Assembly (NCBI GenBank): GCA_014239555.1
Contig: JAAZYR010000006.1
Location: forward strand, 124,001-188,000
Length of the DNA stretch: 64,000 nucleotides
Direction of reading: 5' to 3'
Source of the DNA: Acidimicrobiales bacterium
Lineage (GTDB): Bacteria; Actinomycetota; Acidimicrobiia; Acidimicrobiales; Poriferisodalaceae
Numbering within the stretch: position 1 is the stretch's first letter; each line of letters starts with the position of its first letter. A program made the position numbers and the translations under genes. Shown here piece by piece: positions 1-64,000 of this stretch. Under the pieces are notes generated by a model, which saw nothing but the letters and a program-made list of their open reading frames with translations, was not told where the DNA came from and did not search any database.

Positions 1-825
1 TTGCTTGCTAGCGGCGGTCCGCTCTCACCCTTGGCTGGGTACGGCTATCACGCCGCGGCAATTGCTGGTTACTACGAGGTAGTTGGCTGGCCAGACCTTC
101 CGCCCGACGGGCCATACCTGGCATACACCGACACGATTTCCCCGCGTTTCATTACCCCAGCGCTTTTGGCAGCAATCGACCGGCGAAGACAAACCGGGAC
201 CGGCTGTGTAATCGAAGCAGCTCAGCTCGAATGCGGATTGCAGTTGATGGCACCCGAAGTACTGGATTTTCAGATAAATAATTACAAAGCGACCCGAAGA
301 GGGAATCGAGACCTCGCCATGGGGCCACAAGGTGTTTATCCAGTTCAGGGAGATGACCGGTGGATAGCGATCACGGTGCAAAGCGACGAAAATTGGTTGT
401 CACTCCAAATGCTCATGGGAGCGCCGCAATGGGCTGCGGACAAACGATTCGAGACGACGTCGGGACGGATTGACGGTCATGACCTTCTCGATAGAGGAAT
501 CAGCGAATGGACTGCCGAACTCGACGGCCGTGATCTTGAAACCAAACTTTTAGCGGAAGGAGTCCCAGCAGGTTTGGTGGCACGGAGCAGCGACTTATTC
601 GCAGACGCGCAATACCAGCACTTGGGATTTTATCGGTGGCATGACCACCCAGCGATGGGCCGAGTCCCTTACGCAGGCCACCAGTATTCCATCGAAGGGT
701 ACGATCACGGTCCCCGAGCAGCCTCACCGCTTTTAGGTGAACACACCTTTGAGGTTCTAACTGATTTCCTCGACTTCGATGCTGACGCGATCGCTCGGCT
801 GGCAATTGACGGAGGGTTGGGATGA
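1..825 (+). CDS. CoA-transferase family III (CaiB/BaiF), C-terminal part
   Basis: Partial gene: the true start lies before the window, and the TTG at base 1 is only an in-frame codon. The 274 visible residues match the middle and C-terminal part of family III CoA-transferases, which move CoA between acyl-CoA thioesters and free acids. Support: a TGTG-CVIEAAQLE segment after an LLAAIDRRR helix, typical of the central domain, and a late GVPAGLV segment typical of the family's second half. The substrate cannot be told. It ends in a 4-bp ATGA overlap with the CinA-like gene and heads a same-strand run to about 4.9 kb. Confidence 0.85.
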   Translation: MLASGGPLSPLAGYGYHAAAIAGYYEVVGWPDLPPDGPYLAYTDTISPRFITPALLAAIDRRRQTGTGCVIEAAQLECGLQLMAPEVLDFQINNYKATRRGNRDLAMGPQGVYPVQGDDRWIAITVQSDENWLSLQMLMGAPQWAADKRFETTSGRIDGHDLLDRGISEWTAELDGRDLETKLLAEGVPAGLVARSSDLFADAQYQHLGFYRWHDHPAMGRVPYAGHQYSIEGYDHGPRAASPLLGEHTFEVLTDFLDFDADAIARLAIDGGLG

Positions 826-1316
826 AGCCGATCACATTTGGAGACTTAATCAACGCCGCGAAGGAACTCGCGGAGGTGTTGCGGGCACAGCAAGAATCGA
901 TTGCGGTTTCGGAATCAGCGGCGGGGGGACTAATCAATGCCGCACTCGTCGCCGTCCCGGGCGCTAGCGATTTCTACAGAGGCGGAATGATCGTCTACAC
1001 CAGTGCTGGAAGAAATCTTCTAGCGACGAACGAGCCGTTACCTTCGAACCTTCGCGGAGCCACTGAAGCTTTCGCTGTAGTCCAAGCGAGTCGAGCGAAA
1101 CAGATGTACGACGCTGACTGGGGCATAGGTGAGACTGGTGCCACTGGGCCTTCAGCAAACCCATACGGCGACCCAGCGGGCTTCGGGTGGGTGGCGTGCA
1201 ACGGAACGTTGGAAACAACTCTTCGTTTGCAGACCGAAATCGACGACCGAGTAGCCAATATGCACACTTTTGCGTTGGCGGCATTACAACTCGCTGTCGA
1301 GACTATTAAGGCGTAG
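822..1316 (+). CDS. CinA C-terminal domain protein (nicotinamide-nucleotide amidase, PncC-like)
   Basis: A 164-aa stand-alone CinA C-terminal domain. The family deamidates NMN to nicotinic acid mononucleotide in pyridine nucleotide salvage. Visible signatures are SESAAGG near residue 30, VPGASDFYRGG near 46-56, and a GIGETGATGP stretch corresponding to the usual GIAVTGIAGP. The usual ESCTGG motif is ESAAGG here: the serine is kept, but the cysteine and threonine are alanines. The start is fixed by ATGA overlap with the CoA-transferase. Family assignment is firm; activity is inferred. Confidence 0.82.
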   Translation: MKPITFGDLINAAKELAEVLRAQQESIAVSESAAGGLINAALVAVPGASDFYRGGMIVYTSAGRNLLATNEPLPSNLRGATEAFAVVQASRAKQMYDADWGIGETGATGPSANPYGDPAGFGWVACNGTLETTLRLQTEIDDRVANMHTFALAALQLAVETIKA

Positions 1317-1322
1317 ATTTTA

Positions 1323-2360
1323 GTGGTGGAGTCCATACCGTTATCGGTTCTCGATCTAGCGACTGTTGCCAGTGACGCTACGAGTTCACAGGCGCTGACC
1401 GAAGCAACTCTCGTCGCTAAACGGGCAGAAGAACTGGGGTATTTTCGATTTTGGGTGGCTGAGCATCACAACATGGACACCGTGGCGAGCACCTCGCCAG
1501 CGGTACTTATCGCCCACGTCGCGGCATCAACAAAACGAATCAAAGTGGGCTCAGGTGGCGTGATGTTGCCCAACCACGCACCACTAGTTATTGCGGAACA
1601 ATTCGCCCTCCTTGAGGCGCTGCATCCTGGTCGTATCGACTTAGGCATAGGCAGGGCACCTGGTAGCGACCGTCAAACCATGGCGGTGATTCGAGGATCT
1701 GCAACGGCACTGTCGGTTGAAGATTTTCCACGCGATCTCATTGATTTAATGGGCCTGCTAGGTGATGTGCGAACTGACCACGGATTGTGGAACAAGTTCT
1801 CTGCGACTCCAGTGGCCACCTCGTCTCCCGACGTTATTCTTCTTGGCTCAAGTGGATTTAGCGCCCAATTGTCAGGAGTGTTAGGTCTCCCCTTCACGTT
1901 TGCAAACCACTTCGACACTGGAGGCACCTTCGAAGCTGTTCAGATGTACCGCGAAGCCTTCCGACCCTCACCGATTCTGGATGAGCCTTACACCATTGTC
2001 TCGGCATCGGTAATTGCAGCCGGCACCAGGGAGGAGGCAGAAAAACTTGCTGCCCCAAGTCGGCTGAGGAAATACGGCATGCGAACCGGACGGTTTCTGC
2101 CCCTGTGTGCGCCTGAAGAAGCGATCTCGCATCCCGAATGGGAACGAGCGGCAGCGATGCCGAGTAACGCGATTAACGGAACCGCCGACGAAGTTGTGGC
2201 GGGCCTCAGCCAACTTGTCGAACAAACCGAAGCGAATGAACTCTTCGTTTATGGCGCCACCTACGGGATTGAAGAGCGCATCATGAGTCTCGAATTGATC
2301 GCGAAAAGGTGGGGACTGAAATCCCGCGCAATGGATGTGGGAGGCAAAGCTTCTCAATGA
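1323..2360 (+). CDS. LLM class flavin-dependent oxidoreductase (MsnO8-like)
   Basis: A 345-aa luciferase-like monooxygenase-fold protein. Typical features are the N-terminal SVLDLATV strand, the FRFWVAEHHNMD segment, KVGSGGVMLPNHAPLVIAEQFALLE, and HPGRIDLGIGRAPGSD, which in this family forms part of the FMN/F420 site. These proteins usually act with reduced flavin, in some clades F420. The substrate is unknown. It starts at GTG 6 bp after the CinA-like gene and overlaps the molybdoenzyme start by 4 bp, so the two are probably co-translated. Confidence 0.85.
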   Translation: MVESIPLSVLDLATVASDATSSQALTEATLVAKRAEELGYFRFWVAEHHNMDTVASTSPAVLIAHVAASTKRIKVGSGGVMLPNHAPLVIAEQFALLEALHPGRIDLGIGRAPGSDRQTMAVIRGSATALSVEDFPRDLIDLMGLLGDVRTDHGLWNKFSATPVATSSPDVILLGSSGFSAQLSGVLGLPFTFANHFDTGGTFEAVQMYREAFRPSPILDEPYTIVSASVIAAGTREEAEKLAAPSRLRKYGMRTGRFLPLCAPEEAISHPEWERAAAMPSNAINGTADEVVAGLSQLVEQTEANELFVYGATYGIEERIMSLELIAKRWGLKSRAMDVGGKASQ

Positions 2361-4675
2361 GTGATACTAAGACCACGGCGTTGGGGACACATTTCGGTCC
2401 CTATCGAGTTGAGACCCGAGGAAACAAGATCGTTGCGGTAAGGGGCCACGAATTTGACCCGCACCCTTCTCCGATCGGGCAGGCGTTCCTCCACGGCAAT
2501 GAGCTTCGTATTATGCGGCCCGCTGTTCGCCGCTCATGGCTTGAAGAGGGCCCTGGGTCACGCAATGAGCTCCGCGGAAGCGAAGCCTTCGTTGAAGTCG
2601 AGTGGGATGAAGCAATTGGCCTCGCCTCAAGCGAGTTGAAGCGGGTGCATGCCGATTACGGACCAGAGTCACTGTTTGCTGGGTCCTACGGTTGGGGCTC
2701 CGCTGGCCGAGTTCACGCTCCAAGCGCATTGCTATTTAGATTGTTGCGCATGTGCGGCGGCTACACCGACGTGTGGGGTACGTATTCTTCTTCGGCTGCT
2801 GAAGCGATCGTGCCATATTTCTTGGGAATGAGATACCACGCTGCAATTGGCAAGGGCACCAGTTGGTCAGTAGTAGCCGAGCACACCGATTTGTTCGTGT
2901 CGTTTGGTGGGCTTCGACTTTCCAACACCGACGTTACCTATGGGGGGCAAGGTACCCATCACACGCAAGACTGGATGAGGAAAGCGCACCGAAACGGGAC
3001 AGAGTTTCTCAACGTCGGACCGCTGCGTGACGACCTGCATTCTGGGGTCAATCCACGTTGGCAACCCATTCGGCCAGGCACCGACGTGGCATTGATGCTG
3101 GGTTTAATCCACACACTCATTTCCGGGGGTCTAATAGATAGAGGTTTTGTTGACACTTATGTTCATGGATGGGACCGCTTTGCTGATTACGTGATTGGGC
3201 AGACCGACGGAATACCGAAATCAGCAGGGTGGGCCTCAAAAATCACAGGAGTCGAAGAAAAGGCAATACAAGAATTAGCGAACCAAATGTCGAGTCGACG
3301 TACCTTGATAAACGTCGGTTTGTCGGTGCAACGGGCCGACCATGGTGAACAGTCCTATTGGGCCGCAGCTGCCCTGGCTTGTGCCTTAGGTCAGGTGGGA
3401 CTTCCGGGTGGCGGTCTCGCCTTTCCCTTTGGTGCTCAAGGCAACGTTGGGTCCGGCCAAGTTCGCAAACGAGTCCCGGGTATGCCAATACCTCCGAGAC
3501 CCAAGGGCTCTCAAGTGATCTCCGTGTCGAGATTCAGGGAATTGTTGGATAAGCCTGGCGAACGGTATGACTTCAATGGTGAAACGGGTGAGTTCCCTGA
3601 CATCAAAATGGTTTGGTGGGCCGGCGGAAATCCGTTCCATCACCATCAGAACCTGAGCGAGCTATCCAGAGCGTGGCAGCGACCTCAAACGATCGTGGTT
3701 CAAGAACCATTCTGGACTCCGACAGCCAAACGAGCCGACATTGTGTTTCCTTCGTCGACGCCACTTGAACGCAACGACATCGGCGGTGCAGAAAATATGC
3801 TCATCGCACATGGTCGAGCGGTTGACCCACCCGGAGACGCGCGTGACGACTACGAAATCCTCGCGATGGTGGCTGATCAATTAGGAGTCGAAGCCCAATT
3901 CACAGAGGGCCGTACCGGAGATGAATGGGTTGAGGTTCTGTACGAATTGTTCCGAGTAGAAAACGACTGGGCACCCGATTATCAAGAATTTTGCGAAATC
4001 GGACATCTTCGTCATCCCGATATGGGCGAGATGGGAGAAAATGAACAAATTCTTCTGTCCGATTTTCGAGATGACCCAACGAAGTTTCCATTGGGTACCC
4101 CAAGCGGACGCATTGAACTTTGGTCAGAAACCATCGAAGAGTACGGGTACGACGATTGTCCGCCGCACCCGGCTTGGATGGAACCCTATGAACGGTTAGG
4201 AGGCGCAGGGTCAGAACGGTGGCCCTTGCATCTGATATCCAACCAGCCCACCGTGCGCCTGCACAGCCAATACGACCACACCGAACCCAGCGCTGGGTCG
4301 AAAATAGCCGGCCGAGAACCTGTTCGCATTCATCCGGATCTTGCCCGAGAACGAGGAATCGTCGATGGCGACGTCGTCCGAGTTTTCAACGAGCGCGGTG
4401 CCTGCCTCGCTGGTGCCGTCTTAGATGACGCGCTAATGCCGGAGGTTGTTCAACTCTCGACAGGCGCCTGGTATGACCCAGATTCTGACGGAATGTGTCG
4501 AGCTGGAAATCCCAATGTCCTCACACGAGACAAGGGCACATCCAAGCTGGCGCAAGGTCCTTCAGCACACACGTGCCTCGTAGATATAGAACGCTTTGAC
4601 GAAGCTGCGCCGCGGGTCGAAGCCTACGACCTTCCCCAACTTATCCAGCGACCCCAAAGCGAAAATGATGTCTGA
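2357..4675 (+). CDS. Molybdopterin-dependent oxidoreductase, BisC/TorA/DMSO reductase type
   Basis: A 772-aa Mo-bis-MGD enzyme of the S-oxide/N-oxide reductase group. It lacks the N-terminal CxxCxxxC Fe-S motif and reads NPSPI-like, RPAVRRSWLEEGPGSR, WDEAIGLAS and FAGSYGWGSAGRVH, as in biotin sulfoxide and TMAO reductases. The TYSSSAAE segment carries the serine expected to ligate molybdenum. A C-terminal molydopterin-binding domain contains RLHSQYDHTEPS. There is no clear Tat signal, so it is probably cytoplasmic like BisC. I chose ATG 2357 because it makes an ATGA overlap with the upstream stop; a longer in-frame version from 2309 would run into the previous gene. The exact substrate (biotin or methionine sulfoxide, TMAO) is unknown. 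Confidence 0.87.
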   Translation: MSDTKTTALGTHFGPYRVETRGNKIVAVRGHEFDPHPSPIGQAFLHGNELRIMRPAVRRSWLEEGPGSRNELRGSEAFVEVEWDEAIGLASSELKRVHADYGPESLFAGSYGWGSAGRVHAPSALLFRLLRMCGGYTDVWGTYSSSAAEAIVPYFLGMRYHAAIGKGTSWSVVAEHTDLFVSFGGLRLSNTDVTYGGQGTHHTQDWMRKAHRNGTEFLNVGPLRDDLHSGVNPRWQPIRPGTDVALMLGLIHTLISGGLIDRGFVDTYVHGWDRFADYVIGQTDGIPKSAGWASKITGVEEKAIQELANQMSSRRTLINVGLSVQRADHGEQSYWAAAALACALGQVGLPGGGLAFPFGAQGNVGSGQVRKRVPGMPIPPRPKGSQVISVSRFRELLDKPGERYDFNGETGEFPDIKMVWWAGGNPFHHHQNLSELSRAWQRPQTIVVQEPFWTPTAKRADIVFPSSTPLERNDIGGAENMLIAHGRAVDPPGDARDDYEILAMVADQLGVEAQFTEGRTGDEWVEVLYELFRVENDWAPDYQEFCEIGHLRHPDMGEMGENEQILLSDFRDDPTKFPLGTPSGRIELWSETIEEYGYDDCPPHPAWMEPYERLGGAGSERWPLHLISNQPTVRLHSQYDHTEPSAGSKIAGREPVRIHPDLARERGIVDGDVVRVFNERGACLAGAVLDDALMPEVVQLSTGAWYDPDSDGMCRAGNPNVLTRDKGTSKLAQGPSAHTCLVDIERFDEAAPRVEAYDLPQLIQRPQSENDV

Positions 4676-4904
4676 GACAAATTCCTCCGCGCGAGACTGG
4701 CTCGACGGTTTCGCCCATGAACTCGGTTTTGATGCCCCCGACGAGGAGGCCATCAACACACTTCTGGACCTCGCTGGTGTTGCCGCACACGACTCCGAGC
4801 GAATCGCCGCTCCTATTGCTTGCTGGATGATCGGAGTAGCAGGAATTGAACCTTCCGACGCGCTGGCACTCGCCGAAAAGTACGTAAGCGAACGCACCGC
4901 CTAG
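4665..4904 (+). CDS. Small DUF6457-like protein linked to molybdenum cofactor
   Basis: A 79-aa protein starting at ATG 4665 or 4668, overlapping the molybdoenzyme by 8-11 bp. It has a WLDGFAHELG start, a LLDLAGVAAHDSER centre and IAAPIACWMIGVAG, which I recognise as the helical domain (DUF6457) often fused to or next to MobA in actinobacteria. Translational overlap with a Mo-bis-MGD enzyme agrees with a role in cofactor insertion or MGD synthesis, but that is inference. A longer in-frame reading from 4596 overlaps the molybdoenzyme needlessly. Confidence 0.7.
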   Translation: MMSETNSSARDWLDGFAHELGFDAPDEEAINTLLDLAGVAAHDSERIAAPIACWMIGVAGIEPSDALALAEKYVSERTA

Positions 4905-4913
4905 CGCTTTATC

Positions 4914-4919
4914 TACACT
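4914..4919 (+). promoter_or_regulatory. Possible -10 element (TACACT) for metY
   Basis: TACACT lies 8 bp before the GTG of metY and fits the actinobacterial TANNNT -10. If used, the transcript would start at or within a base or two of the start codon. No convincing -35 is seen. Confidence 0.35.
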
Positions 4920-4927
4920 CATTTGTT

Positions 4928-6214
4928 GTGAACGATCGCAACTGGGGATTTAGAACACGGGCATTGCACGCTGGAGGCAGACCCGACGCAGCAACGGGAT
5001 CTCGTGCTGTGCCGATCTACCAGTCCACAAGTTTCGTTTTCGAAGACACAGCAGACGCGGCAGACAAGTTCGCTCTGCAGAAGTACGGCACGATTTACAC
5101 GCGTATTTCCAACCCCACTATTAATGCGTTTGAAGAGCGAATGGCCAGTCTTGAATGCGGAATCGGTTCCGTGGCCACAGCGTCTGGTATGGCAGCGGAG
5201 TTCTTGACTGCAGCAGCATTAGCTGAGAGTGGCGATAATTTCGTGACCTCTTCGGCACTTTACGGGGGCACGCACACGCTTTTTGATGTCACGCTCCGAC
5301 GCTTTGGCTTAGAAGCCCGGTTCGTTGATGGGGATGACCCTGACGCCTACGCCGCGGCCATAGACGAAAACACGAAATTTTTGTACACGGAGATCGTTGG
5401 CAATCCCTCAGGGTCGATTCCGGACGTTTCCGCCATTGCCGGAGTTGCTCATTCAAGCGACATTCCACTTGTTGTAGATGGAACATTCGCGACCCCGTAC
5501 CTATGTCAGCCACTCAACCATGGTGCCGACATTGTTTTGCACTCGGCTACAAAATTCATCGGAGGTCATGGAAACTCGATAGGAGGAGTAATCACCGAAT
5601 CTGGCCGGTTCGACTGGGGGAGTGGGCGGTTCCCTCGAATGACCGAACCCGTCGAAAGTTACAACGGATTAAAGTTTTGGGAAAACTTCGGTGAGTACGC
5701 ATTTTGTACCAAGTTGCGCGCCGAGCAGTTACGCGATGTCGGTGCAGCTATGTCTCCAATGAATGCCTTTCTGCTTCTTCAGGGCATAGAGACCCTTCCT
5801 TTCAGAATGGACGCACACGTAGCAAATGCACAGGCTGTCGCCGAACATCTCGACCAGCACGATGCAGTCAGCTGGGTGAACTATGCGGGCCTAGCGGCGT
5901 CTCCTTACAACGATCTGGCAAAGACTTATCTACCTAAGGGTCCCGGCGCGATCTTTACTTTTGGAGTCAAGGGCGGAAGAGCCGCTGGTGCCAAATTCAT
6001 TGAGTCTTTGCAGGTCATCAGTCACCTAGCGAATGTGGGAGATGCCCGCACACTTGTGATTCATCCGGCCTCCACCACGCACCAGCAGCTCTCCGACGAG
6101 GCATTACGAGTAAGTGGCGTTACGGACGACATGGTTCGACTATCGGTAGGACTAGAAGATTTAGAGGACATCGTCTGGGACCTTGAACAAGCTTTATCGA
6201 AAGCGAGCGAATGA
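4928..6214 (+). CDS. metY: O-acetylhomoserine sulfhydrylase / aminocarboxypropyltransferase
   Basis: A 428-aa PLP-dependent Cys/Met metabolism enzyme. It begins FRTRALHAGGRPD and has the YQSTSFVFED strand, the YTRISNPTINAFEERMA segment, and the PLP-lysine motif HSATKFIGGHG. Length and the insertion after it (RFPRMTEPVESYNGLKFW) fit MetY rather than MetB or MetC. It makes homocysteine from O-acetylhomoserine and sulfide, so it supports direct sulfhydrylation. GTG start; the end overlaps the CoA-binding protein by 4 bp. Confidence 0.9.
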   Translation: MNDRNWGFRTRALHAGGRPDAATGSRAVPIYQSTSFVFEDTADAADKFALQKYGTIYTRISNPTINAFEERMASLECGIGSVATASGMAAEFLTAAALAESGDNFVTSSALYGGTHTLFDVTLRRFGLEARFVDGDDPDAYAAAIDENTKFLYTEIVGNPSGSIPDVSAIAGVAHSSDIPLVVDGTFATPYLCQPLNHGADIVLHSATKFIGGHGNSIGGVITESGRFDWGSGRFPRMTEPVESYNGLKFWENFGEYAFCTKLRAEQLRDVGAAMSPMNAFLLLQGIETLPFRMDAHVANAQAVAEHLDQHDAVSWVNYAGLAASPYNDLAKTYLPKGPGAIFTFGVKGGRAAGAKFIESLQVISHLANVGDARTLVIHPASTTHQQLSDEALRVSGVTDDMVRLSVGLEDLEDIVWDLEQALSKASE

Positions 6215-6714
6215 TGACTGTGACCCATGAACCGGTCCCCGGTTGGACTGAACCAACTGCTACCAGGCGACTTGAACTACTGAAACAAACCCGCAGCATC
6301 GCCATGGTTGGAGTATCAGCTAATCCAGCGCGACCAAGCAACTTCGTTGCAACTTATCTTTTGAGCTCCAGTGCCGACTTCGATATCTATTTTGTCAACC
6401 CAATGGCGGACGAAATTTCGGGCCAGCCTTGCTACCCAACGCTTCAGGACCTGCCGATAGCGCCCGATATGGTCAATGTCTTTCGTCGATCTGGTGACTT
6501 ACCCGGAGTAGCGGAGGAAGCCGTTGCCGTCGGCGCTGCCTCATTCTGGGCTCAACTAGGACTGTGGAGCGTCGAAGCCGCGAACATAGCAATCGAGAAT
6601 GAACTCGACGTAGTCATGGACCGTTGCCTCAAGATTGAGCACGCTCGATTTCATGGCGGCCTTCATCTCGCCGGATTCGACACCGGTGTAATTGATTCTC
6701 GCCTGACTGGTTAA
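6211..6714 (+). CDS. CoA-binding domain protein (YccU-like)
   Basis: A 167-aa single-domain Rossmann protein of the CoA_binding_2 family. The segment IAMVGVSANPARPSN is the nucleotide-binding loop, followed by IYFVNPMADEISGQPCYPTLQDLP and VNVFRRSGDLPGVAEEAV, all typical. The biochemical role is unknown. It sits directly behind metY with an ATGA overlap, and this pairing with MetY is common in other bacteria. Its stop codon lies in the loop of the intrinsic terminator at 6702-6726. Confidence 0.85.
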   Translation: MMTVTHEPVPGWTEPTATRRLELLKQTRSIAMVGVSANPARPSNFVATYLLSSSADFDIYFVNPMADEISGQPCYPTLQDLPIAPDMVNVFRRSGDLPGVAEEAVAVGAASFWAQLGLWSVEAANIAIENELDVVMDRCLKIEHARFHGGLHLAGFDTGVIDSRLTG

Positions 6715-6726
6715 CGTCAGGTTTTT
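6702..6726 (+). terminator. Intrinsic terminator after the metY operon
   Basis: A 6-bp stem, CCTGAC at 6702-6707 with GTCAGG at 6716-6721, has an 8-nt loop containing the TAA stop of the CoA-binding gene, followed by TTTTT. This is the cleanest terminator in the window and separates the 0-6.7 kb transcription unit from the thioredoxin/NHL gene. Confidence 0.75.
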
Positions 6727-6755
6727 AAAGAGTTGACGTGCACACTGGGTAGGTG

Positions 6756-8873
6756 ATGTCTCGCCGGATCGTCGCCGTTGCCTTCTTGGCGGCGGGTGTA
6801 TTGGTCGCTTCTTGCGGCTCGGCGCCCCCCGTAGTTGGTAGTGACGCTGCCCAAAGCTCGGCGGTTGACTCAACGTCGTCTACCGTCACCTCCGCTGACC
6901 AAAAAACGATTGGCGATTTTGAGTTCACCTATGAAGGAGAAGTCGCTGCCCCTGACGTGCCTAATGGTCTCGACTGGTTCAACGTTGCGAGGCCGCTGTC
7001 ACTAGCCGCCGATCTGCGTGGCAAAATCATTATTCTCGATTTCTGGACTCAAGGATGCATCAATTGCTTACACGTCATTCCTGACCTGCACAGGCTCGAA
7101 GAAGAGTTCCCCAATTCGCTTGCCGTAGTCGGCGTTCATTGGGCCAAATTTGATCACGAACGCACAAGTGAAGCCGTCGCGAAGGCCGTCCAACGGCTAG
7201 GCATTAAGCACCCAGTGGTCAACGATGATTACGAATATCTACGGAGGTCTTACCGGGTGAAGGCGTGGCCGACTCTGGTGCTAATAGACCCTCTTGGTCG
7301 AGTCGTGGGAGTCCACGCAGGGGAAGGTATCTACCCGCTTTTCGAACCGGTTATCAACCGAATGACGCGAGAGTATGCCGCGGCAGGTCTGATCGACACA
7401 CGCCCAGTGGATCTAATCGCAAAGAGCCCGGGTCCGATCCCTACAGTGCTGAGCTTTCCGGGGAAAGTACTCGCTGACCCTCAGAGCCGGCGACTGTTTA
7501 TCGCCGACTCCGGCCATCACCGCATTGTCATAACCGGACTTGACGGAAAAATTTTGGACGTTGTGGGCGGCGGATCGTCGGGCTTGGTGAACGGAACGTG
7601 GGTTGACTCGCGTTTCAATCAACCCCAAGGCCTATCTCTTTCGGAGAATGGCAGGTTCTTGTACGTCGCAGATCGAGGAAACCATGCGATACGCGTCATT
7701 GATCTCTCTAAGCGAACTGTTGGGACGTTTGCTGGAACGGGTGAACCGACTCACAGAGTTGTGCCAGGACCGCCCCTCTCAACACCAATTGCCTCGCCTT
7801 GGGATGTAGAACGAATCGAGAACCAACTCTTTGTAGCTGGAGCCGGACGCCATCAACTCTGGATCATCGACACATCAGAACAAGGACGACGGGCGGATTG
7901 GATTGATATTTTCGCTGGCACGGGCGCCGAAGGATTAGAGGACGGGCCGCGTTTAACAGCAACGCTTTCCCAGCCTTCGGGTCTTTCAACTGATGGTTCC
8001 ACTTTGTGGTTCACGGATCCCGAAGCAAGCGCTATTCGATCTGTGGAACTAACCGATGGTGGCGAATTAAAAACCCTCGTGGGTACTGGGCTCTTCTCCT
8101 GGGGCGACTCTGTTGGGGTCGTTGGAGCTACAGAGTTGCAACATGCCATAGGCATCGAACTTGTGGGCGACAGACTTTACGTAGCTGATACATACAACCA
8201 CCGGATCAAAGCAATCGATATTAAGACGGGGACTTCCGTTTTAGTCGCAGGCAATGGGAGCCCTGGATTGAAGGACGGGTACGGTCAAGCAGGCCAACTC
8301 GCTGAACCCAGTGGGCTTAGTTTCGCCAACGATGTCCTGTATATCGCCGACACAAACAATCACCGCATCCGTACCTTGAACATTCGGACTGGAAAAATTT
8401 CGACTCTCAAATTAACCAATTTGCAAGCAGCGCCACTGATTACGCGCGGAGCGGCAGATGAAACCGTCGTCTTCGCTCAAAAACTTGTTGCGCCTGGAAT
8501 AGTCAATTTATCGCTGGAGTTGCTGCTCCCGGCGGGATATGAATTCAACGAAGACGGCACGTTTGCTCTCGATGTCACTATCGAGAACGCGGATAAATCG
8601 CGCGTGGTCGGCGATAACTCGTACCGAGCCCAGGGGCCTCGAATGCCCCAAAACTTCGACTTGTCAATAGGAGAAGAAGAGAGTCTCAGAATCAATGCCG
8701 ATGTGACGGTCTTCTACTGCCCAGCTAAGGACGCAACGTTCTGTCTGCTCCGGCACCTTGATCTAGAACTCCCTATCAAAGTCAACAGTGCAGGAACCAC
8801 AAAAATTTCGCTAACACACCAACTCCCTTCCGCAGAAGAAATTGATCGAAGTGTCGAGAGCGGCAATGGCTAG
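6756..8873 (+). CDS. Lipoprotein with TlpA-like thioredoxin domain and NHL beta-propeller
   Basis: A 705-aa predicted lipoprotein. The lipobox VASC puts the lipidated Cys at residue 20. A thioredoxin-fold domain follows, with the FWTQGCINCLHVIPDL active site (CINC) and the VKAWPTLVLIDPLG cis-proline segment. Then come about five NHL repeats (IADSGHHRI, VADRGNHAI, VADTYNHRI, IADTNNHRI) and a beta-rich C-terminus. The order matches NHLRC2-type proteins. It is probably surface-anchored and involved in thiol redox chemistry; partner unknown. GTG at 6753 is an alternative start. It overlaps the glycosidase gene by 8 bp. Confidence 0.88.
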   Translation: MSRRIVAVAFLAAGVLVASCGSAPPVVGSDAAQSSAVDSTSSTVTSADQKTIGDFEFTYEGEVAAPDVPNGLDWFNVARPLSLAADLRGKIIILDFWTQGCINCLHVIPDLHRLEEEFPNSLAVVGVHWAKFDHERTSEAVAKAVQRLGIKHPVVNDDYEYLRRSYRVKAWPTLVLIDPLGRVVGVHAGEGIYPLFEPVINRMTREYAAAGLIDTRPVDLIAKSPGPIPTVLSFPGKVLADPQSRRLFIADSGHHRIVITGLDGKILDVVGGGSSGLVNGTWVDSRFNQPQGLSLSENGRFLYVADRGNHAIRVIDLSKRTVGTFAGTGEPTHRVVPGPPLSTPIASPWDVERIENQLFVAGAGRHQLWIIDTSEQGRRADWIDIFAGTGAEGLEDGPRLTATLSQPSGLSTDGSTLWFTDPEASAIRSVELTDGGELKTLVGTGLFSWGDSVGVVGATELQHAIGIELVGDRLYVADTYNHRIKAIDIKTGTSVLVAGNGSPGLKDGYGQAGQLAEPSGLSFANDVLYIADTNNHRIRTLNIRTGKISTLKLTNLQAAPLITRGAADETVVFAQKLVAPGIVNLSLELLLPAGYEFNEDGTFALDVTIENADKSRVVGDNSYRAQGPRMPQNFDLSIGEEESLRINADVTVFYCPAKDATFCLLRHLDLELPIKVNSAGTTKISLTHQLPSAEEIDRSVESGNG

Positions 8874-10350
8874 TCACGCCGCTCAACGGACGAATGAGCG
8901 GCGTGTCCCGCTTGTTGTCGTCATAACCATCGCATTGGTGATTTCGGTCACGAACCTCGGACTATCGAAGGCAAGCGCGGAAGAAACCTCGGTCACCGTG
9001 GCGCCTGACCCAACGGTCGTGGCGGTCGTCGATGGGCCAGGAGGCATCGGGTATTGGGTCGTTGCAGTTGACGGATCGATTGAAGTAGTAGGTACCAGCA
9101 TCGTTCCGCCGCTCGGAGAGCGAGACCCAATCACCGATCGAGTACGAACGGCGTATGCCGGCGCACCAGGCGCGTTAGGGATATGGCTCGAACTCGCCGA
9201 TGGGACGAAGCTGGCCGTCGGCGACCCCGGGCCTAGAATTTTCACTGGGCATGACCGCCCGCCAGGATGGCTATCGGGCCTTGCAGTTAAACAACTCATG
9301 GCGGGTAGGTGGATTGACGAAATTGATCGAGGTTGTGTAACGGAACTCCCCAGGGCAGTTCGAATCGGACAACTTCTCCTGCCGGCAATGACAGAAAGTC
9401 AATTTGGCGCTGCAATCGAAGAGTCACGCGACCACCAAATAGCAGGAATACTGCTTTCGGGGGGTGCCACCCCCTGGATCGGCCGCAGAATCACCGAACT
9501 GCAGGATTTCGCAGGACGAATCCCCCTACTCATGGCAGTTGACGAAGAAGGCGGCCGGGTACAACGTCTTAGCGGTGTTTTGCCCAACCTTCCAAGTGCA
9601 GCGCGCCAAGTAAATGAACGACTCGAATTAGTTTCTCAACGCGCGAAACGCCACGCAGGCCAGATGCTTGAACTCGGATTCGGCGTCAACTTTGCCCCTG
9701 TCCTCGACGTTGGATCCGGACCGGGGATCGGTGACAGATCATTTTCCAACGACCCATCGCTTGTCGCCGACTACGGAATGGCGACGATCGAAGGGTTAAG
9801 CGACGGCGGGGTTCTGCCCGTGGTCAAACACTTCCCCGGCCATGGATCAGCAGATTCTGATTCACACTTGGGGCGTTCTATCGGACCACCGTTGGCGGAG
9901 TTACGCGAAAATGACCTCGTCCCCTTTATCGAAGCCATTGCCTTTCGAAAAGCCGCGATCATGGTGGGGCATATCGTGGTGCCGGGTTTAACAGACGACC
10001 TGCCAGCTTCGTTGTCTAAGGCAGCCATAGATGGTCTTTTGCGAAGCGACTTAAATTTCGACGGGCTGGTGGTAACTGACTCACTCAACATGCGCTCGAT
10101 ATCTGACCATTGGACCGTCGATGAAGCGGCTGTCATGTCGCTGGCGGCAGGTGCCGACTTACTGGTATTGGGAAACCTCGCAGATGTCGGTCCTGCCTTT
10201 GACGCAATTGACCGTGCAGTTCACGAGGGCCTAATACCAGTCGATAGAGTCGACGACGCAGCCAACAGGGTGCTCAGAGCAAAAAACATCAACGCTTGCA
10301 CGCTGGTAGGACGGGTACGTGGTGTCCTGAACACCGTTTATGACTGGTAG
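8866..10350 (+). CDS. Exported glycoside hydrolase family 3 (NagZ-like beta-N-acetylhexosaminidase)
   Basis: A 494-aa protein with an N-terminal signal peptide or anchor (VPLVVVITIALVISV, possible cleavage after ASA). A region to about residue 130 carries two imperfect GYW-DG type strands (GIGYWVVAVDGSIEVVG and LGIWLELADGTKLAVG). The GH3 barrel follows, with AVDEEGGRVQRL, the NagZ signature KHFPGHGS near residues 321-327 and VVTDSLNM. NagZ releases terminal GlcNAc from muropeptides, so an exported form suggests wall turnover. ATG 8866 overlaps the previous gene by 8 bp. The upstream in-frame start at 8842 is less likely. Confidence 0.85.
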   Translation: MASHAAQRTNERRVPLVVVITIALVISVTNLGLSKASAEETSVTVAPDPTVVAVVDGPGGIGYWVVAVDGSIEVVGTSIVPPLGERDPITDRVRTAYAGAPGALGIWLELADGTKLAVGDPGPRIFTGHDRPPGWLSGLAVKQLMAGRWIDEIDRGCVTELPRAVRIGQLLLPAMTESQFGAAIEESRDHQIAGILLSGGATPWIGRRITELQDFAGRIPLLMAVDEEGGRVQRLSGVLPNLPSAARQVNERLELVSQRAKRHAGQMLELGFGVNFAPVLDVGSGPGIGDRSFSNDPSLVADYGMATIEGLSDGGVLPVVKHFPGHGSADSDSHLGRSIGPPLAELRENDLVPFIEAIAFRKAAIMVGHIVVPGLTDDLPASLSKAAIDGLLRSDLNFDGLVVTDSLNMRSISDHWTVDEAAVMSLAAGADLLVLGNLADVGPAFDAIDRAVHEGLIPVDRVDDAANRVLRAKNINACTLVGRVRGVLNTVYDW

Positions 10351-10372
10351 CGATTACGTCCTGCTGTGTCCC

Positions 10373-11461
10373 TCAGTCGAACATGACCACGGATCTAGTA
10401 ACTGATCCGGCTTTCATCGCCTCAAAACCTTGGTTGATTTCGTTCAAGGTGATCCGAGCCGACACCATTTCGTCAAGCATCAGTCTTCCATCCAGATACA
10501 TGTCGATTAGCCGAGGCATGTCTGTGCGGAACTGGTTTGAACCCATGTTTGACCCCTGAATTTTCTTCTCAAACAAGAAGTCAACGCCATGAAGTTCCAC
10601 ATTGGTGCCAATAGGAATCATTCCAATCACGGTCGCAGTGCCACCGTTGCGTAAGCTTTGGAAAGATTGTTCCGTGGTTTGTTTGAGACCTACCGCCTCA
10701 AACGATTTGTGAACACCGCCGCTAGTCATCTCATGAATCGCCGCAACGGCGTCAGTGTCGGCAGCATTCACGGTGTCAGTCGCACCCATTTGTCGGGCGA
10801 CTTCAAGCTTGTTGTCGATCATATCGACGGCGATAATCCTGCCAGCGCCGGCAATTCGCGCTCCCTGAATAGCGCCAAGACCAATACCGCCCGCACCAAA
10901 CACTGCAACCGTCTCTCCGGGCTCCACCCGAGCCGTTCGAAACACCGCCCCGACACCCGTCATAACTCCACAGCCAATGAGCGAAGCGCGATCGAGAGGC
11001 ATGTCCTCTCGGATCTTCACTATGGCGTGCTCATGGACCAACATCTGCTCTGCGAATGATGAGAGATGGAGAAATTGCCAAGCAGGAGCGCCATCGATCG
11101 TTAGACGAGGAGTTTCGTCAGGGCCCCGGTTGCACTCTAAATCTTTGTTCGAGCACAGAGACAAACGACCCTCGATGCAGTACGAGCAGTGACCACAAAA
11201 CACTGAAAGGCAAGTGATGACGTGATCCCCGGGCTGCACATAAGTCACATCAGATCCGACTGCCTCCACGACGCCAGCCGATTCGTGCCCGAGCACCGCT
11301 GGTGTCATATATGGGTACTTGCCCTCCATGAAGTGAAGATCGCTGTGGCAAAGGCCGGCCGCGGCGGTTTGAATAAGAACTTCACGAGGTCCCGGTTTGT
11401 CTATTCCGACCTCGGTTATCTCAAGTTCACCTGGAATTTCATTCAGAACTGCTGCTTTCAC
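10373..11461 (-). CDS. Zinc-dependent alcohol dehydrogenase
   Basis: A 362-aa medium-chain dehydrogenase. The catalytic-zinc Cys is in AAGLCHSDLHFMEG, with GHESAGVVEAVG. The structural zinc site is the cysteine cluster in FCGHCSYCIEGRLSLCSN. The nucleotide loop is VFGAGGIGLGAIQGA. It resembles the class III / NDMA-type actinobacterial branch acting on alcohols or formaldehyde conjugates; the substrate is not determinable. GTG start preceded by a GAGGGGG stretch that can act as a ribosome binding site. Convergent with the glycosidase, 22 bp apart. Confidence 0.87.
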   Translation of the reverse strand: MKAAVLNEIPGELEITEVGIDKPGPREVLIQTAAAGLCHSDLHFMEGKYPYMTPAVLGHESAGVVEAVGSDVTYVQPGDHVITCLSVFCGHCSYCIEGRLSLCSNKDLECNRGPDETPRLTIDGAPAWQFLHLSSFAEQMLVHEHAIVKIREDMPLDRASLIGCGVMTGVGAVFRTARVEPGETVAVFGAGGIGLGAIQGARIAGAGRIIAVDMIDNKLEVARQMGATDTVNAADTDAVAAIHEMTSGGVHKSFEAVGLKQTTEQSFQSLRNGGTATVIGMIPIGTNVELHGVDFLFEKKIQGSNMGSNQFRTDMPRLIDMYLDGRLMLDEMVSARITLNEINQGFEAMKAGSVTRSVVMFD

Positions 11462-11478
11462 TTCAAACCCCCTCGGTC

Positions 11479-11507
11479 TTGAGGCCCATTTCGTCGCTGG
11501 GCCTCAA
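11479..11507 (-). repeat. 10-bp inverted repeat in the ADH leader
   Basis: TTGAGGCCCA at 11479-11488 is the exact reverse complement of TGGGCCTCAA at 11498-11507, with a 9-nt loop. It lies between the stop of the aldo/keto reductase and the start of the alcohol dehydrogenase, 17 bp before the latter. No T-run follows on either strand, so an operator or mRNA leader hairpin is as likely as a terminator. Confidence 0.5.
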
Positions 11508-11573
11508 CCTCACTGAGAGAGGAGGCTAGCCCTAGTGCCCTCAATGAGCGAAATGGATGCGCAATATGTCTGC

Positions 11574-12605
11574 CTAAGAAGTGCCGATGGATAACAAGTT
11601 ATCTACCGGACGGTATAGCTCCTCTAGGTGACCAATCTCTTGAGGTGAAAGCTCGATGCTGCAAGCTTCGACGAGTTGTTGTAACTGTTCAACCCGCGAC
11701 ACACCCACAACCGGGGAGGTAACCCCTGGTTTAGATAAGAGCCATGCAATAGCTATCTGAGCCGGCCGACAGCCGCGTTCGTCTGCAAGTGCAATAACCC
11801 GATCAGCAATTTCAAAATCCATTTCGCCTCGGTACAGCGATTCGGTACGCGTGCGATCTTGACCTGTTGAACGGTCCGTGGTCCCACCGTCGAGGCTGCC
11901 CCGATATGCCCCCGCCAAGATCCCGCGCGCCAACGGAGACCAGGGTTGCAACGCAACCCCGCTGCCAAGACAATAAGGATTCATTTCGCGTTCTTCCTCG
12001 CGATAAATGAGGTTGTAATGGTTCTGCATGCTGACGAACTCTGTCCACCCATTGATACGAGCAGTCAATTGCAATTCAGCGAATTGCCAGGCGAACATCG
12101 AAGAAGCACCGATATGGAGCGCCTTGCCTGCTTTGACGACGTCGTTAAGCGCTTCAAGGGTTTCCTCGATTGGGGTGGAGGCTGCTCCTCTAATGCCGTG
12201 CGGGTGGCGATGGATGATGAGTTGGTCTACGTAGTCAAGTCCGAGACGACGAAGCGAATTATCAACGCCTTCCATAATGTGTTTTCTGGAAAGCCCCCCC
12301 TGGTTGGCCCCGCGACCCATCGGCATAGCGACCTTGGTATTGATGACGTATTCGTCGCGCTGCAATAACTCGCCTAGTAACTGTCCCACCACTTCCTCGC
12401 AAGCTCCGACACCATAAATATCAGCGGTGTCGAAGTAAAAAAGCCCAGATTCAATAGCAGCTTCAAAAATCGGCCGGGCGTCGTCGACGCCCAAAGTCCA
12501 ATCCCCTTGGTGACCTCTACCTGGTTCGCCGAAGTTCATGGTGCCGAGACATAGTCGAGGTACGCGGAGCCCTGTTTTCGCCCCGAGAGTAACGGTGTCA
12601 AGCAT
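11574..12605 (-). CDS. Aldo/keto reductase
   Basis: A 343-aa TIM-barrel NADPH-dependent oxidoreductase. Signatures: VPRLCLGTMNFG at the N-terminus, FDTADIYG with the catalytic Asp and Tyr, LGLDYVDQLIIHRHP with the catalytic His, and WSPLARGILAG near the cofactor loop. It resembles the YajO/AKR12-15 group that reduces carbonyls. ATG 12605 was chosen because AGGAAGGA lies just upstream; a longer in-frame start at 12623 lacks this. It is divergent from the enoyl-CoA hydratase gene. Confidence 0.87.
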   Translation of the reverse strand: MLDTVTLGAKTGLRVPRLCLGTMNFGEPGRGHQGDWTLGVDDARPIFEAAIESGLFYFDTADIYGVGACEEVVGQLLGELLQRDEYVINTKVAMPMGRGANQGGLSRKHIMEGVDNSLRRLGLDYVDQLIIHRHPHGIRGAASTPIEETLEALNDVVKAGKALHIGASSMFAWQFAELQLTARINGWTEFVSMQNHYNLIYREEEREMNPYCLGSGVALQPWSPLARGILAGAYRGSLDGGTTDRSTGQDRTRTESLYRGEMDFEIADRVIALADERGCRPAQIAIAWLLSKPGVTSPVVGVSRVEQLQQLVEACSIELSPQEIGHLEELYRPVDNLLSIGTS

Positions 12606-12720
12606 GGCCGGTCCTTCCTGCAAGATCGATGGCCGAGTCAGATGAATCTGAACGGGTGTTGCCTATAGACAGCGGCCACTACTCTACGGCAACTGCGATC
12701 TATGGCCGGAGGCTGATCCG

Positions 12721-13566
12721 TTGGCTGAATCAGTGTTGTATGAAGAACGTGACGGCGTGGCGCTCATCACAATCAATCGACCGGAGCGGTTGAACACGCT
12801 CACTGTTGAGGTCATTCACGGAGTTGCAGATGGTGTCGAACAAGCCACGTCTACCAGCGACGTCGCGGCGATTGTCCTAAGAGGCGCTGGAAGCAACATC
12901 TCCGCCGGGTACGACCTTGATGAATTCATAGCCAATGCTGCTAGCGAAGAAGGCGAAGTCTGGGATCCCGTAGCCGACTACCAATCAATGGCAGAAAATG
13001 TGCGTCGTTTCATGAAGCTCTGGGAGTGTCCTAAACCGGTTATCGGTGAAATCTCAGGGTGGGCTCTTGGAGGAGCCACCGATCTCATACTGTGTGCGGA
13101 CCTTCTCTTCATGGCTAGCAATGCACAGATCGGTTACGCACCTAGTCGCATATATGGAACACCGACGACCATGATGTGGGTGCACCGCATCGGCCTCGAA
13201 CATGCGAAACAATTTTTGCTAACAGGACGTCCGATTGACGCTGACACAGCATTTCGCATCGGTTTAGTCTCACGTGTCTGCGATCCAGAGGATTTGTCGC
13301 ACGCAGCAGAAACCGAAGCGCGTCGTTTTACCAACATCCCGGCTAATCAACTTGCCCTCAATAAGCTTCTCATTAACCAGGCTTTCGAGAACATGGGGCT
13401 CCGCACTTCCCAGATGTTGGGGACGTTCTTTGACGGCATTGCTCGCCACACGCCTGAAGCACAAAAATGGGTATCGCAAATTCACGGAGGAAATGTTCGC
13501 GATGCTGTCGCCGATAGAGACCGCCCGTGGCATGACTACGGTCAGACAGCTGAGAACCAAAAATAA
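12721..13566 (+). CDS. Enoyl-CoA hydratase/isomerase family protein
   Basis: A 281-aa crotonase-fold protein. It has ALITINRPERLNTL, the first oxyanion-hole segment SNISAGYDLDEF, and the second, GEISGWALGGATDLILCADL, followed by GYAPSRIYGTP. It probably hydrates or isomerises an enoyl-CoA in acyl-CoA breakdown. The start codon is TTG, supported by GGAGG at 12708-12712. The substrate is unknown and there are no beta-oxidation partners beside it. It ends 19 bp from the convergent lipoprotein gene. Confidence 0.85.
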   Translation: MAESVLYEERDGVALITINRPERLNTLTVEVIHGVADGVEQATSTSDVAAIVLRGAGSNISAGYDLDEFIANAASEEGEVWDPVADYQSMAENVRRFMKLWECPKPVIGEISGWALGGATDLILCADLLFMASNAQIGYAPSRIYGTPTTMMWVHRIGLEHAKQFLLTGRPIDADTAFRIGLVSRVCDPEDLSHAAETEARRFTNIPANQLALNKLLINQAFENMGLRTSQMLGTFFDGIARHTPEAQKWVSQIHGGNVRDAVADRDRPWHDYGQTAENQK

Positions 13567-13578
13567 GTTCGCCTTGAT

Positions 13579-13594
13579 GCGGAGATCACTCCGC
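13579..13594. terminator. Possible weak bidirectional hairpin between convergent genes
   Basis: GCGGAG and CTCCGC pair around an ATCA loop between the stops of the enoyl-CoA hydratase and the lipoprotein gene; the loop includes the latter's stop codon. There is no strong T-run, so this is a weak candidate. Confidence 0.3.
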
Positions 13595-14758
13595 GGGCAA
13601 AGTCACCTCAACAACTGGTGGTAACGGCTCCTCGCCGCTTGCCACGGAATCCACGATTTGTTTCCAGGTCATCAACCACACTTCCCAGAGCGGCCCAATC
13701 CGCCATTCATCAATAGGGATAGCGGTCACATCTACACCGAACCGCCGCCAAGCGTCCGTGCGAACGATGTCAGTTCTTGTGGGGCGGCTCCCGTAGCGAT
13801 CAGGAACTCCGTACTGGAAGAGGGGTTCGATAAGGGTGTCAACGAGCCGTCCAGCGTTTCTTCGATCAGGAGTGTTGCTAACCACTCCTGCGTAGTTGAC
13901 AATCTTTATGCACCCGTTATCAATAACGGCGACGTCTACGTCATCTGGAAGTTCAGGAAGAAATCGGACACTAACGGCGGGCATACCCGAAGAGCCCCAA
14001 GTTAATGAACGGGTGTCGGTATTCTCCGAACCAGCTGAAGGTTGAAAACGGCTAAACCAAGCCTCTTCCCAACTCGGAGCGATTTCGACTCCCCAGCGGA
14101 GCATCTCATCGACGACTTTTGGCCAGGGAGTGACACCTTCTACGTTTTCGGGATGAAGGCGTTCGACCGCTACCAAAAAATAAAGACCCAGCCGGCTCGA
14201 CAACGGATCTGGGATTACAGCGGTTGCAGCATGTCGAGGATCTGCAAGGTCATCGATCTTTTCGGGGGCTAGCAGCGGAATGTCACCCGGTTCAGGTAAT
14301 TGATCCACTCGACGTGGAGCGGTGTCGTATCGAGATTTCGATCGATTCAAACAGGCTGCTAACTGACTGATCGGAGTCAGCATCTCATCTTGGAGTAATA
14401 ACGAAGGATCAAGGCGATCTATCGCGATCGGACGATAGGGCTCGACCAGTCTGTTCTCTGTGACTCGTCGACGTTCAAGACTATCGATCCCCAGAACGAC
14501 GTCTGCAACGGGACTCGCAGCCGTTCTTTCAAGTAAATCGACCATGGAAGTTGTGTCTTTTTCCGTGAATACGAGCACCTCAATCCCAGTGCGGGTTGTG
14601 AAGTCGTCAATTGCCTCCTGAGGCAAGTGAAACTCTTCATGAGTTAACAGGCGTATCGTGGTGGCGGTTTTGGCGGTAGTTGCACAACCCCCACCCAAAA
14701 GGGCGACGAAACCTACGGCGCAAACAGTTATGCCGAATCGGAGAAATGATTTATCCAT
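13586..14758 (-). CDS. Thiamine-binding-type ABC substrate-binding lipoprotein
   Basis: A 390-aa periplasmic-binding-protein-fold lipoprotein; the lipobox is LGGGC with Cys25. It follows the TbpA pattern: RLLTHEEFHLPQEAIDDFTTRTGIEVLVF at the start, VADVVLGIDSL, DPLSSRLGLYFLVA in place of the usual NPATSSPGLAFL, and GVEIAPSWEEAWFSRF. It overlaps by 8 bp the thiamine pyrophosphokinase gene, which supports thiamine or a thiamine-like ligand. No permease or ATPase gene is next to it, so partners must be elsewhere. The exact ligand is inference. Confidence 0.75.
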   Translation of the reverse strand: MDKSFLRFGITVCAVGFVALLGGGCATTAKTATTIRLLTHEEFHLPQEAIDDFTTRTGIEVLVFTEKDTTSMVDLLERTAASPVADVVLGIDSLERRRVTENRLVEPYRPIAIDRLDPSLLLQDEMLTPISQLAACLNRSKSRYDTAPRRVDQLPEPGDIPLLAPEKIDDLADPRHAATAVIPDPLSSRLGLYFLVAVERLHPENVEGVTPWPKVVDEMLRWGVEIAPSWEEAWFSRFQPSAGSENTDTRSLTWGSSGMPAVSVRFLPELPDDVDVAVIDNGCIKIVNYAGVVSNTPDRRNAGRLVDTLIEPLFQYGVPDRYGSRPTRTDIVRTDAWRRFGVDVTAIPIDEWRIGPLWEVWLMTWKQIVDSVASGEEPLPPVVEVTLPAE

Positions 14759-15422
14759 CGCGGGAAGTGACCACTACCAAAAGGATGCCTTGGTGCACCG
14801 TGATTACTGGGGTATTGAGCACTTCGTTACTGAGCCCCAGACTGCTGAACGGCGAGATTTTATCGGTGGCAGCGAGATTCCAACGCAACCCGCTGGTGGA
14901 TGCTCTGGAGTCGCTGTCTAACGCGAGGAGAGTCAACCACGAACCCACTGCAACTTCTAGATCGAAAGGTTTGCCTGGTTGCAACGCCACAGCGCGACTA
15001 GGCCCACAGTGAGTGACAATGCGTTGGCCGATATTTTCCTCGTTGGCTATGAGCATTAATCCGATAAGTAAATGATCGAGCCTTCCTTCTCCTCCAGTGA
15101 GAACGTCAACACTTGTTGCCCCCGCGGTCCGAGCGAATCGCAGGGCGAGAGCAAGATCGCTCGCGTCCTTGTCCTGAGGGTGCCGCTCGATTAGCAAGCC
15201 ATCGTCGGTTTCTTGGAGCTCGTCCAGGGGAAGCGAATCGAAATCTCCGACGACAACATCTACCGATAATCCCAGAGCCCTAGCGTGCTGGTAGCCGACG
15301 TCGGCGGCGATGACCAGAGATGGCAACGCCTCAGCAGGGAGCGATGGTATCCGGGGACCTCCATCAATCACCCAAGTTCGGGTTGGATCTAAAGAAGCAG
15401 CGTCACTCAGCGACCTAAACAC
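14751..15422 (-). CDS. Thiamine pyrophosphokinase
   Basis: A 223-aa protein matching thiamin pyrophosphokinase: VIAADVGYQHARALGLSVDVVVGDFDSL, then HPQDKDASDLALALRFA and the GGEGRLDHLLIGLMLIA segment (usual GG.GGR.DH). The product is thiamine diphosphate. GTG start with GGAG a few bases upstream. The binding-protein gene follows with an 8-bp overlap, forming a two-gene thiamine unit. No TPP riboswitch-like leader is visible in the short divergent region. Confidence 0.85.
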   Translation of the reverse strand: MFRSLSDAASLDPTRTWVIDGGPRIPSLPAEALPSLVIAADVGYQHARALGLSVDVVVGDFDSLPLDELQETDDGLLIERHPQDKDASDLALALRFARTAGATSVDVLTGGEGRLDHLLIGLMLIANEENIGQRIVTHCGPSRAVALQPGKPFDLEVAVGSWLTLLALDSDSRASTSGLRWNLAATDKISPFSSLGLSNEVLNTPVITVHQGILLVVVTSRDG

Positions 15423-15501
15423 AACTCCATGATTGCTTACAAATGGGTGTAAATGACAACGGGGATTTCGTGAGCGACGCTTTCTGCGGCTTGGTGGCCG
15501 G

Positions 15502-15507
15502 TACCTT
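15502..15507 (+). promoter_or_regulatory. Probable -10 (TACCTT) for the PBP1A gene, leaderless
   Basis: TACCTT ends 6 bp before the ATG of the PBP gene, so transcription would begin at the start codon. No ribosome binding site is needed in this arrangement. The -35 is weak. Confidence 0.45.
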
Positions 15508-15513
15508 CGGGGG

Positions 15514-17721
15514 ATGGTGCGCTCCTTTCGACGCCTTCTCCGTCTCCCTGTTCTTCTTATGATGGTGATCGCATTCGCCGTTTTGTTAACGACCGTTGGT
15601 CTTGCAATCGCACCGCACAGTAAAGAAGCGTTGTTCGCGGTGGAACGAGAACGAGTTGATGTTGCCCTAAATCTTTCCCCCGGGGCCCAGCGAACCGAGG
15701 TCTATGGAAGCGATGGCAATGAAATAGGAATCTTGCGCTACGACATCGACCGGGAGTTGGTGAAAATAGGGCAAGTTCCAGAAAACGTGCTCGCCACATT
15801 GTTAGCTGTGGAAGACAACAAATTCTGGTTACACAACGGGGTAGATATTCGCGCCATTTCTCGAGCGATGATTCAAAACGTCACTAGTGGTGGGATCACC
15901 CAAGGCGGTTCGACGATCACACAACAAATTGTGAAATTACGGATCGTTGGCAACGAAAGCTCTTTTAGTCGCAAAATTCGTGAAGCTGTGTTGGCAGCGC
16001 GCCTCGAGGAAGAATTCACCAAGCAAGAAATTCTCGAGTTCTATCTCAATGAGATTTATTTCGGCAACGGCGCTTACGGCCTTCAGGCCGCAGCTGAAAC
16101 GTATTTCGGGAAGGACGTTGACGAACTTGACGTCGGTGACGCGGCGTTGCTAGCTGGCCTTATCAGAAGTCCCGGAATCTTTGATGGTTTCGACGACACA
16201 GAGGTTGTCGGTAAACGTCGGAGCATGTCGCTGCAGAGCGCCGAGGATGCAGGCGTCATTGATGCTGAGGAACGCAAGCGGTTTGAGGAGCGTGGTCTTC
16301 CTGACCGAAACAGAAGTCCACAACGAACCGACGAAACCCTCCGACGAGATTATTTCCTTGACGAAGTAACTGAAGCACTCCTAAAGCACCCGGCGTTAGG
16401 AGAGACATACCAAGAAAGATTCGCAAAGGTTTACAACGGCGGTCTTCGAGTGTGGACCACATTCGACGCGACTCTCCAACGACAGATGGAAGCAGCGGTG
16501 CGAGAGGTGCTGCCTGAAGGCACGGGCGACTTTGAGGTTGCGATGGCTTCGGTCGACCCTTCCAGCGGTGCGGTACGAGCGTTTATCGGCGGCCCAGAAT
16601 TTGCTGAGTTCCAATTCAACCTTGTCACGCAAGGAAGACGACAGCCTGGCTCCTCTTTTAAGACCTACGTCCTGGCAGCGGCGGTCGAAAAAGCTGGATT
16701 ATTTCCTTTTGACACCGTCAGCGGGAAAGGGCCCTGCACATTTCCTAATCCACCCAACGTTGACTATGAGGTAGACAACTTCAACGAGAGCGACGGAGTA
16801 GTGGGCACTGTTCAATTCGCCGTGTTGAAAAGTTCTAACTGCGGATTCGTGCGTCTGGGACTACGAACAGGGCTAGAAAACGTCGTAGAGGTAGCAAACA
16901 GACTCTTGGGGCGTAACGCTGAAAATTCCTTCCGCCCATACCTTTCTTTGTCACTTGGGGCGCAAGAAGTCACGCCACTTGAACAAGCGGTGGCCTATGC
17001 CGCAATAGCCAACGGTGGTCTCAGAATGGAGCCGTACTACATAAGCAAGATTGAAGATGCGTCGGGATCGGTGCTGTATCAGCACGTGCCGAGAGGCCGC
17101 CGAGCGATCAAATCAACCACTGCGGCATGGGTGACAGAAGCCCTTGAGCAAAATGTCATTGCTGGGACAGGGCGAAGAGCGCAGCTGGAGAGTGGTCAAC
17201 TGTCTGCCGGCAAAACTGGCACGTCTCAGGATTTTAGTGATGCTTGGTACGTGGGTTTCACACCCCACCTGAGCACTTCGGTTTGGATGGGGCATCCTGA
17301 AGAAAAAGTGTCTATGACTGACATCCAAGGTCGAGATGGGACAGGTGGATGGGTTCCTGCACGCATTTGGGGGGCATACATGACACGCGTTCTAGAGGGC
17401 CAAGAAGTTCTGCCGTTCACTGAACCACCTCCACCCCAAAGAAACTCGCAGCTTCTGTACTTGTCAGACGAGATGTGTGCAGTGGACATCCAGCTAGATC
17501 GGGATCGCGACGCAATGCAGTTTGACTTGCCATGTTCGATGGTGGAAGTGGACCTTAACTCGGGCAGCTTTGTGGCACATCCCGAGGCGAACTGCCGAAT
17601 TACCGAACTATCCAACGTTGGCGTTCATAGAGATCAATACCTCAATTGTGGCCTTGTGTCCGGCCGCAACCCGGTAACTACCACTACTGTGCCCTCGGAA
17701 GAAAAAGAGAATGGGACCTGA
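15514..17721 (+). CDS. Class A penicillin-binding protein (PBP1A-type)
   Basis: A 735-aa bifunctional peptidoglycan synthase with one N-terminal membrane segment. Glycosyltransferase 51 motifs: AVEDNKFWLHNGVD, GGSTITQQIVK, RKIREAVLAARLEE and EIYFGNGAYGLQAAAETYFGK. Transpeptidase motifs: SSFK (nucleophile Ser), KSSNCG (SxN) and the KTGT triad. It polymerises glycan strands and cross-links them outside the membrane. There is no PASTA domain; the C-terminal tail is short and Thr-rich. It lies 91 bp from the divergent thiamine unit. Confidence 0.93.
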   Translation: MVRSFRRLLRLPVLLMMVIAFAVLLTTVGLAIAPHSKEALFAVERERVDVALNLSPGAQRTEVYGSDGNEIGILRYDIDRELVKIGQVPENVLATLLAVEDNKFWLHNGVDIRAISRAMIQNVTSGGITQGGSTITQQIVKLRIVGNESSFSRKIREAVLAARLEEEFTKQEILEFYLNEIYFGNGAYGLQAAAETYFGKDVDELDVGDAALLAGLIRSPGIFDGFDDTEVVGKRRSMSLQSAEDAGVIDAEERKRFEERGLPDRNRSPQRTDETLRRDYFLDEVTEALLKHPALGETYQERFAKVYNGGLRVWTTFDATLQRQMEAAVREVLPEGTGDFEVAMASVDPSSGAVRAFIGGPEFAEFQFNLVTQGRRQPGSSFKTYVLAAAVEKAGLFPFDTVSGKGPCTFPNPPNVDYEVDNFNESDGVVGTVQFAVLKSSNCGFVRLGLRTGLENVVEVANRLLGRNAENSFRPYLSLSLGAQEVTPLEQAVAYAAIANGGLRMEPYYISKIEDASGSVLYQHVPRGRRAIKSTTAAWVTEALEQNVIAGTGRRAQLESGQLSAGKTGTSQDFSDAWYVGFTPHLSTSVWMGHPEEKVSMTDIQGRDGTGGWVPARIWGAYMTRVLEGQEVLPFTEPPPPQRNSQLLYLSDEMCAVDIQLDRDRDAMQFDLPCSMVEVDLNSGSFVAHPEANCRITELSNVGVHRDQYLNCGLVSGRNPVTTTTVPSEEKENGT

Positions 17722-17789
17722 TAGCTGCCGTGCGTGATAGAACCGGAACACGTTGAGGGTCAAGATTTGATGTCTTTAAGGAGGCAACA

Positions 17790-18506
17790 TTGAGCGAGCT
17801 TGAGGTGTTAGTGGAACTTCAGGAGCTAGACACCCGGCTCGCACAGCTTTCTCATCGTTTCGCGACGCTACCGGAACACAAAAAAATATCGGAGGTCCGA
17901 GGTGAAGAAGAAAAGCTAGAAGAACAACTCGACGAAATAATGATTGAGTTGAAAGTCCTCAGACAAAGCCAGATAGATCGCGAAGCGGAGGTTCAGGGCC
18001 TAGAAGACAAAATTGCGAAATCGACTAGTGCACTTTATGGAGGAGCGATCACCTCACCGAAAGACGCGACTGCCATGCAGAGCGAAATTGAGTCCATCTC
18101 GCGTCGACAGGCAATCCTTGAAGACCAAATCATTGAACTAATGGAACAAATAGAACCATTCGCTCTTGAGGAAGCTGAAATAGAAGCGCAACGTAGAGTG
18201 GGTGGCGAAAAGCTGCATCATCTCGAAGAGCAGTTGGCCGTGGCTCAAGCCGAAATCGAGGTCGAACAACTAGCAGCCAGCACAGAAAGAGCCCAAATTG
18301 AAGAACGCGCTGGAAACGATTTGGTAGCGCTTTACGAGCGCAACCGCACCAGGATGGGGGACCATACCGCGGTTGGTCGACTCGTTGGCACATCCTGTGG
18401 GGCCTGCTTTTTGGGGATCTCAGCCGTTGAAATTGATCGAATCCGAAGGTTGCCAAGTAACGAGCCCTCGGAATGTCCAGAGTGCGGCGCACTTCTTATT
18501 CGGTAA
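17790..18506 (+). CDS. Zinc-ribbon coiled-coil protein (C4-type, DUF164 family)
   Basis: A 238-aa protein: a long charged coiled coil (about residues 1-180) followed by a C-terminal zinc ribbon with CGACFLG and CPECGALL. This matches the widespread C4-type zinc ribbon family; the molecular role is unknown, with nucleic-acid or ribosome-linked scaffolding suggested for relatives. TTG start backed by AAGGAGG at the right distance. It overlaps the next gene by about 34 bp if that one starts at 18473. Confidence 0.85.
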   Translation: MSELEVLVELQELDTRLAQLSHRFATLPEHKKISEVRGEEEKLEEQLDEIMIELKVLRQSQIDREAEVQGLEDKIAKSTSALYGGAITSPKDATAMQSEIESISRRQAILEDQIIELMEQIEPFALEEAEIEAQRRVGGEKLHHLEEQLAVAQAEIEVEQLAASTERAQIEERAGNDLVALYERNRTRMGDHTAVGRLVGTSCGACFLGISAVEIDRIRRLPSNEPSECPECGALLIR

Positions 18507-19024
18507 CGGCCTCCCTCATGTTTTTGTGGTTTGCAGGCACAGCGCTCGTAGCGATGTGGTTCACCTTCCGAGATCCTGCCATAGATCATCGCCTCGTCAT
18601 CTTTGGCTCCCTGTTACCTGATCTAGTCGTGGGTTTGTCTGGCAGCGCGTGGGCGCTGCACACACTTTTAGCCCCAATTATGTTGATGTCGATTTTTATG
18701 CTGGTCACTATCGGACGGCGACACCGGCGCCGACTGGTCCTAGCGCTTCCGGTAGGTATGTTCTGGCACCTGGTGTTCGACGGGGCATGGATGAACACTC
18801 AAACCTTCTGGTGGCCGATTACTGGCCTGTCTTTTGCAGACGCTTCGATACCGGCAAGCGGCCGCTCACTTAATCTCGTTCTGTTACTGGAGTGTCTCGG
18901 TTTCGTTGCTCTTTGTTGGGCTTGGCGACGGATGGGCTTAGGCAACTCTGTTCGGCGTCGATTGTTTATTCGAACCGGTCGCCTTGACAGGGAAATAACC
19001 GACCCACAAACCAAGAGTCACTAA
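18473..19024 (+). CDS. Conserved membrane protein, possible DUF457-like
   Basis: A 183-aa polytopic protein with four to five hydrophobic segments. It contains DHRLVIFGSLLPDL, HTLLAP and FWHLVFDGAWMNTQTFWWP. Conserved His and Asp residues inside or beside membrane helices recall the YdjM/DUF457 membrane-bound putative metal-dependent hydrolases. Function not known. ATG 18473 overlaps the zinc-ribbon gene; ATG 18518 is an equally plausible start that avoids the overlap. It shares one base with the phosphatase start. Confidence 0.65.
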   Translation: MSRVRRTSYSVTASLMFLWFAGTALVAMWFTFRDPAIDHRLVIFGSLLPDLVVGLSGSAWALHTLLAPIMLMSIFMLVTIGRRHRRRLVLALPVGMFWHLVFDGAWMNTQTFWWPITGLSFADASIPASGRSLNLVLLLECLGFVALCWAWRRMGLGNSVRRRLFIRTGRLDREITDPQTKSH

Positions 19025-19608
19025 TGCTGTTCATCGTTCGACATGGAAGAACTGTGGCGAACGCTGCTGGGTTATTACAGGGACGAGTCGACAACCCGCT
19101 TGACGACCAAGGACTAGAACAAGCTGGATTGATAGCCAAAGTATTAGGTCCTGTGGACCGGGTGGTTTCTTCACCGCTCCAGAGGGCTCTCCAAACAGCT
19201 GAACCATTGGGGCAAACTCCACGTATAGATGAGCGCTGGATTGAGCTCGACTACGGCGAATGGGACTCGCGCCCGGTGGCGGATATCACTCCTGACGAAT
19301 GGGCTGCTTGGAGAGAGGACCCTTCCTTTTCTCCCCCTGGCGGAGAATCGCTCATCGAGTTAGACCGACGAGTTGCTGCAGCATGCGAGGAATTAATCTC
19401 CGAAGCCGAAGATCTCAGGGTGGCTGTATTCACGCACGTTTCGCCGATCAAATCGACAATTGCATGGGCGTTAGGTGTATCTGAACAAATTTCTTGGCGC
19501 CTGAACGTGGCGCAGGCACAAATAACGAGAATAGCGATACGAAATGGCCGACCCGTTATAACCACGTTCAATGAGACAGCTCATTTAAAAAAAGGAGATC
19601 TCATCTGA
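19024..19608 (+). CDS. Histidine phosphatase family protein
   Basis: A 194-aa phosphoglycerate-mutase-like phosphatase. The catalytic RHG motif is in FIVRHGRTVANAAGLLQGRVDNPL. Further motifs are SSPLQRALQTAEPL, the ELDYGEWDSRP acid-loop region and the second histidine in VAVFTHVSPIK. It hydrolyses a small phosphoester; the substrate is unknown. It overlaps the upstream membrane protein by one base and ends 2 bp from the convergent MBL gene. Confidence 0.87.
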   Translation: MLFIVRHGRTVANAAGLLQGRVDNPLDDQGLEQAGLIAKVLGPVDRVVSSPLQRALQTAEPLGQTPRIDERWIELDYGEWDSRPVADITPDEWAAWREDPSFSPPGGESLIELDRRVAAACEELISEAEDLRVAVFTHVSPIKSTIAWALGVSEQISWRLNVAQAQITRIAIRNGRPVITTFNETAHLKKGDLI

Positions 19609-19610
19609 GG

Positions 19611-20558
19611 TCAACAGGATCGGAACTTCCCGTCCGGCATTTGCGTCACACGCCCATCTCTGACCATTCGATCCAAGTGGATCTGAGCGGAACGAAGTTC
19701 GACGTGATCCACAAAAGTCATTTCGACCTGGGGGCGATACACAAACCTATGAGCAGCACACTCGTCCAGCGATCGAGGTTCTTCTAAGAACTCAAGCATG
19801 GAGAACTCGCGTCTAACGATCACATTTGCGAAATCATCCAACATGGCAAGGAATTGTTCGCGACCGGAAATCACCCATTTGTGGTGAAAAGTCACGAAAT
19901 GATCGGCATCAAGTGACCGACACCGTTCTATGGATTGTTCAAATTCAGCAAGAGATGACCATTCGTCGAAGTAGTAGGGCCCGAATCCTGACAACTCAAT
20001 ATCGCCAAGGTAAGCGGTTCGAGCTTGAGGAATCACGAAGACGCAATGCCCTCTGGTATGTCCGGGAGTATGAACCACTTCAATTTCGACTCCGCCGAGA
20101 TCGAAGACTTTGGCGTCGGAAAACGTCGAGAAGTCACGTGGCGGCGCATAGTAAAAGTCGTTGAGGATTTCTTGACGAAACTCCGTCTCGATGTCGGCGG
20201 GCATTCCATACATGGTCATCAAGCCGTCTAGTGAAGTAAGTCCAATCGCATCCGCCTCGTGGCAGTGGACAGGCACCCCTGGCAATCGGCTCAGACCAGG
20301 CAAATGATCCTCATGGACGTGGGACAAAAGAACGTGATCTACGGGGAAAGATAGTCCTCGCTCCGCCACCGTTAAAGAAGGGTCGATAAGGACGTTGTGG
20401 TGTATTCCCTGTACCAATACGGAATTGCCGTGCGGATATTTACCTCGATCAGCTCCCGTGAGAACAGTTACGGCGCCAAGATCAAGAGCTTCGAGCCAAT
20501 CGACGCCCGGAAAATTGTTACTCACACCGGTTGAGGGTACTTGGGGTCCCAGCCTCAA
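19611..20558 (-). CDS. MBL-fold metallohydrolase
   Basis: A 315-aa metallo-beta-lactamase-fold protein. Metal ligands appear in LLSHVHEDHLPGL (HxHxDH), VHTPGHTRGHCVFV and YLGDIEL. The C-terminal region looks like a winged-helix tail (SAQIHLDRMVRDGRV), as in other hydrolases with a C-terminal extension. Substrate unknown. TTG start at 20558; GTG at 20525 is an alternative. The gene starts 23 bp beyond the predicted 3' end of rnpB on the same strand, so the two may be co-transcribed and then processed. Confidence 0.82.
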   Translation of the reverse strand: MRLGPQVPSTGVSNNFPGVDWLEALDLGAVTVLTGADRGKYPHGNSVLVQGIHHNVLIDPSLTVAERGLSFPVDHVLLSHVHEDHLPGLSRLPGVPVHCHEADAIGLTSLDGLMTMYGMPADIETEFRQEILNDFYYAPPRDFSTFSDAKVFDLGGVEIEVVHTPGHTRGHCVFVIPQARTAYLGDIELSGFGPYYFDEWSSLAEFEQSIERCRSLDADHFVTFHHKWVISGREQFLAMLDDFANVIVRREFSMLEFLEEPRSLDECAAHRFVYRPQVEMTFVDHVELRSAQIHLDRMVRDGRVTQMPDGKFRSC

Positions 20559-20581
20559 CTACGAAGAGCCTGGTTGTTCGT

Positions 20582-20946
20582 GGCGGTGAGTCGGCCTGTA
20601 GGCGGGATTCTGTCCAGTGACGAAAGCCACGTGGGTGACCATCCATCTCAGCGGTCTACCCGGAATCGTGAGGCGGGCCACCTGATTCCTGCTTGACCTT
20701 GCTCCGGGTGGGGTTTACAAGCCGCGCAAGTCACCTTGCACGCTGGTGCGCTCTTACCGCACCGTTTCAGCCTTGCCTGTGACTAGCGGAACTAGTCCAT
20801 CGGCGGTTTATTTTCTGCTGCACTTTCCGTCGTCTCGCGACGCCTGGTTATCTGCCAGCGCCCTGCCCTGCGGAGTCCCGACCTTCCTCAATTTGCCTCA
20901 TCTCTGAAGGCGAGACGAACTGCGGTCACCCAGCCAACTCACCGCC
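20582..20946 (-). ncRNA. rnpB: RNase P RNA (bacterial type A)
   Basis: The reverse strand reads as the catalytic RNA that matures tRNA 5' ends. The ends form a perfect 10-bp P1 helix: GGCGGUGAGU at the 5' end with ACUCACCGCC at the 3' end. Conserved core elements are recognisable: GAGGAAGGUCGGGACUCC near the 5' side (canonical GAGGAAAGUCCGGGCUCC), the GCAGGGCAGGG P4 region, and GACAGAAUCCCGCCUACAGG close to the 3' end. The exact boundaries rest on the P1 pairing. It sits between a membrane protein gene and the MBL gene, all on the minus strand. Confidence 0.93.
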
Positions 20947-20952
20947 AGTCTC

Positions 20953-20958
20953 ACTGTA
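20953..20958 (-). promoter_or_regulatory. Probable -10 (TACAGT) for rnpB
   Basis: On the minus strand TACAGT is followed by exactly 6 nt and then the first base of the P1 helix. This independently supports both the RNA 5' end and the TANNNT-N6 promoter pattern seen before several genes here. Confidence 0.55.
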
Positions 20959-20994
20959 TCGCCGCCTATGGGGCCTGACGCGGAAAGCAGGTGT

Positions 20995-21408
20995 TTACTC
21001 AAACAATGATCCGCGCCGGGGAGCCCAGCGGCCGCCGAGGACTCCGCCGAGAGTGGCGAGAGAGACCGCCAGCAAACAGACGAATATCAAACTCAGCCAA
21101 GTCACCGAACGTACTCCGCGCGCCAATCTGATGCATTGGGCTACAACTGCGAGTATCAACGCTGGACTAGCGGTGAGCACGCCGTGAGCAATGTGTGCTC
21201 GCGGTGCTCGCCACGCGGCGATGAAACCGCCGAGTATCAAGCCAACGGAAAGCGCTGCTGTTACCAAAAGCGAACTTTCGCTGTTTTCGTCTACGAAGCT
21301 CCCAACAAGTAGCCCAATAATTAGTACCGCACAAAGTGAGAAAAAAGCTCCTAACAGCCACGAACTGTGGTTTATTCGCTGTCCGAAGAACAAAAAATCT
21401 CTCTGCAA
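20995..21408 (-). CDS. Small integral membrane protein of unknown function
   Basis: A 137-aa protein with four predicted membrane segments (around residues 17-37, 46-65, 74-92 and 103-128) and short loops. The layout, with paired glycine-rich helices such as GLILGGFIAAW and LGGVLGGRW, recalls the TIGR04086/DUF3792 type of small membrane proteins, but I do not recognise a specific family. TTG start at 21408 is the most upstream option and uncertain. It is divergent from whiB and upstream of rnpB. Confidence 0.55.
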   Translation of the reverse strand: MQRDFLFFGQRINHSSWLLGAFFSLCAVLIIGLLVGSFVDENSESSLLVTAALSVGLILGGFIAAWRAPRAHIAHGVLTASPALILAVVAQCIRLARGVRSVTWLSLIFVCLLAVSLATLGGVLGGRWAPRRGSLFE

Positions 21409-21490
21409 AGCCTTTTTCTTTCTATTAAGTAACCGAACGCTTAATTAGCCTGGACAACCCCAGGGTGGATGGGAAAGAATCCTGATTGAG

Positions 21491-21859
21491 ATGAGCATCA
21501 GCGAACCAGCCCCTACCCCAGTCTTGCATTTGAATCGCACCCCCGCGATCGGCGAGGTCCGCCAGAGTCCACTTTCGTTTGTTCCAGGATCGAAGGGTTG
21601 GCAGCAAGTAGCCGCATGTCGCGGAATTGACGCCGCGGTTTTTTTCCCCGAAGACGAAAATGATGACGCTGACATAGCGAAGAAAATTTGCGGGCACTGT
21701 CCCGTGGCGCAACCATGCCTGGAGTATGCGATAACAGTGCGAGAAAAAGATGGTGTCTGGGGCGGAGCAACCCAACGCGAACGACGGAGCATTATCCGCA
21801 GGCGCAGGCGCGCTGCGGCCCGGCAGCGTTCCGAACGTGAACTCGGTTCGCGAAACTGA
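21491..21859 (+). CDS. WhiB-family transcriptional regulator
   Basis: A 122-aa Wbl protein, exclusive to actinobacteria and their phages. Four cluster-binding cysteines sit at residues 43, 67, 70 and 76 (C-x23-C-x2-C-x5-C), followed by the GVWGG turn (88-92) and a basic RRSIIRRRRRAA tail for DNA contact. These proteins bind a [4Fe-4S] cluster and work with the principal sigma factor. Which Wbl class (WhiB1-7) cannot be settled. It is divergent from the membrane protein gene and 29 bp upstream of trpD. Confidence 0.93.
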   Translation: MSISEPAPTPVLHLNRTPAIGEVRQSPLSFVPGSKGWQQVAACRGIDAAVFFPEDENDDADIAKKICGHCPVAQPCLEYAITVREKDGVWGGATQRERRSIIRRRRRAAARQRSERELGSRN

Positions 21860-21875
21860 AGAATCTCCTGGACGA

Positions 21876-21881
21876 TAGAGT
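21876..21881 (+). promoter_or_regulatory. Probable -10 (TAGAGT) for trpD, leaderless
   Basis: TAGAGT in the 29-bp whiB-trpD gap ends 7 bp before the GTG start of trpD, giving a transcript that would begin at the start codon. No ribosome binding site is seen there. Confidence 0.45.
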
Positions 21882-21888
21882 CCGAACG

Positions 21889-22974
21889 GTGACCAAGGAC
21901 AATAACGCTGTAAAGGTTGACGAGACGTTAGAAGCGCACGGCGGTTGGCCCGGTGTTCTCAGCGACTTAGTCGCTGGAGTCGACCTGACGCCGGCCGCCG
22001 CTCGCGCCGCCCTTGGTTCGATACTTCGAGGTGAAGCTTCTGATGCGCAGGTAGCAGGTTTTATCGTTGCACTTGGGATGAAAGGGGGATCGGTCTTAGA
22101 ACTCACCGGTCTCGTCGAAGCGATGATGGACGCTGCTGCACCCTTGAATCTGCCTGCGGGAACAATCGACATTGTGGGAAGTGGGGGAGCCCCATCTCGC
22201 CGAAAACACGCGTTGAGTGTTTCGACGATGGCATGTTTTGTCGCTTCAGCGGCTGGAGCTGTCGTGTGTAAACACGGCTCGGTGGCGGCATCATCGAGTA
22301 GCGGATCATTCGATACGTTGGCCGCATTGGGTCTTGCTATTGAGCTCGACGGAGAAGGCGTCGCTCGTTGCGTCGAACAAGTCGACCTTGGTTTCGCTTT
22401 CGCCAAGACATTTCATCCAGCTATGAGATTCGTGGGTCCTGTCCGCTCTGAACTTGGGGTTCCAACGACATTCAACTTCCTCGGTCCGCTCTCACACCCG
22501 GGAGGCGTACGCAGACAAGTCGTAGGAGTTAGCGACCCTACGATGGCGCCGAGAGTTGCGGGAGTCCTCGCTGCGCGAGGCAGCGAACACGCATTAGTCG
22601 TACATGGGGGTGATCGTCTCGATGAAATCACCACTACCGACTTGACACGTATCTATGAGGTTCGTGACGGCGAAGTGATGGGAGACACCCTGTTTGACCC
22701 CGAATCGGTCGGGATTCGTCGCGTTAACAGAGCAGAAATTCAGGGAGGAGGCCCTGAAGAAAATGTGCGCATCATGGACGAACTCTTTTCAGGCAGCGAC
22801 ACTGGGCCACGTGCAGATATCGTCGCCGTCAACGCAGCGGCAGGCCTCCTTGTAGCTGGAGTTGTCGATGATTTCGCATCCGGTGTCGACGCGGCCAAAG
22901 AAGCAATGAACAACGGACGTGCAGCGGCGCAAATCACCGCTGTGGTCGACTTAAGTAACGAGATTGCTGGTTAA
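21889..22974 (+). CDS. trpD: Anthranilate phosphoribosyltransferase
   Basis: A 361-aa enzyme of tryptophan synthesis that joins anthranilate to PRPP. Motifs: the PRPP loop DIVGSGGAPSRRKHALSVSTM (usual GTGGDG..TFNIST), KHGSVAASSSSGSFDTLAALG, HPAMRFVGPVRSELGVPTTFNFLGPLSHPG, and HGGDRLDEIT. The PRPP loop has GSGGAPS rather than GTGGDG, a modest deviation. No other trp genes are near. GTG start placed by a leaderless -10; about 20 residues precede the conserved domain. Confidence 0.9.
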   Translation: MTKDNNAVKVDETLEAHGGWPGVLSDLVAGVDLTPAAARAALGSILRGEASDAQVAGFIVALGMKGGSVLELTGLVEAMMDAAAPLNLPAGTIDIVGSGGAPSRRKHALSVSTMACFVASAAGAVVCKHGSVAASSSSGSFDTLAALGLAIELDGEGVARCVEQVDLGFAFAKTFHPAMRFVGPVRSELGVPTTFNFLGPLSHPGGVRRQVVGVSDPTMAPRVAGVLAARGSEHALVVHGGDRLDEITTTDLTRIYEVRDGEVMGDTLFDPESVGIRRVNRAEIQGGGPEENVRIMDELFSGSDTGPRADIVAVNAAAGLLVAGVVDDFASGVDAAKEAMNNGRAAAQITAVVDLSNEIAG

Positions 22975-22976
22975 TT

Positions 22977-23237
22977 ATGGTTATAGGGCAATCTCTACCC
23001 TTTGGGGTCGGGGACGTTGTCCGTTTAGTCGCCACATCGGATGAGAGTCGCCAACATTTAGTAGGCGAAACTGGCACGGTCGTGGCCATCCAACCGGGAA
23101 ATCGGTTTGTGATGGCTGCAGTAAAATTTGAGGGCAACGATCGGCGTTGGACCATGGTTTATGAGGTTGACGAGCTCGAGCTCATCGAGAGGTACGGACA
23201 CGGTGTGAAGTTTCTCGGTCGTCGCCCGAACACTTGA
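22977..23237 (+). CDS. Small SH3/KOW-like protein
   Basis: An 86-aa protein starting 2 bp after the trpD stop, so probably co-translated. FGVGDVVRLVATSDES, VGETGTVVAIQPGNRF and DRRWTMVYEVDELELIE suggest a small beta-barrel (KOW/SH3-like) fold. I do not recognise the family. It ends 4 bp from the convergent nuclease gene. Confidence 0.6.
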   Translation: MVIGQSLPFGVGDVVRLVATSDESRQHLVGETGTVVAIQPGNRFVMAAVKFEGNDRRWTMVYEVDELELIERYGHGVKFLGRRPNT

Positions 23238-23241
23238 CGAC

Positions 23242-24882
23242 TCAGGAAGCTCGCTTTGTCGGTTGATTATTGCGCGCTCGAAAGTCATCAAGGTAGGGAT
23301 ATCGAGACGACAATGGCTGGTCACAATGCACAAGACGCAACTTCTCCGCCTGCGTGTTCAGCCAGTTCGCGACGCACCACAATTCGTCGACCTCGTCTTT
23401 GTGAGCGACGTCTATTAGGCGATCATGGGAGATATCGCTTGCCTCGTGTTCGCTCCAATGTTCCGCGAGGCGACCCCGTTCGACAATGGTGACTCCGACT
23501 CCAGGAAGTTCGACAACTAAACGCCCAGTGGACCGAATGCTGTCAAGCAGATATTTGCGCCGAAGCGCAGTTGACAAAGCCGATGCGCGCCGGCGTATGT
23601 CTGCGGCTTCCTCGAAACGCTGCTGACTAGCAAGGTCAACCATTCGATCTCTGAGAGGCCCAAGGATTCGTTCGGGGTGGCTGTTTAGAGCAGCTAGAAC
23701 ACTTTCGACAATCGCGCTGTAAGACTCCTCACTCACCTCCCCAGAGCATGGACAAACACTCGTCCCGATTTGCGCAGCAACGCAGGGCCCTGCGACATTT
23801 CGGCGAGTAACACGCTGAGTGCAGCGCCGCAAAGGCATCACGCTTTCTATGGCGTCGACGATATCTCGCGCTATTCGGCGTGATGAGACCGGACCAAGGT
23901 AGAACGCCCCGTCGTCACGGCAATCGCTGACAATAGAAAGCCGAGGGAAACGCTCTCCCAGCGTGAGTTTCACATAAGCGTATTTCGGCCAATTCTTTGA
24001 CCGCCGATTAAAGCGCGGTCGAAGCTGATGGATGAGACGAACTTCCAGTACTTCGGCTTGTAGCGGAGCGCTACACAACGTGTAGTCAATTCGCTGAGTT
24101 TCACGAAGTAGCTGGTCGACTTTGCGTCGCCGGTCACTAGAAAAGTAAGACCGAACGCGCGCTCGCAGATTCGTTGCTTTGCCGACATACAGCACCTCGC
24201 CTCGCCTGTCGATGAAGCGGTACACCCCTGGAGAACGTGGAAGGTCTTCAGTTAGACGGAGCTTCGTTGCCTGAGGGTGGCGTTGAATTTTTGGAAGTTC
24301 CTGAAGGTCGTCAAGCCCTAACACTCCCAACGCGGATGCCCGCTCTAGGAGAAGGTGGAGCAGATCAGCTGTTGCTTGTGCATCGTCAAGGGCGCGATGG
24401 CTTGGTTGGTGAGCTAGCCGAAAATATTTCGCCAAGGTGCCGAGTTTGTGGTTGGGAGCTTCATCTCGAATCAAACGACGAGCTAGCGAGAGAGTATCTA
24501 CGTGCGAGCCTCCCCAACGATCTCTGCCTGAGTGTTGCAGAGCGGCATTTAAAAACGCTAAATCAAATCCGACGTTATGTCCGACAATGACTGAATTTCC
24601 AATGAACTCCAAAAGGGTTGGAAGGACGTGTTCGATTTTTGGGGCACGATAAACCATCGCACTGGTTATTCCGGTCAGGATCGTGATTTGAGGCGGTATG
24701 GCTTTTCCCGGGTCCACAAGCGTCTGGAATGTCCCTAGTTGTTCGCCGCACCTGTATTTGACGGCCCCAACTTCGGTGATCATGTCGCTATCGCGACGGC
24801 CGCCTGTTGTTTCGAAATCAAGCACGCAAAACGTGACCTCGTGAAGGGGAGTTCCGAGATCATCTAGCGATTGCTGAAACAC
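23242..24882 (-). CDS. DnaQ-like exonuclease fused to UvrC/Cho-type GIY-YIG nuclease
   Basis: A 546-aa fusion. Residues 15-185 form a DEDDh 3'-5' exonuclease (DFETTG 22-27; HNVGFD; HRALDDA 162-168). Residues 215-300 form a GIY-YIG domain (GVYRF 219-223; VLYVGKATNLRARVRSYF). A cysteine-rich segment with RRCTQRV, PCVAAQ and CPCSG and a UVR-like helix pair (LASQQRFEEAADIRRR) complete the UvrC-like half. The same architecture is known in mycobacteria. It probably repairs DNA, incising like UvrC/Cho and trimming the end. GTG start; a LexA box lies 15 bp upstream. Confidence 0.9.
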   Translation of the reverse strand: MFQQSLDDLGTPLHEVTFCVLDFETTGGRRDSDMITEVGAVKYRCGEQLGTFQTLVDPGKAIPPQITILTGITSAMVYRAPKIEHVLPTLLEFIGNSVIVGHNVGFDLAFLNAALQHSGRDRWGGSHVDTLSLARRLIRDEAPNHKLGTLAKYFRLAHQPSHRALDDAQATADLLHLLLERASALGVLGLDDLQELPKIQRHPQATKLRLTEDLPRSPGVYRFIDRRGEVLYVGKATNLRARVRSYFSSDRRRKVDQLLRETQRIDYTLCSAPLQAEVLEVRLIHQLRPRFNRRSKNWPKYAYVKLTLGERFPRLSIVSDCRDDGAFYLGPVSSRRIARDIVDAIESVMPLRRCTQRVTRRNVAGPCVAAQIGTSVCPCSGEVSEESYSAIVESVLAALNSHPERILGPLRDRMVDLASQQRFEEAADIRRRASALSTALRRKYLLDSIRSTGRLVVELPGVGVTIVERGRLAEHWSEHEASDISHDRLIDVAHKDEVDELWCVANWLNTQAEKLRLVHCDQPLSSRYPYLDDFRARNNQPTKRAS

Positions 24883-24889
24883 CTACACG

Positions 24890-24895
24890 AATATA
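24890..24895 (-). promoter_or_regulatory. Probable -10 (TATATT) for the DnaQ-UvrC gene, leaderless
   Basis: On the minus strand TATATT is followed by 7 nt and the GTG start codon. It lies directly next to the LexA box, so repressor binding would block polymerase. Confidence 0.6.
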
Positions 24896-24896
24896 G

Positions 24897-24910
24897 CGAA
24901 CAAGTGTTCG
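24897..24910. promoter_or_regulatory. LexA (SOS) box, perfect palindrome
   Basis: CGAACAAGTGTTCG fits the Gram-positive/actinobacterial SOS box CGAAC-N4-GTTCG exactly. It covers the -35/-10 spacer of the DnaQ-UvrC promoter, 15 bp before its start codon. This predicts damage-inducible expression, as known for cho in E. coli. No second such site was noticed in the window. Confidence 0.8.
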
Positions 24911-24945
24911 ATGACGGTGTTCTATCCTCAGCACCGCTTCGGGGC

Positions 24946-25824
24946 TCAAGATCGGCCGGCTATTCGCCGCAGAAGTCCACGCTTCCGGGTGCTAGGCACC
25001 GGCATTTCTATGGTTGCCAACGCAGCCGCAAAATCTGCTCCGCTCTGAAAGCGGTCCTCAGGGTCCTTCGACATTGCTCGCACGACGATCTGGGCTAAAT
25101 CGTCTGCTACGCCGGCATCGCGCGGGTGAGGTGGAGGGAGCTTCACATGTGCGTGCAGAAGTTCGTTGCGTTCGCCGTAGAAGGGCGCAGCTCCCACTAC
25201 CAGCCGGTAGAGCGTGACTCCCAGGCTGTAAAGGTCGGTTCGACCGTCGACCGAATTCCCGAGTGCCTGTTCTGGAGCAAGAAACATTGGAGATCCGAAA
25301 ACCCGCCCCTCAGGTGGACCCGGCCCGTCTAAATCGTGGGCTAGGCCAAAATCGAAAAGGACGGCTCGGCTTTGTTTCTCGTCCAACATAATGTTCGATG
25401 GCTTGACATCGCGGTGCACGATGCGATGTTCGTGTACATGATCAAGCGCAGAACACATTTGCTGGATTATCGAGATTGCGTCGCCCAAATCAATTGCCTT
25501 TTGAGACTGAACGTGGTCCCAAACAGTCTCACCATCGATGGGCTCAATCTCTATGTAGTGAGTACCAGCGATGACACCTGCCTGCATCACCTTCAACACA
25601 TTGGGATGTTCTATTCGTGCCATCAGTTCGTACTCTTGCTCGAACAAGCCGCGAATTTCTCCTCGAGCCTCAGCAAAGGGGGTTAGAACCTTGAGAGCGA
25701 CTTCGCTCCCATCGCGCAATTGAGCGCGGTACACGTGGGCGACGGTTCCACGACCCAAGAGTTCGGTGATGCTGTAGGGGCCATATTGTCGACCCACCCA
25801 AATGTCTGCGTTGTCGCCGAACAT
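24946..25824 (-). CDS. Serine/threonine protein kinase, soluble
   Basis: A 292-aa Hanks-type kinase domain with no membrane segment or PASTA repeats. Gly-rich loop GRGTVAHVYRA (24-34), catalytic Lys45 in VALKVL, HRDVKPSNIML (137-147), DFG (158-160) and the APE-like motif FLAPEQALGN. All catalytic residues are present, so it should be active; targets unknown. ATG 25824 is supported by a GAGG 6 nt upstream; a TTG at 25836 is less likely. It is divergent from a small Cys-rich protein gene. Confidence 0.9.
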   Translation of the reverse strand: MFGDNADIWVGRQYGPYSITELLGRGTVAHVYRAQLRDGSEVALKVLTPFAEARGEIRGLFEQEYELMARIEHPNVLKVMQAGVIAGTHYIEIEPIDGETVWDHVQSQKAIDLGDAISIIQQMCSALDHVHEHRIVHRDVKPSNIMLDEKQSRAVLFDFGLAHDLDGPGPPEGRVFGSPMFLAPEQALGNSVDGRTDLYSLGVTLYRLVVGAAPFYGERNELLHAHVKLPPPHPRDAGVADDLAQIVVRAMSKDPEDRFQSGADFAAALATIEMPVPSTRKRGLLRRIAGRS

Positions 25825-25841
25825 TTTTAACCTCAAAGTGA

Positions 25842-25847
25842 AGAGTA
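25842..25847 (-). promoter_or_regulatory. Possible -10 (TACTCT) for the kinase gene
   Basis: On the minus strand TACTCT stands 17 bp before the kinase ATG, leaving room for a short leader that contains the GAGG ribosome binding site. Confidence 0.35.
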
Positions 25848-25902
25848 CCTGTCGCGTCGCAGTCGTTAGGCCCTATGAGCGGTAGCTGTCCCTCCCCTGT
25901 TT

Positions 25903-25908
25903 TACCTT
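25903..25908 (+). promoter_or_regulatory. Possible -10 (TACCTT) for the small Cys-rich gene
   Basis: TACCTT lies 30 bp before the ATG at 25939 and fits the TANNNT pattern. Low support without a clear -35. Confidence 0.25.
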
Positions 25909-25938
25909 GCCTCAGTGACGAGAGACAGGGCATAGCGA

Positions 25939-26199
25939 ATGATTAACGATGGCATTACCGGCGACTTCCAAACGAGCGTGTCTGCTACCTCAGACTCAAT
26001 GCTCATCGATTGTGATCTGTGCGAATTAAGCGCCACTGATGTATGCAACGACTGCTTGGTCACCTATTTGTGCAGGTCTGACGATAACTCGGTGGTCGTC
26101 GAATTGTCCGAGGTCAGAGCCTTACGCGCACTTGGTGAGGCCGGTCTGGTGCCGAGCTTGAAGCTGCGCAAGTCTGTCGAATGGGAATCTGGACGGTAA
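25939..26199 (+). CDS. Small conserved Cys-rich protein of unknown function
   Basis: An 86-aa protein with a compact cysteine cluster: CDLC, then CNDC eleven residues on, then LVTYLC, followed by an amphipathic segment ALRALGEAGLVPSLKLR. The pattern suggests a small zinc or iron-sulfur site. It resembles a short actinobacterial family I recall with a CxDCVVT signature, but no function is assigned. It is divergent from the kinase and 50 bp before queG. Confidence 0.6.
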   Translation: MINDGITGDFQTSVSATSDSMLIDCDLCELSATDVCNDCLVTYLCRSDDNSVVVELSEVRALRALGEAGLVPSLKLRKSVEWESGR

Positions 26200-26222
26200 C
26201 TTTTCCAAGACGTAGTTCTAAA

Positions 26223-26228
26223 TAGCGT
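26223..26228 (+). promoter_or_regulatory. Possible -10 (TAGCGT) for queG
   Basis: TAGCGT lies 21 bp upstream of the queG ATG in a 50-bp gap. It would give a very short leader. Confidence 0.3.
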
Positions 26229-26249
26229 CAGCGATGCGGTGATGGATTT

Positions 26250-27428
26250 ATGTCTGAAGATCTTGTGGCATGGGGCCCCAGTCTTGAAGAGTTGCAAAAG
26301 ATCGGCAGGAACGCTGGCTTAGATGACTTGGCAGTCACCGGTGTCGAACCAATTGTTGAAGCTCGCCAAGCTATCGAAGACAGAAAAGCCCGGGGGCTTC
26401 ACGCCGGTATGACCTTTACCTACGGGAATGCAGATCGAGCTACGGACCCTTCGCAGTTGTTCGAAGGAGCGCAGAGCGTTCTCGTAGGTATCCGTCGTTA
26501 CCAACCTCCATCAGCGATGAACCATCAAATGCGTCAAGCCGCAGACAAGCAAAAAGCACGCGCCGCTGGTTCTGTAGCCGCATATGTGTCATCCGACGAA
26601 TACGGCTTACTGAGAGAAGGTTTGGAGGCAATCGCCGCGCATCTCGAAGCTTTTGGAGCACAAGCTGAGGTGGTGATGGATGACAACAGGCTCGCGGACC
26701 GAGCGGTTGCCAGCAGGTCTGGCCTTGGATGGTTAGGACGTAACACCATGCTCATACACCCAGAACTCGGCTCTTGGACAGTCATAGGCTCTGTTGTCAC
26801 AGACGCGTTGATTCAAGAAGATTCACTTAGAGTTGAGGACGAGTGCGGCGCTTGTAGTCGCTGCAGCGTCGAATGTCCCACTGGTGCCATCGACAACTTC
26901 GGAGTACTAGACGCGAACCAATGTTTAGCTTGGCTTCTTCAAGCCAAAGGAGTCTTCCCTCGACATCACCGAGTAGCACTTGGGAACCGTATTTATGGTT
27001 GCGACGAATGTCAGATGGTATGTCCGAAAAATGGAGAGCCTCAACCGGTTGCTATAACAGCGCCACAAAGAGAATCGGAGGTTGATCTCGTCGACCTACT
27101 CGATAGTTCTGATGAAAAACTGATGGCAACATATGGGCATTGGTATATCCCGAGGCGTCGTCCCGAATACCTGCGCCGAAATGCGCTTGTGGTGTTGGGC
27201 AACGTCGGAAACCCAAGTGACCCAGATGTCGATCGCGTTATAAAAGTCTCTCTTGATTCGTCCTCGCCGTTGGTTCGAAGTCATGCGATATGGGCTGCGT
27301 GTCGGTTAGGCAAAACGGATCTCGTTGAAAACAAATCGAATGACTCCCTACTGCGAGACGACCCTGACGGATGGGTTGCCTCGGAATTGGCGGCTTGGAA
27401 CATTTCACCTGCACCGGATATTCGATGA
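26250..27428 (+). CDS. queG: Epoxyqueuosine reductase
   Basis: A 392-aa cobalamin-dependent iron-sulfur enzyme that reduces epoxyqueuosine to queuosine in tRNA. Two ferredoxin-type cluster motifs are visible: CGACSRCSVECPTGAI and CDECQMVCPKN. The substrate region includes DNRLADRAVASRSGLGWLGRNTMLIHPELGSW, a QueG hallmark. The C-terminal part has HEAT-like helices (RRNALVVLGNVGNPSD). No other queuosine genes are in the window. It overlaps the glycosyltransferase start by 4 bp (ATGA). Confidence 0.93.
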   Translation: MSEDLVAWGPSLEELQKIGRNAGLDDLAVTGVEPIVEARQAIEDRKARGLHAGMTFTYGNADRATDPSQLFEGAQSVLVGIRRYQPPSAMNHQMRQAADKQKARAAGSVAAYVSSDEYGLLREGLEAIAAHLEAFGAQAEVVMDDNRLADRAVASRSGLGWLGRNTMLIHPELGSWTVIGSVVTDALIQEDSLRVEDECGACSRCSVECPTGAIDNFGVLDANQCLAWLLQAKGVFPRHHRVALGNRIYGCDECQMVCPKNGEPQPVAITAPQRESEVDLVDLLDSSDEKLMATYGHWYIPRRRPEYLRRNALVVLGNVGNPSDPDVDRVIKVSLDSSSPLVRSHAIWAACRLGKTDLVENKSNDSLLRDDPDGWVASELAAWNISPAPDIR

Positions 27429-28537
27429 AGCGTCACCTACTGGTCACCAATGATTATCCGCCCAAAGTGGGTGGGATTCAGAATTATCTCTGGGAGTTGT
27501 GGCGTCGTCTTCCGGGCGACAGGGTCACGGTTCTCACGCCTAAATATCCGTCATCTACGTCTTTTGACTCGGAGCAACATCACCGAATTATCCGTGACCG
27601 AAGCAAAGTGCTACTCCCAACTCGAGCATTAGCTTCCCGGATCCGAAACCTTGCCCGAGAGATAGACGCTGAACTGGTGATATTGGACCCAGCTTTGCCT
27701 CTAGGTCATCTAGGTCCGTCGCTAGGGGTGCCCTACGCTGTGGTCGTTCACGGAGCAGAAGTCACTGTTCCGAGACGTTTACCACTAGCTCGCAATTTGT
27801 TGGGCCGCGTTCTTCGTGGGGCAGAATTCATTATTTCTGCCGGCGGCTATGCAGCTCTTGAGGCTTCTAAGTCCGCTGGTCGAGCTATAAAAACAATTGA
27901 GGTACCCCCAGGTGTCGACGCAGTCCGATTCTCTCCTCTAGATACCGACGAAAAACGAACGCATCGCCTTCGGTTCGGCTTGGATCAAGGTCCCCTCGTC
28001 CTCTGCCTTAGTCGGCTTGTACCTCGAAAGGGATTTGACCGCACCATCGAAGCGGTCGCCAGTCTTCGAGAAGAGTTCCCCGGCATTCAACTTGCCATCG
28101 CAGGCTCGGGGCGTGACGCAAAGCGACTCGACCGTATCGCTCGGAAGTTGGAGTTCCCAGTCAACTTTCTTGGGCGTGTCAACGAGTCCGACCTTTCAGC
28201 GGTTTTCGGGATGGCAGACGTTTTCTCAATGCCGTGCAGGAATCGTTGGGGCGGCCTTGAGCAAGAAGGTTTTGGCATCGTGTTTCTAGAAGCAGCTGCA
28301 TGTGGAGTACCCCAAGTAGCGGGACTCTCCGGTGGTGCCCACGAGGCAGTTACCGATGGGTCAAGCGGTCTTGTGGTTGAGCAACCGAATAACTCTGACT
28401 ACGTGGCCGAAGCCCTCCGCTCGATCCTGGGAAACCCGGATGTCGCCGATCGGATGTCGAAAGAGAGTCGGAGTCGTGTGACGAGCGAGTTGTCTTATGA
28501 CCTTTTGGCGCAACGCCTAGAGAGGGCGTTGTCGTGA
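27425..28537 (+). CDS. GT4 glycosyltransferase, PimB-like (phosphatidylinositol mannosyltransferase)
   Basis: A 370-aa GT-B enzyme. It starts LLVTNDYPPKVGGIQNYLWEL, close to mycobacterial PimB', and has VVHGAEVTVP, PPGVDAVRFSP, LSRLVPRKGFDRTIEA and the EX7E motif in EGFGIVFLEAAACGVPQVAG. PimB' adds the second mannose to PIM1 from GDP-mannose at the membrane; the precise acceptor here is inferred. ATG 27425 overlaps the queG stop; the longer reading from 27371 is rejected. It overlaps the next gene by GTGA. Confidence 0.85.
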   Translation: MKRHLLVTNDYPPKVGGIQNYLWELWRRLPGDRVTVLTPKYPSSTSFDSEQHHRIIRDRSKVLLPTRALASRIRNLAREIDAELVILDPALPLGHLGPSLGVPYAVVVHGAEVTVPRRLPLARNLLGRVLRGAEFIISAGGYAALEASKSAGRAIKTIEVPPGVDAVRFSPLDTDEKRTHRLRFGLDQGPLVLCLSRLVPRKGFDRTIEAVASLREEFPGIQLAIAGSGRDAKRLDRIARKLEFPVNFLGRVNESDLSAVFGMADVFSMPCRNRWGGLEQEGFGIVFLEAAACGVPQVAGLSGGAHEAVTDGSSGLVVEQPNNSDYVAEALRSILGNPDVADRMSKESRSRVTSELSYDLLAQRLERALS

Positions 28538-28989
28538 ACGAAGATGGGCCAGCACCAGGTGTCGTCAAGGGTAAGCGCCTGATCGCTGCCGCTTGGCAAT
28601 CGACGGCTTTCTTTCTCCTGGTTCTTTTGGCAGGAGTCATTCGGCTGGACCTCTTTGGCGTAGTTGTGGTTATCGTCTCCGTCGTAATGTTCAGTCTTGG
28701 AGTATTACTTCTCGCTCTCGCTTTCGCCTTAGGAATAAGACGGAGCCGGGCCGAAGAGGTAAGTGTCAGCGGACTATTTCTTCTCCAAGGATCCTCACCG
28801 TCGGTTGTGCGCAAAGTTCTCATTGGCTCTGTTGTTACTCAGTTAACAGCCGCACTTGTTGCATCCGGTTTGCGGATTTATACGGAGATGGCATTTGCCA
28901 TTTTGGCGCCTACGTTCGTTTTTGGACTGGCCAGCGTATGGGCGGGTCGATACGGGTCATTCCCACCTCGCACCTCCGACTCCGTCTGA
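28534..28989 (+). CDS. Conserved four-helix membrane protein
   Basis: A 151-aa protein with four membrane segments (about 19-40, 42-68, 93-112 and 116-137). A conserved-looking stretch GLFLLQGSSPSVVRKVLIGS lies between helices 2 and 3, and AGRYGSFPPR ends the last helix; I have the impression of a common acidimicrobial family of unknown function. GTG start is coupled to the PimB-like gene by a GTGA overlap, so a role at the membrane in the same pathway is possible but unproven. Confidence 0.7.
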   Translation: MNEDGPAPGVVKGKRLIAAAWQSTAFFLLVLLAGVIRLDLFGVVVVIVSVVMFSLGVLLLALAFALGIRRSRAEEVSVSGLFLLQGSSPSVVRKVLIGSVVTQLTAALVASGLRIYTEMAFAILAPTFVFGLASVWAGRYGSFPPRTSDSV

Positions 28990-29038
28990 GAGCTTCAGCG
29001 TGGCAGAATAAAGGAAGTGCGAAGATGGGAGGCCACTG

Positions 29039-29482
29039 ATGATCGACAAGCTGAGCGTCTCTCGTGTCATCAATGCTGAACTTAAAGACTGTCATGCACT
29101 CGTGTCTGACATCGAAGGCTATGAAACTTGGGTAAGCGACCTCAAAGAGGTAGATATAAAAAATCGAGATGACGAGGGCCGGGTTACGGAGGCTACGTTT
29201 CGAGTGGCAGCCATGGGTAGGAGCGCTAGCTATTCGCTTGCATACGACCACTCTGACGCTCCCTCAGCTATTCGCTGGGAACTGGTGACCGGCGATATTG
29301 TCAAACGCCTTGATGGCAGCTACAGCTTTGAGAGTGTGCTCGATGACCCCAAGCAAACCGAAGTCCTCTTCGAACTCGCTCTTGAACTTGCTATTCCGCT
29401 CCCAGGTTTTGTGAAACGTCGTGCCGAAGGAAGAATCGCTCACGCCGCTCTTGACGATCTGCAGGCGCAGCTAGAGCATTAG
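29039..29482 (+). CDS. SRPBCC family protein (polyketide cyclase/START-like)
   Basis: A 147-aa START-fold protein: DIEGYETWVSDLKEVDI, EATFRVAAMGRSASYSLAYDH, SAIRWELVTGDIVKRLDGSYSFES and a long C-terminal helix with VKRRAEGRIAHAALDDLQ. The fold binds a hydrophobic ligand; members include coenzyme Q-binding COQ10-like proteins and cyclases. The ligand is unknown. GGGAGG lies 7-12 bp before the ATG. It follows the membrane protein by 49 bp. Confidence 0.82.
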   Translation: MIDKLSVSRVINAELKDCHALVSDIEGYETWVSDLKEVDIKNRDDEGRVTEATFRVAAMGRSASYSLAYDHSDAPSAIRWELVTGDIVKRLDGSYSFESVLDDPKQTEVLFELALELAIPLPGFVKRRAEGRIAHAALDDLQAQLEH

Positions 29483-29591
29483 CCGATTTCTCGGCCGCGA
29501 ACTCGAGTACGCGTGATTTGTTCCACGATTTTGATCGGTAGATAGTGGATATTTTTGAGTGAGGTGCTCCGATTAACGCCCTAGCTCTCGG

Positions 29592-29597
29592 TACTCT
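29592..29597 (+). promoter_or_regulatory. Possible -10 (TACTCT) for the aminotransferase gene
   Basis: TACTCT ends 8 bp before the GTG start, another near-leaderless arrangement. The rest of the 123-bp gap (29483-29605) shows nothing recognisable. Confidence 0.35.
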
Positions 29598-29605
29598 CAA
29601 GCCTC

Positions 29606-30781
29606 GTGGAGTTCAGACGCATAAGTAACTTGCCGCCGTATGTCTTTACGATTATCGATTCCCTAAAAATCGAGAGAAGGCGCGCCGGGGTCGACGTTAT
29701 CGATCTGGGATTTGGAAATCCCGACATACCTTCTCCGCGAGCTGCGGTTGAGAAACTGGGTGAAGCGGCCAAGAATGACCGCAACCATCGGTATTCGGCT
29801 AGTCGAGGAATTCCCAAGCTGCGCCAAGCAGTAGCAGACCTGTACGCCCGTCAATGGGACGTCTCGCTAGACCCAGATACCGAAATCATTAATACGATCG
29901 GAGCAAAGGAAGGTTTTTCTCACTTGATGTGGACGTTGCTCGCGCCAGGCGACGCATGCTTGGTTCCAGCGCCTTCTTACCCCATCCACATATTCGGACC
30001 GCTGTTTACCGGAGCAAATGTCCGCGAAGTGCCCTTGGCGACAGGCGAAGACTTCTTCGAGTCGCTAGTGGAACGATTCGAGTACTCCTGGCCTCGCCCA
30101 CGAGTTATCGTCCTTTCTTTTCCCCACAACCCGACCACAACATGTGTCGACTTGGCCTTTATGCAACGACTGGTCGATTTTGCGCGAGAGCGCGATGTTG
30201 TCCTAGTGCATGATTTTGCATATGCGGACTTAGGTTTCGACGGGTATCAACCTCCGTCGATCCTGCAAGCGGAAGGGGCGAAAGAGGTCGCGGTTGAGTT
30301 TTATAGCTTGACTAAATCGTTCTCAATGGCGGGATGGAGGGTTGCCTTTTGTCTCGGAAATAGCGAAGTTGTTGGTGCCCTTGCAAAATTGAAGAGCTAT
30401 CTCGACTACGGCACCTTTCAACCGATCCAAATTGCAGCAACGGTCGTCATGAACGAAGAGTCTGACTATCCGGCTGAAGTAAATCAGATCTACCAATCGC
30501 GTCGCGACAGTCTCATCAGAGGACTTGAACGAATCGGATGGGATGTGGAACCGCCCAAGGGGACAATGTTCGTTTGGGCCCCTATCCCCGATGCGTACAG
30601 GGAGATGGGTTCGGTCGGGTTCTGTACTCACCTGGTGGAGACGACAAATGTCGCGCTTTCGCCCGGAATCGGCTTTGGCCCTGGGGGTGAGGGCTATGTC
30701 CGATTCGCTCTTGTCGAAAATGAGCAACGCATCCGCCAGGCGATAACGCAACTCGGCACGGGTCTGCAACGGCTCAGTTGA
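29606..30781 (+). CDS. alaC: Class I aminotransferase, alanine transaminase AlaC type
   Basis: A 391-aa fold type I PLP enzyme. The order RRISNLPPYVF, DLGFGNPDIPSP, YSASRGIPKLRQAV, TIGAKEGFSHLMW, VPAPSYPIHIFGPL and the lysine motif YSLTKSFSMAGWRV tracks E. coli AlaC closely. It should convert pyruvate and glutamate to alanine and 2-oxoglutarate; related enzymes accept other substrates such as LL-diaminopimelate. GTG start. It ends 24 bp from the convergent glycerol kinase. Confidence 0.85.
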   Translation: MEFRRISNLPPYVFTIIDSLKIERRRAGVDVIDLGFGNPDIPSPRAAVEKLGEAAKNDRNHRYSASRGIPKLRQAVADLYARQWDVSLDPDTEIINTIGAKEGFSHLMWTLLAPGDACLVPAPSYPIHIFGPLFTGANVREVPLATGEDFFESLVERFEYSWPRPRVIVLSFPHNPTTTCVDLAFMQRLVDFARERDVVLVHDFAYADLGFDGYQPPSILQAEGAKEVAVEFYSLTKSFSMAGWRVAFCLGNSEVVGALAKLKSYLDYGTFQPIQIAATVVMNEESDYPAEVNQIYQSRRDSLIRGLERIGWDVEPPKGTMFVWAPIPDAYREMGSVGFCTHLVETTNVALSPGIGFGPGGEGYVRFALVENEQRIRQAITQLGTGLQRLS

Positions 30782-30805
30782 CGGGAAAACCGATTCAACC
30801 AATTG

Positions 30806-32275
30806 CTAAATCGCCCAATTTCGCGACCGGGTAACTGCTCGCAACCAATCCTGATGTACGGCATCAGATTCACTTCGGTTGTCACGCGGTTCGAAGGCCT
30901 GATCAAGTTGCCAAGTAGCACTAATTTCTTGTGTATCAGCCCAAATTCCCTCGGCGAGACCCGCGAGCATCGCTGCTCCCTGGGCGGTTGTTTCAGTGAT
31001 AATCGGTCTCGCAACGCGCACACCAAGTTGATCCGCCTGGATCTGTAGGAGCAAGTCCATGACCGCTGCTCCGCCGTCGACGCGCATTTCGCTTACTGGC
31101 ATTCCACCAGCTTGCGTCATGGCCTCAACCACATCGCGCGTTTGGAATGCCATTGCCTCAACGACCGCGAGGGCCAATTCCGCTCGCCCCGTGCCTCCCG
31201 TTATTCCAATAATCGTTCCTCGAGCGCGCGGATCCCACCAGGGACTTCCCAGACCAGCAAAAGCTGGGACGAAAAAAACGCCACCGGTATTGTCGACTGA
31301 CCGCGCCAGATCACTTATTTCAGAGGCATCGCCGATCACTCCTAGACCGTCTCGGAGCCATTGGATAGCAGCGCCTGTCACAAAGACTGATCCTTCGAGC
31401 GCAAAAACTGGCCCGGCACCGAGATCCCACGCAACTGTTGTGAGTAAACCTTCGACCGGATCAGGACACGTTGTGCCTACGTTCATTAATACAAAGGACC
31501 CAGTCCCGTAGGTATTTTTAGTCATGCCAGGCTCTAAGCATGCCTGACCAAAGAGCGCTGACTGCTGGTCTCCGGCAACGCCGCTGATAGGCACTCCAGC
31601 ACCCAACGCGGTGGTATCGGCGGTCATGGCGAAGCGCCCTGAGGAAGGTCGAATCTCAGGCAAACTAGACGCGGGTACTCCGAATAGCTCACACAGCTCC
31701 TGAGACCAACATGCCTGATTGATGTCATAAAGGAGTGTTCTCGATGCATTCGTCACATCTGTGGCGTGCGTTGAGCCTCCACTCAACTTCCATATAAGCC
31801 AACTGTCTATTGTCCCGAACGCCAGATCTGGGCTCACCTCTACAGAGTGGTTCTTTATTAACCATTCGATCTTTGTTCCGCTGAAATACGGGTTAATGAC
31901 AAGCCCGGTGGTTTGGCGGATTTGATCTAACCATCCGGCATCTAAAAGTTGGTCACATTGATCAGATGTCCGAAGGTCCTGCCAGACAATAGCGTTACAT
32001 AAGGGCTCATTCGAAGTACGACTCCATGCCACTATGGTCTCTCTCTGATTGGTTATACCCACCGCCGCCACTGGTTCGTCGAGAACGCTCATAAGCTCTA
32101 AGAGAGTGCTTTGAACGGACGCCCAAATTTCAGCTGCGTCGTGTTCCACCCAACCGGGCCTGGGGTAATACTGGCGGAATTCTTTGTAAGAGAGGGCCAC
32201 CTGTTCGCCGTTCTCGTTGAGAGCAAACGCCCTAACACCTGTCGTGCCTGCGTCGATCGAGACCACTACTGCCAT
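30806..32275 (-). CDS. glpK: Glycerol kinase
   Basis: A 489-aa FGGY kinase. Signatures are VSIDAGTTGVRAFALNENG, YYPRPGWVEHDAAEIW, AVGITNQRETIVAWSR, IVWQDLRTSDQC, GVAGDQQSALFGQACLEPGMTKNTYGTGSF and the ADP-binding RVDGGAAVMDLLLQIQAD. It phosphorylates glycerol for entry into lipid or central metabolism. No glycerol facilitator or G3P dehydrogenase is nearby. A leaderless -10 precedes the ATG on the minus strand. It is divergent from trkA. Confidence 0.92.
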   Translation of the reverse strand: MAVVVSIDAGTTGVRAFALNENGEQVALSYKEFRQYYPRPGWVEHDAAEIWASVQSTLLELMSVLDEPVAAVGITNQRETIVAWSRTSNEPLCNAIVWQDLRTSDQCDQLLDAGWLDQIRQTTGLVINPYFSGTKIEWLIKNHSVEVSPDLAFGTIDSWLIWKLSGGSTHATDVTNASRTLLYDINQACWSQELCELFGVPASSLPEIRPSSGRFAMTADTTALGAGVPISGVAGDQQSALFGQACLEPGMTKNTYGTGSFVLMNVGTTCPDPVEGLLTTVAWDLGAGPVFALEGSVFVTGAAIQWLRDGLGVIGDASEISDLARSVDNTGGVFFVPAFAGLGSPWWDPRARGTIIGITGGTGRAELALAVVEAMAFQTRDVVEAMTQAGGMPVSEMRVDGGAAVMDLLLQIQADQLGVRVARPIITETTAQGAAMLAGLAEGIWADTQEISATWQLDQAFEPRDNRSESDAVHQDWLRAVTRSRNWAI

Positions 32276-32281
32276 TCAAAT

Positions 32282-32287
32282 AAGTTA
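32282..32287 (-). promoter_or_regulatory. Probable -10 (TAACTT) for glpK, leaderless
   Basis: On the minus strand TAACTT is followed by exactly 6 nt and the ATG of glpK. Confidence 0.45.
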
Positions 32288-32303
32288 CCGTCTCGACTCA
32301 GTG

Positions 32304-32315
32304 AGCTAATTAGCT
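32304..32315. promoter_or_regulatory. 12-bp palindrome between glpK and trkA
   Basis: AGCTAATTAGCT is a perfect palindrome in the 88-bp divergent region, 17 bp beyond the glpK -10, where a glpK -35 or a repressor site would be expected. No factor can be named. Confidence 0.35.
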
Positions 32316-32350
32316 AGCCCCTGTATGTTCTCAGCGCCGAACTAGGGCGG

Positions 32351-32356
32351 TACCGT
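32351..32356 (+). promoter_or_regulatory. Probable -10 (TACCGT) for the trk operon, leaderless
   Basis: TACCGT ends 7 bp before the GTG of trkA. TTCTCA, 17 bp further upstream at 32328-32333, is a plausible -35 (four of six matches to TTGACA). Confidence 0.5.
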
Positions 32357-32363
32357 TGGCACC

Positions 32364-33716
32364 GTGAGAATCCTGGTGGTCGGTGCCGGAGAGGTGGGTA
32401 GCTACGTGGCGGCGCGGCTGTCACGTGAGGGGAACGATGTAGTCGTCATAGATGAGTTGCGGGCTCCCCTGACGCGACTCGAACGAGACAACGACATTCT
32501 CACCGTCATGGGAGATGCGACTAACCCCAGCACTTTGATCGAAGCGGAGGTAGACAAGGCTGAAGTCCTGGTCGCCGTAACCCAAAGTCACAAGACAAAT
32601 TTGCTCGTCTGTCTTCAGGTGAGACAAGCGCGTGGGCAAGAAGCACTGTCGACCGTCGCTCGCATCGATGACCCCGAACTACGAGGACCTGCCGGTCGCA
32701 AAATTCGCGATGCAATGGGCGTCGACCTCGTTCTGGACCCCGACGAACAGACCGCCGGAGCGATACAGGAACTGTTGCTCTACCGAGGTGCGAGCAATTT
32801 GCACGAAATGGCTGGGGGGGAAGTTCTATTGGTTGGAGCGCGTTTAGCCGACGATGCTCCTGTTGTGGGTCGCTCCATAGCTGAGATTGGCTCCTCTTAC
32901 GATCCGGAATGGGATTTCATTTTCGGTGAAATTGTTCGGGACGGAGAAAGTCACGTTGTTCGTGAGGAGACCGTTCTGCAATCACACGACTTGCTCCGAG
33001 TCGTGTCCCTTCGTAGGGGTCGACGCGAGTTAATGGGTTTACTTGGCTTGCAGCGAACTGAAGTCAAACGAGTGATGCTTTTAGGTGGCGGCCGAACAGC
33101 GGAGCTTCTAGCGAAGCGACTGATTGACACGGGAGTCGAGGTCGTCATTATTGAGATACGAAGGGAACGCTGTGAGCGGCTGGCAGAGAATTTGCCAGGC
33201 TGTTTAGTTTTCGAAGGGGATATAACAGACACTGACCTTCTTTCTTCGGAACGAGTGGGCGATTTCGACACTGTGGTTGCGTCAACAGGGGAAGACGATG
33301 CAAATGTTCTCGCCTGCTTGTATGCGAAATCGATGGGAGTCCCGGAAACGATTGCCGTGGTACACAGACTCAGTCTGCTGCCTTTACTAGAGCAAGCCGG
33401 GATTGACGCGGCGCTGTCACCGCGAACTGCAAGCGCCAACAGTGTTCTGCGTTACGTTCGAGGCGATGTAGCAGACGTAGCGACCTTCCTAGACGGCGAC
33501 GTTGAGGTCGTAGAGTTTGAGGTGGCACCCGAAGCGACAGCTGACGGCGCAGTCGTTCGAGATCTCGGTCTCTCCAACAACGTGCTCCTTGCCGCCATCG
33601 TGCGTGACGGCAATGCACATATAGCTCGGGGTCGAAGCGTGTTACGCGCCCGAGACCATGTGATCGTATTTGCAAAACCCCATCTTGTGGATGAGGTGAA
33701 GCAGGCCTTCGGGTGA
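32364..33716 (+). CDS. trkA: Trk potassium uptake regulatory subunit TrkA
   Basis: A 450-aa cytoplasmic gating ring protein with two RCK halves, each a TrkA-N Rossmann domain plus TrkA-C domain. First loop: VVGAGEVGSYVAARLSREGNDVVVID; second, less canonical: LLGGGRTAELLAKRLIDTG. Conserved acidic strand ends (VID, IIE) can bind NAD(H)/ATP. It controls the TrkH pore. The stop overlaps the first trkH by 4 bp (GTGA), followed by a second trkH: a three-gene potassium operon. Confidence 0.92.
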   Translation: MRILVVGAGEVGSYVAARLSREGNDVVVIDELRAPLTRLERDNDILTVMGDATNPSTLIEAEVDKAEVLVAVTQSHKTNLLVCLQVRQARGQEALSTVARIDDPELRGPAGRKIRDAMGVDLVLDPDEQTAGAIQELLLYRGASNLHEMAGGEVLLVGARLADDAPVVGRSIAEIGSSYDPEWDFIFGEIVRDGESHVVREETVLQSHDLLRVVSLRRGRRELMGLLGLQRTEVKRVMLLGGGRTAELLAKRLIDTGVEVVIIEIRRERCERLAENLPGCLVFEGDITDTDLLSSERVGDFDTVVASTGEDDANVLACLYAKSMGVPETIAVVHRLSLLPLLEQAGIDAALSPRTASANSVLRYVRGDVADVATFLDGDVEVVEFEVAPEATADGAVVRDLGLSNNVLLAAIVRDGNAHIARGRSVLRARDHVIVFAKPHLVDEVKQAFG

Positions 33717-35302
33717 CGCCCAGACCTCCCGTTAGAGCTCGGACTTCGCGATTCCTCCAGAGGTTTACCGGAAGATTTTTGGCTTGGATCGGCTCGGTTA
33801 TTCAAACGCTCTCAAAAGGAAAGATTGAATCAGCTGTTGGAGTGACAGTGGGCGCAGTATGGGTTTTGAGCGCACCGGTATTTTTGGTTTGCTCTCTAGC
33901 CGACTTGCTAGACGGAGGATCTGACTTTCTAGCTTTGTTGTTAACTGGTGCAGCTGTCGAAATCGCCGGACTGTTGGTAGTCCGTCTCTCCAGCTTCCCT
34001 TCAACTCTTCCGATTTCTCGACTGTTCACGGCAGTTGTTTGCGGCGCTCTTGCAGCTCTAATAGCTGTGACGGCCGCTCACCTGGCGACAGGCGTCGCGC
34101 ATAATTTAGATGTCGCACTAGTAGAGGCTGCAGCGACCATTACCGGCACTAACGCATCAACCGTGAATCCTGAATTGCTCTCCCTCGGTATGTTGTTGTT
34201 TCGCGCTCTGGGCCAATGGCTCGCAGCTGCAGCAATCATCATCGTGCTAGTGCGGGTACTTCCCCACCTGGGAGTCGGGGGCCTCGACGCTGATGGAGGA
34301 GTCGCAACCCGTTCAGCGCGACGGCTCGCTCCCCGAAGTGGCTCAACGATGGCGCGTCTAGTCACCCTATATGTGGCGTTGACGGGCCTTCTGGGGTTTG
34401 CCTTTTTGCTGGCAGGAATGCCGTTCACAGACAGCATCGTGCACGCCTTGACGACTATTTCTTCGGGCGGCTTCTCCAGCCGGTTGGGTTCGATAGGTTC
34501 ATTCGACTCGGCACCCATCGAATGGGTAGCGATCTTCGGCATGTTCGTGGCAGGCACCAGTCTGCCCTTGATATTTAGAGCAATGCGTCGAGGTGATCTC
34601 CATCGCTTCGTTCGTAGCGTTGAGTTCCGTGTCTATGTCGGATTAATAGCTACCGTTACCTTCGCCTTACTTGCCTGGTCTGACGGTCTTCCCAGTGCAG
34701 CCAGCATCCGGCACGCCATTTTCCATGCCGTCTCTTCTATCTCGACGACGGGTCACATGGCGGGAGATTTCAACGACATTTCTTTTGGTGGCGAAGCGTT
34801 GCTACTGGTTTTGATGGTCGTGGGTGGGATGTCAGCGTCAGTGGCCGGTGGCTTCAAAGTGATGCGGTTCATGGTCCTGGGTCGGTACATCGGAAGAGAG
34901 CTACGTCGGAGCGTTCATCCAACAGTCGTGGAGAAAATTCATCTAGGCCGATCTTCCATTGGAGAAACTGCGTTAGCACGAATTATTGGCGAACTTTTTT
35001 TGGCAACCATGCTCTTAGTTCCGACTGTCTTAGTGCTCAGCGCTGATGGCTTGGACATCGAAGGAGCCTTCACGTTTGCCATTTCAATAATGTCGAACGT
35101 AGGAGTGGGATTTGGGGAATTCGGTCCGCTCAAGCACCTAGGTGCATTAGGTGCATTTGGGCACTTGACGGCAGCGCTTCTGATGGTAATCGGAAGAATC
35201 TCGATCACCCCTGTTCTTGTAGCTCTGGGCGGGATAGGCGAACCAGCTCAAATCGCGATGCGACGTTTGCGGACGGCTAAGCGCGAGGTGGTCATTCGAT
35301 GA
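33713..35302 (+). CDS. TrkH/KtrB-family potassium transporter paralogue with degenerate first pore loop
   Basis: A 529-aa membrane protein with the four-fold M1-P-M2 plan. Filters 2, 3 and 4 are recognisable: ISSGGFS (249-255), SISTTGH (342-348) and SNVGVGFG (461-468). Filter 1 is not: ATITGTNAST (141-150) replaces the usual SGFT-x-x-GAT, putting Asn where the filter Gly belongs, and the conserved QWLGGMG is QWLAAAA (168-174). The long basic N-terminus is also atypical. Coupled by GTGA to trkA and by ATGA to the second trkH. It may form a heterodimer with it; function as a lone channel is doubtful. Confidence 0.85.
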   Translation: MTPRPPVRARTSRFLQRFTGRFLAWIGSVIQTLSKGKIESAVGVTVGAVWVLSAPVFLVCSLADLLDGGSDFLALLLTGAAVEIAGLLVVRLSSFPSTLPISRLFTAVVCGALAALIAVTAAHLATGVAHNLDVALVEAAATITGTNASTVNPELLSLGMLLFRALGQWLAAAAIIIVLVRVLPHLGVGGLDADGGVATRSARRLAPRSGSTMARLVTLYVALTGLLGFAFLLAGMPFTDSIVHALTTISSGGFSSRLGSIGSFDSAPIEWVAIFGMFVAGTSLPLIFRAMRRGDLHRFVRSVEFRVYVGLIATVTFALLAWSDGLPSAASIRHAIFHAVSSISTTGHMAGDFNDISFGGEALLLVLMVVGGMSASVAGGFKVMRFMVLGRYIGRELRRSVHPTVVEKIHLGRSSIGETALARIIGELFLATMLLVPTVLVLSADGLDIEGAFTFAISIMSNVGVGFGEFGPLKHLGALGAFGHLTAALLMVIGRISITPVLVALGGIGEPAQIAMRRLRTAKREVVIR

Positions 35303-36795
35303 GACGAATTGCTGTCACTCCCGTTCGGGTCGCAGGCGCTGCTTTAATCGTTGTTGCGTCAGCAATGGCCATCTCAGCTGTCGTCGCTCTCCTAGACGGC
35401 GGCGGCGGCGCCGAAGGACTTTTTTGGTCGGCTGTGATTACGGTGTCTGTCGGCACTGGACTGTTCTTCGGCTCGAACGTGTCCCCCTCGACTGACTCCG
35501 CTCTAGCGTTTGCTTCGGTCGCATGGAGTTGGCTTGCTGTTTCATTGGCGGGCGCATTGCCCTTTTTGCTGACAGGGGTAATCCCATGGGTTCGGTTGGA
35601 TGACGCGTTGTTTGAGTCTGTTTCAGGCTTCACATGCAGCGGTTCCACAATTTTGTCCGACTTCGGCTCAGTGACTCAAGGCCTTCTTTTCTTTCGCAGC
35701 ATGACCCAATGGCTTGGAGGTATGGGACTAGTCGTGTTGGCAGTAGCAGTGCTTCCAGCCTTGGGTATTGGTGGATTGGAGCTTATTGCCAGCGAAGCTC
35801 CGGGCCCCACAGCTGACCGCCTCTCTCTACGGGTGCGGGACACAGCCAGGCGCCTGTGGCTGCTTTATGGCGCCGCCACCTGCATTGTTGCGCTGGTTCT
35901 GTTTTCGGTTGGAATGTCGGTCTTCGATGCGATTACCCATGCCTTTACGACGGTATCCACCGGCGGCTACTCACCTCATGCGGAATCCATTGCACACTTT
36001 GACTCTTTTCCGATTGAGTTAGTCCTCATCGTTGGAATGCTCTTCTCCGGAGCCAGTTTTTCGCTTCATTGGCATGCACTTACCCAGGGCATAGGTGCTT
36101 ATCGGCGCGTTTCCGAAATCCGTTGGTACTTCTGTCTGATCGCAGGTGCTTTCGGAATGCTCTTGTGGGTAAATCATGGAGAGATCGCATGGTTCCAGAA
36201 TCTTAGAGAATCTCTCTTTTATGCCGTTTCATTAGGTTCAAGTACAGGTTTTGGAAACTCGGATTACATTCTGTGGATGCCGGCGGCTCATGTGACGCTT
36301 TTGGTTTTGATGTTGGTAGGAGGTATGAGCGGTTCCACGGCAGGCGGGATGAAAGTACTGCGTTTACAAGTGATCTTTCGGTACTCGTTTAGGGAGCTGC
36401 TTCGAGCCCGTCACCCGAACGCCGTTATTCCTATCCGCATGGGTAGTACAACAATTGAAGAGCAAGTTGCAGCGAAAGTCGTCGGGTTCGTTTTGCTTTA
36501 TTTAGGTCTTATCATCGCTGGCGGTATCGCCCTAGCAGGCCTGGGCGTTGACCCGGTAACAGCCTTTAGTGGATCCGTGTCTGCAATAGGAAACGTTGGT
36601 CCTGCGCTCGGCGAGGCTGGCCCGACAAATAATTACCTCGTGTTCCCAAGGGCTGGGCGCGTGGTTTTGATGGCGTTGATGGCGCTGGGCCGGCTGGAAG
36701 TGTTCCCGGCGATGCTCATGTTGGTAGCCAGCACGAGGGGAATAGCCCAACTTCGACGACGCCGGCGACTAACCCACTCAACTTTCAGCCACTAA
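35299..36795 (+). CDS. trkH: Trk potassium uptake membrane subunit TrkH
   Basis: A 498-aa pore subunit with all four filter loops intact: VSGFTCSGST (108-117), VSTGGYS (219-225), SLGSSTGFG and GNVGPALG. The conserved QWLGGMG follows the first filter, unlike in the preceding paralogue. It carries potassium uptake driven by the membrane potential under TrkA control. The stop abuts the convergent lipoprotein gene with no gap. Confidence 0.92.
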   Translation: MRRIAVTPVRVAGAALIVVASAMAISAVVALLDGGGGAEGLFWSAVITVSVGTGLFFGSNVSPSTDSALAFASVAWSWLAVSLAGALPFLLTGVIPWVRLDDALFESVSGFTCSGSTILSDFGSVTQGLLFFRSMTQWLGGMGLVVLAVAVLPALGIGGLELIASEAPGPTADRLSLRVRDTARRLWLLYGAATCIVALVLFSVGMSVFDAITHAFTTVSTGGYSPHAESIAHFDSFPIELVLIVGMLFSGASFSLHWHALTQGIGAYRRVSEIRWYFCLIAGAFGMLLWVNHGEIAWFQNLRESLFYAVSLGSSTGFGNSDYILWMPAAHVTLLVLMLVGGMSGSTAGGMKVLRLQVIFRYSFRELLRARHPNAVIPIRMGSTTIEEQVAAKVVGFVLLYLGLIIAGGIALAGLGVDPVTAFSGSVSAIGNVGPALGEAGPTNNYLVFPRAGRVVLMALMALGRLEVFPAMLMLVASTRGIAQLRRRRRLTHSTFSH

Positions 36796-37416
36796 CTATC
36801 TGCCGAAGAGAACTGGAGTTAGGGTCGAATAATCTTTGACGGTTAACGGTGCCGGTAGGCGACCTTCTGGAACCTCTTCTATTGACCCTTCTCCATCAGG
36901 AAGCTGAACGGGATCTCCTTCTAAATAGAAGACCACACCCTGAGTGTCATTGATCAGAGCCGACGCGGTGAATACCAGTTGGGCAGTAGCGCGAATTCTT
37001 TGTGCACCTTCAATTTCGAAAAATGTTTGGTTGAGATGAATGGAAATGGTGTTGTTTCTCATCAGTGCAACGTCTACCACTTCGGTGCCGGCAGGTATCG
37101 CTGATACGAATCCCTTCTCGGCCTCTGTTTCCGTCGGGCCCTCAAGCAAGTTGTTCAATGGCGCGTCAAGGAAAACAGGCGGAGGTAAGGGCCGTTGGAT
37201 TTCAACCAATGCGTCGTCGCGCAGAAAATACACTGGGTGAAGCGTTGCGTTGGGAATCAATGGAGATGCGTTTGTCTCGGCTACCTCTGACGGAAACACA
37301 TCCTTGGGAACCGAAAGAGAGGTTGGCGCGCTATCAGAACCAAGGCCACAACCAACGAGAGTCGCCAAGAGCATTGTTAGGGCAGCGAACGTAAGGCACC
37401 TCGAATTCGCGGTCAT
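36796..37416 (-). CDS. GerMN-domain lipoprotein, truncated LpqB-like
   Basis: A 206-aa lipoprotein (lipobox LVGC, Cys23) with one GerMN domain: PVYFLRDDALVEIQRPLP, NLLEGPTETEAEKGFVSAIPAGTEVVDVAL, SIHLNQTFFEIEGAQRIRATAQLVFTA. It follows the mtrA and mtrB homologues exactly where lpqB sits in actinobacteria. LpqB modulates MtrB, but here the large C-terminal beta-propeller is absent: only the N-terminal GerMN part remains. The gene ends properly and shows no disruption. ATGA overlap with the kinase gene. Confidence 0.85.
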   Translation of the reverse strand: MTANSRCLTFAALTMLLATLVGCGLGSDSAPTSLSVPKDVFPSEVAETNASPLIPNATLHPVYFLRDDALVEIQRPLPPPVFLDAPLNNLLEGPTETEAEKGFVSAIPAGTEVVDVALMRNNTISIHLNQTFFEIEGAQRIRATAQLVFTASALINDTQGVVFYLEGDPVQLPDGEGSIEEVPEGRLPAPLTVKDYSTLTPVLFGR

Positions 37417-38822
37417 CGTCTGCCTGCTCTAGGAAGCGTGATAACGAAACGTGCCCCGGGCTCGCCGTCTGATTTGCCCTCAACGCGTGCACTGCCACCG
37501 TGTCGACGAGCATGCTCGTCAACGAGAGCTAAGCCGAGTCCGGCACCATCACCTGCCCCCCGCTTCCTAGCGGCCGCGCCTCGAGTGAACCTTTCAAAGA
37601 CTAAAGATCGTTCAGATGGCGCCACTCCCGGCCCCGAATCCTCAACAGCGATCTCAATTTTTCCTCCGTTTGGTGCAACGGTTATGCGAGTGACACCACC
37701 CCCATATTTTTGAGCGTTCCGCAAAAGGTTGTCCAGCACTTGAGCTAGCCGTCTTTTGTCACCCATCACGAGTGCGCCTCGCGCCGTCCCGATTACCTCA
37801 AGCGAAGCATCGTTCTCGGTAAGTTCCAAAGTCGCTTTCACTAACTCTTCGATGTTGACGAGATCGTTTTCCATTGGTCCTGAGTCTGATCTTGAAAGAT
37901 CAAGAAGGTCTTGAACCAGATGTTCGAATCGAGCAACCTCATCATTTAACAAGTCAAGCGCTTGTTTTGTTCGATCGGAAAGTTCTTCGCGACGGTGTTC
38001 CATCACGTCAATTGAGGCACGAAGTGTCATCAACGGAGAACGAAGTTCGTGGCTGACGTCAGAAGCGAAACGAGCATCGCGAGTAATGCGATTTTCCATC
38101 GCAGCGGCCATTTCGTTGAAGGAGTTCACTAAGGCTGCGAGATCTGGATCGCGCACCTCCTCAAGCCGCGTGTCGAAGCGCCCTTGAGCGATCGAGGTAG
38201 CGGCATAAGAAATTTCAGTGAGAGGTCTAAGAAGCCCACCGCTCGCCCAAAACCCTATCCCCACTCCCACAAGCACTGTAAGAGCACCACCAACCAACAA
38301 AATCAGAGCCAAACTCTCTAGAGTATTTTCCACCTCCACGAGTGGAACCAACTCAAAATAAGCGACTTCGTCCAGAGTTGATGCCCCTCCTGGACGAAGT
38401 TGCAGACCGAACGCCAATACTGGCTGATCATCGAGTCGATACCTTAAAGAACGAGCATCGCGTGCCTCAACGACGGCGATAACTAACTCGGACGGTAAAT
38501 CATTTGGAGTGAGGGACAGCGACGTCCAGGTCTCATCGCCGGTGCGAATAATTGACCGGCTTCCGCTAAGGCTTGGCAATGACTCCAGTAACTGCGTGAA
38601 ATCAGGGTCCTCAGCTCGCAGTGAACTCTGCACCTGCCGAGCATTCGCAAAGAACTGGCGCTCCGATGACTCCTCGCGTTGGCGGAGCATCGATTGTCGA
38701 GATAAGCCGTAGGTGATAATAACGAGCACCAAAGCAGCCACCGCAGCGCCGAGAGTGAAGGCCCCGATTACGCGGGCGCGAAGCGGCAAACGGCGCCATG
38801 GCAGGCCGCGATATCTTGGCAC
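37413..38822 (-). CDS. mtrB: Sensor histidine kinase, MtrB-like
   Basis: A 469-aa membrane kinase: TM1 near 20-42, an extracytoplasmic sensor of about 120 residues, TM2 near 168-190, HAMP (GLLRPLTEISYAATSIAQG), HisKA with the phosphorylated His in FASDVSHELRSPLMTLRA, and HATPase boxes NLLRNAQKYGGG, VEDSGPGVAP and GAGLGLALVDEHARRHGG. Position between an MtrA-like regulator and an LpqB-like lipoprotein identifies it as the MtrB equivalent, a kinase tied to cell-wall and division control. GTG start shares one base with the regulator's stop. Confidence 0.88.
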   Translation of the reverse strand: MPRYRGLPWRRLPLRARVIGAFTLGAAVAALVLVIITYGLSRQSMLRQREESSERQFFANARQVQSSLRAEDPDFTQLLESLPSLSGSRSIIRTGDETWTSLSLTPNDLPSELVIAVVEARDARSLRYRLDDQPVLAFGLQLRPGGASTLDEVAYFELVPLVEVENTLESLALILLVGGALTVLVGVGIGFWASGGLLRPLTEISYAATSIAQGRFDTRLEEVRDPDLAALVNSFNEMAAAMENRITRDARFASDVSHELRSPLMTLRASIDVMEHRREELSDRTKQALDLLNDEVARFEHLVQDLLDLSRSDSGPMENDLVNIEELVKATLELTENDASLEVIGTARGALVMGDKRRLAQVLDNLLRNAQKYGGGVTRITVAPNGGKIEIAVEDSGPGVAPSERSLVFERFTRGAAARKRGAGDGAGLGLALVDEHARRHGGSARVEGKSDGEPGARFVITLPRAGRR

Positions 38823-39502
38823 TACGGTTGCAGCTTGTAGCCCATGCCTCGCACAGTAACTACATGGCGAGGGCGAGCGGGGTCAGTTTCGATTTTGGTT
38901 CGCAGACGACGAACGTGGACGTCGACCAACCGACCATCACCGAAATAGTCGTAGCCCCAAACTTGTTCCAGTAAATGCTCGCGGCTGAGAACTTTCCCTA
39001 GATGATCGGAAAGTTCGCACAACAGATGAAATTCGGTCTTAGTGAGATGGATTTCATCACCGCTCTTACGAACGACGCCCTCGTCAGGAATAATGTCCAG
39101 ATCGCCGATGCTTCTTGGAGCGGCGGCTTTGTCCTCAGACCGGACTCGTCGTAAAAGTGCGCGAATGCGAGCTGACAATTCCTTAGGAGCGATTGGTTTG
39201 GTTACGTAATCATCCGCCCCAGCTTCTAAGCCTGCGACCACATCACTAGTGCCATCCCGGGCCGTAACCATAATTATCGGTACATCGCTGCTTCGCCTGA
39301 GAGCGCGACAAACCTCAAAGCCGTCTATGCCTGGCAGGCCAATATCGACGAGAACCACATCAGGAATAGTGGAATTAAAATATTCCAGCGCCTGCTCTCC
39401 AGTTTCTGCCTCTAGGACGCTCCAGCCTTCATCTTCAAGTGCGAACCGAACGGCGGTACGGATTCGCTGGTCGTCCTCAATAGTTAGGATTCTGATGCTC
39501 AC
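38822..39502 (-). CDS. mtrA: OmpR-family response regulator, MtrA-like
   Basis: A 226-aa regulator: receiver domain with acidic pocket (IEDDQRI), phospho-acceptor Asp in VVLVDIGLPGIDGF and Lys in GADDYVTKPIAPKELSARIRALLRR, then a winged-helix DNA-binding domain ending RRLRTKIETDP and VRGMGYKL. Gene order with the kinase and GerMN lipoprotein marks it as MtrA. GTG start; AATATT followed by 6 nt and the GTG could be a leaderless promoter inside the end of the phosphatase gene. Confidence 0.88.
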   Translation of the reverse strand: MSIRILTIEDDQRIRTAVRFALEDEGWSVLEAETGEQALEYFNSTIPDVVLVDIGLPGIDGFEVCRALRRSSDVPIIMVTARDGTSDVVAGLEAGADDYVTKPIAPKELSARIRALLRRVRSEDKAAAPRSIGDLDIIPDEGVVRKSGDEIHLTKTEFHLLCELSDHLGKVLSREHLLEQVWGYDYFGDGRLVDVHVRRLRTKIETDPARPRHVVTVRGMGYKLQP

Positions 39503-39505
39503 ACC

Positions 39506-40330
39506 CTAAATATTGGCCGATGGGGGAGCCGTTGGGGAGCCAGCAGCCATTTCTGCCTCTTTTACGGTGCTACAGAGTTGTTCCCAGAGAAGCGGCCCGG
39601 AGGCTATAACCCGCTTGTGGAGCGGTTCGTAGAGGGCAATACCGCCCGCTGATCGCACGATCGCCACACCGGCCGCGACATCCCACCACTGCACCCCGGT
39701 TTCATAAAACCCGTCAAGGCGTCCACTAGCAACGGAACAAAGATCAATAGCGCAAGAACCCGCCCGCCGAATATCGCGCACTTGCGGTAGTAACTCGGCA
39801 AGAATCACTGCTTGTTGCTTACGGACATCTGGGTCATAACCAAACCCGGTTCCGAGTAACGCGGTGGATAAGTCTCGGCATGAAGTCACATGGATGTAGC
39901 CACCGTTGTTCGTCGCGGCGCCACCAATTTGCGCCACGTACATTTCATCATGTGCCGTGTCATAGACAACTCCGATGATCGGCACACCATCGAGTTCCAC
40001 TGCGATCGACACTGAGTAGCTGGGAAAGCCGTATAAGTAATTGACAGTGCCATCAAGCGGGTCGATCACCCATCGAAACCCTGAATTGCCTTGCGTGTCG
40101 GTTCCCTCTTCCCCAAGTATTCCGTCGTCGGGCCGGGCGCGACCTATACCGCCAGTAATTATCTGCTCGGCGTCGCGATCGACTTGGCTAACAGGGTCAG
40201 TGATGGTTGATTTGGAATCGACGTGACCCGTGTCTCTTCGAAAATGCACTTTGCCCGCTTGACTCGAAAGATCTACAGCAAGATCAAGAAGCTCTTTTAA
40301 TTCCTCAGACGACGGCAGTGGGTTATTCAA
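39506..40330 (-). CDS. Inositol monophosphatase family protein
   Basis: A 274-aa Mg-dependent phosphatase. Motifs: GEEGTD, WVIDPLDGTVNYLYGFPSYSVSIA (metal-binding DPLDGT) and WWDVAAGVAIVRSAGG (usual WD.AAG). Candidate substrates are inositol-1-phosphate, histidinol phosphate or sugar phosphates; inositol fits an organism that makes PIMs, but this is inference. TTG start overlaps the stop of the upstream membrane gene (TTGA). It ends 3 bp before mtrA. Confidence 0.87.
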   Translation of the reverse strand: MNNPLPSSEELKELLDLAVDLSSQAGKVHFRRDTGHVDSKSTITDPVSQVDRDAEQIITGGIGRARPDDGILGEEGTDTQGNSGFRWVIDPLDGTVNYLYGFPSYSVSIAVELDGVPIIGVVYDTAHDEMYVAQIGGAATNNGGYIHVTSCRDLSTALLGTGFGYDPDVRKQQAVILAELLPQVRDIRRAGSCAIDLCSVASGRLDGFYETGVQWWDVAAGVAIVRSAGGIALYEPLHKRVIASGPLLWEQLCSTVKEAEMAAGSPTAPPSANI

Positions 40331-40644
40331 CGTCGCCGTGCTTTCACCGAGGCGACATCAGCCCATTCCGACATCGCCCGAAGTACTAGTACGCACACCA
40401 CAGCAACACCCACGGCAGCAAGCGCGGATCCAGCGGCTCCAGCAACAAAAATCCATCCACTTAGACTTTCGCCCCATTGCAGGCGCCCCAAAGCGAACCC
40501 CATCAGGCCGCCACAAACACTCGCGATTATCACCGCTGAGAAGGCAAGAACCCTTGCCAACACAGAAGGCAAAGCCGTGTGCGTTTGGGCGTCGTCATGC
40601 CCAGAAGGTTCTCTTAGGAAAGGTTCTCGTCCGTGGGCCACCAA
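40327..40644 (-). CDS. Small membrane protein of unknown function
   Basis: A 105-aa protein with two hydrophobic segments (about 28-50 and 62-88) separated by a short hydrophilic turn, and a basic C-terminus VKARRR. No family recognised. It begins at TTG 40644 (next codon GTG is an alternative), only 14 bp from the divergent NUDIX start, and its stop overlaps the phosphatase start (TTGA), so it is probably a real coupled gene. Confidence 0.55.
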   Translation of the reverse strand: MVAHGREPFLREPSGHDDAQTHTALPSVLARVLAFSAVIIASVCGGLMGFALGRLQWGESLSGWIFVAGAAGSALAAVGVAVVCVLVLRAMSEWADVASVKARRR

Positions 40645-40658
40645 AGCATCGTATTCGT

Positions 40659-41183
40659 ATGTCGCCGCGACGCAGGTATGAATGGCAAACTGCGGAGGTG
40701 CGAAACTGGGCTGTCGGTGGTGGGATAGTTTGCGACGCGGACCGGATCCTGATGGTGCACAATCAGCGGCGCGGCGGTCGCACTGACTGGAGCACTCCAG
40801 GAGGTGTCATCGATGAAGGCGAAACAGTGCTGGAAGGACTCACGCGAGAAGTCAAAGAAGAAACCGGACTAATCGTTGATGACTGGACTGGGCCGGTTTA
40901 CACCGTTTGCGCGGAGGCTCACGACATGAACTGGTTGTTGCGGGTCGAAGTCCATTTAGCAACCGAGTACGCCGGCGTAATCAAAATTGAAGACCCAGAC
41001 GGGATCGTTACAGCCGCCGAATGGACACCCAGAACCCAATTGGCGGAGCTGTTGGCGGGTCAACAGCTGTGGCTCAGAGAACCGTTGCTTGACTATCTAC
41101 ATGGCGAAGTCGAAGAAGGTTACGAATTCAGGTACCAGATTGACGGGGTTGACATAGATGATCTTCGAGTTCAACGTGTCTAA
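40659..41183 (+). CDS. NUDIX hydrolase
   Basis: A 174-aa protein with a complete Nudix box, GGVIDEGETVLEGLTREVKEETGL, matching GX5EX7REUXEEXGU. It should hydrolyse a nucleoside diphosphate linked to another group; substrate unknown, house-cleaning MutT-like activity possible. ATG 40659 is the first start past the divergent gene; a longer in-frame reading back to 40338 would cover the opposite-strand gene and is rejected. Confidence 0.85.
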   Translation: MSPRRRYEWQTAEVRNWAVGGGIVCDADRILMVHNQRRGGRTDWSTPGGVIDEGETVLEGLTREVKEETGLIVDDWTGPVYTVCAEAHDMNWLLRVEVHLATEYAGVIKIEDPDGIVTAAEWTPRTQLAELLAGQQLWLREPLLDYLHGEVEEGYEFRYQIDGVDIDDLRVQRV

Positions 41184-41239
41184 ATGACCGAGTCTGTTTT
41201 CTCCCCGACGTTCTTCTCCTATTTTGGTTAGTTGGGTTT

Positions 41240-42451
41240 ATGGGTGACTTACCGATTCTTCACGTTGATATGGACGCCTTCTATGTCGAAGTGGAACGCC
41301 AAACTGACCCCTCGCTAATCGGTAAAGCCGTCATTGTTGGGGGAGAATCCGAGCGAGGAGTTGTTGCCTCGGCGAGCTACGAAGCGCGTTCAATGGGAGT
41401 CAGGTCAGCGATGTCTAGCGTGTTAGCAAGGAAACTATGCCCAGACGCCGTGTTTGTCCGCTCAAACTTCTCGCGATATCGAGAAGTTTCGAAGCAGGTT
41501 CACGAAATTTTTGATTCCGTTACCCCGCACATAGAACCAATTGCTCTAGACGAAGCCTTTCTCGATATCAGTGGAGCTCACAAACTGTTCGGCAGTTCCG
41601 AAACGATCGCCTGGCAGCTTCGAAACGACGTCCATGTGGGAGTAGGACTGGATTGCTCGGTCGGTGTCGCTAGGTCCAAATTGTTAGCAAAACTAGCTTC
41701 GGAAGCCGCAAAGCCCAAAGCCAGCCGCCGAGGAGTCCAGCCTGGCCAGGGAGTGTTCCTCGTGCACCCTAAAGAAGAGACCTCATTTTTGCAGGCACAC
41801 CCGGTGGAAGCGCTGTGGGGTGTCGGATCTGTGACGTTCGCGAGGTTGAAGGCTCTAGGCATCTCTACAGTTGGGGATCTGGCATCGGTGCCAGAAGACG
41901 TCTTAGTCGAAACTCTCGGAACATCTCACGGAATACATTTGTCAGAACTCAGTCGAGGTATCGACGATCGACGAGTTCATTCCGAAAGAAAAAGCAAGTC
42001 AGTTAGCCATGAGGAGACATTCGCACAGGACGTTTTCGACCGGAGTCACCTAGTAAGCGAAATTGTTCGACTTTCAGATGCGGTTTCCGCTCGCGCTAGG
42101 AGAAAAGGATTAGCCGGACGAACGGTCCACTTAAAAATCCGGCGCCCTGACATGCGATACCTCACAAGATCGGCGACTCTCAGCGAAGCTGTCGACACCC
42201 TCTCAGTTATTTCAGAAACGGCTATTGAGATGTTGGACCAGATCGACCTCGCAGAAGGCGTCCGATTGCTAGGAGTGGGTTTGAGCAGACTTGGGGCACC
42301 GGGCCCCCAGCAACTGACCCTTATCGGCGAAGAATTAACTGACCCGGCTTGGGGACAGCTTTCTGCGGCGATGGACCGCATACGAGAACGGTACGGTGAG
42401 GCCGCAATCGGGCCCGGTCTTCCGCGAAAAAATGAGGGAATGCACGGTTGA
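41240..42451 (+). CDS. dinB: DNA polymerase IV
   Basis: A 403-aa Y-family translesion polymerase. The palm starts ILHVDMDAFYVEVERQTDP with the first catalytic Asp; the second metal site is in IEPIALDEAFLDISG. VGVARSKLLAKLASEAAKP and VEALWGVGSVTFARLKALGISTVGDL follow (thumb helix-hairpin-helix), then the little-finger domain. No obvious C-terminal clamp-binding peptide is seen. No LexA box was found in the 56 bp upstream. Confidence 0.93.
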   Translation: MGDLPILHVDMDAFYVEVERQTDPSLIGKAVIVGGESERGVVASASYEARSMGVRSAMSSVLARKLCPDAVFVRSNFSRYREVSKQVHEIFDSVTPHIEPIALDEAFLDISGAHKLFGSSETIAWQLRNDVHVGVGLDCSVGVARSKLLAKLASEAAKPKASRRGVQPGQGVFLVHPKEETSFLQAHPVEALWGVGSVTFARLKALGISTVGDLASVPEDVLVETLGTSHGIHLSELSRGIDDRRVHSERKSKSVSHEETFAQDVFDRSHLVSEIVRLSDAVSARARRKGLAGRTVHLKIRRPDMRYLTRSATLSEAVDTLSVISETAIEMLDQIDLAEGVRLLGVGLSRLGAPGPQQLTLIGEELTDPAWGQLSAAMDRIRERYGEAAIGPGLPRKNEGMHG

Positions 42452-42488
42452 TGACAGTGATGATGTCAATCTGGAGCAAGGCTCGTCC

Positions 42489-42494
42489 TAGACT
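42489..42494 (+). promoter_or_regulatory. Possible -10 (TAGACT) for the DUF3040-ROK operon
   Basis: TAGACT lies 26 bp before the GTG of the DUF3040 gene, leaving a leader with a GGAAG ribosome binding site. The -35 is unclear. Confidence 0.4.
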
Positions 42495-42520
42495 GGAAGA
42501 ACCGACGAACGGAAGATCTC

Positions 42521-42898
42521 GTGCCGCTCTCTGACGACGAACAGCGCATCCTTCATCAGATAGAGAAGGAGTTTTATGACTCCGACCCCGAGTTTGCTCG
42601 AGAAGTCAGCGAAACGACCCTTTATCGTCACGCACTTCGCAACATCAAATGGGCAGTAATAGTTGGCATTCTTGGTTTGGTTGGGGTTGTAGCTGCCCTG
42701 CAGGTTCATTTCGGCTTAGCTTTCTTGGCCTTCCTAGCGATCTTTGCTTGCGCCGTTATTATCGAACGCAATCTACGAAAAATGGGTAAAGCAGGCTTTC
42801 AAAAAGTCACTGGTCAAGTTCGGAGTGGTCAGATCCGAGCCAATATGGGTGGATTGTCCGAACGAATGCGAAATCGGATGCGACGGGATGACCTCTGA
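42521..42898 (+). CDS. DUF3040 membrane protein
   Basis: A 125-aa protein of the actinobacterial DUF3040 family. It opens PLSDDEQRILHQIEKEFYDSDPEFAREV, the family signature, then has two membrane helices (about 47-64 and 67-84) and a basic C-terminus. Function unknown. GTG start with a GGAAG upstream. Its TGA overlaps a CTG that appears to start the ROK kinase gene. Confidence 0.85.
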   Translation: MPLSDDEQRILHQIEKEFYDSDPEFAREVSETTLYRHALRNIKWAVIVGILGLVGVVAALQVHFGLAFLAFLAIFACAVIIERNLRKMGKAGFQKVTGQVRSGQIRANMGGLSERMRNRMRRDDL

Positions 42899-43794
42899 TC
42901 GAGGCCATCCACTCCAATGTCGCTCTCGCACTTGATGTTGGGGGCACGAAGTTTGCCGCGGGCCTAGTCACCGACGATGGCAGCGTCGTGGCCATGAAGC
43001 AGGTTCCGACCCCTCAGACTTCCCAAAGCGACGAATTGTTTGCGACGTTGTTGGGGTTGGCCAACGACGTTCTGGGTAGCAATAACGAAGTAGCCGTGTG
43101 CGGGGTGGGGTGCGGTGGTCCCATGACCCGAAACGGTGAGGCGGTATCTCCACTGAATATCCCGGCATGGCGGGAATTTCCGCTTCGCGACCAGCTGCGT
43201 GAAGGTTTAGGGATGGATGTGTGTATCGACAATGATGCAAAAGCATTGACGTTAGGAGAAGCTTGGTTTGGGGCGGGGAAAGATCTTTCAAATTTTCTGG
43301 CGATGGTGGTCTCGACCGGTATAGGTGGAGGTCTATTTATCGATGGGCGCCTGTTGGATGGCAGCGCCGGGAACGCAGGCCATATTGGTCATGTAATCGT
43401 GGAGCCAGAGGGGGCCGATTGCGCCTGCGGCTCGCGTGGATGTCTGGAGGCTGAAGCTTCTGGACCGTCTATCGGTCGCAGGCTCGGCGCGGATCCCAGC
43501 ACGGCAGACGCATATGAAAAGAGACGGGCGGGAATGTTGGTGGGACGAGCAGTTGCTTCCGTTGTGAATTTGCTTGATTTGGAACGTGTGCTTATCGGCG
43601 GGTCAGTTGCGCTTGGCTTTGGAGACGAATTTTTTGCTGCCGCGAATATGGAACTTCTTGAGCGTTGCCATCTGGACTTTTCTCGAGGGGTCAGGATTTC
43701 ACCGGTCGGCCTGGGAACCGAAGCTCCACTAGTGGGCGCCGCTGTAGTCGGTTTTCGGAGTCTTGGTATTGATGCCCGAGCGAGATTGATCTGA
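42895..43794 (+). CDS. ROK-family sugar kinase (glucokinase-like), apparent CTG start
   Basis: A 299-aa kinase if read from CTG 42895. The phosphate loop LALDVGGTKFAAGLV lies before the first ATG (42988), so the real start must be upstream. Between the in-frame stop at 42889 and that motif there is no ATG, GTG or TTG; only CTG 42895 (or ATC 42898) can serve. CTG forms a CTGA overlap with the DUF3040 stop, like the ATGA/GTGA junctions nearby. Other motifs: catalytic IDNDAKALTLGEAWFG, GTGIGGGLFIDG-like loop and the zinc motif CACGSRGCLEAEASG. Substrate probably glucose or another hexose. Confidence 0.85.
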   Translation: MIEAIHSNVALALDVGGTKFAAGLVTDDGSVVAMKQVPTPQTSQSDELFATLLGLANDVLGSNNEVAVCGVGCGGPMTRNGEAVSPLNIPAWREFPLRDQLREGLGMDVCIDNDAKALTLGEAWFGAGKDLSNFLAMVVSTGIGGGLFIDGRLLDGSAGNAGHIGHVIVEPEGADCACGSRGCLEAEASGPSIGRRLGADPSTADAYEKRRAGMLVGRAVASVVNLLDLERVLIGGSVALGFGDEFFAAANMELLERCHLDFSRGVRISPVGLGTEAPLVGAAVVGFRSLGIDARARLI

Positions 43795-43808
43795 TTAGGA
43801 TTGCCGTC

Positions 43809-44090
43809 GTGGCCGAAAAGTCGGGTGCCCTTCGATTGTTTTTCGCTGCAACGAGCGCCGTTGCAGTGCGCCCTAAGTTGTGGGTGGTTGCTCTTTCAAC
43901 GTTCTGTCGGATGAGTCGCTCACGTTGGTGGCGCCAAGGGCCGTTCCTGCCGCTTCCCGCCGAAGATTTCCTCCATTTCCGTATGGTCACTATGTATGGA
44001 TCCGATGGTTCCATGGAGAAAGATCGGCAGACGAAAGACATAGTCGCTTGGCTGGAATGGTGTCGAATGTGGAGGTCTGTGAAGTTATGA
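43809..44090 (+). CDS. Conserved small protein, 93 aa, function unknown
   Basis: GTG start 14 bp after the ROK gene; the TGA overlaps the HNH start by 4 bp (ATGA), which argues that it is real. It contains VRPKLWVVALSTF, SRWWRQGPFLPLPAEDFLHFRMVTMYG and DIVAWLEWCRMW. I recognise this as a common actinobacterial small-protein pattern (WWrrPFLPlPd..YlrFR..TaYG), with no known function. No signal or membrane segment is obvious. It could assist the neighbouring sugar kinase or nuclease, but nothing in the sequence decides. Confidence 0.72.
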   Translation: MAEKSGALRLFFAATSAVAVRPKLWVVALSTFCRMSRSRWWRQGPFLPLPAEDFLHFRMVTMYGSDGSMEKDRQTKDIVAWLEWCRMWRSVKL

Positions 44091-44623
44091 GCGAAGACCG
44101 AGGATCGGTCCTTGCTGAACGGACGTTGGTTCTAGATGTTGGATATCGGCCCCTGTCAATTGTTTCCGTACGAAGAGCCCTTCTTTTGGTGTTAGCCGAT
44201 AAGGCAGAAGTCATTCACGCAACTCAACGGGTGCTGCGCTCCGAAAAGCTTGAAATCTTCGCCCCATCGGTAGCTCGCCTGCAATATCAGGTTGGCGCTC
44301 CTTATCGGCGGCGTGCTTCGCTGCACCGCAAGGCAGTATTCGCGCGTGACCACTATCTTTGCCAATACTGCGGGCGAAGGGCGGAGTGCATTGACCATGT
44401 GCACCCGCGAAGCAAAGGTGGGGAACACACCTGGGAGAACGTCGTGGCTTGTTGTCGAAGCTGCAACGTCGCAAAGGGTGACACCTTGCCGGAGCATTCA
44501 CAATTTCGCTTGCGGCGTGTCCCACACGCTCCCGAACCAATGGCCGTAGCCGCAGCGTTACGAACAGGTGTCCCACCAGAATGGGATACTTACCTTCCAA
44601 ATCGTTTGTCGCTCTCAGCGTGA
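44087..44623 (+). CDS. HNH endonuclease family protein
   Basis: A 178-aa protein: an N-terminal LVLDVGYRPLSIVSVRRALLLVLADKAEVI module typical of chromosomal HNH proteins, then the nuclease motif CQYCGRRAECIDHVHPRSKGGEHTWENVVACCRSCNVAKGD with two CxxC zinc pairs and the catalytic His. The DNA target is unknown. I chose ATG 44087 (GGAGG 11 nt upstream, ATGA overlap); an in-frame start at 43880 would mostly duplicate the upstream gene. GTGA overlap follows into the lipoate ligase gene. Confidence 0.87.
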   Translation: MSEDRGSVLAERTLVLDVGYRPLSIVSVRRALLLVLADKAEVIHATQRVLRSEKLEIFAPSVARLQYQVGAPYRRRASLHRKAVFARDHYLCQYCGRRAECIDHVHPRSKGGEHTWENVVACCRSCNVAKGDTLPEHSQFRLRRVPHAPEPMAVAAALRTGVPPEWDTYLPNRLSLSA

Positions 44624-45237
44624 ACTCAACCCGAGAATGGGTTGTGGAGAGATGGAGCGCTGGGGTCCAAGCCCTTCACCATCGTCCCATCGCCGTTGAT
44701 GGTCGAAGGAGAATTTCTATTCTTGAGTTCGACGAACCGGCCCTCGTGTTGGGATCAAGAGGGCGCGATCCGCAGATCGGCGAAACAACCACCCGGCGCC
44801 AGAGCGGGGGAGGCATCGTTTGGCTCGATCCATGTGAGTCAACTTGGATCGATATCACGTTGCCCCGTAACGACCCCTTATGGTTAGACGACTTGAGTCG
44901 ATCCTTTCACTGGATAGGTGAGAGCATCGCGTCGGCTTTCGTGGAACTAGGTCTCAACGCAGGAATCCATAAGGCCAATCTCGTAGGCACCGGAAACTGG
45001 TGCTTCGATGGAATCGGCCCGGGAGAAGTTACTTTGTCCGGCCGTAAATTAGTTGGTATCGCGCAACGTAGAACTAGACGCTCAGCCCGGTTCCAATGCG
45101 TCTGGTATCGACGCTTCCAGCGACCCCAAGGGCTGGCCGACGTGAACTCCAAAGGAATTGGATGGGCCGATGCTGGTCTCGACTGTTCGATGATAGAGGT
45201 GCGAAACTTGGTCGTTTCGAAGCTTCTTGCCGTCTGA
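44620..45237 (+). CDS. Lipoate-protein ligase A family protein
   Basis: A 205-aa biotin/lipoate ligase-fold protein. The lipoyl-binding signature is TTRRQSGGGIVWLDP, and the catalytic Lys lies in SGRKLVGIAQRRTRR. It is shorter than typical LplA and lacks the C-terminal accessory domain, so it could be a lipoyl transferase or octanoyl transferase-like enzyme rather than a full ligase. GTG 44620 overlaps the HNH stop (GTGA). A start at 44581 is possible but less economical. Confidence 0.8.
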   Translation: MNSTREWVVERWSAGVQALHHRPIAVDGRRRISILEFDEPALVLGSRGRDPQIGETTTRRQSGGGIVWLDPCESTWIDITLPRNDPLWLDDLSRSFHWIGESIASAFVELGLNAGIHKANLVGTGNWCFDGIGPGEVTLSGRKLVGIAQRRTRRSARFQCVWYRRFQRPQGLADVNSKGIGWADAGLDCSMIEVRNLVVSKLLAV

Positions 45238-45269
45238 CGCACGGCGAAACGAAATCGCGAAACTACCTT

Positions 45270-45440
45270 AAGTGAGCAAAAAGCGCTCTGAGTGATTAAA
45301 AGCGTAACTTTGTGTGGTTAATTACACGTATGTGATTCGAAATCTTTAACGCAAAGTGGTGAAAGTGTGCCCAAATGGCTGGACTCGCGTGCGGAAGAGT
45401 CATAAAGTGTCACGAAGTGGAGCAATAGGGAATAAAGTGG
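45270..45440 (+). promoter_or_regulatory. Array of phased GTG boxes upstream of mraZ, probable MraZ operator
   Basis: Four boxes place GTG at 45272, 45292, 45312 and 45332, exactly 20 bp apart. Then AAAGTGG at 45353 and AAAGTGT at 45362 follow, and a 10-bp-spaced set: AAAGTGT 45404, GAAGTGG 45414, degenerate AATAGGG 45424 and AAAGTGG 45434. Known MraZ proteins bind short direct repeats (TGGGN, or AAAGTG[TG] in mollicutes) with about 10-bp period, so autoregulation of the dcw cluster is likely. The 45238-45498 gap holds no gene. Confidence 0.65.
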
Positions 45441-45498
45441 GTTAATAGCCGCGAAATCTCCCAGCCACACAAGATGGCACTAAGTCGCGAGGGCAACA

Positions 45499-45945
45499 GT
45501 GGAAGAGCTATTCGTCGGTCAGTTTGAGCATGCGCTTGATGCCAAAGGACGAATTGTGCTGCCCGCTTCCTTTCGACCTTCTTTCGACCAAAGTGGTTTC
45601 TTGATTAAAGGAAGTGAGGGTTGTTTGGCGCTGCTTACCCCTGAACGCTTTCGGGATATAGCGCAAACAATGGCAGCTCGTTCCGAAGAAGGTGACGTTC
45701 GTCACCGGTCGGCGAAGCGGTCATTTGGTGCAGGTGCAGCGCATATCCTGCCCGATAAACAGGGTCGAATTGCGGTTCCAGAAGACCTCCGTTCCTTCGC
45801 TCATTTGGAACGCGAATGCGTCATCGTCGGCGTAATAGACGAGGTCGAGATTTGGGATAGGTCTCGCTGGCAAGAAATCACCGAAGTGGGAGATTCCTTG
45901 TTGGAGTCACCTGATGAGTTCACTGAACCCACCGGCGGCGACTAA
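45499..45945 (+). CDS. mraZ: Transcriptional regulator MraZ
   Basis: A 148-aa protein with the paired AbrB-like/MraZ fold: VGQFEHALDAKGRIVLPASFR in the first half and HILPDKQGRIAVPEDLRSFA in the second. MraZ forms a ring and controls the division and cell-wall cluster that it heads. GTG start with GAGGG 6 bp upstream. An array of probable binding boxes lies immediately before it. Confidence 0.95.
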   Translation: MEELFVGQFEHALDAKGRIVLPASFRPSFDQSGFLIKGSEGCLALLTPERFRDIAQTMAARSEEGDVRHRSAKRSFGAGAAHILPDKQGRIAVPEDLRSFAHLERECVIVGVIDEVEIWDRSRWQEITEVGDSLLESPDEFTEPTGGD

Positions 45946-45947
45946 CA

Positions 45948-46940
45948 GTGATTTCTTCCCCTGGTGACTCCTCCCTGAACTCAACAGAACACGTCCCCGG
46001 TGACGCAAAATTCGACCACCTGCCTGTCATGTTGGCCGAAGTTCTCGAGGTTTTCGAAGAAGTAGACGACGGGCTAATTGTCGATGCCACTATCGGGGGA
46101 GCGGGTCACGCTCGAGCGCTGCTACAACAAGCACCGACACGTCAGCTATTAGGGATCGATAGAGACCCCTCAGCGGTGAAAGTTTCCAGAGACCGCCTCG
46201 CTGAATTTGGGCAGAGGGCTCAAGTAGTGCACGGACGATTCGACCAAATTGGTCAGATTCTTGACCTCGATGGCAGACAATTAACTGGCGCGCTTTTTGA
46301 CCTTGGAGTGAGTAGTCACCAACTGGACACGCCCGACCGTGGTTTCTCACACCGTTACGCAGCGCCCCTCGACATGAGGATGAATCCTGATGATGGTCTT
46401 GAGGCAGCCACCATCGTCAACAACTACGGCGAACAAGAACTCACTGATTTGTTACGCACAAATTCTGACGAGCGATTTGCCTACCGGATCGCCAAATCAA
46501 TCATGTCGGCTCGCCCGATTGAATCAACGCAACAACTCGCCGACATCGTCAGAAGCGCAGTTCCTGCTGCTGCGCGGAGAAAAGGGCGACACCCGGCAAT
46601 GCGAACTTTTCAAGCACTTCGCATAGCCGTCAACAATGAACTTGATCTCATAGAGCCTGCTTTAACTCAGACAATTGAGCGACTTAGACCTGGGGGTCGA
46701 CTGGTCGTTCTTTCTTATCACTCTGGAGAGGACAGAATAGTGAAACACGTTCTACGCGAGGCAGCCGATGGTGTTTGTGTTTGCCCATCGAGCCTGCCCT
46801 GTATATGTGGGTCCGAACCTAACGTCAGACTTCTTCGACGCAAAGTAGTCCGCCCAACAGAAGCAGAAATCGAACGAAACCCAAGGGCGGCAAGCGCTCG
46901 TTTCCGGGCCGCGGAACGACTCTTCGTAGGAGAGGCCTAG
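45948..46940 (+). CDS. rsmH: 16S rRNA (cytosine(1402)-N4)-methyltransferase
   Basis: A 330-aa SAM-dependent methyltransferase (MraW). Motifs: HLPVMLAEVLEVFE, VDATIGGAGHARALL, GIDRDPSAV, LFDLGVSSHQLDTPDRGFS, ALRIAVNNELDLIEPAL and SYHSGEDRIVKHVLRE. It methylates C1402 in the ribosomal decoding site. GTG start 2 bp after mraZ, so tightly coupled. Confidence 0.95.
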   Translation: MISSPGDSSLNSTEHVPGDAKFDHLPVMLAEVLEVFEEVDDGLIVDATIGGAGHARALLQQAPTRQLLGIDRDPSAVKVSRDRLAEFGQRAQVVHGRFDQIGQILDLDGRQLTGALFDLGVSSHQLDTPDRGFSHRYAAPLDMRMNPDDGLEAATIVNNYGEQELTDLLRTNSDERFAYRIAKSIMSARPIESTQQLADIVRSAVPAAARRKGRHPAMRTFQALRIAVNNELDLIEPALTQTIERLRPGGRLVVLSYHSGEDRIVKHVLREAADGVCVCPSSLPCICGSEPNVRLLRRKVVRPTEAEIERNPRAASARFRAAERLFVGEA

Positions 46941-46945
46941 ATCTG

Positions 46946-47440
46946 GTGACCGCTGCGATTGGCACAGACCTAGCCGTAAGCCCTGATGTGATCGAAATAG
47001 CCGACGGGTCGCGGCTCATGACGAAAAAACGTTATTCGTCGTTAGGGAATCGACTCGTAGGTGCAACAACTCTTTTTGGGGTCGCGGCACTGTTTGTTCT
47101 GCTCGGGCACGTCGTCTTTCATTCGCTGATCAACCACCGTCATGTAGAGCTCGTGCGTTTAGACAACGTGATAACGCAGGAAAGCGTGTCAGTTCGCGAG
47201 CTTCGAATCGAGCTTGAAAACCAACGGGCGCCAAAACAAATCGAAAAATTGGCGAGCGGAGTGTTGGGGATGCTTCCGGCAGAATCAGCGACACAGATTC
47301 AGGTTCGGCGAGAACATCTGAACTCTGGACGTCAAGCCGAACTCATACTTACCCGTGCAGGTGACACTGGCGACTGGCTGTCAGTCGATCGGCTACTCAC
47401 GGAAGCATTAGCTATCGCCGCTTCCAACAGCGGCCGATAA
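46946..47440 (+). CDS. FtsL-like division protein
   Basis: A 164-aa bitopic protein: about 40 cytoplasmic residues, one membrane helix (ATTLFGVAALFVLLGHVVF) and a short extracytoplasmic coiled coil (VITQESVSVRELRIELENQRAPKQIEKLA). Sequence similarity is low, as usual for FtsL, but the topology and position between rsmH and ftsI fit the divisome protein that partners FtsQ/FtsB. GTG start 5 bp after rsmH. Confidence 0.75.
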   Translation: MTAAIGTDLAVSPDVIEIADGSRLMTKKRYSSLGNRLVGATTLFGVAALFVLLGHVVFHSLINHRHVELVRLDNVITQESVSVRELRIELENQRAPKQIEKLASGVLGMLPAESATQIQVRREHLNSGRQAELILTRAGDTGDWLSVDRLLTEALAIAASNSGR

Positions 47441-47459
47441 GGAACAGGCCGGAACTCCA

Positions 47460-49253
47460 GTGGCACCGTCTGTTGGAACCCGGGCAAGGCCCCGTTCGGA
47501 CTCGCCGACAGAGCCTCAGGTTTCTCGTTCCTCAATTTCGACGAAGCGGCTATCTAGCCCTCAAGGCCAAGTGGGTTATCGCGGAAGACGAATTGGCCTT
47601 CTGATTCTGGGCACGTCGTTACTTTTCGGGTTGATCACAGCCCGGTTGGTAGATATTCAAATATTGAATCGCGAGCAGTACATAGGCGGAATTAATAATC
47701 ACAGTGTGATGTCTTCGATCAGTGGTTCACGCGGTGCGATCCTTGACAGAAATGGCTCCGTTCTTGCCATTAGTGACACGTTGCCCACGATCGGAGCCAA
47801 CCCGCGATTTGTAACCCACCCCTATGCGTTCGCCGCGCAGATAGCGCCAATAATTGGTGAATCACAAGAAACCATCATTAACCGACTAAGAAGCGGCAAG
47901 GAGTACGTCTATCTGAAACGACAGGTATCGCCTGACACCGCTGACGAAATCCGAAAGCTCGGATTGGCCGGTATCGAAATTCGAGACGAACCAGCGCGGC
48001 ATTACCCCAATGGTGATGAGTTTGCTCGCAACGTCATTGGCAATGTTGATCGGGATCAAAATCCGTTAAGCGGACTTGAATTGCAGTTTGCGAAGCTTCT
48101 CTCTGGTCAAGCAGGGGTCCGAACAAATTTCGTGTCTGCAACTGGCGCCGTAAGACTGCCAGGAGATGACATCGTCTTTGAAGCAGCTCAACCGGGGGAA
48201 AGTCTGGTTACGACGCTTCATGCCCCAACTCAATTGTTCGTTGAAAGTGTTCTTCAAGAAGAGGTGGCGAGAAGTGGTTCTAATTGGGGAACTGCAATCG
48301 TGCTGGAGGTCGCAACAGGCGAAGTACTCGCGCTAGTTGACGTCGCTAGTTCAAACACGGCCCATCAAGCGCGTGTTACGGGTAGTAGCGGCGCCTTCAT
48401 AAACTCGTTCGAACCGGGATCGGCCACCAAGCCCTTCACAATCGCGGCAGCCTTGGAAGAAGGCAGGATCGCGCCCGACCAAATTATTAACGTTCCGCAT
48501 AAGTACAAGTACTCAGACAAAGAGTTCAACGAGCCATATGTGCACGAAGACAGGGACTTATCAATATCGGAGATACTTGCCAAATCATCCAATATCGGGA
48601 CCATCCGCATCGCAGAACAACTGGGTAAAGACCACCTTTACCAATACCTGAAGAAATTCGGATTCGGACAATTCACGAGCGGCCAAACTGACCTACGAGC
48701 ATGGCCCGGCGAGACGAGAGGAAAGCTCCGGCAGCCCACAGAATGGGAGGGAACTGGGCTAGCGACCATAGCGTTCGGTCAAGGCGTTTCTGTGTCAGGG
48801 ATGCAATTAGCAGCTGCATTCAACACCATCGCGAACGGTGGCGAATACATTGCACCCGCGTTAATCCGTGGAGTAGCTGGTCCAGATGGGGTGATGCATC
48901 CAATTGCCTCTGGCACGCGACGACAAGTACTGAGCGCGACCACTGCGGCGACAATGCGCGACATGCTTGCTGGTGTGGTTACGCAAGGAACAGGAACACG
49001 AGCGCAAGTTGACGGGTATTCGGTCGCTGGAAAAACAGGAACCGCGCAAAAAGCCTTGGTGGAGCGCTCCGGATACAGCGATGACTACACGGCCACCTTT
49101 GCGGGTTTCGTTCCAGCGGAAAATCCGAAGCTCACGATCGTGGTGATTCTCGATGAGCCAGATGAACATTTGGCAGGTCTCACGGCGGCCCCAGTGTTCT
49201 CCAAGATAGCGACTGGCGCTTTACGGGCGCTTGGCGTGCCGCAAACGAAGTAG
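47460..49253 (+). CDS. ftsI: Septal class B penicillin-binding protein FtsI
   Basis: A 597-aa monofunctional transpeptidase with a long basic cytoplasmic N-terminus and one membrane helix (IGLLILGTSLLFGLITARLVDIQIL). A PBP dimerisation domain has SRGAILDRNGSVLAIS. The catalytic domain carries EPGSATKPFT (SxxK Ser), KSSNIGT (SxN) and AGKTGTAQK (KTG). It cross-links septal peptidoglycan with FtsW. GTG start 19 bp after ftsL. Confidence 0.95.
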   Translation: MAPSVGTRARPRSDSPTEPQVSRSSISTKRLSSPQGQVGYRGRRIGLLILGTSLLFGLITARLVDIQILNREQYIGGINNHSVMSSISGSRGAILDRNGSVLAISDTLPTIGANPRFVTHPYAFAAQIAPIIGESQETIINRLRSGKEYVYLKRQVSPDTADEIRKLGLAGIEIRDEPARHYPNGDEFARNVIGNVDRDQNPLSGLELQFAKLLSGQAGVRTNFVSATGAVRLPGDDIVFEAAQPGESLVTTLHAPTQLFVESVLQEEVARSGSNWGTAIVLEVATGEVLALVDVASSNTAHQARVTGSSGAFINSFEPGSATKPFTIAAALEEGRIAPDQIINVPHKYKYSDKEFNEPYVHEDRDLSISEILAKSSNIGTIRIAEQLGKDHLYQYLKKFGFGQFTSGQTDLRAWPGETRGKLRQPTEWEGTGLATIAFGQGVSVSGMQLAAAFNTIANGGEYIAPALIRGVAGPDGVMHPIASGTRRQVLSATTAATMRDMLAGVVTQGTGTRAQVDGYSVAGKTGTAQKALVERSGYSDDYTATFAGFVPAENPKLTIVVILDEPDEHLAGLTAAPVFSKIATGALRALGVPQTK

Positions 49254-49259
49254 CTACTG

Positions 49260-50693
49260 ATGACTAAAGTTTCTCTCGCAGAAATCGTCGCGCGAAGCGG
49301 TGGTCAGTTGTTGACACAGGCGCCCTCAGAAATCGACGAAGTGCGGCTGTCGGGCGTTAGTCATGACAGTCGCGTCGCTAAAAACGGTGATCTGTTCGCC
49401 TGCATTTCGGGGGAACAGCACGACGGGCATCTCTATGCGACCGAGGCGCTCCTAGCCGGCGCCTCAGCACTTTTGGTTGAGCGTGAACTAGATGATGCCG
49501 CGCCACAAGTAGTGGTGCCTAACGTCCGAAAAGCCTTAGGTCCAGTTGCTGCTGCAATCTACGGAGAACCCTCCAAACACCTCAAGGTGGTGGGAGTGAC
49601 AGGGACAGCAGGAAAGACCACGACGACACAGGCCTTAGCTGAGATGCTCCACCACTGTGGTGAGAGCAGTAGCTCGATGGGCACTCTTGACGGGCAGCGC
49701 ACCACTCCTGAAGCACCCGAGTTGCAGCGATCGTTTTCGCGGTTGCTCGAGAGTGGTACGGATTGGGCGTGTATGGAAGTGTCTTCTCACGGTCTCGAGT
49801 TGGGTCGCGTTGACGGCACTCATTTCGCTGCTGCGCTTTTCACCAACTTAAGTCCCGAACACCTCGATTTTCACGGAAACATGGAAGCGTACTTTCGGAC
49901 CAAGTGCAGACTTTTTGACGAAAGAACCGAAACCGCAATCGTGTCAGTCGGCGACGAGTGGGGCAGACGCTTAGCACGCGAGCTCAGTGCATCACGCGAA
50001 GTGGTCGAGGTCGATCCCAATCTGATTCAAGACCCGAGGGTTACAGCGAATGGCGCCACCTTCATGTGGCGCGACCACCAGATAGAAACCACACTCGTCG
50101 GATACTTCAACATCATCAATTTGTTGATGGCAGCTGAAACGCTGAACGCTTTAAGGTTCGATCGCACGGACATCGCGCGTGGATTACGACTAGTCAAACC
50201 GGTTCGAGGAAGGATGGAACCAGTTTCCATCGCTAGATCCGACGTCCGTGTTCTAGTGGATTATGCCCATAAACCGGACGCGCTGTCGGAAGCTCTGAAA
50301 GCTGCTCGAAGTATTACGGCGAGAAAGGTATGGGTGGTGTTCGGCGCCGGAGGTAACCGCGATCAGCGAAAACGCTCTGTAATGGGGGAAATAGCCGCCG
50401 GTTTAGCCGACGAAGTGGTCGTGACTTCAGACAACCCCCGGTCAGAGGATCCATTGGTCATAGCTAACCAAATAATCGTCGGAACTCAACGCGGAAAGGC
50501 GCGTTCGCAAATCATTCTCGATCGGGCAGACGCAATCCATTTCGCGATCGGCGAAGCGGTCGCAGGAGACCTAATTCTTGTAGCTGGAAAGGGCCACGAG
50601 ACGTATCAGACTATTGGTGATGAACAACGACCTTTCGACGATGTTGCTGTTTGCGAGCAAGCTCTGGCGACCCGATTGGAAGGTGGGGTCTGA
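49260..50693 (+). CDS. murE: UDP-MurNAc-tripeptide synthetase MurE
   Basis: A 477-aa Mur ligase. The ATP loop is GVTGTAGKTTTTQAL (usual GTNGKTTT; Asn is Ala here), the carbamylated-Lys region is around ALFTNLSPEHLDFHGNMEAYF, and TSDNPRSEDP carries the DNPR motif that selects meso-diaminopimelate. So the wall is probably DAP-type. It follows ftsI by 6 bp and joins mraY through a one-base TGATG overlap; no murF lies between. Confidence 0.93.
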   Translation: MTKVSLAEIVARSGGQLLTQAPSEIDEVRLSGVSHDSRVAKNGDLFACISGEQHDGHLYATEALLAGASALLVERELDDAAPQVVVPNVRKALGPVAAAIYGEPSKHLKVVGVTGTAGKTTTTQALAEMLHHCGESSSSMGTLDGQRTTPEAPELQRSFSRLLESGTDWACMEVSSHGLELGRVDGTHFAAALFTNLSPEHLDFHGNMEAYFRTKCRLFDERTETAIVSVGDEWGRRLARELSASREVVEVDPNLIQDPRVTANGATFMWRDHQIETTLVGYFNIINLLMAAETLNALRFDRTDIARGLRLVKPVRGRMEPVSIARSDVRVLVDYAHKPDALSEALKAARSITARKVWVVFGAGGNRDQRKRSVMGEIAAGLADEVVVTSDNPRSEDPLVIANQIIVGTQRGKARSQIILDRADAIHFAIGEAVAGDLILVAGKGHETYQTIGDEQRPFDDVAVCEQALATRLEGGV

Positions 50694-51760
50694 TGATCGC
50701 GCTCCTGATCGCCGCAGGCGTCGCCATGGGCGTAAGCCTTGTCGGCACGCGCGTTCTAGTGCCATGGTTGCGAGCCCGTGGTGTCGGCCAACCTATCCGT
50801 TTAGACGGCCCAGAGGGTCACCTCACCAAGGCAGGGACTCCCACTATGGGTGGGGTAGCGATAGTTGTCGGAGCGGTAGCCGGTTACCTCGTGAGTCATC
50901 TTCGATCGGAAACGATTGTTACTCGATCGGGCGTCGTTCTCGTTATGGCGATCGTAGCGGCAAGTGCTGTTGGCTTAATCGACGACTGGATTAAGGTCAG
51001 TAGAGAGCGCAACTTGGGCCTTAACAAGTCGGCCAAAATTATTGGTTTACTCGGAGTGGCGATCGGATTTTCCACTCTCGCTATGTATTGGGCTCAAACC
51101 AGTCCAGTAATTGCACTGACCAGGGCCGAATTACCCGGTATCACCCTCGGGAAGGTTCTGTGGGTGGTTTGGGCCTCGATTCTGGTGATAGCTACCGCCA
51201 ACGCTGTGAATCTCACCGACGGGCTTGACGGATTAGCTAGTGGATCAGCGGCGATCGGGTTTTCTGCATTTGTGGTGATCGGTTACTGGATCTTTAGACA
51301 CCCGGAGAACTACGACGTTAGTCACGCATTGGATCTAGCGATCGTTGCCGCCGCGATGACCGGAGCTTGCATCGGCTTCCTGTGGTGGAACGCTCCACCG
51401 GCACGAATTTTCATGGGGGACACTGGATCGCTAGCGATAGGTACTGCTTTCGCTGGACTGGCCTTACTCCTCGAAACTCATTTGCTGTTGCCAGTAATTG
51501 GTGCCCTTTATGTCCTAGAGACACTCTCAGTGATTCTGCAGGTAGGTAGCTACCGGATCTTTGGCCGGCGCGTTTTTCGAATGGCGCCTATCCACCACCA
51601 TTTTGAACTAGTTGGTTGGCCAGAAACAACGGTCCTTATTCGCATGTGGATCATCAATGGAATCTGTGTCGCGTTCGCGTTGGGTGTGTTCTACGCCGAC
51701 TTCATCGGGCTTGATTCGGCTGCCGTAATACAGTCAAAAGCTTTGCGGTGTTTGCTGTGA
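50693..51760 (+). CDS. mraY: Phospho-N-acetylmuramoyl-pentapeptide transferase
   Basis: A 355-aa polytopic enzyme that makes lipid I from UDP-MurNAc-pentapeptide and undecaprenyl phosphate. Signatures: KAGTPTMGGVAIV, GLIDDWIKVSRERNLGLNKSAK, ANAVNLTDGLDGLASG, FLWWNAPPARIFMGDTGSLAIG and RRVFRMAPIHHHFELVGWPETTVLIRMWII. ATG 50693 overlaps the murE stop by one base; the longer reading from 50651 is rejected. It ends in a GTGA overlap with murD. Confidence 0.95.
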   Translation: MIALLIAAGVAMGVSLVGTRVLVPWLRARGVGQPIRLDGPEGHLTKAGTPTMGGVAIVVGAVAGYLVSHLRSETIVTRSGVVLVMAIVAASAVGLIDDWIKVSRERNLGLNKSAKIIGLLGVAIGFSTLAMYWAQTSPVIALTRAELPGITLGKVLWVVWASILVIATANAVNLTDGLDGLASGSAAIGFSAFVVIGYWIFRHPENYDVSHALDLAIVAAAMTGACIGFLWWNAPPARIFMGDTGSLAIGTAFAGLALLLETHLLLPVIGALYVLETLSVILQVGSYRIFGRRVFRMAPIHHHFELVGWPETTVLIRMWIINGICVAFALGVFYADFIGLDSAAVIQSKALRCLL

Positions 51761-53103
51761 ACATTCCTGACCTTTCGCGCGTGCTCGTAGCCGGATTGGG
51801 AGTAACGGGCACGGCTGTGGTGCAAGCCTTAACGGCGCGTAACTACGAAGTACTTGCGGTTGATGATCAACCGACGGTGCTCGCTGCGGTGGCTGAGAAA
51901 TTAAGAGTTGAACTCCTTGATTCGAGTTCGGCGACAGAATTAGAACGAGCATTGTCCGGAGTTACATCGGTGGTGCCAAGCCCGGGAATTCCATGCCACC
52001 ATCTTCTCTACCGACTAGCAGATGCTTCGGGCGTCGAGATTTTGAGCGAGCTTGATCTGGCGGCTCTCTGGAATGATCGTCCATGCGCTGCAGTTACTGG
52101 CACTAATGGGAAAACCACGGTCACTGAATTAACAACTCAGATGCTGTTGGGTTCAGGCATGCAGGCCGCCGCTGTTGGCAATACGGACATACCTTTCGTC
52201 TCCGCGATCGATGACGAAGAAATCAGACACGAAGTATTTGTTGTCGAAGCTTCATCTTTTAGTCTCGACAGGGTCTGTCGGTTTCGCGCCAAAGCGGCGG
52301 CTTGGCTCAACCTTGCCCCAGATCACTTGGATTGGCACGAAAACTTTCAGGCATACGCCACCGCGAAATCCAAGATATGGGAAACGCAACAGGAAGGGGA
52401 TATTGCGGTGGCGCCCCACGATGATGTAGCAGTTGGCCCCTGGACGAACAACATCGCCTCCCAGCTACTGACCTTCGGACTTGGACAAGGCGATGTGCAT
52501 TGCACCGACAGTGAACTTATTGCTCACGGTGAACGGATAGTCAAGATCTCTGACCTTCGTAGATCGCGACCACACGACCAACTCAATGCATGCGCAGCCA
52601 CCGCTCTGGCGCTATCCATGGGTGCCTCGGTGCAGTCGGTTGCTGAAGTACTAGCAAATTTTGACGGGTTAGCTCATCGTCTCGAGTTCGTCGCGACAGT
52701 CGATGGGGTCCGATTTTTCGATGACAGCAAGGCCACCACTCCTCACGCCACAGTTGCGGGCATGGCGGGCTTCGATCAAGCGGTGCTAATTGCCGGAGGA
52801 CGTAACAAGGGTCTTGATCTTGTGGAACTCAAAGAGCTCGCTCCAAGGCTCGCTGGCGTAGTAGCGATCGGCGAATCAGCGGAAACCCTGACTCACGTTT
52901 TCGATGGGGCGGTTGCGACGACCCTTGCGGACTCCATGGAGGAGGCTGTGAAGGTCGCGACATCACTAGCACAAAGCTCAGGCGGTGATGTGGTGCTCTC
53001 GCCAGCGTGCGCTTCGTTCGATTGGTATCGCAATTACAACGAACGAGGCGATGACTTCCAACGGCTTGTCAGACTGCTCGAACAGGGACAGATTCAACCA
53101 TGA
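51757..53103 (+). CDS. murD: UDP-MurNAc-alanine:D-glutamate ligase MurD
   Basis: A 448-aa Mur ligase: N-terminal Rossmann loop VLVAGLGVTGTAVVQAL, ATP loop VTGTNGKTTVTEL, LNLAPDHLDWHENFQAY, and the C-terminal HRLEFVATVDGVRFFDDSKATTPHAT and LSPACASFDWYRNYNERGDDF typical of MurD. GTG 51757 forms a GTGA overlap with mraY; an in-frame GTG at 51748 is an alternative. ATGA overlap into ftsW. Confidence 0.94.
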   Translation: MNIPDLSRVLVAGLGVTGTAVVQALTARNYEVLAVDDQPTVLAAVAEKLRVELLDSSSATELERALSGVTSVVPSPGIPCHHLLYRLADASGVEILSELDLAALWNDRPCAAVTGTNGKTTVTELTTQMLLGSGMQAAAVGNTDIPFVSAIDDEEIRHEVFVVEASSFSLDRVCRFRAKAAAWLNLAPDHLDWHENFQAYATAKSKIWETQQEGDIAVAPHDDVAVGPWTNNIASQLLTFGLGQGDVHCTDSELIAHGERIVKISDLRRSRPHDQLNACAATALALSMGASVQSVAEVLANFDGLAHRLEFVATVDGVRFFDDSKATTPHATVAGMAGFDQAVLIAGGRNKGLDLVELKELAPRLAGVVAIGESAETLTHVFDGAVATTLADSMEEAVKVATSLAQSSGGDVVLSPACASFDWYRNYNERGDDFQRLVRLLEQGQIQP

Positions 53104-54242
53104 CGGTGTTGCAGAACTACCGATCGGCCCAGGCCGATCCACATAATGATTCCCCGGGTCCTTCAATGCGCTACTTGGCCATGCTTGGGTCGATCCTGTT
53201 GCTGATGCTAACGGGCGTTGTCATGGCGCTTGCGGCATCAAACCCAGCCTCGGTCGGGCAAGACGGCAGCGCTTTCTCGGAATTTGGCAAACACGCGACG
53301 CATGTCACATTGGGGATAATTGCTTTGCTCTTCACGGTAGGTCGCGATTATCGATTATGGCGACGCATCGCCCCTTTACTCCTAGCCGCTGCGTGCCTCG
53401 GATTAGTTCTCGTGCTCCTCTTCGGTTACTCGAGCGGAGGTAGTCGCCGCTGGCTTGATTTGGGTTTGTTTGGCCTGCAACCATCGGAAATTACGAAATT
53501 GGCCTTGGTCGTGTCGCTGGCGTCGTTCCTTGATCAGCGCCGCTATTTCCTGGATCGCATAGATCGCGTCACGCTCCCAGTTCTAGCGAGCATCGCTGTT
53601 CCATGTGTCTTAATCGCCCACCAGCAGCGAGACCTTGGCACTGCGGCCATAATCGGCTCAATCGCTCTCGGAATGATGTGGGCAGCGGGGGTTCCTTTTA
53701 GGCATTTGGGATTGTTGCTAGTACCGAGTTTGGGCGCGGGCTTATTTTTTGCCTTAGCTGAGCCGTTTCGAAGAGGCAGAATCATCGGGTTTTTCTCTCC
53801 TGCGGAAAACAGCTTGGGTGATGGCTACCAGGTGACGCAGGGCTTAGCGAGTCTCTCTAACGGCGGTTTCAGGGGGACAGGACTGTCGGCGGGTCACGCT
53901 CAATGGGGGTGGGTACCTGAGGCTGACACGGATTTTGTCTTCGCCGTTGTAGGAGAACAGTTGGGCTTCGTTGGTGCCGTAGCTGTGCTGATATTGCTTG
54001 CGACCATCGTCCTCACGGGATTTCGCACCGCGCAGATCGCCCCAGATGTTTTTGGATCACTGCTTGCCGCTGGCATATCTGTGTGGTTTTTCCTGCAAAT
54101 CTTTGTGAATCTGGGGGGCGTGGTGGGCCGGCTTCCGATCACCGGCGTAACGCTGCCCTTCGTTTCGTCTGGTGGCACTTCGTTAATAGTGAACGCTGCG
54201 GCTGCTGGATTGCTACTCAATATCGCCCGGCAGTCAAAATGA
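53100..54242 (+). CDS. ftsW: Septal peptidoglycan glycosyltransferase FtsW
   Basis: A 380-aa SEDS-family polytopic protein. Motifs are the YSSGGSRRWLDLGLFGLQPSEITKLALV segment, the QRDLGTAAIIGSIALGMMW region with the catalytic Asp, NSLGDGYQVTQGLASLSNGGFRGTGLSAG, TDFVFAVVGEQLG, and PFVSSGGTSLIVNAAAAGLLLNI. It polymerises lipid II at the septum with FtsI. Coupled by ATGA on both sides. Confidence 0.94.
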   Translation: MTVLQNYRSAQADPHNDSPGPSMRYLAMLGSILLLMLTGVVMALAASNPASVGQDGSAFSEFGKHATHVTLGIIALLFTVGRDYRLWRRIAPLLLAAACLGLVLVLLFGYSSGGSRRWLDLGLFGLQPSEITKLALVVSLASFLDQRRYFLDRIDRVTLPVLASIAVPCVLIAHQQRDLGTAAIIGSIALGMMWAAGVPFRHLGLLLVPSLGAGLFFALAEPFRRGRIIGFFSPAENSLGDGYQVTQGLASLSNGGFRGTGLSAGHAQWGWVPEADTDFVFAVVGEQLGFVGAVAVLILLATIVLTGFRTAQIAPDVFGSLLAAGISVWFFLQIFVNLGGVVGRLPITGVTLPFVSSGGTSLIVNAAAAGLLLNIARQSK

Positions 54243-55393
54243 AATCGAAAAAAGTTGGTTTCGTTGACGCTTCTCAGGGTGGAATCATCGTCGCTGGCGG
54301 AGGCACAGCGGGTCATCTTCTTCCCGGGTTAGCAGTCGCTGACGAACTTGTTAAAAGGGGATGGCCACGTGAAGCGGTGCTTTTCGTGGGGAGTTCGCGA
54401 GGAGTGGAACTAGAGATGGTCCCTGCAGCTGGCTACGGGCTCGTTGCCCTTAGCGGACGAGGACTTAACGGACGTCGGGTCTCGCCTCGCAACCTTCTCA
54501 ATCTAGTGGCGATCATCTGGGCGATATTTCGAGGAAGTTGGATAGTTAAGCGCCGCCGCCCCGGTGTTGTGTTGTCACTCGGAGGGTACGCGGCGTTACC
54601 AGCCGGAATTGGAGCCATCGTTTTCAGGGTGCCATTGGTGTTGGCGGAACAAAACACAGCGGCATCCGCGGCCAACCGACTCATGACAAAGTTTGCAAAG
54701 GCGGCAGCAGTGCCGTGTGCTGGTACAGGTTTAAAAAACGAAGTCATTACAGGGAACCCGGTTCGACAAGCTGTACTACGGGCGGATCGGGAAGGCCGAT
54801 CACTGCGAAATGAACTTGGCTGGCCAACAGACAAGCCGGCTGTTGTTGTTTTTGGTGGCTCGCTCGGCTCCCGACGCATCAATCAAGCGGTTTGGGAAGC
54901 AGTGAAAGTTGGCGATTTGCCATTTATTCATCACGTCGTGGGTCGACGTGATTGGCAGGCGCTTCCTAAGAGCCTCCCTAGCAACGTGATGGCCTACGCA
55001 TACGATGACGATCTACCGAACGCGATGGCGGCGTCAGATTTAGTCGTTTGCCGGCCAGGCGGTTCTAGCGTCGCTGAGATCGCGCTCCTAGGGCTACCAG
55101 CTGTGTTGGTCCCGCTGCCTAACGCTCCAAATGACCACCAGAGCCGTAACGCCCAATATTTGGTCGATTCAGGATTAGCCGTTTCGGTACCGGATGAAGA
55201 GTTCGATGGACAACGTTTTCGTGATGAAATCGAACGGATGTTGACGAGATTTCAGAGTGAATCCGACCCAGACTTAGCTCGTCGAGGACGGAGCGTCGGA
55301 TATCGCGATGCAGCGGAGAGAGTTGCCGATCTGGTGATGAAGCATTGTTTGGCACCGTATGGGCAGTCAGACCGGAAAGGTGAGGCGCTTTGA
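54239..55393 (+). CDS. murG: UDP-GlcNAc transferase MurG
   Basis: A 384-aa GT28 enzyme converting lipid I to lipid II. First loop IIVAGGGTAGHLLPGLAVADEL (GGGTAGH instead of the usual GGGTGGH), then VLSLGGYAALPAGIGA, EQNTAASAANR, VFGGSLGSRRINQAV and VVCRPGGSSVAEIALLGLPAVLVPLPNAPNDHQSRNAQYL. ATG 54239 overlaps the ftsW stop; an in-frame start at 54083 lies inside ftsW and is rejected. It ends in a TTGA overlap with murC. Confidence 0.93.
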   Translation: MKSKKVGFVDASQGGIIVAGGGTAGHLLPGLAVADELVKRGWPREAVLFVGSSRGVELEMVPAAGYGLVALSGRGLNGRRVSPRNLLNLVAIIWAIFRGSWIVKRRRPGVVLSLGGYAALPAGIGAIVFRVPLVLAEQNTAASAANRLMTKFAKAAAVPCAGTGLKNEVITGNPVRQAVLRADREGRSLRNELGWPTDKPAVVVFGGSLGSRRINQAVWEAVKVGDLPFIHHVVGRRDWQALPKSLPSNVMAYAYDDDLPNAMAASDLVVCRPGGSSVAEIALLGLPAVLVPLPNAPNDHQSRNAQYLVDSGLAVSVPDEEFDGQRFRDEIERMLTRFQSESDPDLARRGRSVGYRDAAERVADLVMKHCLAPYGQSDRKGEAL

Positions 55394-56793
55394 AATTGAT
55401 CAAGTCGCCACCGACGCCGATAAAAGATGACGCATCTATTCACGTGGTGGGTGCCGGCGGAGCTGGCATGAACGCTATTGGCGCCGTACTGATGTCTATG
55501 GGACACCCAGTGAGTGGCAGCGACCTTCGTGACTCAGCTGGAGTAAATCGGCTGCGTTCTTTAGGCGCGCGAATAGAAATTGGACATAATGCCGACAATT
55601 TGAGTGACTGCGAAGTTATCTGTAGATCCACGGCCGTGCCGGATGACAACGTCGAGATTGTCGCAGCGCTTCGGAGCGGTCGTCCTGTGTTGAGTCGGGC
55701 CCAAATACTTGCTCAAATTTGCGAAAAGAAACGCACCGTGGGGGTGGCAGGTACACACGGGAAAACCACGACGTCGTCCATGTTGGCATTGGCATTGATG
55801 GGCTGTGACTTCCACCCCTCTTTCATCGTGGGTGGAGATTTAAACGAGATCGGGTCTGGCGCTGTTTGGGATCGCGAAGGTGAACTTTTCGTTGTAGAGG
55901 CTGACGAATCTGACGGTACGTTCTTAGAGATCGCAGCTGAAGCTGTCGTAGTGACCAACATCGAAGCCGACCATCTGGACTATTTCGGTTCCTTTGAGAC
56001 ATTAGTAGCAGCTTTTGAAACCTTCCTTTCTTCGGCAAAAGGACCTCGTGTTGTGTGTGCCGACGATAAATACGCGGCGAGCGTCGCTAAAACAGTCGGA
56101 GGGTGCGTCACCTACGGCACTTCGGAAAACGCGGACTATCGAATCGTCAATGTTGAGGGCCGCCGTTACTCCTCGCAATTCACATTGCGGAGAGGCAGCA
56201 TCGACCTGGGTGAATGCGAGCTCCCCATCCCTGGCATCCATAACGTTCGCAACGCGGCGGCCGCTTTAACCATCGCGATTGAACTGGGAGGGGAGCCTCA
56301 GGCGGCGATCTCAGCGCTGGGAAGATTTGCTGGCGTCGCGCGAAGGTTTGAGTTCCGTGGCGAACAAAGCGGAGTTGTGTACGTAGACGATTACGCGCAT
56401 CTTCCCACCGAGGTTTCCGCAGTGTTGAGCGCGACGAAGGCGGGTGAGTGGGGACGAGTGGTTGCCGTCTTTCAGCCACACAGGTTCAGCCGCACGGCTG
56501 AACTTTGGAAAGATTTTGAACATTCCTTCATCGACGCGGACCACATAGTGCTCACCGGTGTTTATGGGGCGGGTGAACCGGCCCGTCCCGGTATCACCGG
56601 AGAACTAATACTCCGCGCTGTCCTAGATGCCCATCCTTACGCCTCCGTCACCTACCTACCAGGTCGAGAACAAGTACCCGAATACTTAAGTTCGATTCTT
56701 CGCCCAGGAGATTTGTGTCTGACCATGGGCGCTGGTGATCTGACATCAGTCGCAGATGAAGTTCAGCAACTGCGCGGATCATCGCCGGCATGA
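55390..56793 (+). CDS. murC: UDP-MurNAc:L-alanine ligase MurC
   Basis: A 467-aa Mur ligase adding the first residue of the stem peptide. Signatures: HVVGAGGAGMNAIGAVLMSMGHPVSGSD, VAGTHGKTTTSSMLALAL, EADESDGTFLEI, TNIEADHLDYFG, RRFEFRGEQSGVVYVDDYAHLPTEV and VVAVFQPHRFSRT. TTG start overlapping the murG stop; ATGA overlap with murB at the end. Gene order murG-murC-murB is the usual actinobacterial one. Confidence 0.95.
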   Translation: MKLIKSPPTPIKDDASIHVVGAGGAGMNAIGAVLMSMGHPVSGSDLRDSAGVNRLRSLGARIEIGHNADNLSDCEVICRSTAVPDDNVEIVAALRSGRPVLSRAQILAQICEKKRTVGVAGTHGKTTTSSMLALALMGCDFHPSFIVGGDLNEIGSGAVWDREGELFVVEADESDGTFLEIAAEAVVVTNIEADHLDYFGSFETLVAAFETFLSSAKGPRVVCADDKYAASVAKTVGGCVTYGTSENADYRIVNVEGRRYSSQFTLRRGSIDLGECELPIPGIHNVRNAAAALTIAIELGGEPQAAISALGRFAGVARRFEFRGEQSGVVYVDDYAHLPTEVSAVLSATKAGEWGRVVAVFQPHRFSRTAELWKDFEHSFIDADHIVLTGVYGAGEPARPGITGELILRAVLDAHPYASVTYLPGREQVPEYLSSILRPGDLCLTMGAGDLTSVADEVQQLRGSSPA

Positions 56794-57725
56794 ACTCCGA
56801 CAAAGCACACCACACTGCGGTGGAGGACGCCAAACGCCTCTTGGGTTCGTTGGCGCAAACAGAGAAAAATTTAGGAGTGATGACCACCTATCGCGTGGGT
56901 GGAAACGCCGCGTTGTACGTCGAGGCGCAGAGCAAGGAAGAATTGTCTCAAGTAGCCGTGGCGCATCAGACCAGTGGGCTTCCTGTTCTGGTTGTCGGAA
57001 AAGGGTCGAATCTACTCGTTGCTCAAGCGGGCTTTCCCGGAATTGCTGTAAGCCTGGGAGGGGATTTCGTAGTCAGCGAAATTGATACTGAACGTGCTGT
57101 CGTTCGCGCTGGCGGGCCAGTTGCTTTACCAGCCCTTGCACGAAGGTGCGCTAGCGCAGGACTAACGGGATTTGAATGGGCAGTAGGCGTACCTGGGTCC
57201 GTGGGCGGGGCGGTCCGAATGAACGCAGGTGGGCATGGAAGTGATATGGAGGCATCGATAGTTGAGGCGAGCATCTTCGACTTGGCAACTTCTTCAACTC
57301 AACTCTGGGACAAGCGACAGCTGCGGTTTGGGTACAGACGAAGCGCTATAGGAGCAACACAAATTGTTTTAGAGGCAACTCTCCAACTAGCACCCGACCA
57401 GGATGGTGATGCGCCGGGCATGCTTGGAGACATAGTTCAATGGCGTCGCGACAACCAACCTGGTGGCCAAAACGCAGGTTCAGTGTTCGTGAACCCCGAA
57501 ACCGAAACCGCTGGCGAGCTTCTTGACCGCCTGGGGTTCAAGGGTTTTCGCGTCGGTTCTGCCCAGATTTCCGAAAAGCACGCGAATTTCGTCCAAGCCG
57601 ACCCGGGGGGTTCGTCGGATGATGTGGATGAGGTCATCCGAACAGTCGCGGCGCGAGTGTTCGAGGAAGCGAATATTGAGCTTCGCACTGAAATCCGGCG
57701 GGTGGGGTTTGTGACCGAGCCATGA
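56790..57725 (+). CDS. murB: UDP-N-acetylenolpyruvoylglucosamine reductase MurB
   Basis: A 311-aa FAD enzyme (type IIa-like, no large insertion). FAD-binding motifs TYRVGGNAALYVEA, VVGKGSNLLVAQAGFPGIAVSLGG, and GFEWAVGVPGSVGGAVRMNAGGHG, then RRSAI and the catalytic GQNAGSVFVNPE segment with the Ser general acid. It reduces UDP-GlcNAc-enolpyruvate to UDP-MurNAc. Coupled by ATGA at both ends. Confidence 0.94.
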   Translation: MNSDKAHHTAVEDAKRLLGSLAQTEKNLGVMTTYRVGGNAALYVEAQSKEELSQVAVAHQTSGLPVLVVGKGSNLLVAQAGFPGIAVSLGGDFVVSEIDTERAVVRAGGPVALPALARRCASAGLTGFEWAVGVPGSVGGAVRMNAGGHGSDMEASIVEASIFDLATSSTQLWDKRQLRFGYRRSAIGATQIVLEATLQLAPDQDGDAPGMLGDIVQWRRDNQPGGQNAGSVFVNPETETAGELLDRLGFKGFRVGSAQISEKHANFVQADPGGSSDDVDEVIRTVAARVFEEANIELRTEIRRVGFVTEP

Positions 57726-58483
57726 GCGGAGACACGGCTCAAAGCCGCCGTTTATCTAAGTCCCGTCGAATTTTAACGTGGCTGGTGATAGCTATCGCAG
57801 TCGTAGCAGCGAGCTATGTTCTGTTAGGAAAATCGGCGCTGCTTGACGTCGAGCGGGTGGAGATTTATGGGCTTCATCGAGTGGCCCTAGCCGAGGTAGA
57901 AGAACGACTTGGCTTCCATAGCGGAGACCCACTCCTTTCCGTGAACTCGGAAGAAGAAGCACGGAAGCTGGAAGTTCTCCCGTGGGTGCAAGTTGTTGAT
58001 ATCGAACGCAAGTGGGACGGCCTTATAACCGTAGACATCACAGAACGTCGGGCGGTAGCACTGGCTATGGTCGCTCCTAAGCAGTGGGCGCTCATTGACT
58101 CCTTTGGGCGTGTGCTGACTGGGGGGCTTTCCAACCCCCCCGATCTTCCCCGCCTTAGCGGCGTGCATGCAGCAGGGGTACCGGGTAGCTACATGATGGA
58201 GGACAGTAAAGCGTTACTTTCCGTGCTCGGCGCCTTCCCAAGTGACTTAGTTCTGCGTGTTCGTAGTCTTCGAAGAGACGCGGACGGTGAAATTGTGGGA
58301 AGCCTTACGAGTGGCGAAGAAGTCGTATTTGGAGACGAAGACCGACTTGCTGCGAAAGTCGTGGCCCTGGTAACCGTGCTGAGTCACTTAGGAGACCAAA
58401 ACCGAAACGACAAATATATTGACGTGTCTACTCCCACGGAGGTTGTCGTCCGAGGCGAGGATAAGAGAACTGCCTCCCCCTAG
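57722..58483 (+). CDS. ftsQ: Divisome protein FtsQ
   Basis: A 253-aa bitopic protein: short basic cytoplasmic tail, one membrane helix (ILTWLVIAIAVVAASYVLLG), a POTRA domain (DVERVEIYGLHRVALAEVEERLGFHSGDPLLSVN, WVQVVDIERKWDGLITVDITERRAVAL) and the beta domain. It links FtsL/FtsB to the divisome. ATGA overlap with murB; a 114-bp gap separates it from ftsZ. Confidence 0.9.
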   Translation: MSGDTAQSRRLSKSRRILTWLVIAIAVVAASYVLLGKSALLDVERVEIYGLHRVALAEVEERLGFHSGDPLLSVNSEEEARKLEVLPWVQVVDIERKWDGLITVDITERRAVALAMVAPKQWALIDSFGRVLTGGLSNPPDLPRLSGVHAAGVPGSYMMEDSKALLSVLGAFPSDLVLRVRSLRRDADGEIVGSLTSGEEVVFGDEDRLAAKVVALVTVLSHLGDQNRNDKYIDVSTPTEVVVRGEDKRTASP

Positions 58484-58510
58484 TCTGATGCGACTCCGGG
58501 CAGGGCGGAC

Positions 58511-58538
58511 TTGTATCAGATCAAACTTGCGCTACCGT
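58511..58538 (+). promoter_or_regulatory. Possible ftsZ promoter
   Basis: TTGTAT (58511-58516) and TACCGT (58533-58538) are separated by 16 bp in the 114-bp ftsQ-ftsZ gap. The latter is the same hexamer as the trk operon -10. It would give ftsZ its own transcript with a leader of about 50 nt carrying AGGAGG. Confidence 0.45.
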
Positions 58539-58597
58539 CAGGGTTGCCTGCTCTGCGCTTGAAGTGGCAGATGTTTACGAGACACCCAGGAGGCCCA

Positions 58598-59695
58598 GTG
58601 GCCAGCCCTCAGAACTATCAGGCCGTGATTAAAGTTGTCGGCGTTGGCGGCGGCGGCTGCAACGCGGTGAACAGAATGATCGAATCGGGTCTGAAAGGCG
58701 TCGAATTCGTAGCGGTGAATACGGATGCCCAGGCGCTATTGATGAGTGACGCGGATATCAAGCTCGATATCGGGCGCGAATTGACTCGCGGGTTAGGTGC
58801 GGGTAGCGACCCTGACATCGGGCGCCAGGCCGCAGTGGAACACGCGGACGAAATCGCGCAAACCCTCGAAGGCTCTGACATGGTTTTTATTACTGCGGGT
58901 GAAGGTGGAGGCACAGGGACGGGCGCCGCTCCTATCGTTGCCGACATTGCGAAGGAATGCGGAGCATTGACCATAGGTGTCGTCACTCGGCCATTCTTGT
59001 TTGAAGGCCGACGTCGGGCTGTTCAGGCGGATGCTGGGATTCAAGACCTCAAAGAAAGAGTTGATACCCAAATCGTTATTCCAAATGACCGGCTTTTGAG
59101 CGTTGCGAATGAAAACACCACAATGGTCGACGCGTTCCAAATGGCAGATGATGTTCTTCGAGAAGGGGTGCAGGGAATTACGACGTTGATAACTACCCCT
59201 GGCCTTATAAACACTGATTTTGCTGACGTAAAAATGATCATGTCGAATGCGGGATCGGCTCTTATGGGAATCGGGCGGGCACACGGAGATAATCGTGCTG
59301 AAAACGCTGCACGACAAGCGGTATCGAGTCCCTTGTTGGAAGCATCGATCGAAGGCGCGCGCGGAATTCTGCTTAATGTGACGGCGTCGACGGAACTCGG
59401 ACTTCACGAAGTTCGCGACGCCGCTGATGTCATTCACGACGTCGCGCACCCTGACGCCAATATCATCTTCGGAACCGTTATCGACGAGGCGATGGAAGAT
59501 GAGATTCGTATCACCGTGATTGCGGCGGGTTTTGACCGATGGGATGAGGGGGCGGCAGGCTCAACGAGGTCTTCCACATCGCCATCACCGGGCGAAATTG
59601 CAGATATTTTCGACGGAGCAGATGGTGAAGAGATCCATTTCGACACTGATGATGACGACGATGACGAATTCGACGTGCCGTCTTTTTTGAAGTGA
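58598..59695 (+). CDS. ftsZ: Cell division GTPase FtsZ
   Basis: A 365-aa tubulin homologue. N-terminal [21 protein letters not shown]-binding GGGTGTG at residues 103-109, T7-loop region and a short acidic linker of Asp/Glu before the conserved tail DVPSFLK, which binds SepF in actinobacteria. GTG 58598 is chosen because AGGAGG lies just upstream and the protein then begins at the usual family length; an in-frame start at 58511 is unlikely. Confidence 0.96.
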
Positions 59696-59734
59696 TCCAA
59701 AGCAGGGTTGCTTCTTATTCTGAAAGATCGTCAT

Positions 59735-60409
59735 ATGTTGACTTTTTCTCGCCGCATCAGTGACGAATATTCGGTGCGGGTCCGGTTCTCTGATCGCAGC
59801 GACGGAGATGCATCTCAACCAACGTTTCTGAGCGGCGAACGGTCAGATCTGACGGTTCCATCTCAAGCACATGGGGCCGAGGTGTTCACAGTGGGGCGGC
59901 CTGGCGAGGGAAACGGCGCTGCATGTGACGCGTTGTTGACGACGTGTCCAGGTGCCTTGCTCGGGGTGCGTACAGCAGATTGTGTCCCGATTGCCATATA
60001 TGGGGTGTCGTTTCAGAACACTCCAATTGTGGGTGTCATTCATGCCGGATGGCGTGGTATTCGCGCTGGCGTGATTGACAATGCCATGAGACAAGTTCGT
60101 GGTCATGGAGCAGAGCACGTGCGAGCAATCATTGGTCCGCACATAAGCACAGACCAGTACGAATTTGGAGCGGTTGACCTTGGGGAAGTGGTTGCCGTGG
60201 TCGGCGACAAGGCTGAGGGTCACACGAAAAGTGGGAAGCCGGCCTTAGATCTTGGGGCGGCTGTTCGGGAGCAACTGAGACGAAACTCTGTGGTAGTTGA
60301 TCATCACATTTGTCGTTGCACGGCGACTGACGGACGATACTGGTCTCACAGGGCAGACCGAGACACTGAACGCAGTGCTCTCATCGTAGATATTAAAAGG
60401 TCGCTATGA
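59735..60409 (+). CDS. YfiH/PgeF family multicopper-like oxidoreductase (LACC1 family)
   Basis: A 224-aa protein. Motifs: SQAHGAEVF, GVRTADCVPIAIYG, GVIHAGWRGIRAGVIDNA, IIGPHISTDQYEFG and HICRCTATDGRYWSHRAD, which hold the Cys/His metal site. The family has been linked to peptidoglycan editing and to purine nucleoside cleavage. Placement between ftsZ and yggS is conserved in many actinobacteria. ATG 59735 chosen over TTG 59708. Confidence 0.9.
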   Translation: MLTFSRRISDEYSVRVRFSDRSDGDASQPTFLSGERSDLTVPSQAHGAEVFTVGRPGEGNGAACDALLTTCPGALLGVRTADCVPIAIYGVSFQNTPIVGVIHAGWRGIRAGVIDNAMRQVRGHGAEHVRAIIGPHISTDQYEFGAVDLGEVVAVVGDKAEGHTKSGKPALDLGAAVREQLRRNSVVVDHHICRCTATDGRYWSHRADRDTERSALIVDIKRSL

Positions 60410-61077
60410 GCCCTGAGTCTGAACTGAGCTCCGAACAGGTGATTGATCGTGCTGGTGTTCTCCGCGACCGCGTTCGCTCGTTGGGTGGCGATGATATTGA
60501 AATTGTCGCGGTCACTAAAGGGTTTGGCCCATGGGCGCTACGTGCCGCATCAAAGAGTGGTTTCGAGATGGTCGGGGAAAGTTACGCGCAAGAGTTGGAG
60601 TCAAAATGGTTGCAGCTAAAAAACGAGGAACGTGATCGTCTGGACGTGCATTTCATCGGCGGAATGCAAACCAACAAAGTTCGCAGAGTTGCTTCGGTCG
60701 TTGCGGTCTGGCAGACCTTGGATCGCCAGTCTTTGGTCGACGAGATAGCTAAACGAGCTCCCGGATCATCGGTGATGATTCAAATTAATTTGACGAAAAG
60801 TGAAACCCAGGGTGGCTGTCAGATCTCAGAGGCTGGCGACATCGTTGCTATGGCCCGTTTAAAGGGTCTAAAAGTGATTGGTGCTATGGGAATCGGACCA
60901 CAAGGAGACGACCAAATAATTAGAGCGGCCTATCGCAGTTTGGTTTTATTTGCTGACGACAACGCGCTGCCACATCGGTCTATAGGAATGACTAACGACC
61001 TTGAGATTGCAATCGAATCCGGAAGCACAATGGTTCGAATTGGAACTGCTTTGTTTGGTGAACGTCCACCACGCTGA
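60406..61077 (+). CDS. PLP homeostasis protein YggS family
   Basis: A 223-aa single-domain TIM-barrel PLP-binding protein (PLPBP/COG0325). The PLP Lys is in IVAVTKGFGPWALRAA; FEMVGESYAQEL, VHFIGGMQTNKVRRV, QINLTKSETQGGC and TMVRIGTALFGERP are typical, the last being the phosphate site. It buffers PLP and affects amino acid metabolism rather than catalysing a known reaction. ATGA overlap with the YfiH gene. Confidence 0.92.
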   Translation: MSPESELSSEQVIDRAGVLRDRVRSLGGDDIEIVAVTKGFGPWALRAASKSGFEMVGESYAQELESKWLQLKNEERDRLDVHFIGGMQTNKVRRVASVVAVWQTLDRQSLVDEIAKRAPGSSVMIQINLTKSETQGGCQISEAGDIVAMARLKGLKVIGAMGIGPQGDDQIIRAAYRSLVLFADDNALPHRSIGMTNDLEIAIESGSTMVRIGTALFGERPPR

Positions 61078-61111
61078 CATCGCGGTACCCTCAGCGACGA
61101 GGAGGAGGCGT

Positions 61112-61627
61112 ATGGCTTCGATGTGGCGACAGGCGATGCTGTACCTCGGGTTAGGACCCGATGAAGGATACGACGAACTCGACGAGCTTCAGCATCCTGG
61201 TACTTCAACACAACCTTCCCCCGGACCTGGTGATCCGGTAACCGTTGTGACTAGCCCGACCTCACCGGCGACTATGCCCGACAGTTCGGTGGCTGCGCCT
61301 GTTGGGACTTCGGGCGTAGTTCCCACGGGTTCGGTGAGAACTATCCCTATTACCAGTGCCAAACCTCACGTGGTTGCTCCCCGAACGTTCAATGAGGCTC
61401 AACAACTCGCAGATCGTTTCAAGGCGGACCAACCAGTGATCGTCAACCTCCAGACTGCTAATCGGGATCTAGCAAGAAGGATCATCGATTTTGTGAGCGG
61501 TCTCTGTTATGCCCTTGGAGGCAAAATGGAGAAGGTCGCCGATCATGTTTATTTGCTCGCCCCATCTCACGTGAACCTTGCCGAGGAGGAGCGACAACGC
61601 CTCCAAGAGCGTGGTTTGCATTATTAA
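61112..61627 (+). CDS. sepF: Cell division protein SepF
   Basis: A 171-aa Z-ring membrane anchor used by actinobacteria in place of FtsA. An N-terminal amphipathic helix MASMWRQAMLYLGL, a Pro/Thr/Ser-rich linker (about 28-95) and the SepF core APRTFNEAQQLADRFKADQPVIVNLQ to GGKMEKVADHVYLLAPSHV. It binds the FtsZ tail. ATG 61112 follows GGAGGAGG at ideal spacing; upstream TACCCT may be a -10. Confidence 0.93.
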   Translation: MASMWRQAMLYLGLGPDEGYDELDELQHPGTSTQPSPGPGDPVTVVTSPTSPATMPDSSVAAPVGTSGVVPTGSVRTIPITSAKPHVVAPRTFNEAQQLADRFKADQPVIVNLQTANRDLARRIIDFVSGLCYALGGKMEKVADHVYLLAPSHVNLAEEERQRLQERGLHY

Positions 61628-61641
61628 TTCGAGGCCTGTCC

Positions 61642-61908
61642 GTGACCCAAATTCTGTGCACCCTTTGTGACATCTATGTATTAGCTATTTTTGGACGAAT
61701 TATTTTTAGCTGGATTCCCATTGCGCAGGACAGCCCAGTAGCGATTGTCCGAACGTTCCTTGTCCGGGTCACTGAGCCGCTCATGGGTCCTCTGAGGAGG
61801 GCGCTGCCGCCTCTTCGTCTAGGCGGTTTTGGGTTAGATCTTTCGCCCATATTGGTGTTGATTCTGATCCAATGGGTCCTGGCAGGTGTGATCCTTAATT
61901 GCAGCTGA
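61642..61908 (+). CDS. YggT family membrane protein
   Basis: An 88-aa protein with two membrane helices (around 5-25 and 65-85). The signature IFSWIPIAQDSP-VAIVRTFLVRVTEPLMGPLRRALPPLRLGGFGLDLSPILVLILI is typical of YggT, which lies between sepF and divIVA in most actinobacteria. It has been tied to osmotic or cell-wall functions. GTG start 14 bp after sepF. Confidence 0.9.
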   Translation: MTQILCTLCDIYVLAIFGRIIFSWIPIAQDSPVAIVRTFLVRVTEPLMGPLRRALPPLRLGGFGLDLSPILVLILIQWVLAGVILNCS

Positions 61909-61953
61909 GTTGTATTCAATCGCTTTCCAGTTTCGGCGTGGCTGCCTTGTTGT

Positions 61954-61959
61954 TAGTGT
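61954..61959 (+). promoter_or_regulatory. Probable -10 (TAGTGT) for divIVA, leaderless
   Basis: TAGTGT ends 6 bp before the divIVA ATG. No ribosome binding site lies in between. Confidence 0.45.
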
Positions 61960-61965
61960 CAGCGC

Positions 61966-62859
61966 ATGAAGTTGACGCCCGTGTTGCTTGAAACGCAGCA
62001 ATTTCCCGAGCGATTTAGGGGATATGACCCTGACTCAGTTGATGACTTTCTTGAACGCGTCGCCGCCGGGCTGAGTGAACTCCAGGAGCGTCTAGACGAA
62101 TTAGCCGACCGCCTTATCGAGGCAGAAGGGCGGGCTTCGGATACTGGTTTGGACGGCGAGATTGAAGTCATTGATGGTCGAATGGATGCAATCGAGAGCA
62201 TTAGAGATGCATTAGCAACCGCCCCGCGTTTTGAGTCCAACGAGCCGAGCGCAACGAACATAGAAATTGCGATCGATGCGGTAGAGGCAGTAGAGGCAGT
62301 AGAGGCAGTAGAGGCGCCAAATCTCCCGGAACATCAATCAGTCGCCGTCGGCGCCAACAAAATCGAGATCGAACGAATAGCGGAGCTCATTGCCTTGGCA
62401 CGAGACACCGCCGATGATGTGATTGAGGACGCCGTTGCCTCCGCACGCGAGCAAGTTGGTGACCTACTGGCAGACGTCCTCGTAGCATCGTCAGCAGATC
62501 TAGCGGCCAGCGGCGCACTAGAACGCAAAGCTGAATTAGAAGTGGAGTTGCTGGATCTCGATGCTCGAGTGAATGCTCGCCGTAATGATGCGAATCAACT
62601 AGCAGACTTAATCGAAACTCGGAGAAGAGCTTTAGGAGAGATAGCACGCGACCTCGGTGGTCGTCCCGATGGTCCGGAGATAGATCACCCAGCTTCTTCC
62701 GGTGAAATTGCTGGATGGGCCACAATCGATGGTTCTGTTGGCGAGCAAGACCTTTTGGATGCCCCTGGTGTTCCAGTCACGGAGACCCGCTCAGGTACGG
62801 AAATCGATGATCCATTTTTTTCCGCGCTACAGAAGCGGGAGTCGCTAGAGGGGGAGTAA
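61966..62859 (+). CDS. DivIVA/Wag31-like polar growth scaffold
   Basis: A 297-aa protein. N-terminal DivIVA signature LTPVLLETQQFPERFRGYDPDSVDDFLERVAAGLSEL, then long Ala/Glu-rich coiled coil. A run of four VEA units occurs at residues 106-117, coded by a 9-bp tandem repeat. The C-terminal third is acidic. It binds membranes of strong curvature and organises pole and septum growth. Its stop lies 8 bp from the convergent ileS. Confidence 0.85.
   Translation: MKLTPVLLETQQFPERFRGYDPDSVDDFLERVAAGLSELQERLDELADRLIEAEGRASDTGLDGEIEVIDGRMDAIESIRDALATAPRFESNEPSATNIEIAIDAVEAVEAVEAVEAPNLPEHQSVAVGANKIEIERIAELIALARDTADDVIEDAVASAREQVGDLLADVLVASSADLAASGALERKAELEVELLDLDARVNARRNDANQLADLIETRRRALGEIARDLGGRPDGPEIDHPASSGEIAGWATIDGSVGEQDLLDAPGVPVTETRSGTEIDDPFFSALQKRESLEGE
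62281..62316 (+). repeat. 9-bp tandem repeat inside divIVA, four copies
   Basis: GTAGAGGCA occurs three times in a row at 62281-62307, followed by GTAGAGGCG at 62308-62316. Each unit codes Val-Glu-Ala, so copy-number changes stay in frame and would lengthen or shorten a linker. Confidence 0.9.
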
Positions 62860-62867
62860 GAACCGAT

Positions 62868-64000
62868 TCAAACCGGAGTTAGCTCCACCTGAGGTTCTTC
62901 ACCACCCGCTAGCCATACAATTCTCGAAGCCAAAACTGCCGCTGCGACGGTAGGTTCGTGTCCTTTAATCGAATCTAAGTTTGCGGGCGACCAGGCCACC
63001 TCGACTTCGATTCGTTGAGTGACTTCAAGATCTGCGTCTTTTCTCGCCTGCTGGATAGTTCTGATTAGGTCTCTGGCGTGGCCTTCGGCCTCGAGTTCAG
63101 GAGTGACGTTGGTGTCAAGGACCACTACAGCGTCATTCGATCGCAATGCGGCGGTGCTGCGCGGGTCGGCTGGATCAAGCGCCAGATCATATTCTTCGAG
63201 TCCCAGGGTGTGCCCCGCGACACTGATTTGGTGTTCCTCGGTTAGAGACCATTCACCGCTTTTGGCAGCAGCGAAAACCTTCTGAACGTCAGCGCCTAAT
63301 CGGGGACCGAGTAGGTTGCCATTTGGTCGCAGGCTGAGAGTGGCGAAGTCGCCTATGTCGGCTGTCAAAATAACTTGATGTACGTTAATTTCCTCTGCCA
63401 AAAGATCTACGACCTCGCGAAGGTCCTCAGCGTTTTTTCCGGCCACGATGACTTTTGATAGCGGTAACCTCACTCGGAGCCCAGCATCTTCTCGCAGACG
63501 CAGAGCTGTCGATGATGCCTCTCTGACTTGGTCCATTCTTGCAACCAACTCGGCATCGGCGGGGAGTTCGTCGGGGTGTGGCCAGGCGGCAAGATGAACG
63601 CTTTCTCCGCCAGTCAGGCCACCGTGAATTTCCTCCATGATCATTGGAAGAAATGGCGCAGCGATTCGGGTAAAAGTGGTCAGAACGGTGTACAACGTGT
63701 CGTAGGCATCTGGGTCGCCCTGCCCGCCGCCTTCGGGTCCCCAAAAACGGTCTCTAGAGCGACGGATGTACCAGTTATTGAGGGCGTCAATGAAACTTTG
63801 GATTTCTGAAGCCGCCCCTGGGAGGTCATAAGCGTCTAGGGCGAGAGTTGTGGATTCGACTAGCGATCTCGTCTTGGCGAGAAGGTAGCGGTCGAGTAAG
63901 TGTTGGGAGTCTGTTCGCTTGACTGCCCTATGGTCATCAACGTTGGCATAAAGGGTAAAGAAGGAATACGCGTTCCATATAGGGATAAGCACTTGGCGCG
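62868..64000 (-). CDS. ileS: Isoleucyl-tRNA synthetase, C-terminal part
   Basis: Partial: the frame stays open to the window's right edge, so the catalytic N-terminal part is outside. Visible are LIPIWNAYSFFTLYAN, HLLDRYLLAKTRSLVE, the anticodon-binding helices (NNWYIRRSRDRFWG; PFLPMIMEEIHGGL), and the IleRS2-type C-terminal extension with GHARDLIRTIQQARKDADLEVTQRIEV. It charges tRNA-Ile. The ileS next to the dcw cluster is common in actinobacteria. Convergent with divIVA. Confidence 0.92.
   Translation of the reverse strand, partial: RQVLIPIWNAYSFFTLYANVDDHRAVKRTDSQHLLDRYLLAKTRSLVESTTLALDAYDLPGAASEIQSFIDALNNWYIRRSRDRFWGPEGGGQGDPDAYDTLYTVLTTFTRIAAPFLPMIMEEIHGGLTGGESVHLAAWPHPDELPADAELVARMDQVREASSTALRLREDAGLRVRLPLSKVIVAGKNAEDLREVVDLLAEEINVHQVILTADIGDFATLSLRPNGNLLGPRLGADVQKVFAAAKSGEWSLTEEHQISVAGHTLGLEEYDLALDPADPRSTAALRSNDAVVVLDTNVTPELEAEGHARDLIRTIQQARKDADLEVTQRIEVEVAWSPANLDSIKGHEPTVAAAVLASRIVWLAGGEEPQVELTPV

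Follow-up and report, generated by a model that had tools for sequence, protein, structure and literature searches.

A LexA box at the predicted leaderless promoter of an actinobacterial dnaQ-uvrC fusion gene, and its apparent exchange for a PafBC-type motif in one clade

Results

The window, i.e. the whole stretch of 64,000 nucleotides analysed here, belongs to the genome of a Microthrix-like actinobacterium (2.72 Mb in 68 contigs, about 96% complete). Its minus strand carries, at 23242..24882, a dnaQ-uvrC fusion gene whose product of 546 aa matches over its full length the NCBIfam model NF005907, “DEDD exonuclease domain-containing protein” (559 bits for a cut-off of 454). Pfam places a DEDDh 3'-5' exonuclease domain at residues 20-175 (24358..24825, minus strand) and a GIY-YIG nuclease domain at residues 218-289 (24016..24231, minus strand), and the alignment adds four invariant cysteines—C354, C367, C377 and C379—followed by a UVR-like motif at residues 417-436 (together 23575..23823, minus strand); the fusion of a DnaQ-type exonuclease with a GIY-YIG nuclease, as first described for this locus, is thus confirmed. 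Across the orthologues the DEDDh residues D22, E24, D107, H162 and D167 are invariant, and so are the GIY-YIG residues Y221, Y232, R240, E280 and N292, the last one lying just beyond the Pfam match. Among solved structures, its relatives are 2p1j (PolC exonuclease) and 1yd6 (N-terminal domain of UvrC).

A full UvrC of 622 aa is also encoded in this genome. Its alignment with the fusion spans the GIY-YIG domain, the four cysteines and the UVR-like motif and ends there, so that the C-terminal half of UvrC, responsible for the 5' incision, is absent from the fusion; the four cysteines align with those of UvrC, which are its Fe-S positions. The actinobacterial family NF005907 / PRK07883, which the fusion matches full-length and whose model is silent on regulation, is that of Rv2191 of Mycobacterium tuberculosis. 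Besides, three relatives (L247, L249 and L250, in genomes G045, G043 and G088) match the DnaQ half only, with about 195-215 aa and no GIY-YIG domain; these are possibly split or reduced forms, and no box was found at them.

Upstream of dnaQ-uvrC and in the same direction lies a Ser/Thr protein kinase gene (24946..25836, minus strand), which ends 63 nt before the start of the fusion gene. The predicted LexA operator, or SOS box, CGAACAAGTGTTCG stands between the two genes at 24897..24910; it fits the pattern CGAAC-R-N-R-Y-GTTCG. On the minus strand the order is CGAACACTTGTTCG-C-TATATT-CGTGTAG-GTG: the -10 element TATATT (24890..24895) follows the box after 1 nt and precedes the GTG start codon (24880..24882) by 7 nt (24889-24883); this codon falls where transcription is expected to start for a leaderless mRNA. 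Box and spacing are therefore exactly as reported by the initial annotation. The codon just before this GTG is TAG, hence there is no in-frame start codon further upstream. No -35 hexamer is evident at this promoter, and the locus scan found no TGTCRG-N10-TAnnnT there, the motif of the activator PafBC, which is the second regulator of the DNA-damage response in actinobacteria. Over the 64 kb of the window CGAACAAGTGTTCG is the sole perfect CGAAC-N4-GTTCG (scan with zero mismatches), for about 0.07 expected from base composition.

The genome encodes one LexA (PF01726, E 1.8e-23, above cut-off; C8:1462-1650), as the first proposal required. Genome-wide we count 13 perfect boxes, against 5 for the reversed pattern used as control and about 3 expected from composition. 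Two of them are in the region separating lexA from a divergent LysM gene, and single ones precede recA (with the same 14-mer as dnaQ-uvrC), imuA', dnaE2, ruvC—where the box overlaps the start codon—and dnaQ-uvrC itself; the other six are inside or among unrelated genes. The tighter pattern GAAC-R-NN-Y-GTTCG gives 19 strand matches against 6 for the control and adds a second box at recA and a third one at lexA, whose own intergenic region thus holds three; three further new sites look gene-internal. None of the perfect boxes of the genome is at uvrA or uvrB, which leaves dnaQ-uvrC as its only gene of the nucleotide excision repair type with a perfect box. We found no paper on SOS boxes of Acidimicrobiia in the open-licence literature; a sequence-based LexA regulon is now given for one genome of this class.

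The dinB gene of the window (41240..42451, plus strand; IMS and IMS_C domains) has no LexA box upstream, even when up to 2 mismatches are allowed in the scan of the window, nor a PafBC motif with the correct spacing nearby. One candidate, TGTCGGTG followed by TAGTTT near 40712 (40700-40735, at the NUDIX gene upstream of dinB), has a spacer of 8 nt where the PafBC motif has 10, and was not counted. The initial annotation had drawn from the boxless dinB the idea of a divided SOS response; this is not established, as a missing box does not reveal a second pathway.

The full fusion is present in roughly a third of 198 genomes of the order, and its nearest relatives, in a survey of named genome contigs, are from Acidimicrobiia and Candidatus Microthrix (92%, 81% and 69% identity). 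A box precedes the gene in all 30 of the closest orthologue loci, that of the window included: 28 are perfect and 2 are matched with one mismatch only. We then scored 170 upstream regions, from the order set and from additional genomes at class and phylum level (L046, whose upstream region reads N, was left unscored). LexA boxes were found in 89 of them, PafBC-type motifs in 43, neither in 37 and both in a single one; in first-order Markov sequences modelled on these regions, the LexA box occurs by chance at a rate of 0.9% and the PafBC motif at 0.015%. In the region labelled “both” (L107) a one-mismatch LexA match overlaps the PafBC motif, and it was counted as PafBC. The conservation of the box before orthologues, on which the first proposal could have failed, is thus wide.

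The geometry of the promoter is conserved as well. In 53 of the 89 LexA-type promoters a TAnnnT follows the box by at most 8 nt, against 7% at random positions; the 36 others indicate that the -10 is not always recognisable. Where it is called, the gap between box and -10 is 1-3 nt in 52 of 53 cases. From the -10 to the in-frame start, the distance is 6-9 nt in 37 of the 46 LexA-type promoters with a scored start, as expected from the leaderless arrangement first proposed, and 6-8 nt in 38 of 44 PafBC-type promoters, exactly 7 being the commonest value in the latter. The spacing is therefore about 7 nt in both types, which suggests that the -10 and the leaderless start stay while the upstream element is exchanged.

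This exchange concerns one clade, in which the LexA box is gone and TGTCRG-N10-TAnnnT takes its position upstream of the -10; the motif-bearing genera are Actinomadura, Nonomuraea, Janibacter, Kribbella, Nocardioides, Blastococcus, Streptosporangium, Jiangella, Cellulomonas and others. On a tree of 147 sequences, obtained by a quick search without mixture model and with a root not tested with an outside group, the LexA and PafBC states are separated by one change, when shuffled labels need at least 24. The motif clade (support 99) has 48 tips, 34 with a strict motif, 11 with a weak one, 3 with neither element and 0 with a LexA box, and its sister is a group of LexA or no element. Nested as it is in a LexA grade, it most simply makes the LexA state ancestral.

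We compared the reach of both regulators in 10 genomes of Acidimicrobiia and 10 of Actinomycetia type, the latter label being inferred from the position of their proteins in the tree beside named members. In every one of the 20, LexA boxes outnumber the reversed control. PafBC motifs number 72 against 3 for the control in the Actinomycetia-type set—not in every genome, since two have none—and 6 against 6 in the Acidimicrobiia. Upstream of recA, a LexA box is present in 20/20 genomes, accompanied by a PafBC motif in 9/10 of the Actinomycetia type and 1/10 of the Acidimicrobiia; ruvC has a LexA box in 18/20 and, in the Actinomycetia-type set, a PafBC motif in addition in two genomes and alone in one. 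As recA and ruvC mostly keep their LexA boxes, the exchange is not genome-wide: of the three genes compared, dnaQ-uvrC alone has lost its LexA box throughout the clade.

Discussion

These data make it very probable that the LexA operator governs dnaQ-uvrC, which would be a LexA-repressed and damage-induced gene, with a leaderless mRNA, for a nuclease resembling Cho of Escherichia coli. In undamaged cells LexA would occupy CGAACAAGTGTTCG just upstream of the -10 and keep RNA polymerase from the promoter; upon damage, RecA filaments would trigger the self-cleavage of LexA, and transcription of dnaQ-uvrC would begin at the GTG or right beside it. The protein keeps the GIY-YIG module of UvrC for 3' incision, the Cys cluster and the UVR-like motif; most likely it acts like the SOS-induced Cho and nicks 3' of lesions, with the DnaQ-type 3'-5' exonuclease trimming at the nick. 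Both this activity and the partner of the protein are predictions.

The role of the enzyme could be read differently. The fusion could be an accessory of the mutasome or of replication, induced with ImuA' and DnaE2 and working mainly through its exonuclease rather than on lesions: the three genes share the LexA regulon, and the exonuclease domain resembles the proofreading domains of PolC and DnaQ. Nevertheless, the conservation of the catalytic GIY-YIG residues of UvrC, of its Cys cluster and of the UVR-like motif points rather to an incision role linked to UvrB, and we regard an accessory function as unlikely. The promoter itself might be misread in another way: with a real box, transcription could start well upstream, in the kinase gene or at another promoter, and give a leadered mRNA on which LexA acts as a roadblock. 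The co-directional kinase gene ending only 63 nt away and the lack of a good -35 at the proposed promoter are in favour of it. But the distance between -10 and start is conserved in most promoters of either type (6-9 nt for LexA, 6-8 nt for PafBC), and the in-frame TAG before the GTG excludes an upstream start codon, so that we hold such a leadered arrangement to be improbable; read-through from the kinase gene could possibly add some LexA-independent transcription to that of the leaderless promoter. Lastly, a chance palindrome, or one that serves as operator for a different regulator, with dnaQ-uvrC constitutive, seems scarcely credible: about 3 perfect matches are indeed expected by chance in the genome, and of the perfect boxes that are not at SOS genes most fall within genes, but the conservation before orthologues is far above chance, the same 14-mer precedes recA, and the spacing from box to -10 is fixed at 1-3 nt.

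Cho of E. coli is SOS-induced, and it offers the closest comparison for the repressed nuclease gene proposed here. Both proteins correspond to the N-terminal GIY-YIG half of UvrC only, both are under SOS control—predicted in the case of the fusion—and both exist beside a full UvrC. On the other hand, the fusion differs by its fused DEDDh exonuclease, its UVR-like motif, its actinobacterial-type box and its leaderless promoter; the SOS control common to the two may have arisen independently. Cho is described as a UvrC homologue (Moolenaar et al. 2002, as cited in PMC5521853). A search of the open-licence literature found no paper linking the NF005907 / Rv2191 family, or a GIY-YIG/DnaQ protein, to LexA.

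The element that replaces the box in the motif clade is already known from mycobacteria. A promoter independent of LexA and RecA (RecA-NDp, P1) has the consensus tTGTCRgtg-8 nt-TannnT (PMC5656591), and PafBC activates promoters of this kind (PMC8223512, PMC11804915). The dnaQ-uvrC orthologues of the clade carry exactly that element, identically positioned with respect to the -10 and the start, whereas it is absent from dnaQ-uvrC of the window and not enriched in its genome. The identity of the motif thus suggests that dnaQ-uvrC is under PafBC control in this clade. We consider it likely that, in the ancestor of a large clade of Actinomycetia, an ancestral leaderless promoter repressed by LexA came under PafBC activation in a single step, with the -10 and the leaderless start unchanged, inducibility kept throughout, and recA and ruvC still under LexA.

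As far as the promoters tell, then, the regulator was apparently exchanged while inducibility was kept: a clean case of regulator replacement, from LexA repression to PafBC activation at the same promoter position, apparently occurring once and confined to one damage-response gene, the others tested having stayed with LexA. The strong conservation of a damage-type control in both clades suggests that cells benefit from the nuclease only when they are damaged, or are harmed by it at other times. The mycobacterial recA, with its dual promoter (LexA at P2 and PafBC at P1, PMC5656591), also combines these two regulators on one repair gene; yet recA adds PafBC and keeps LexA, whereas dnaQ-uvrC has one or the other, not both. 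According to a review, mycobacterial recA, uvrA and uvrC answer to both regulators (PMC8223512), a statement that may or may not cover dnaQ-uvrC.

The genome of the window encodes a tandem pair of WYL proteins resembling PafB and PafC, one of them with a PafC HTH domain (L192:173-2010), while a scan of this genome with the 10-nt spacer shows no enrichment of the known PafBC motif; PafBC may be inactive there, have few targets or read another motif.

Two observations concern the boxes of other genomes. The 2.46 Mb chromosome of G213, which holds the locus L239, is dotted all round with a 16-mer, TCGAACATATGTTCGA, in about 33 almost identical copies, far more than the boxes of the other 19 genomes; this is either an unusual LexA load or a dispersed palindrome that serves some other role. 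Besides, in most Acidimicrobiia tested (L013:1501-1514, L259-L266, L270) the SOS box of ruvC overlaps a leaderless start codon in the same register: it begins 7 nt before the start, so that the operator also codes for the first residues of RuvC.
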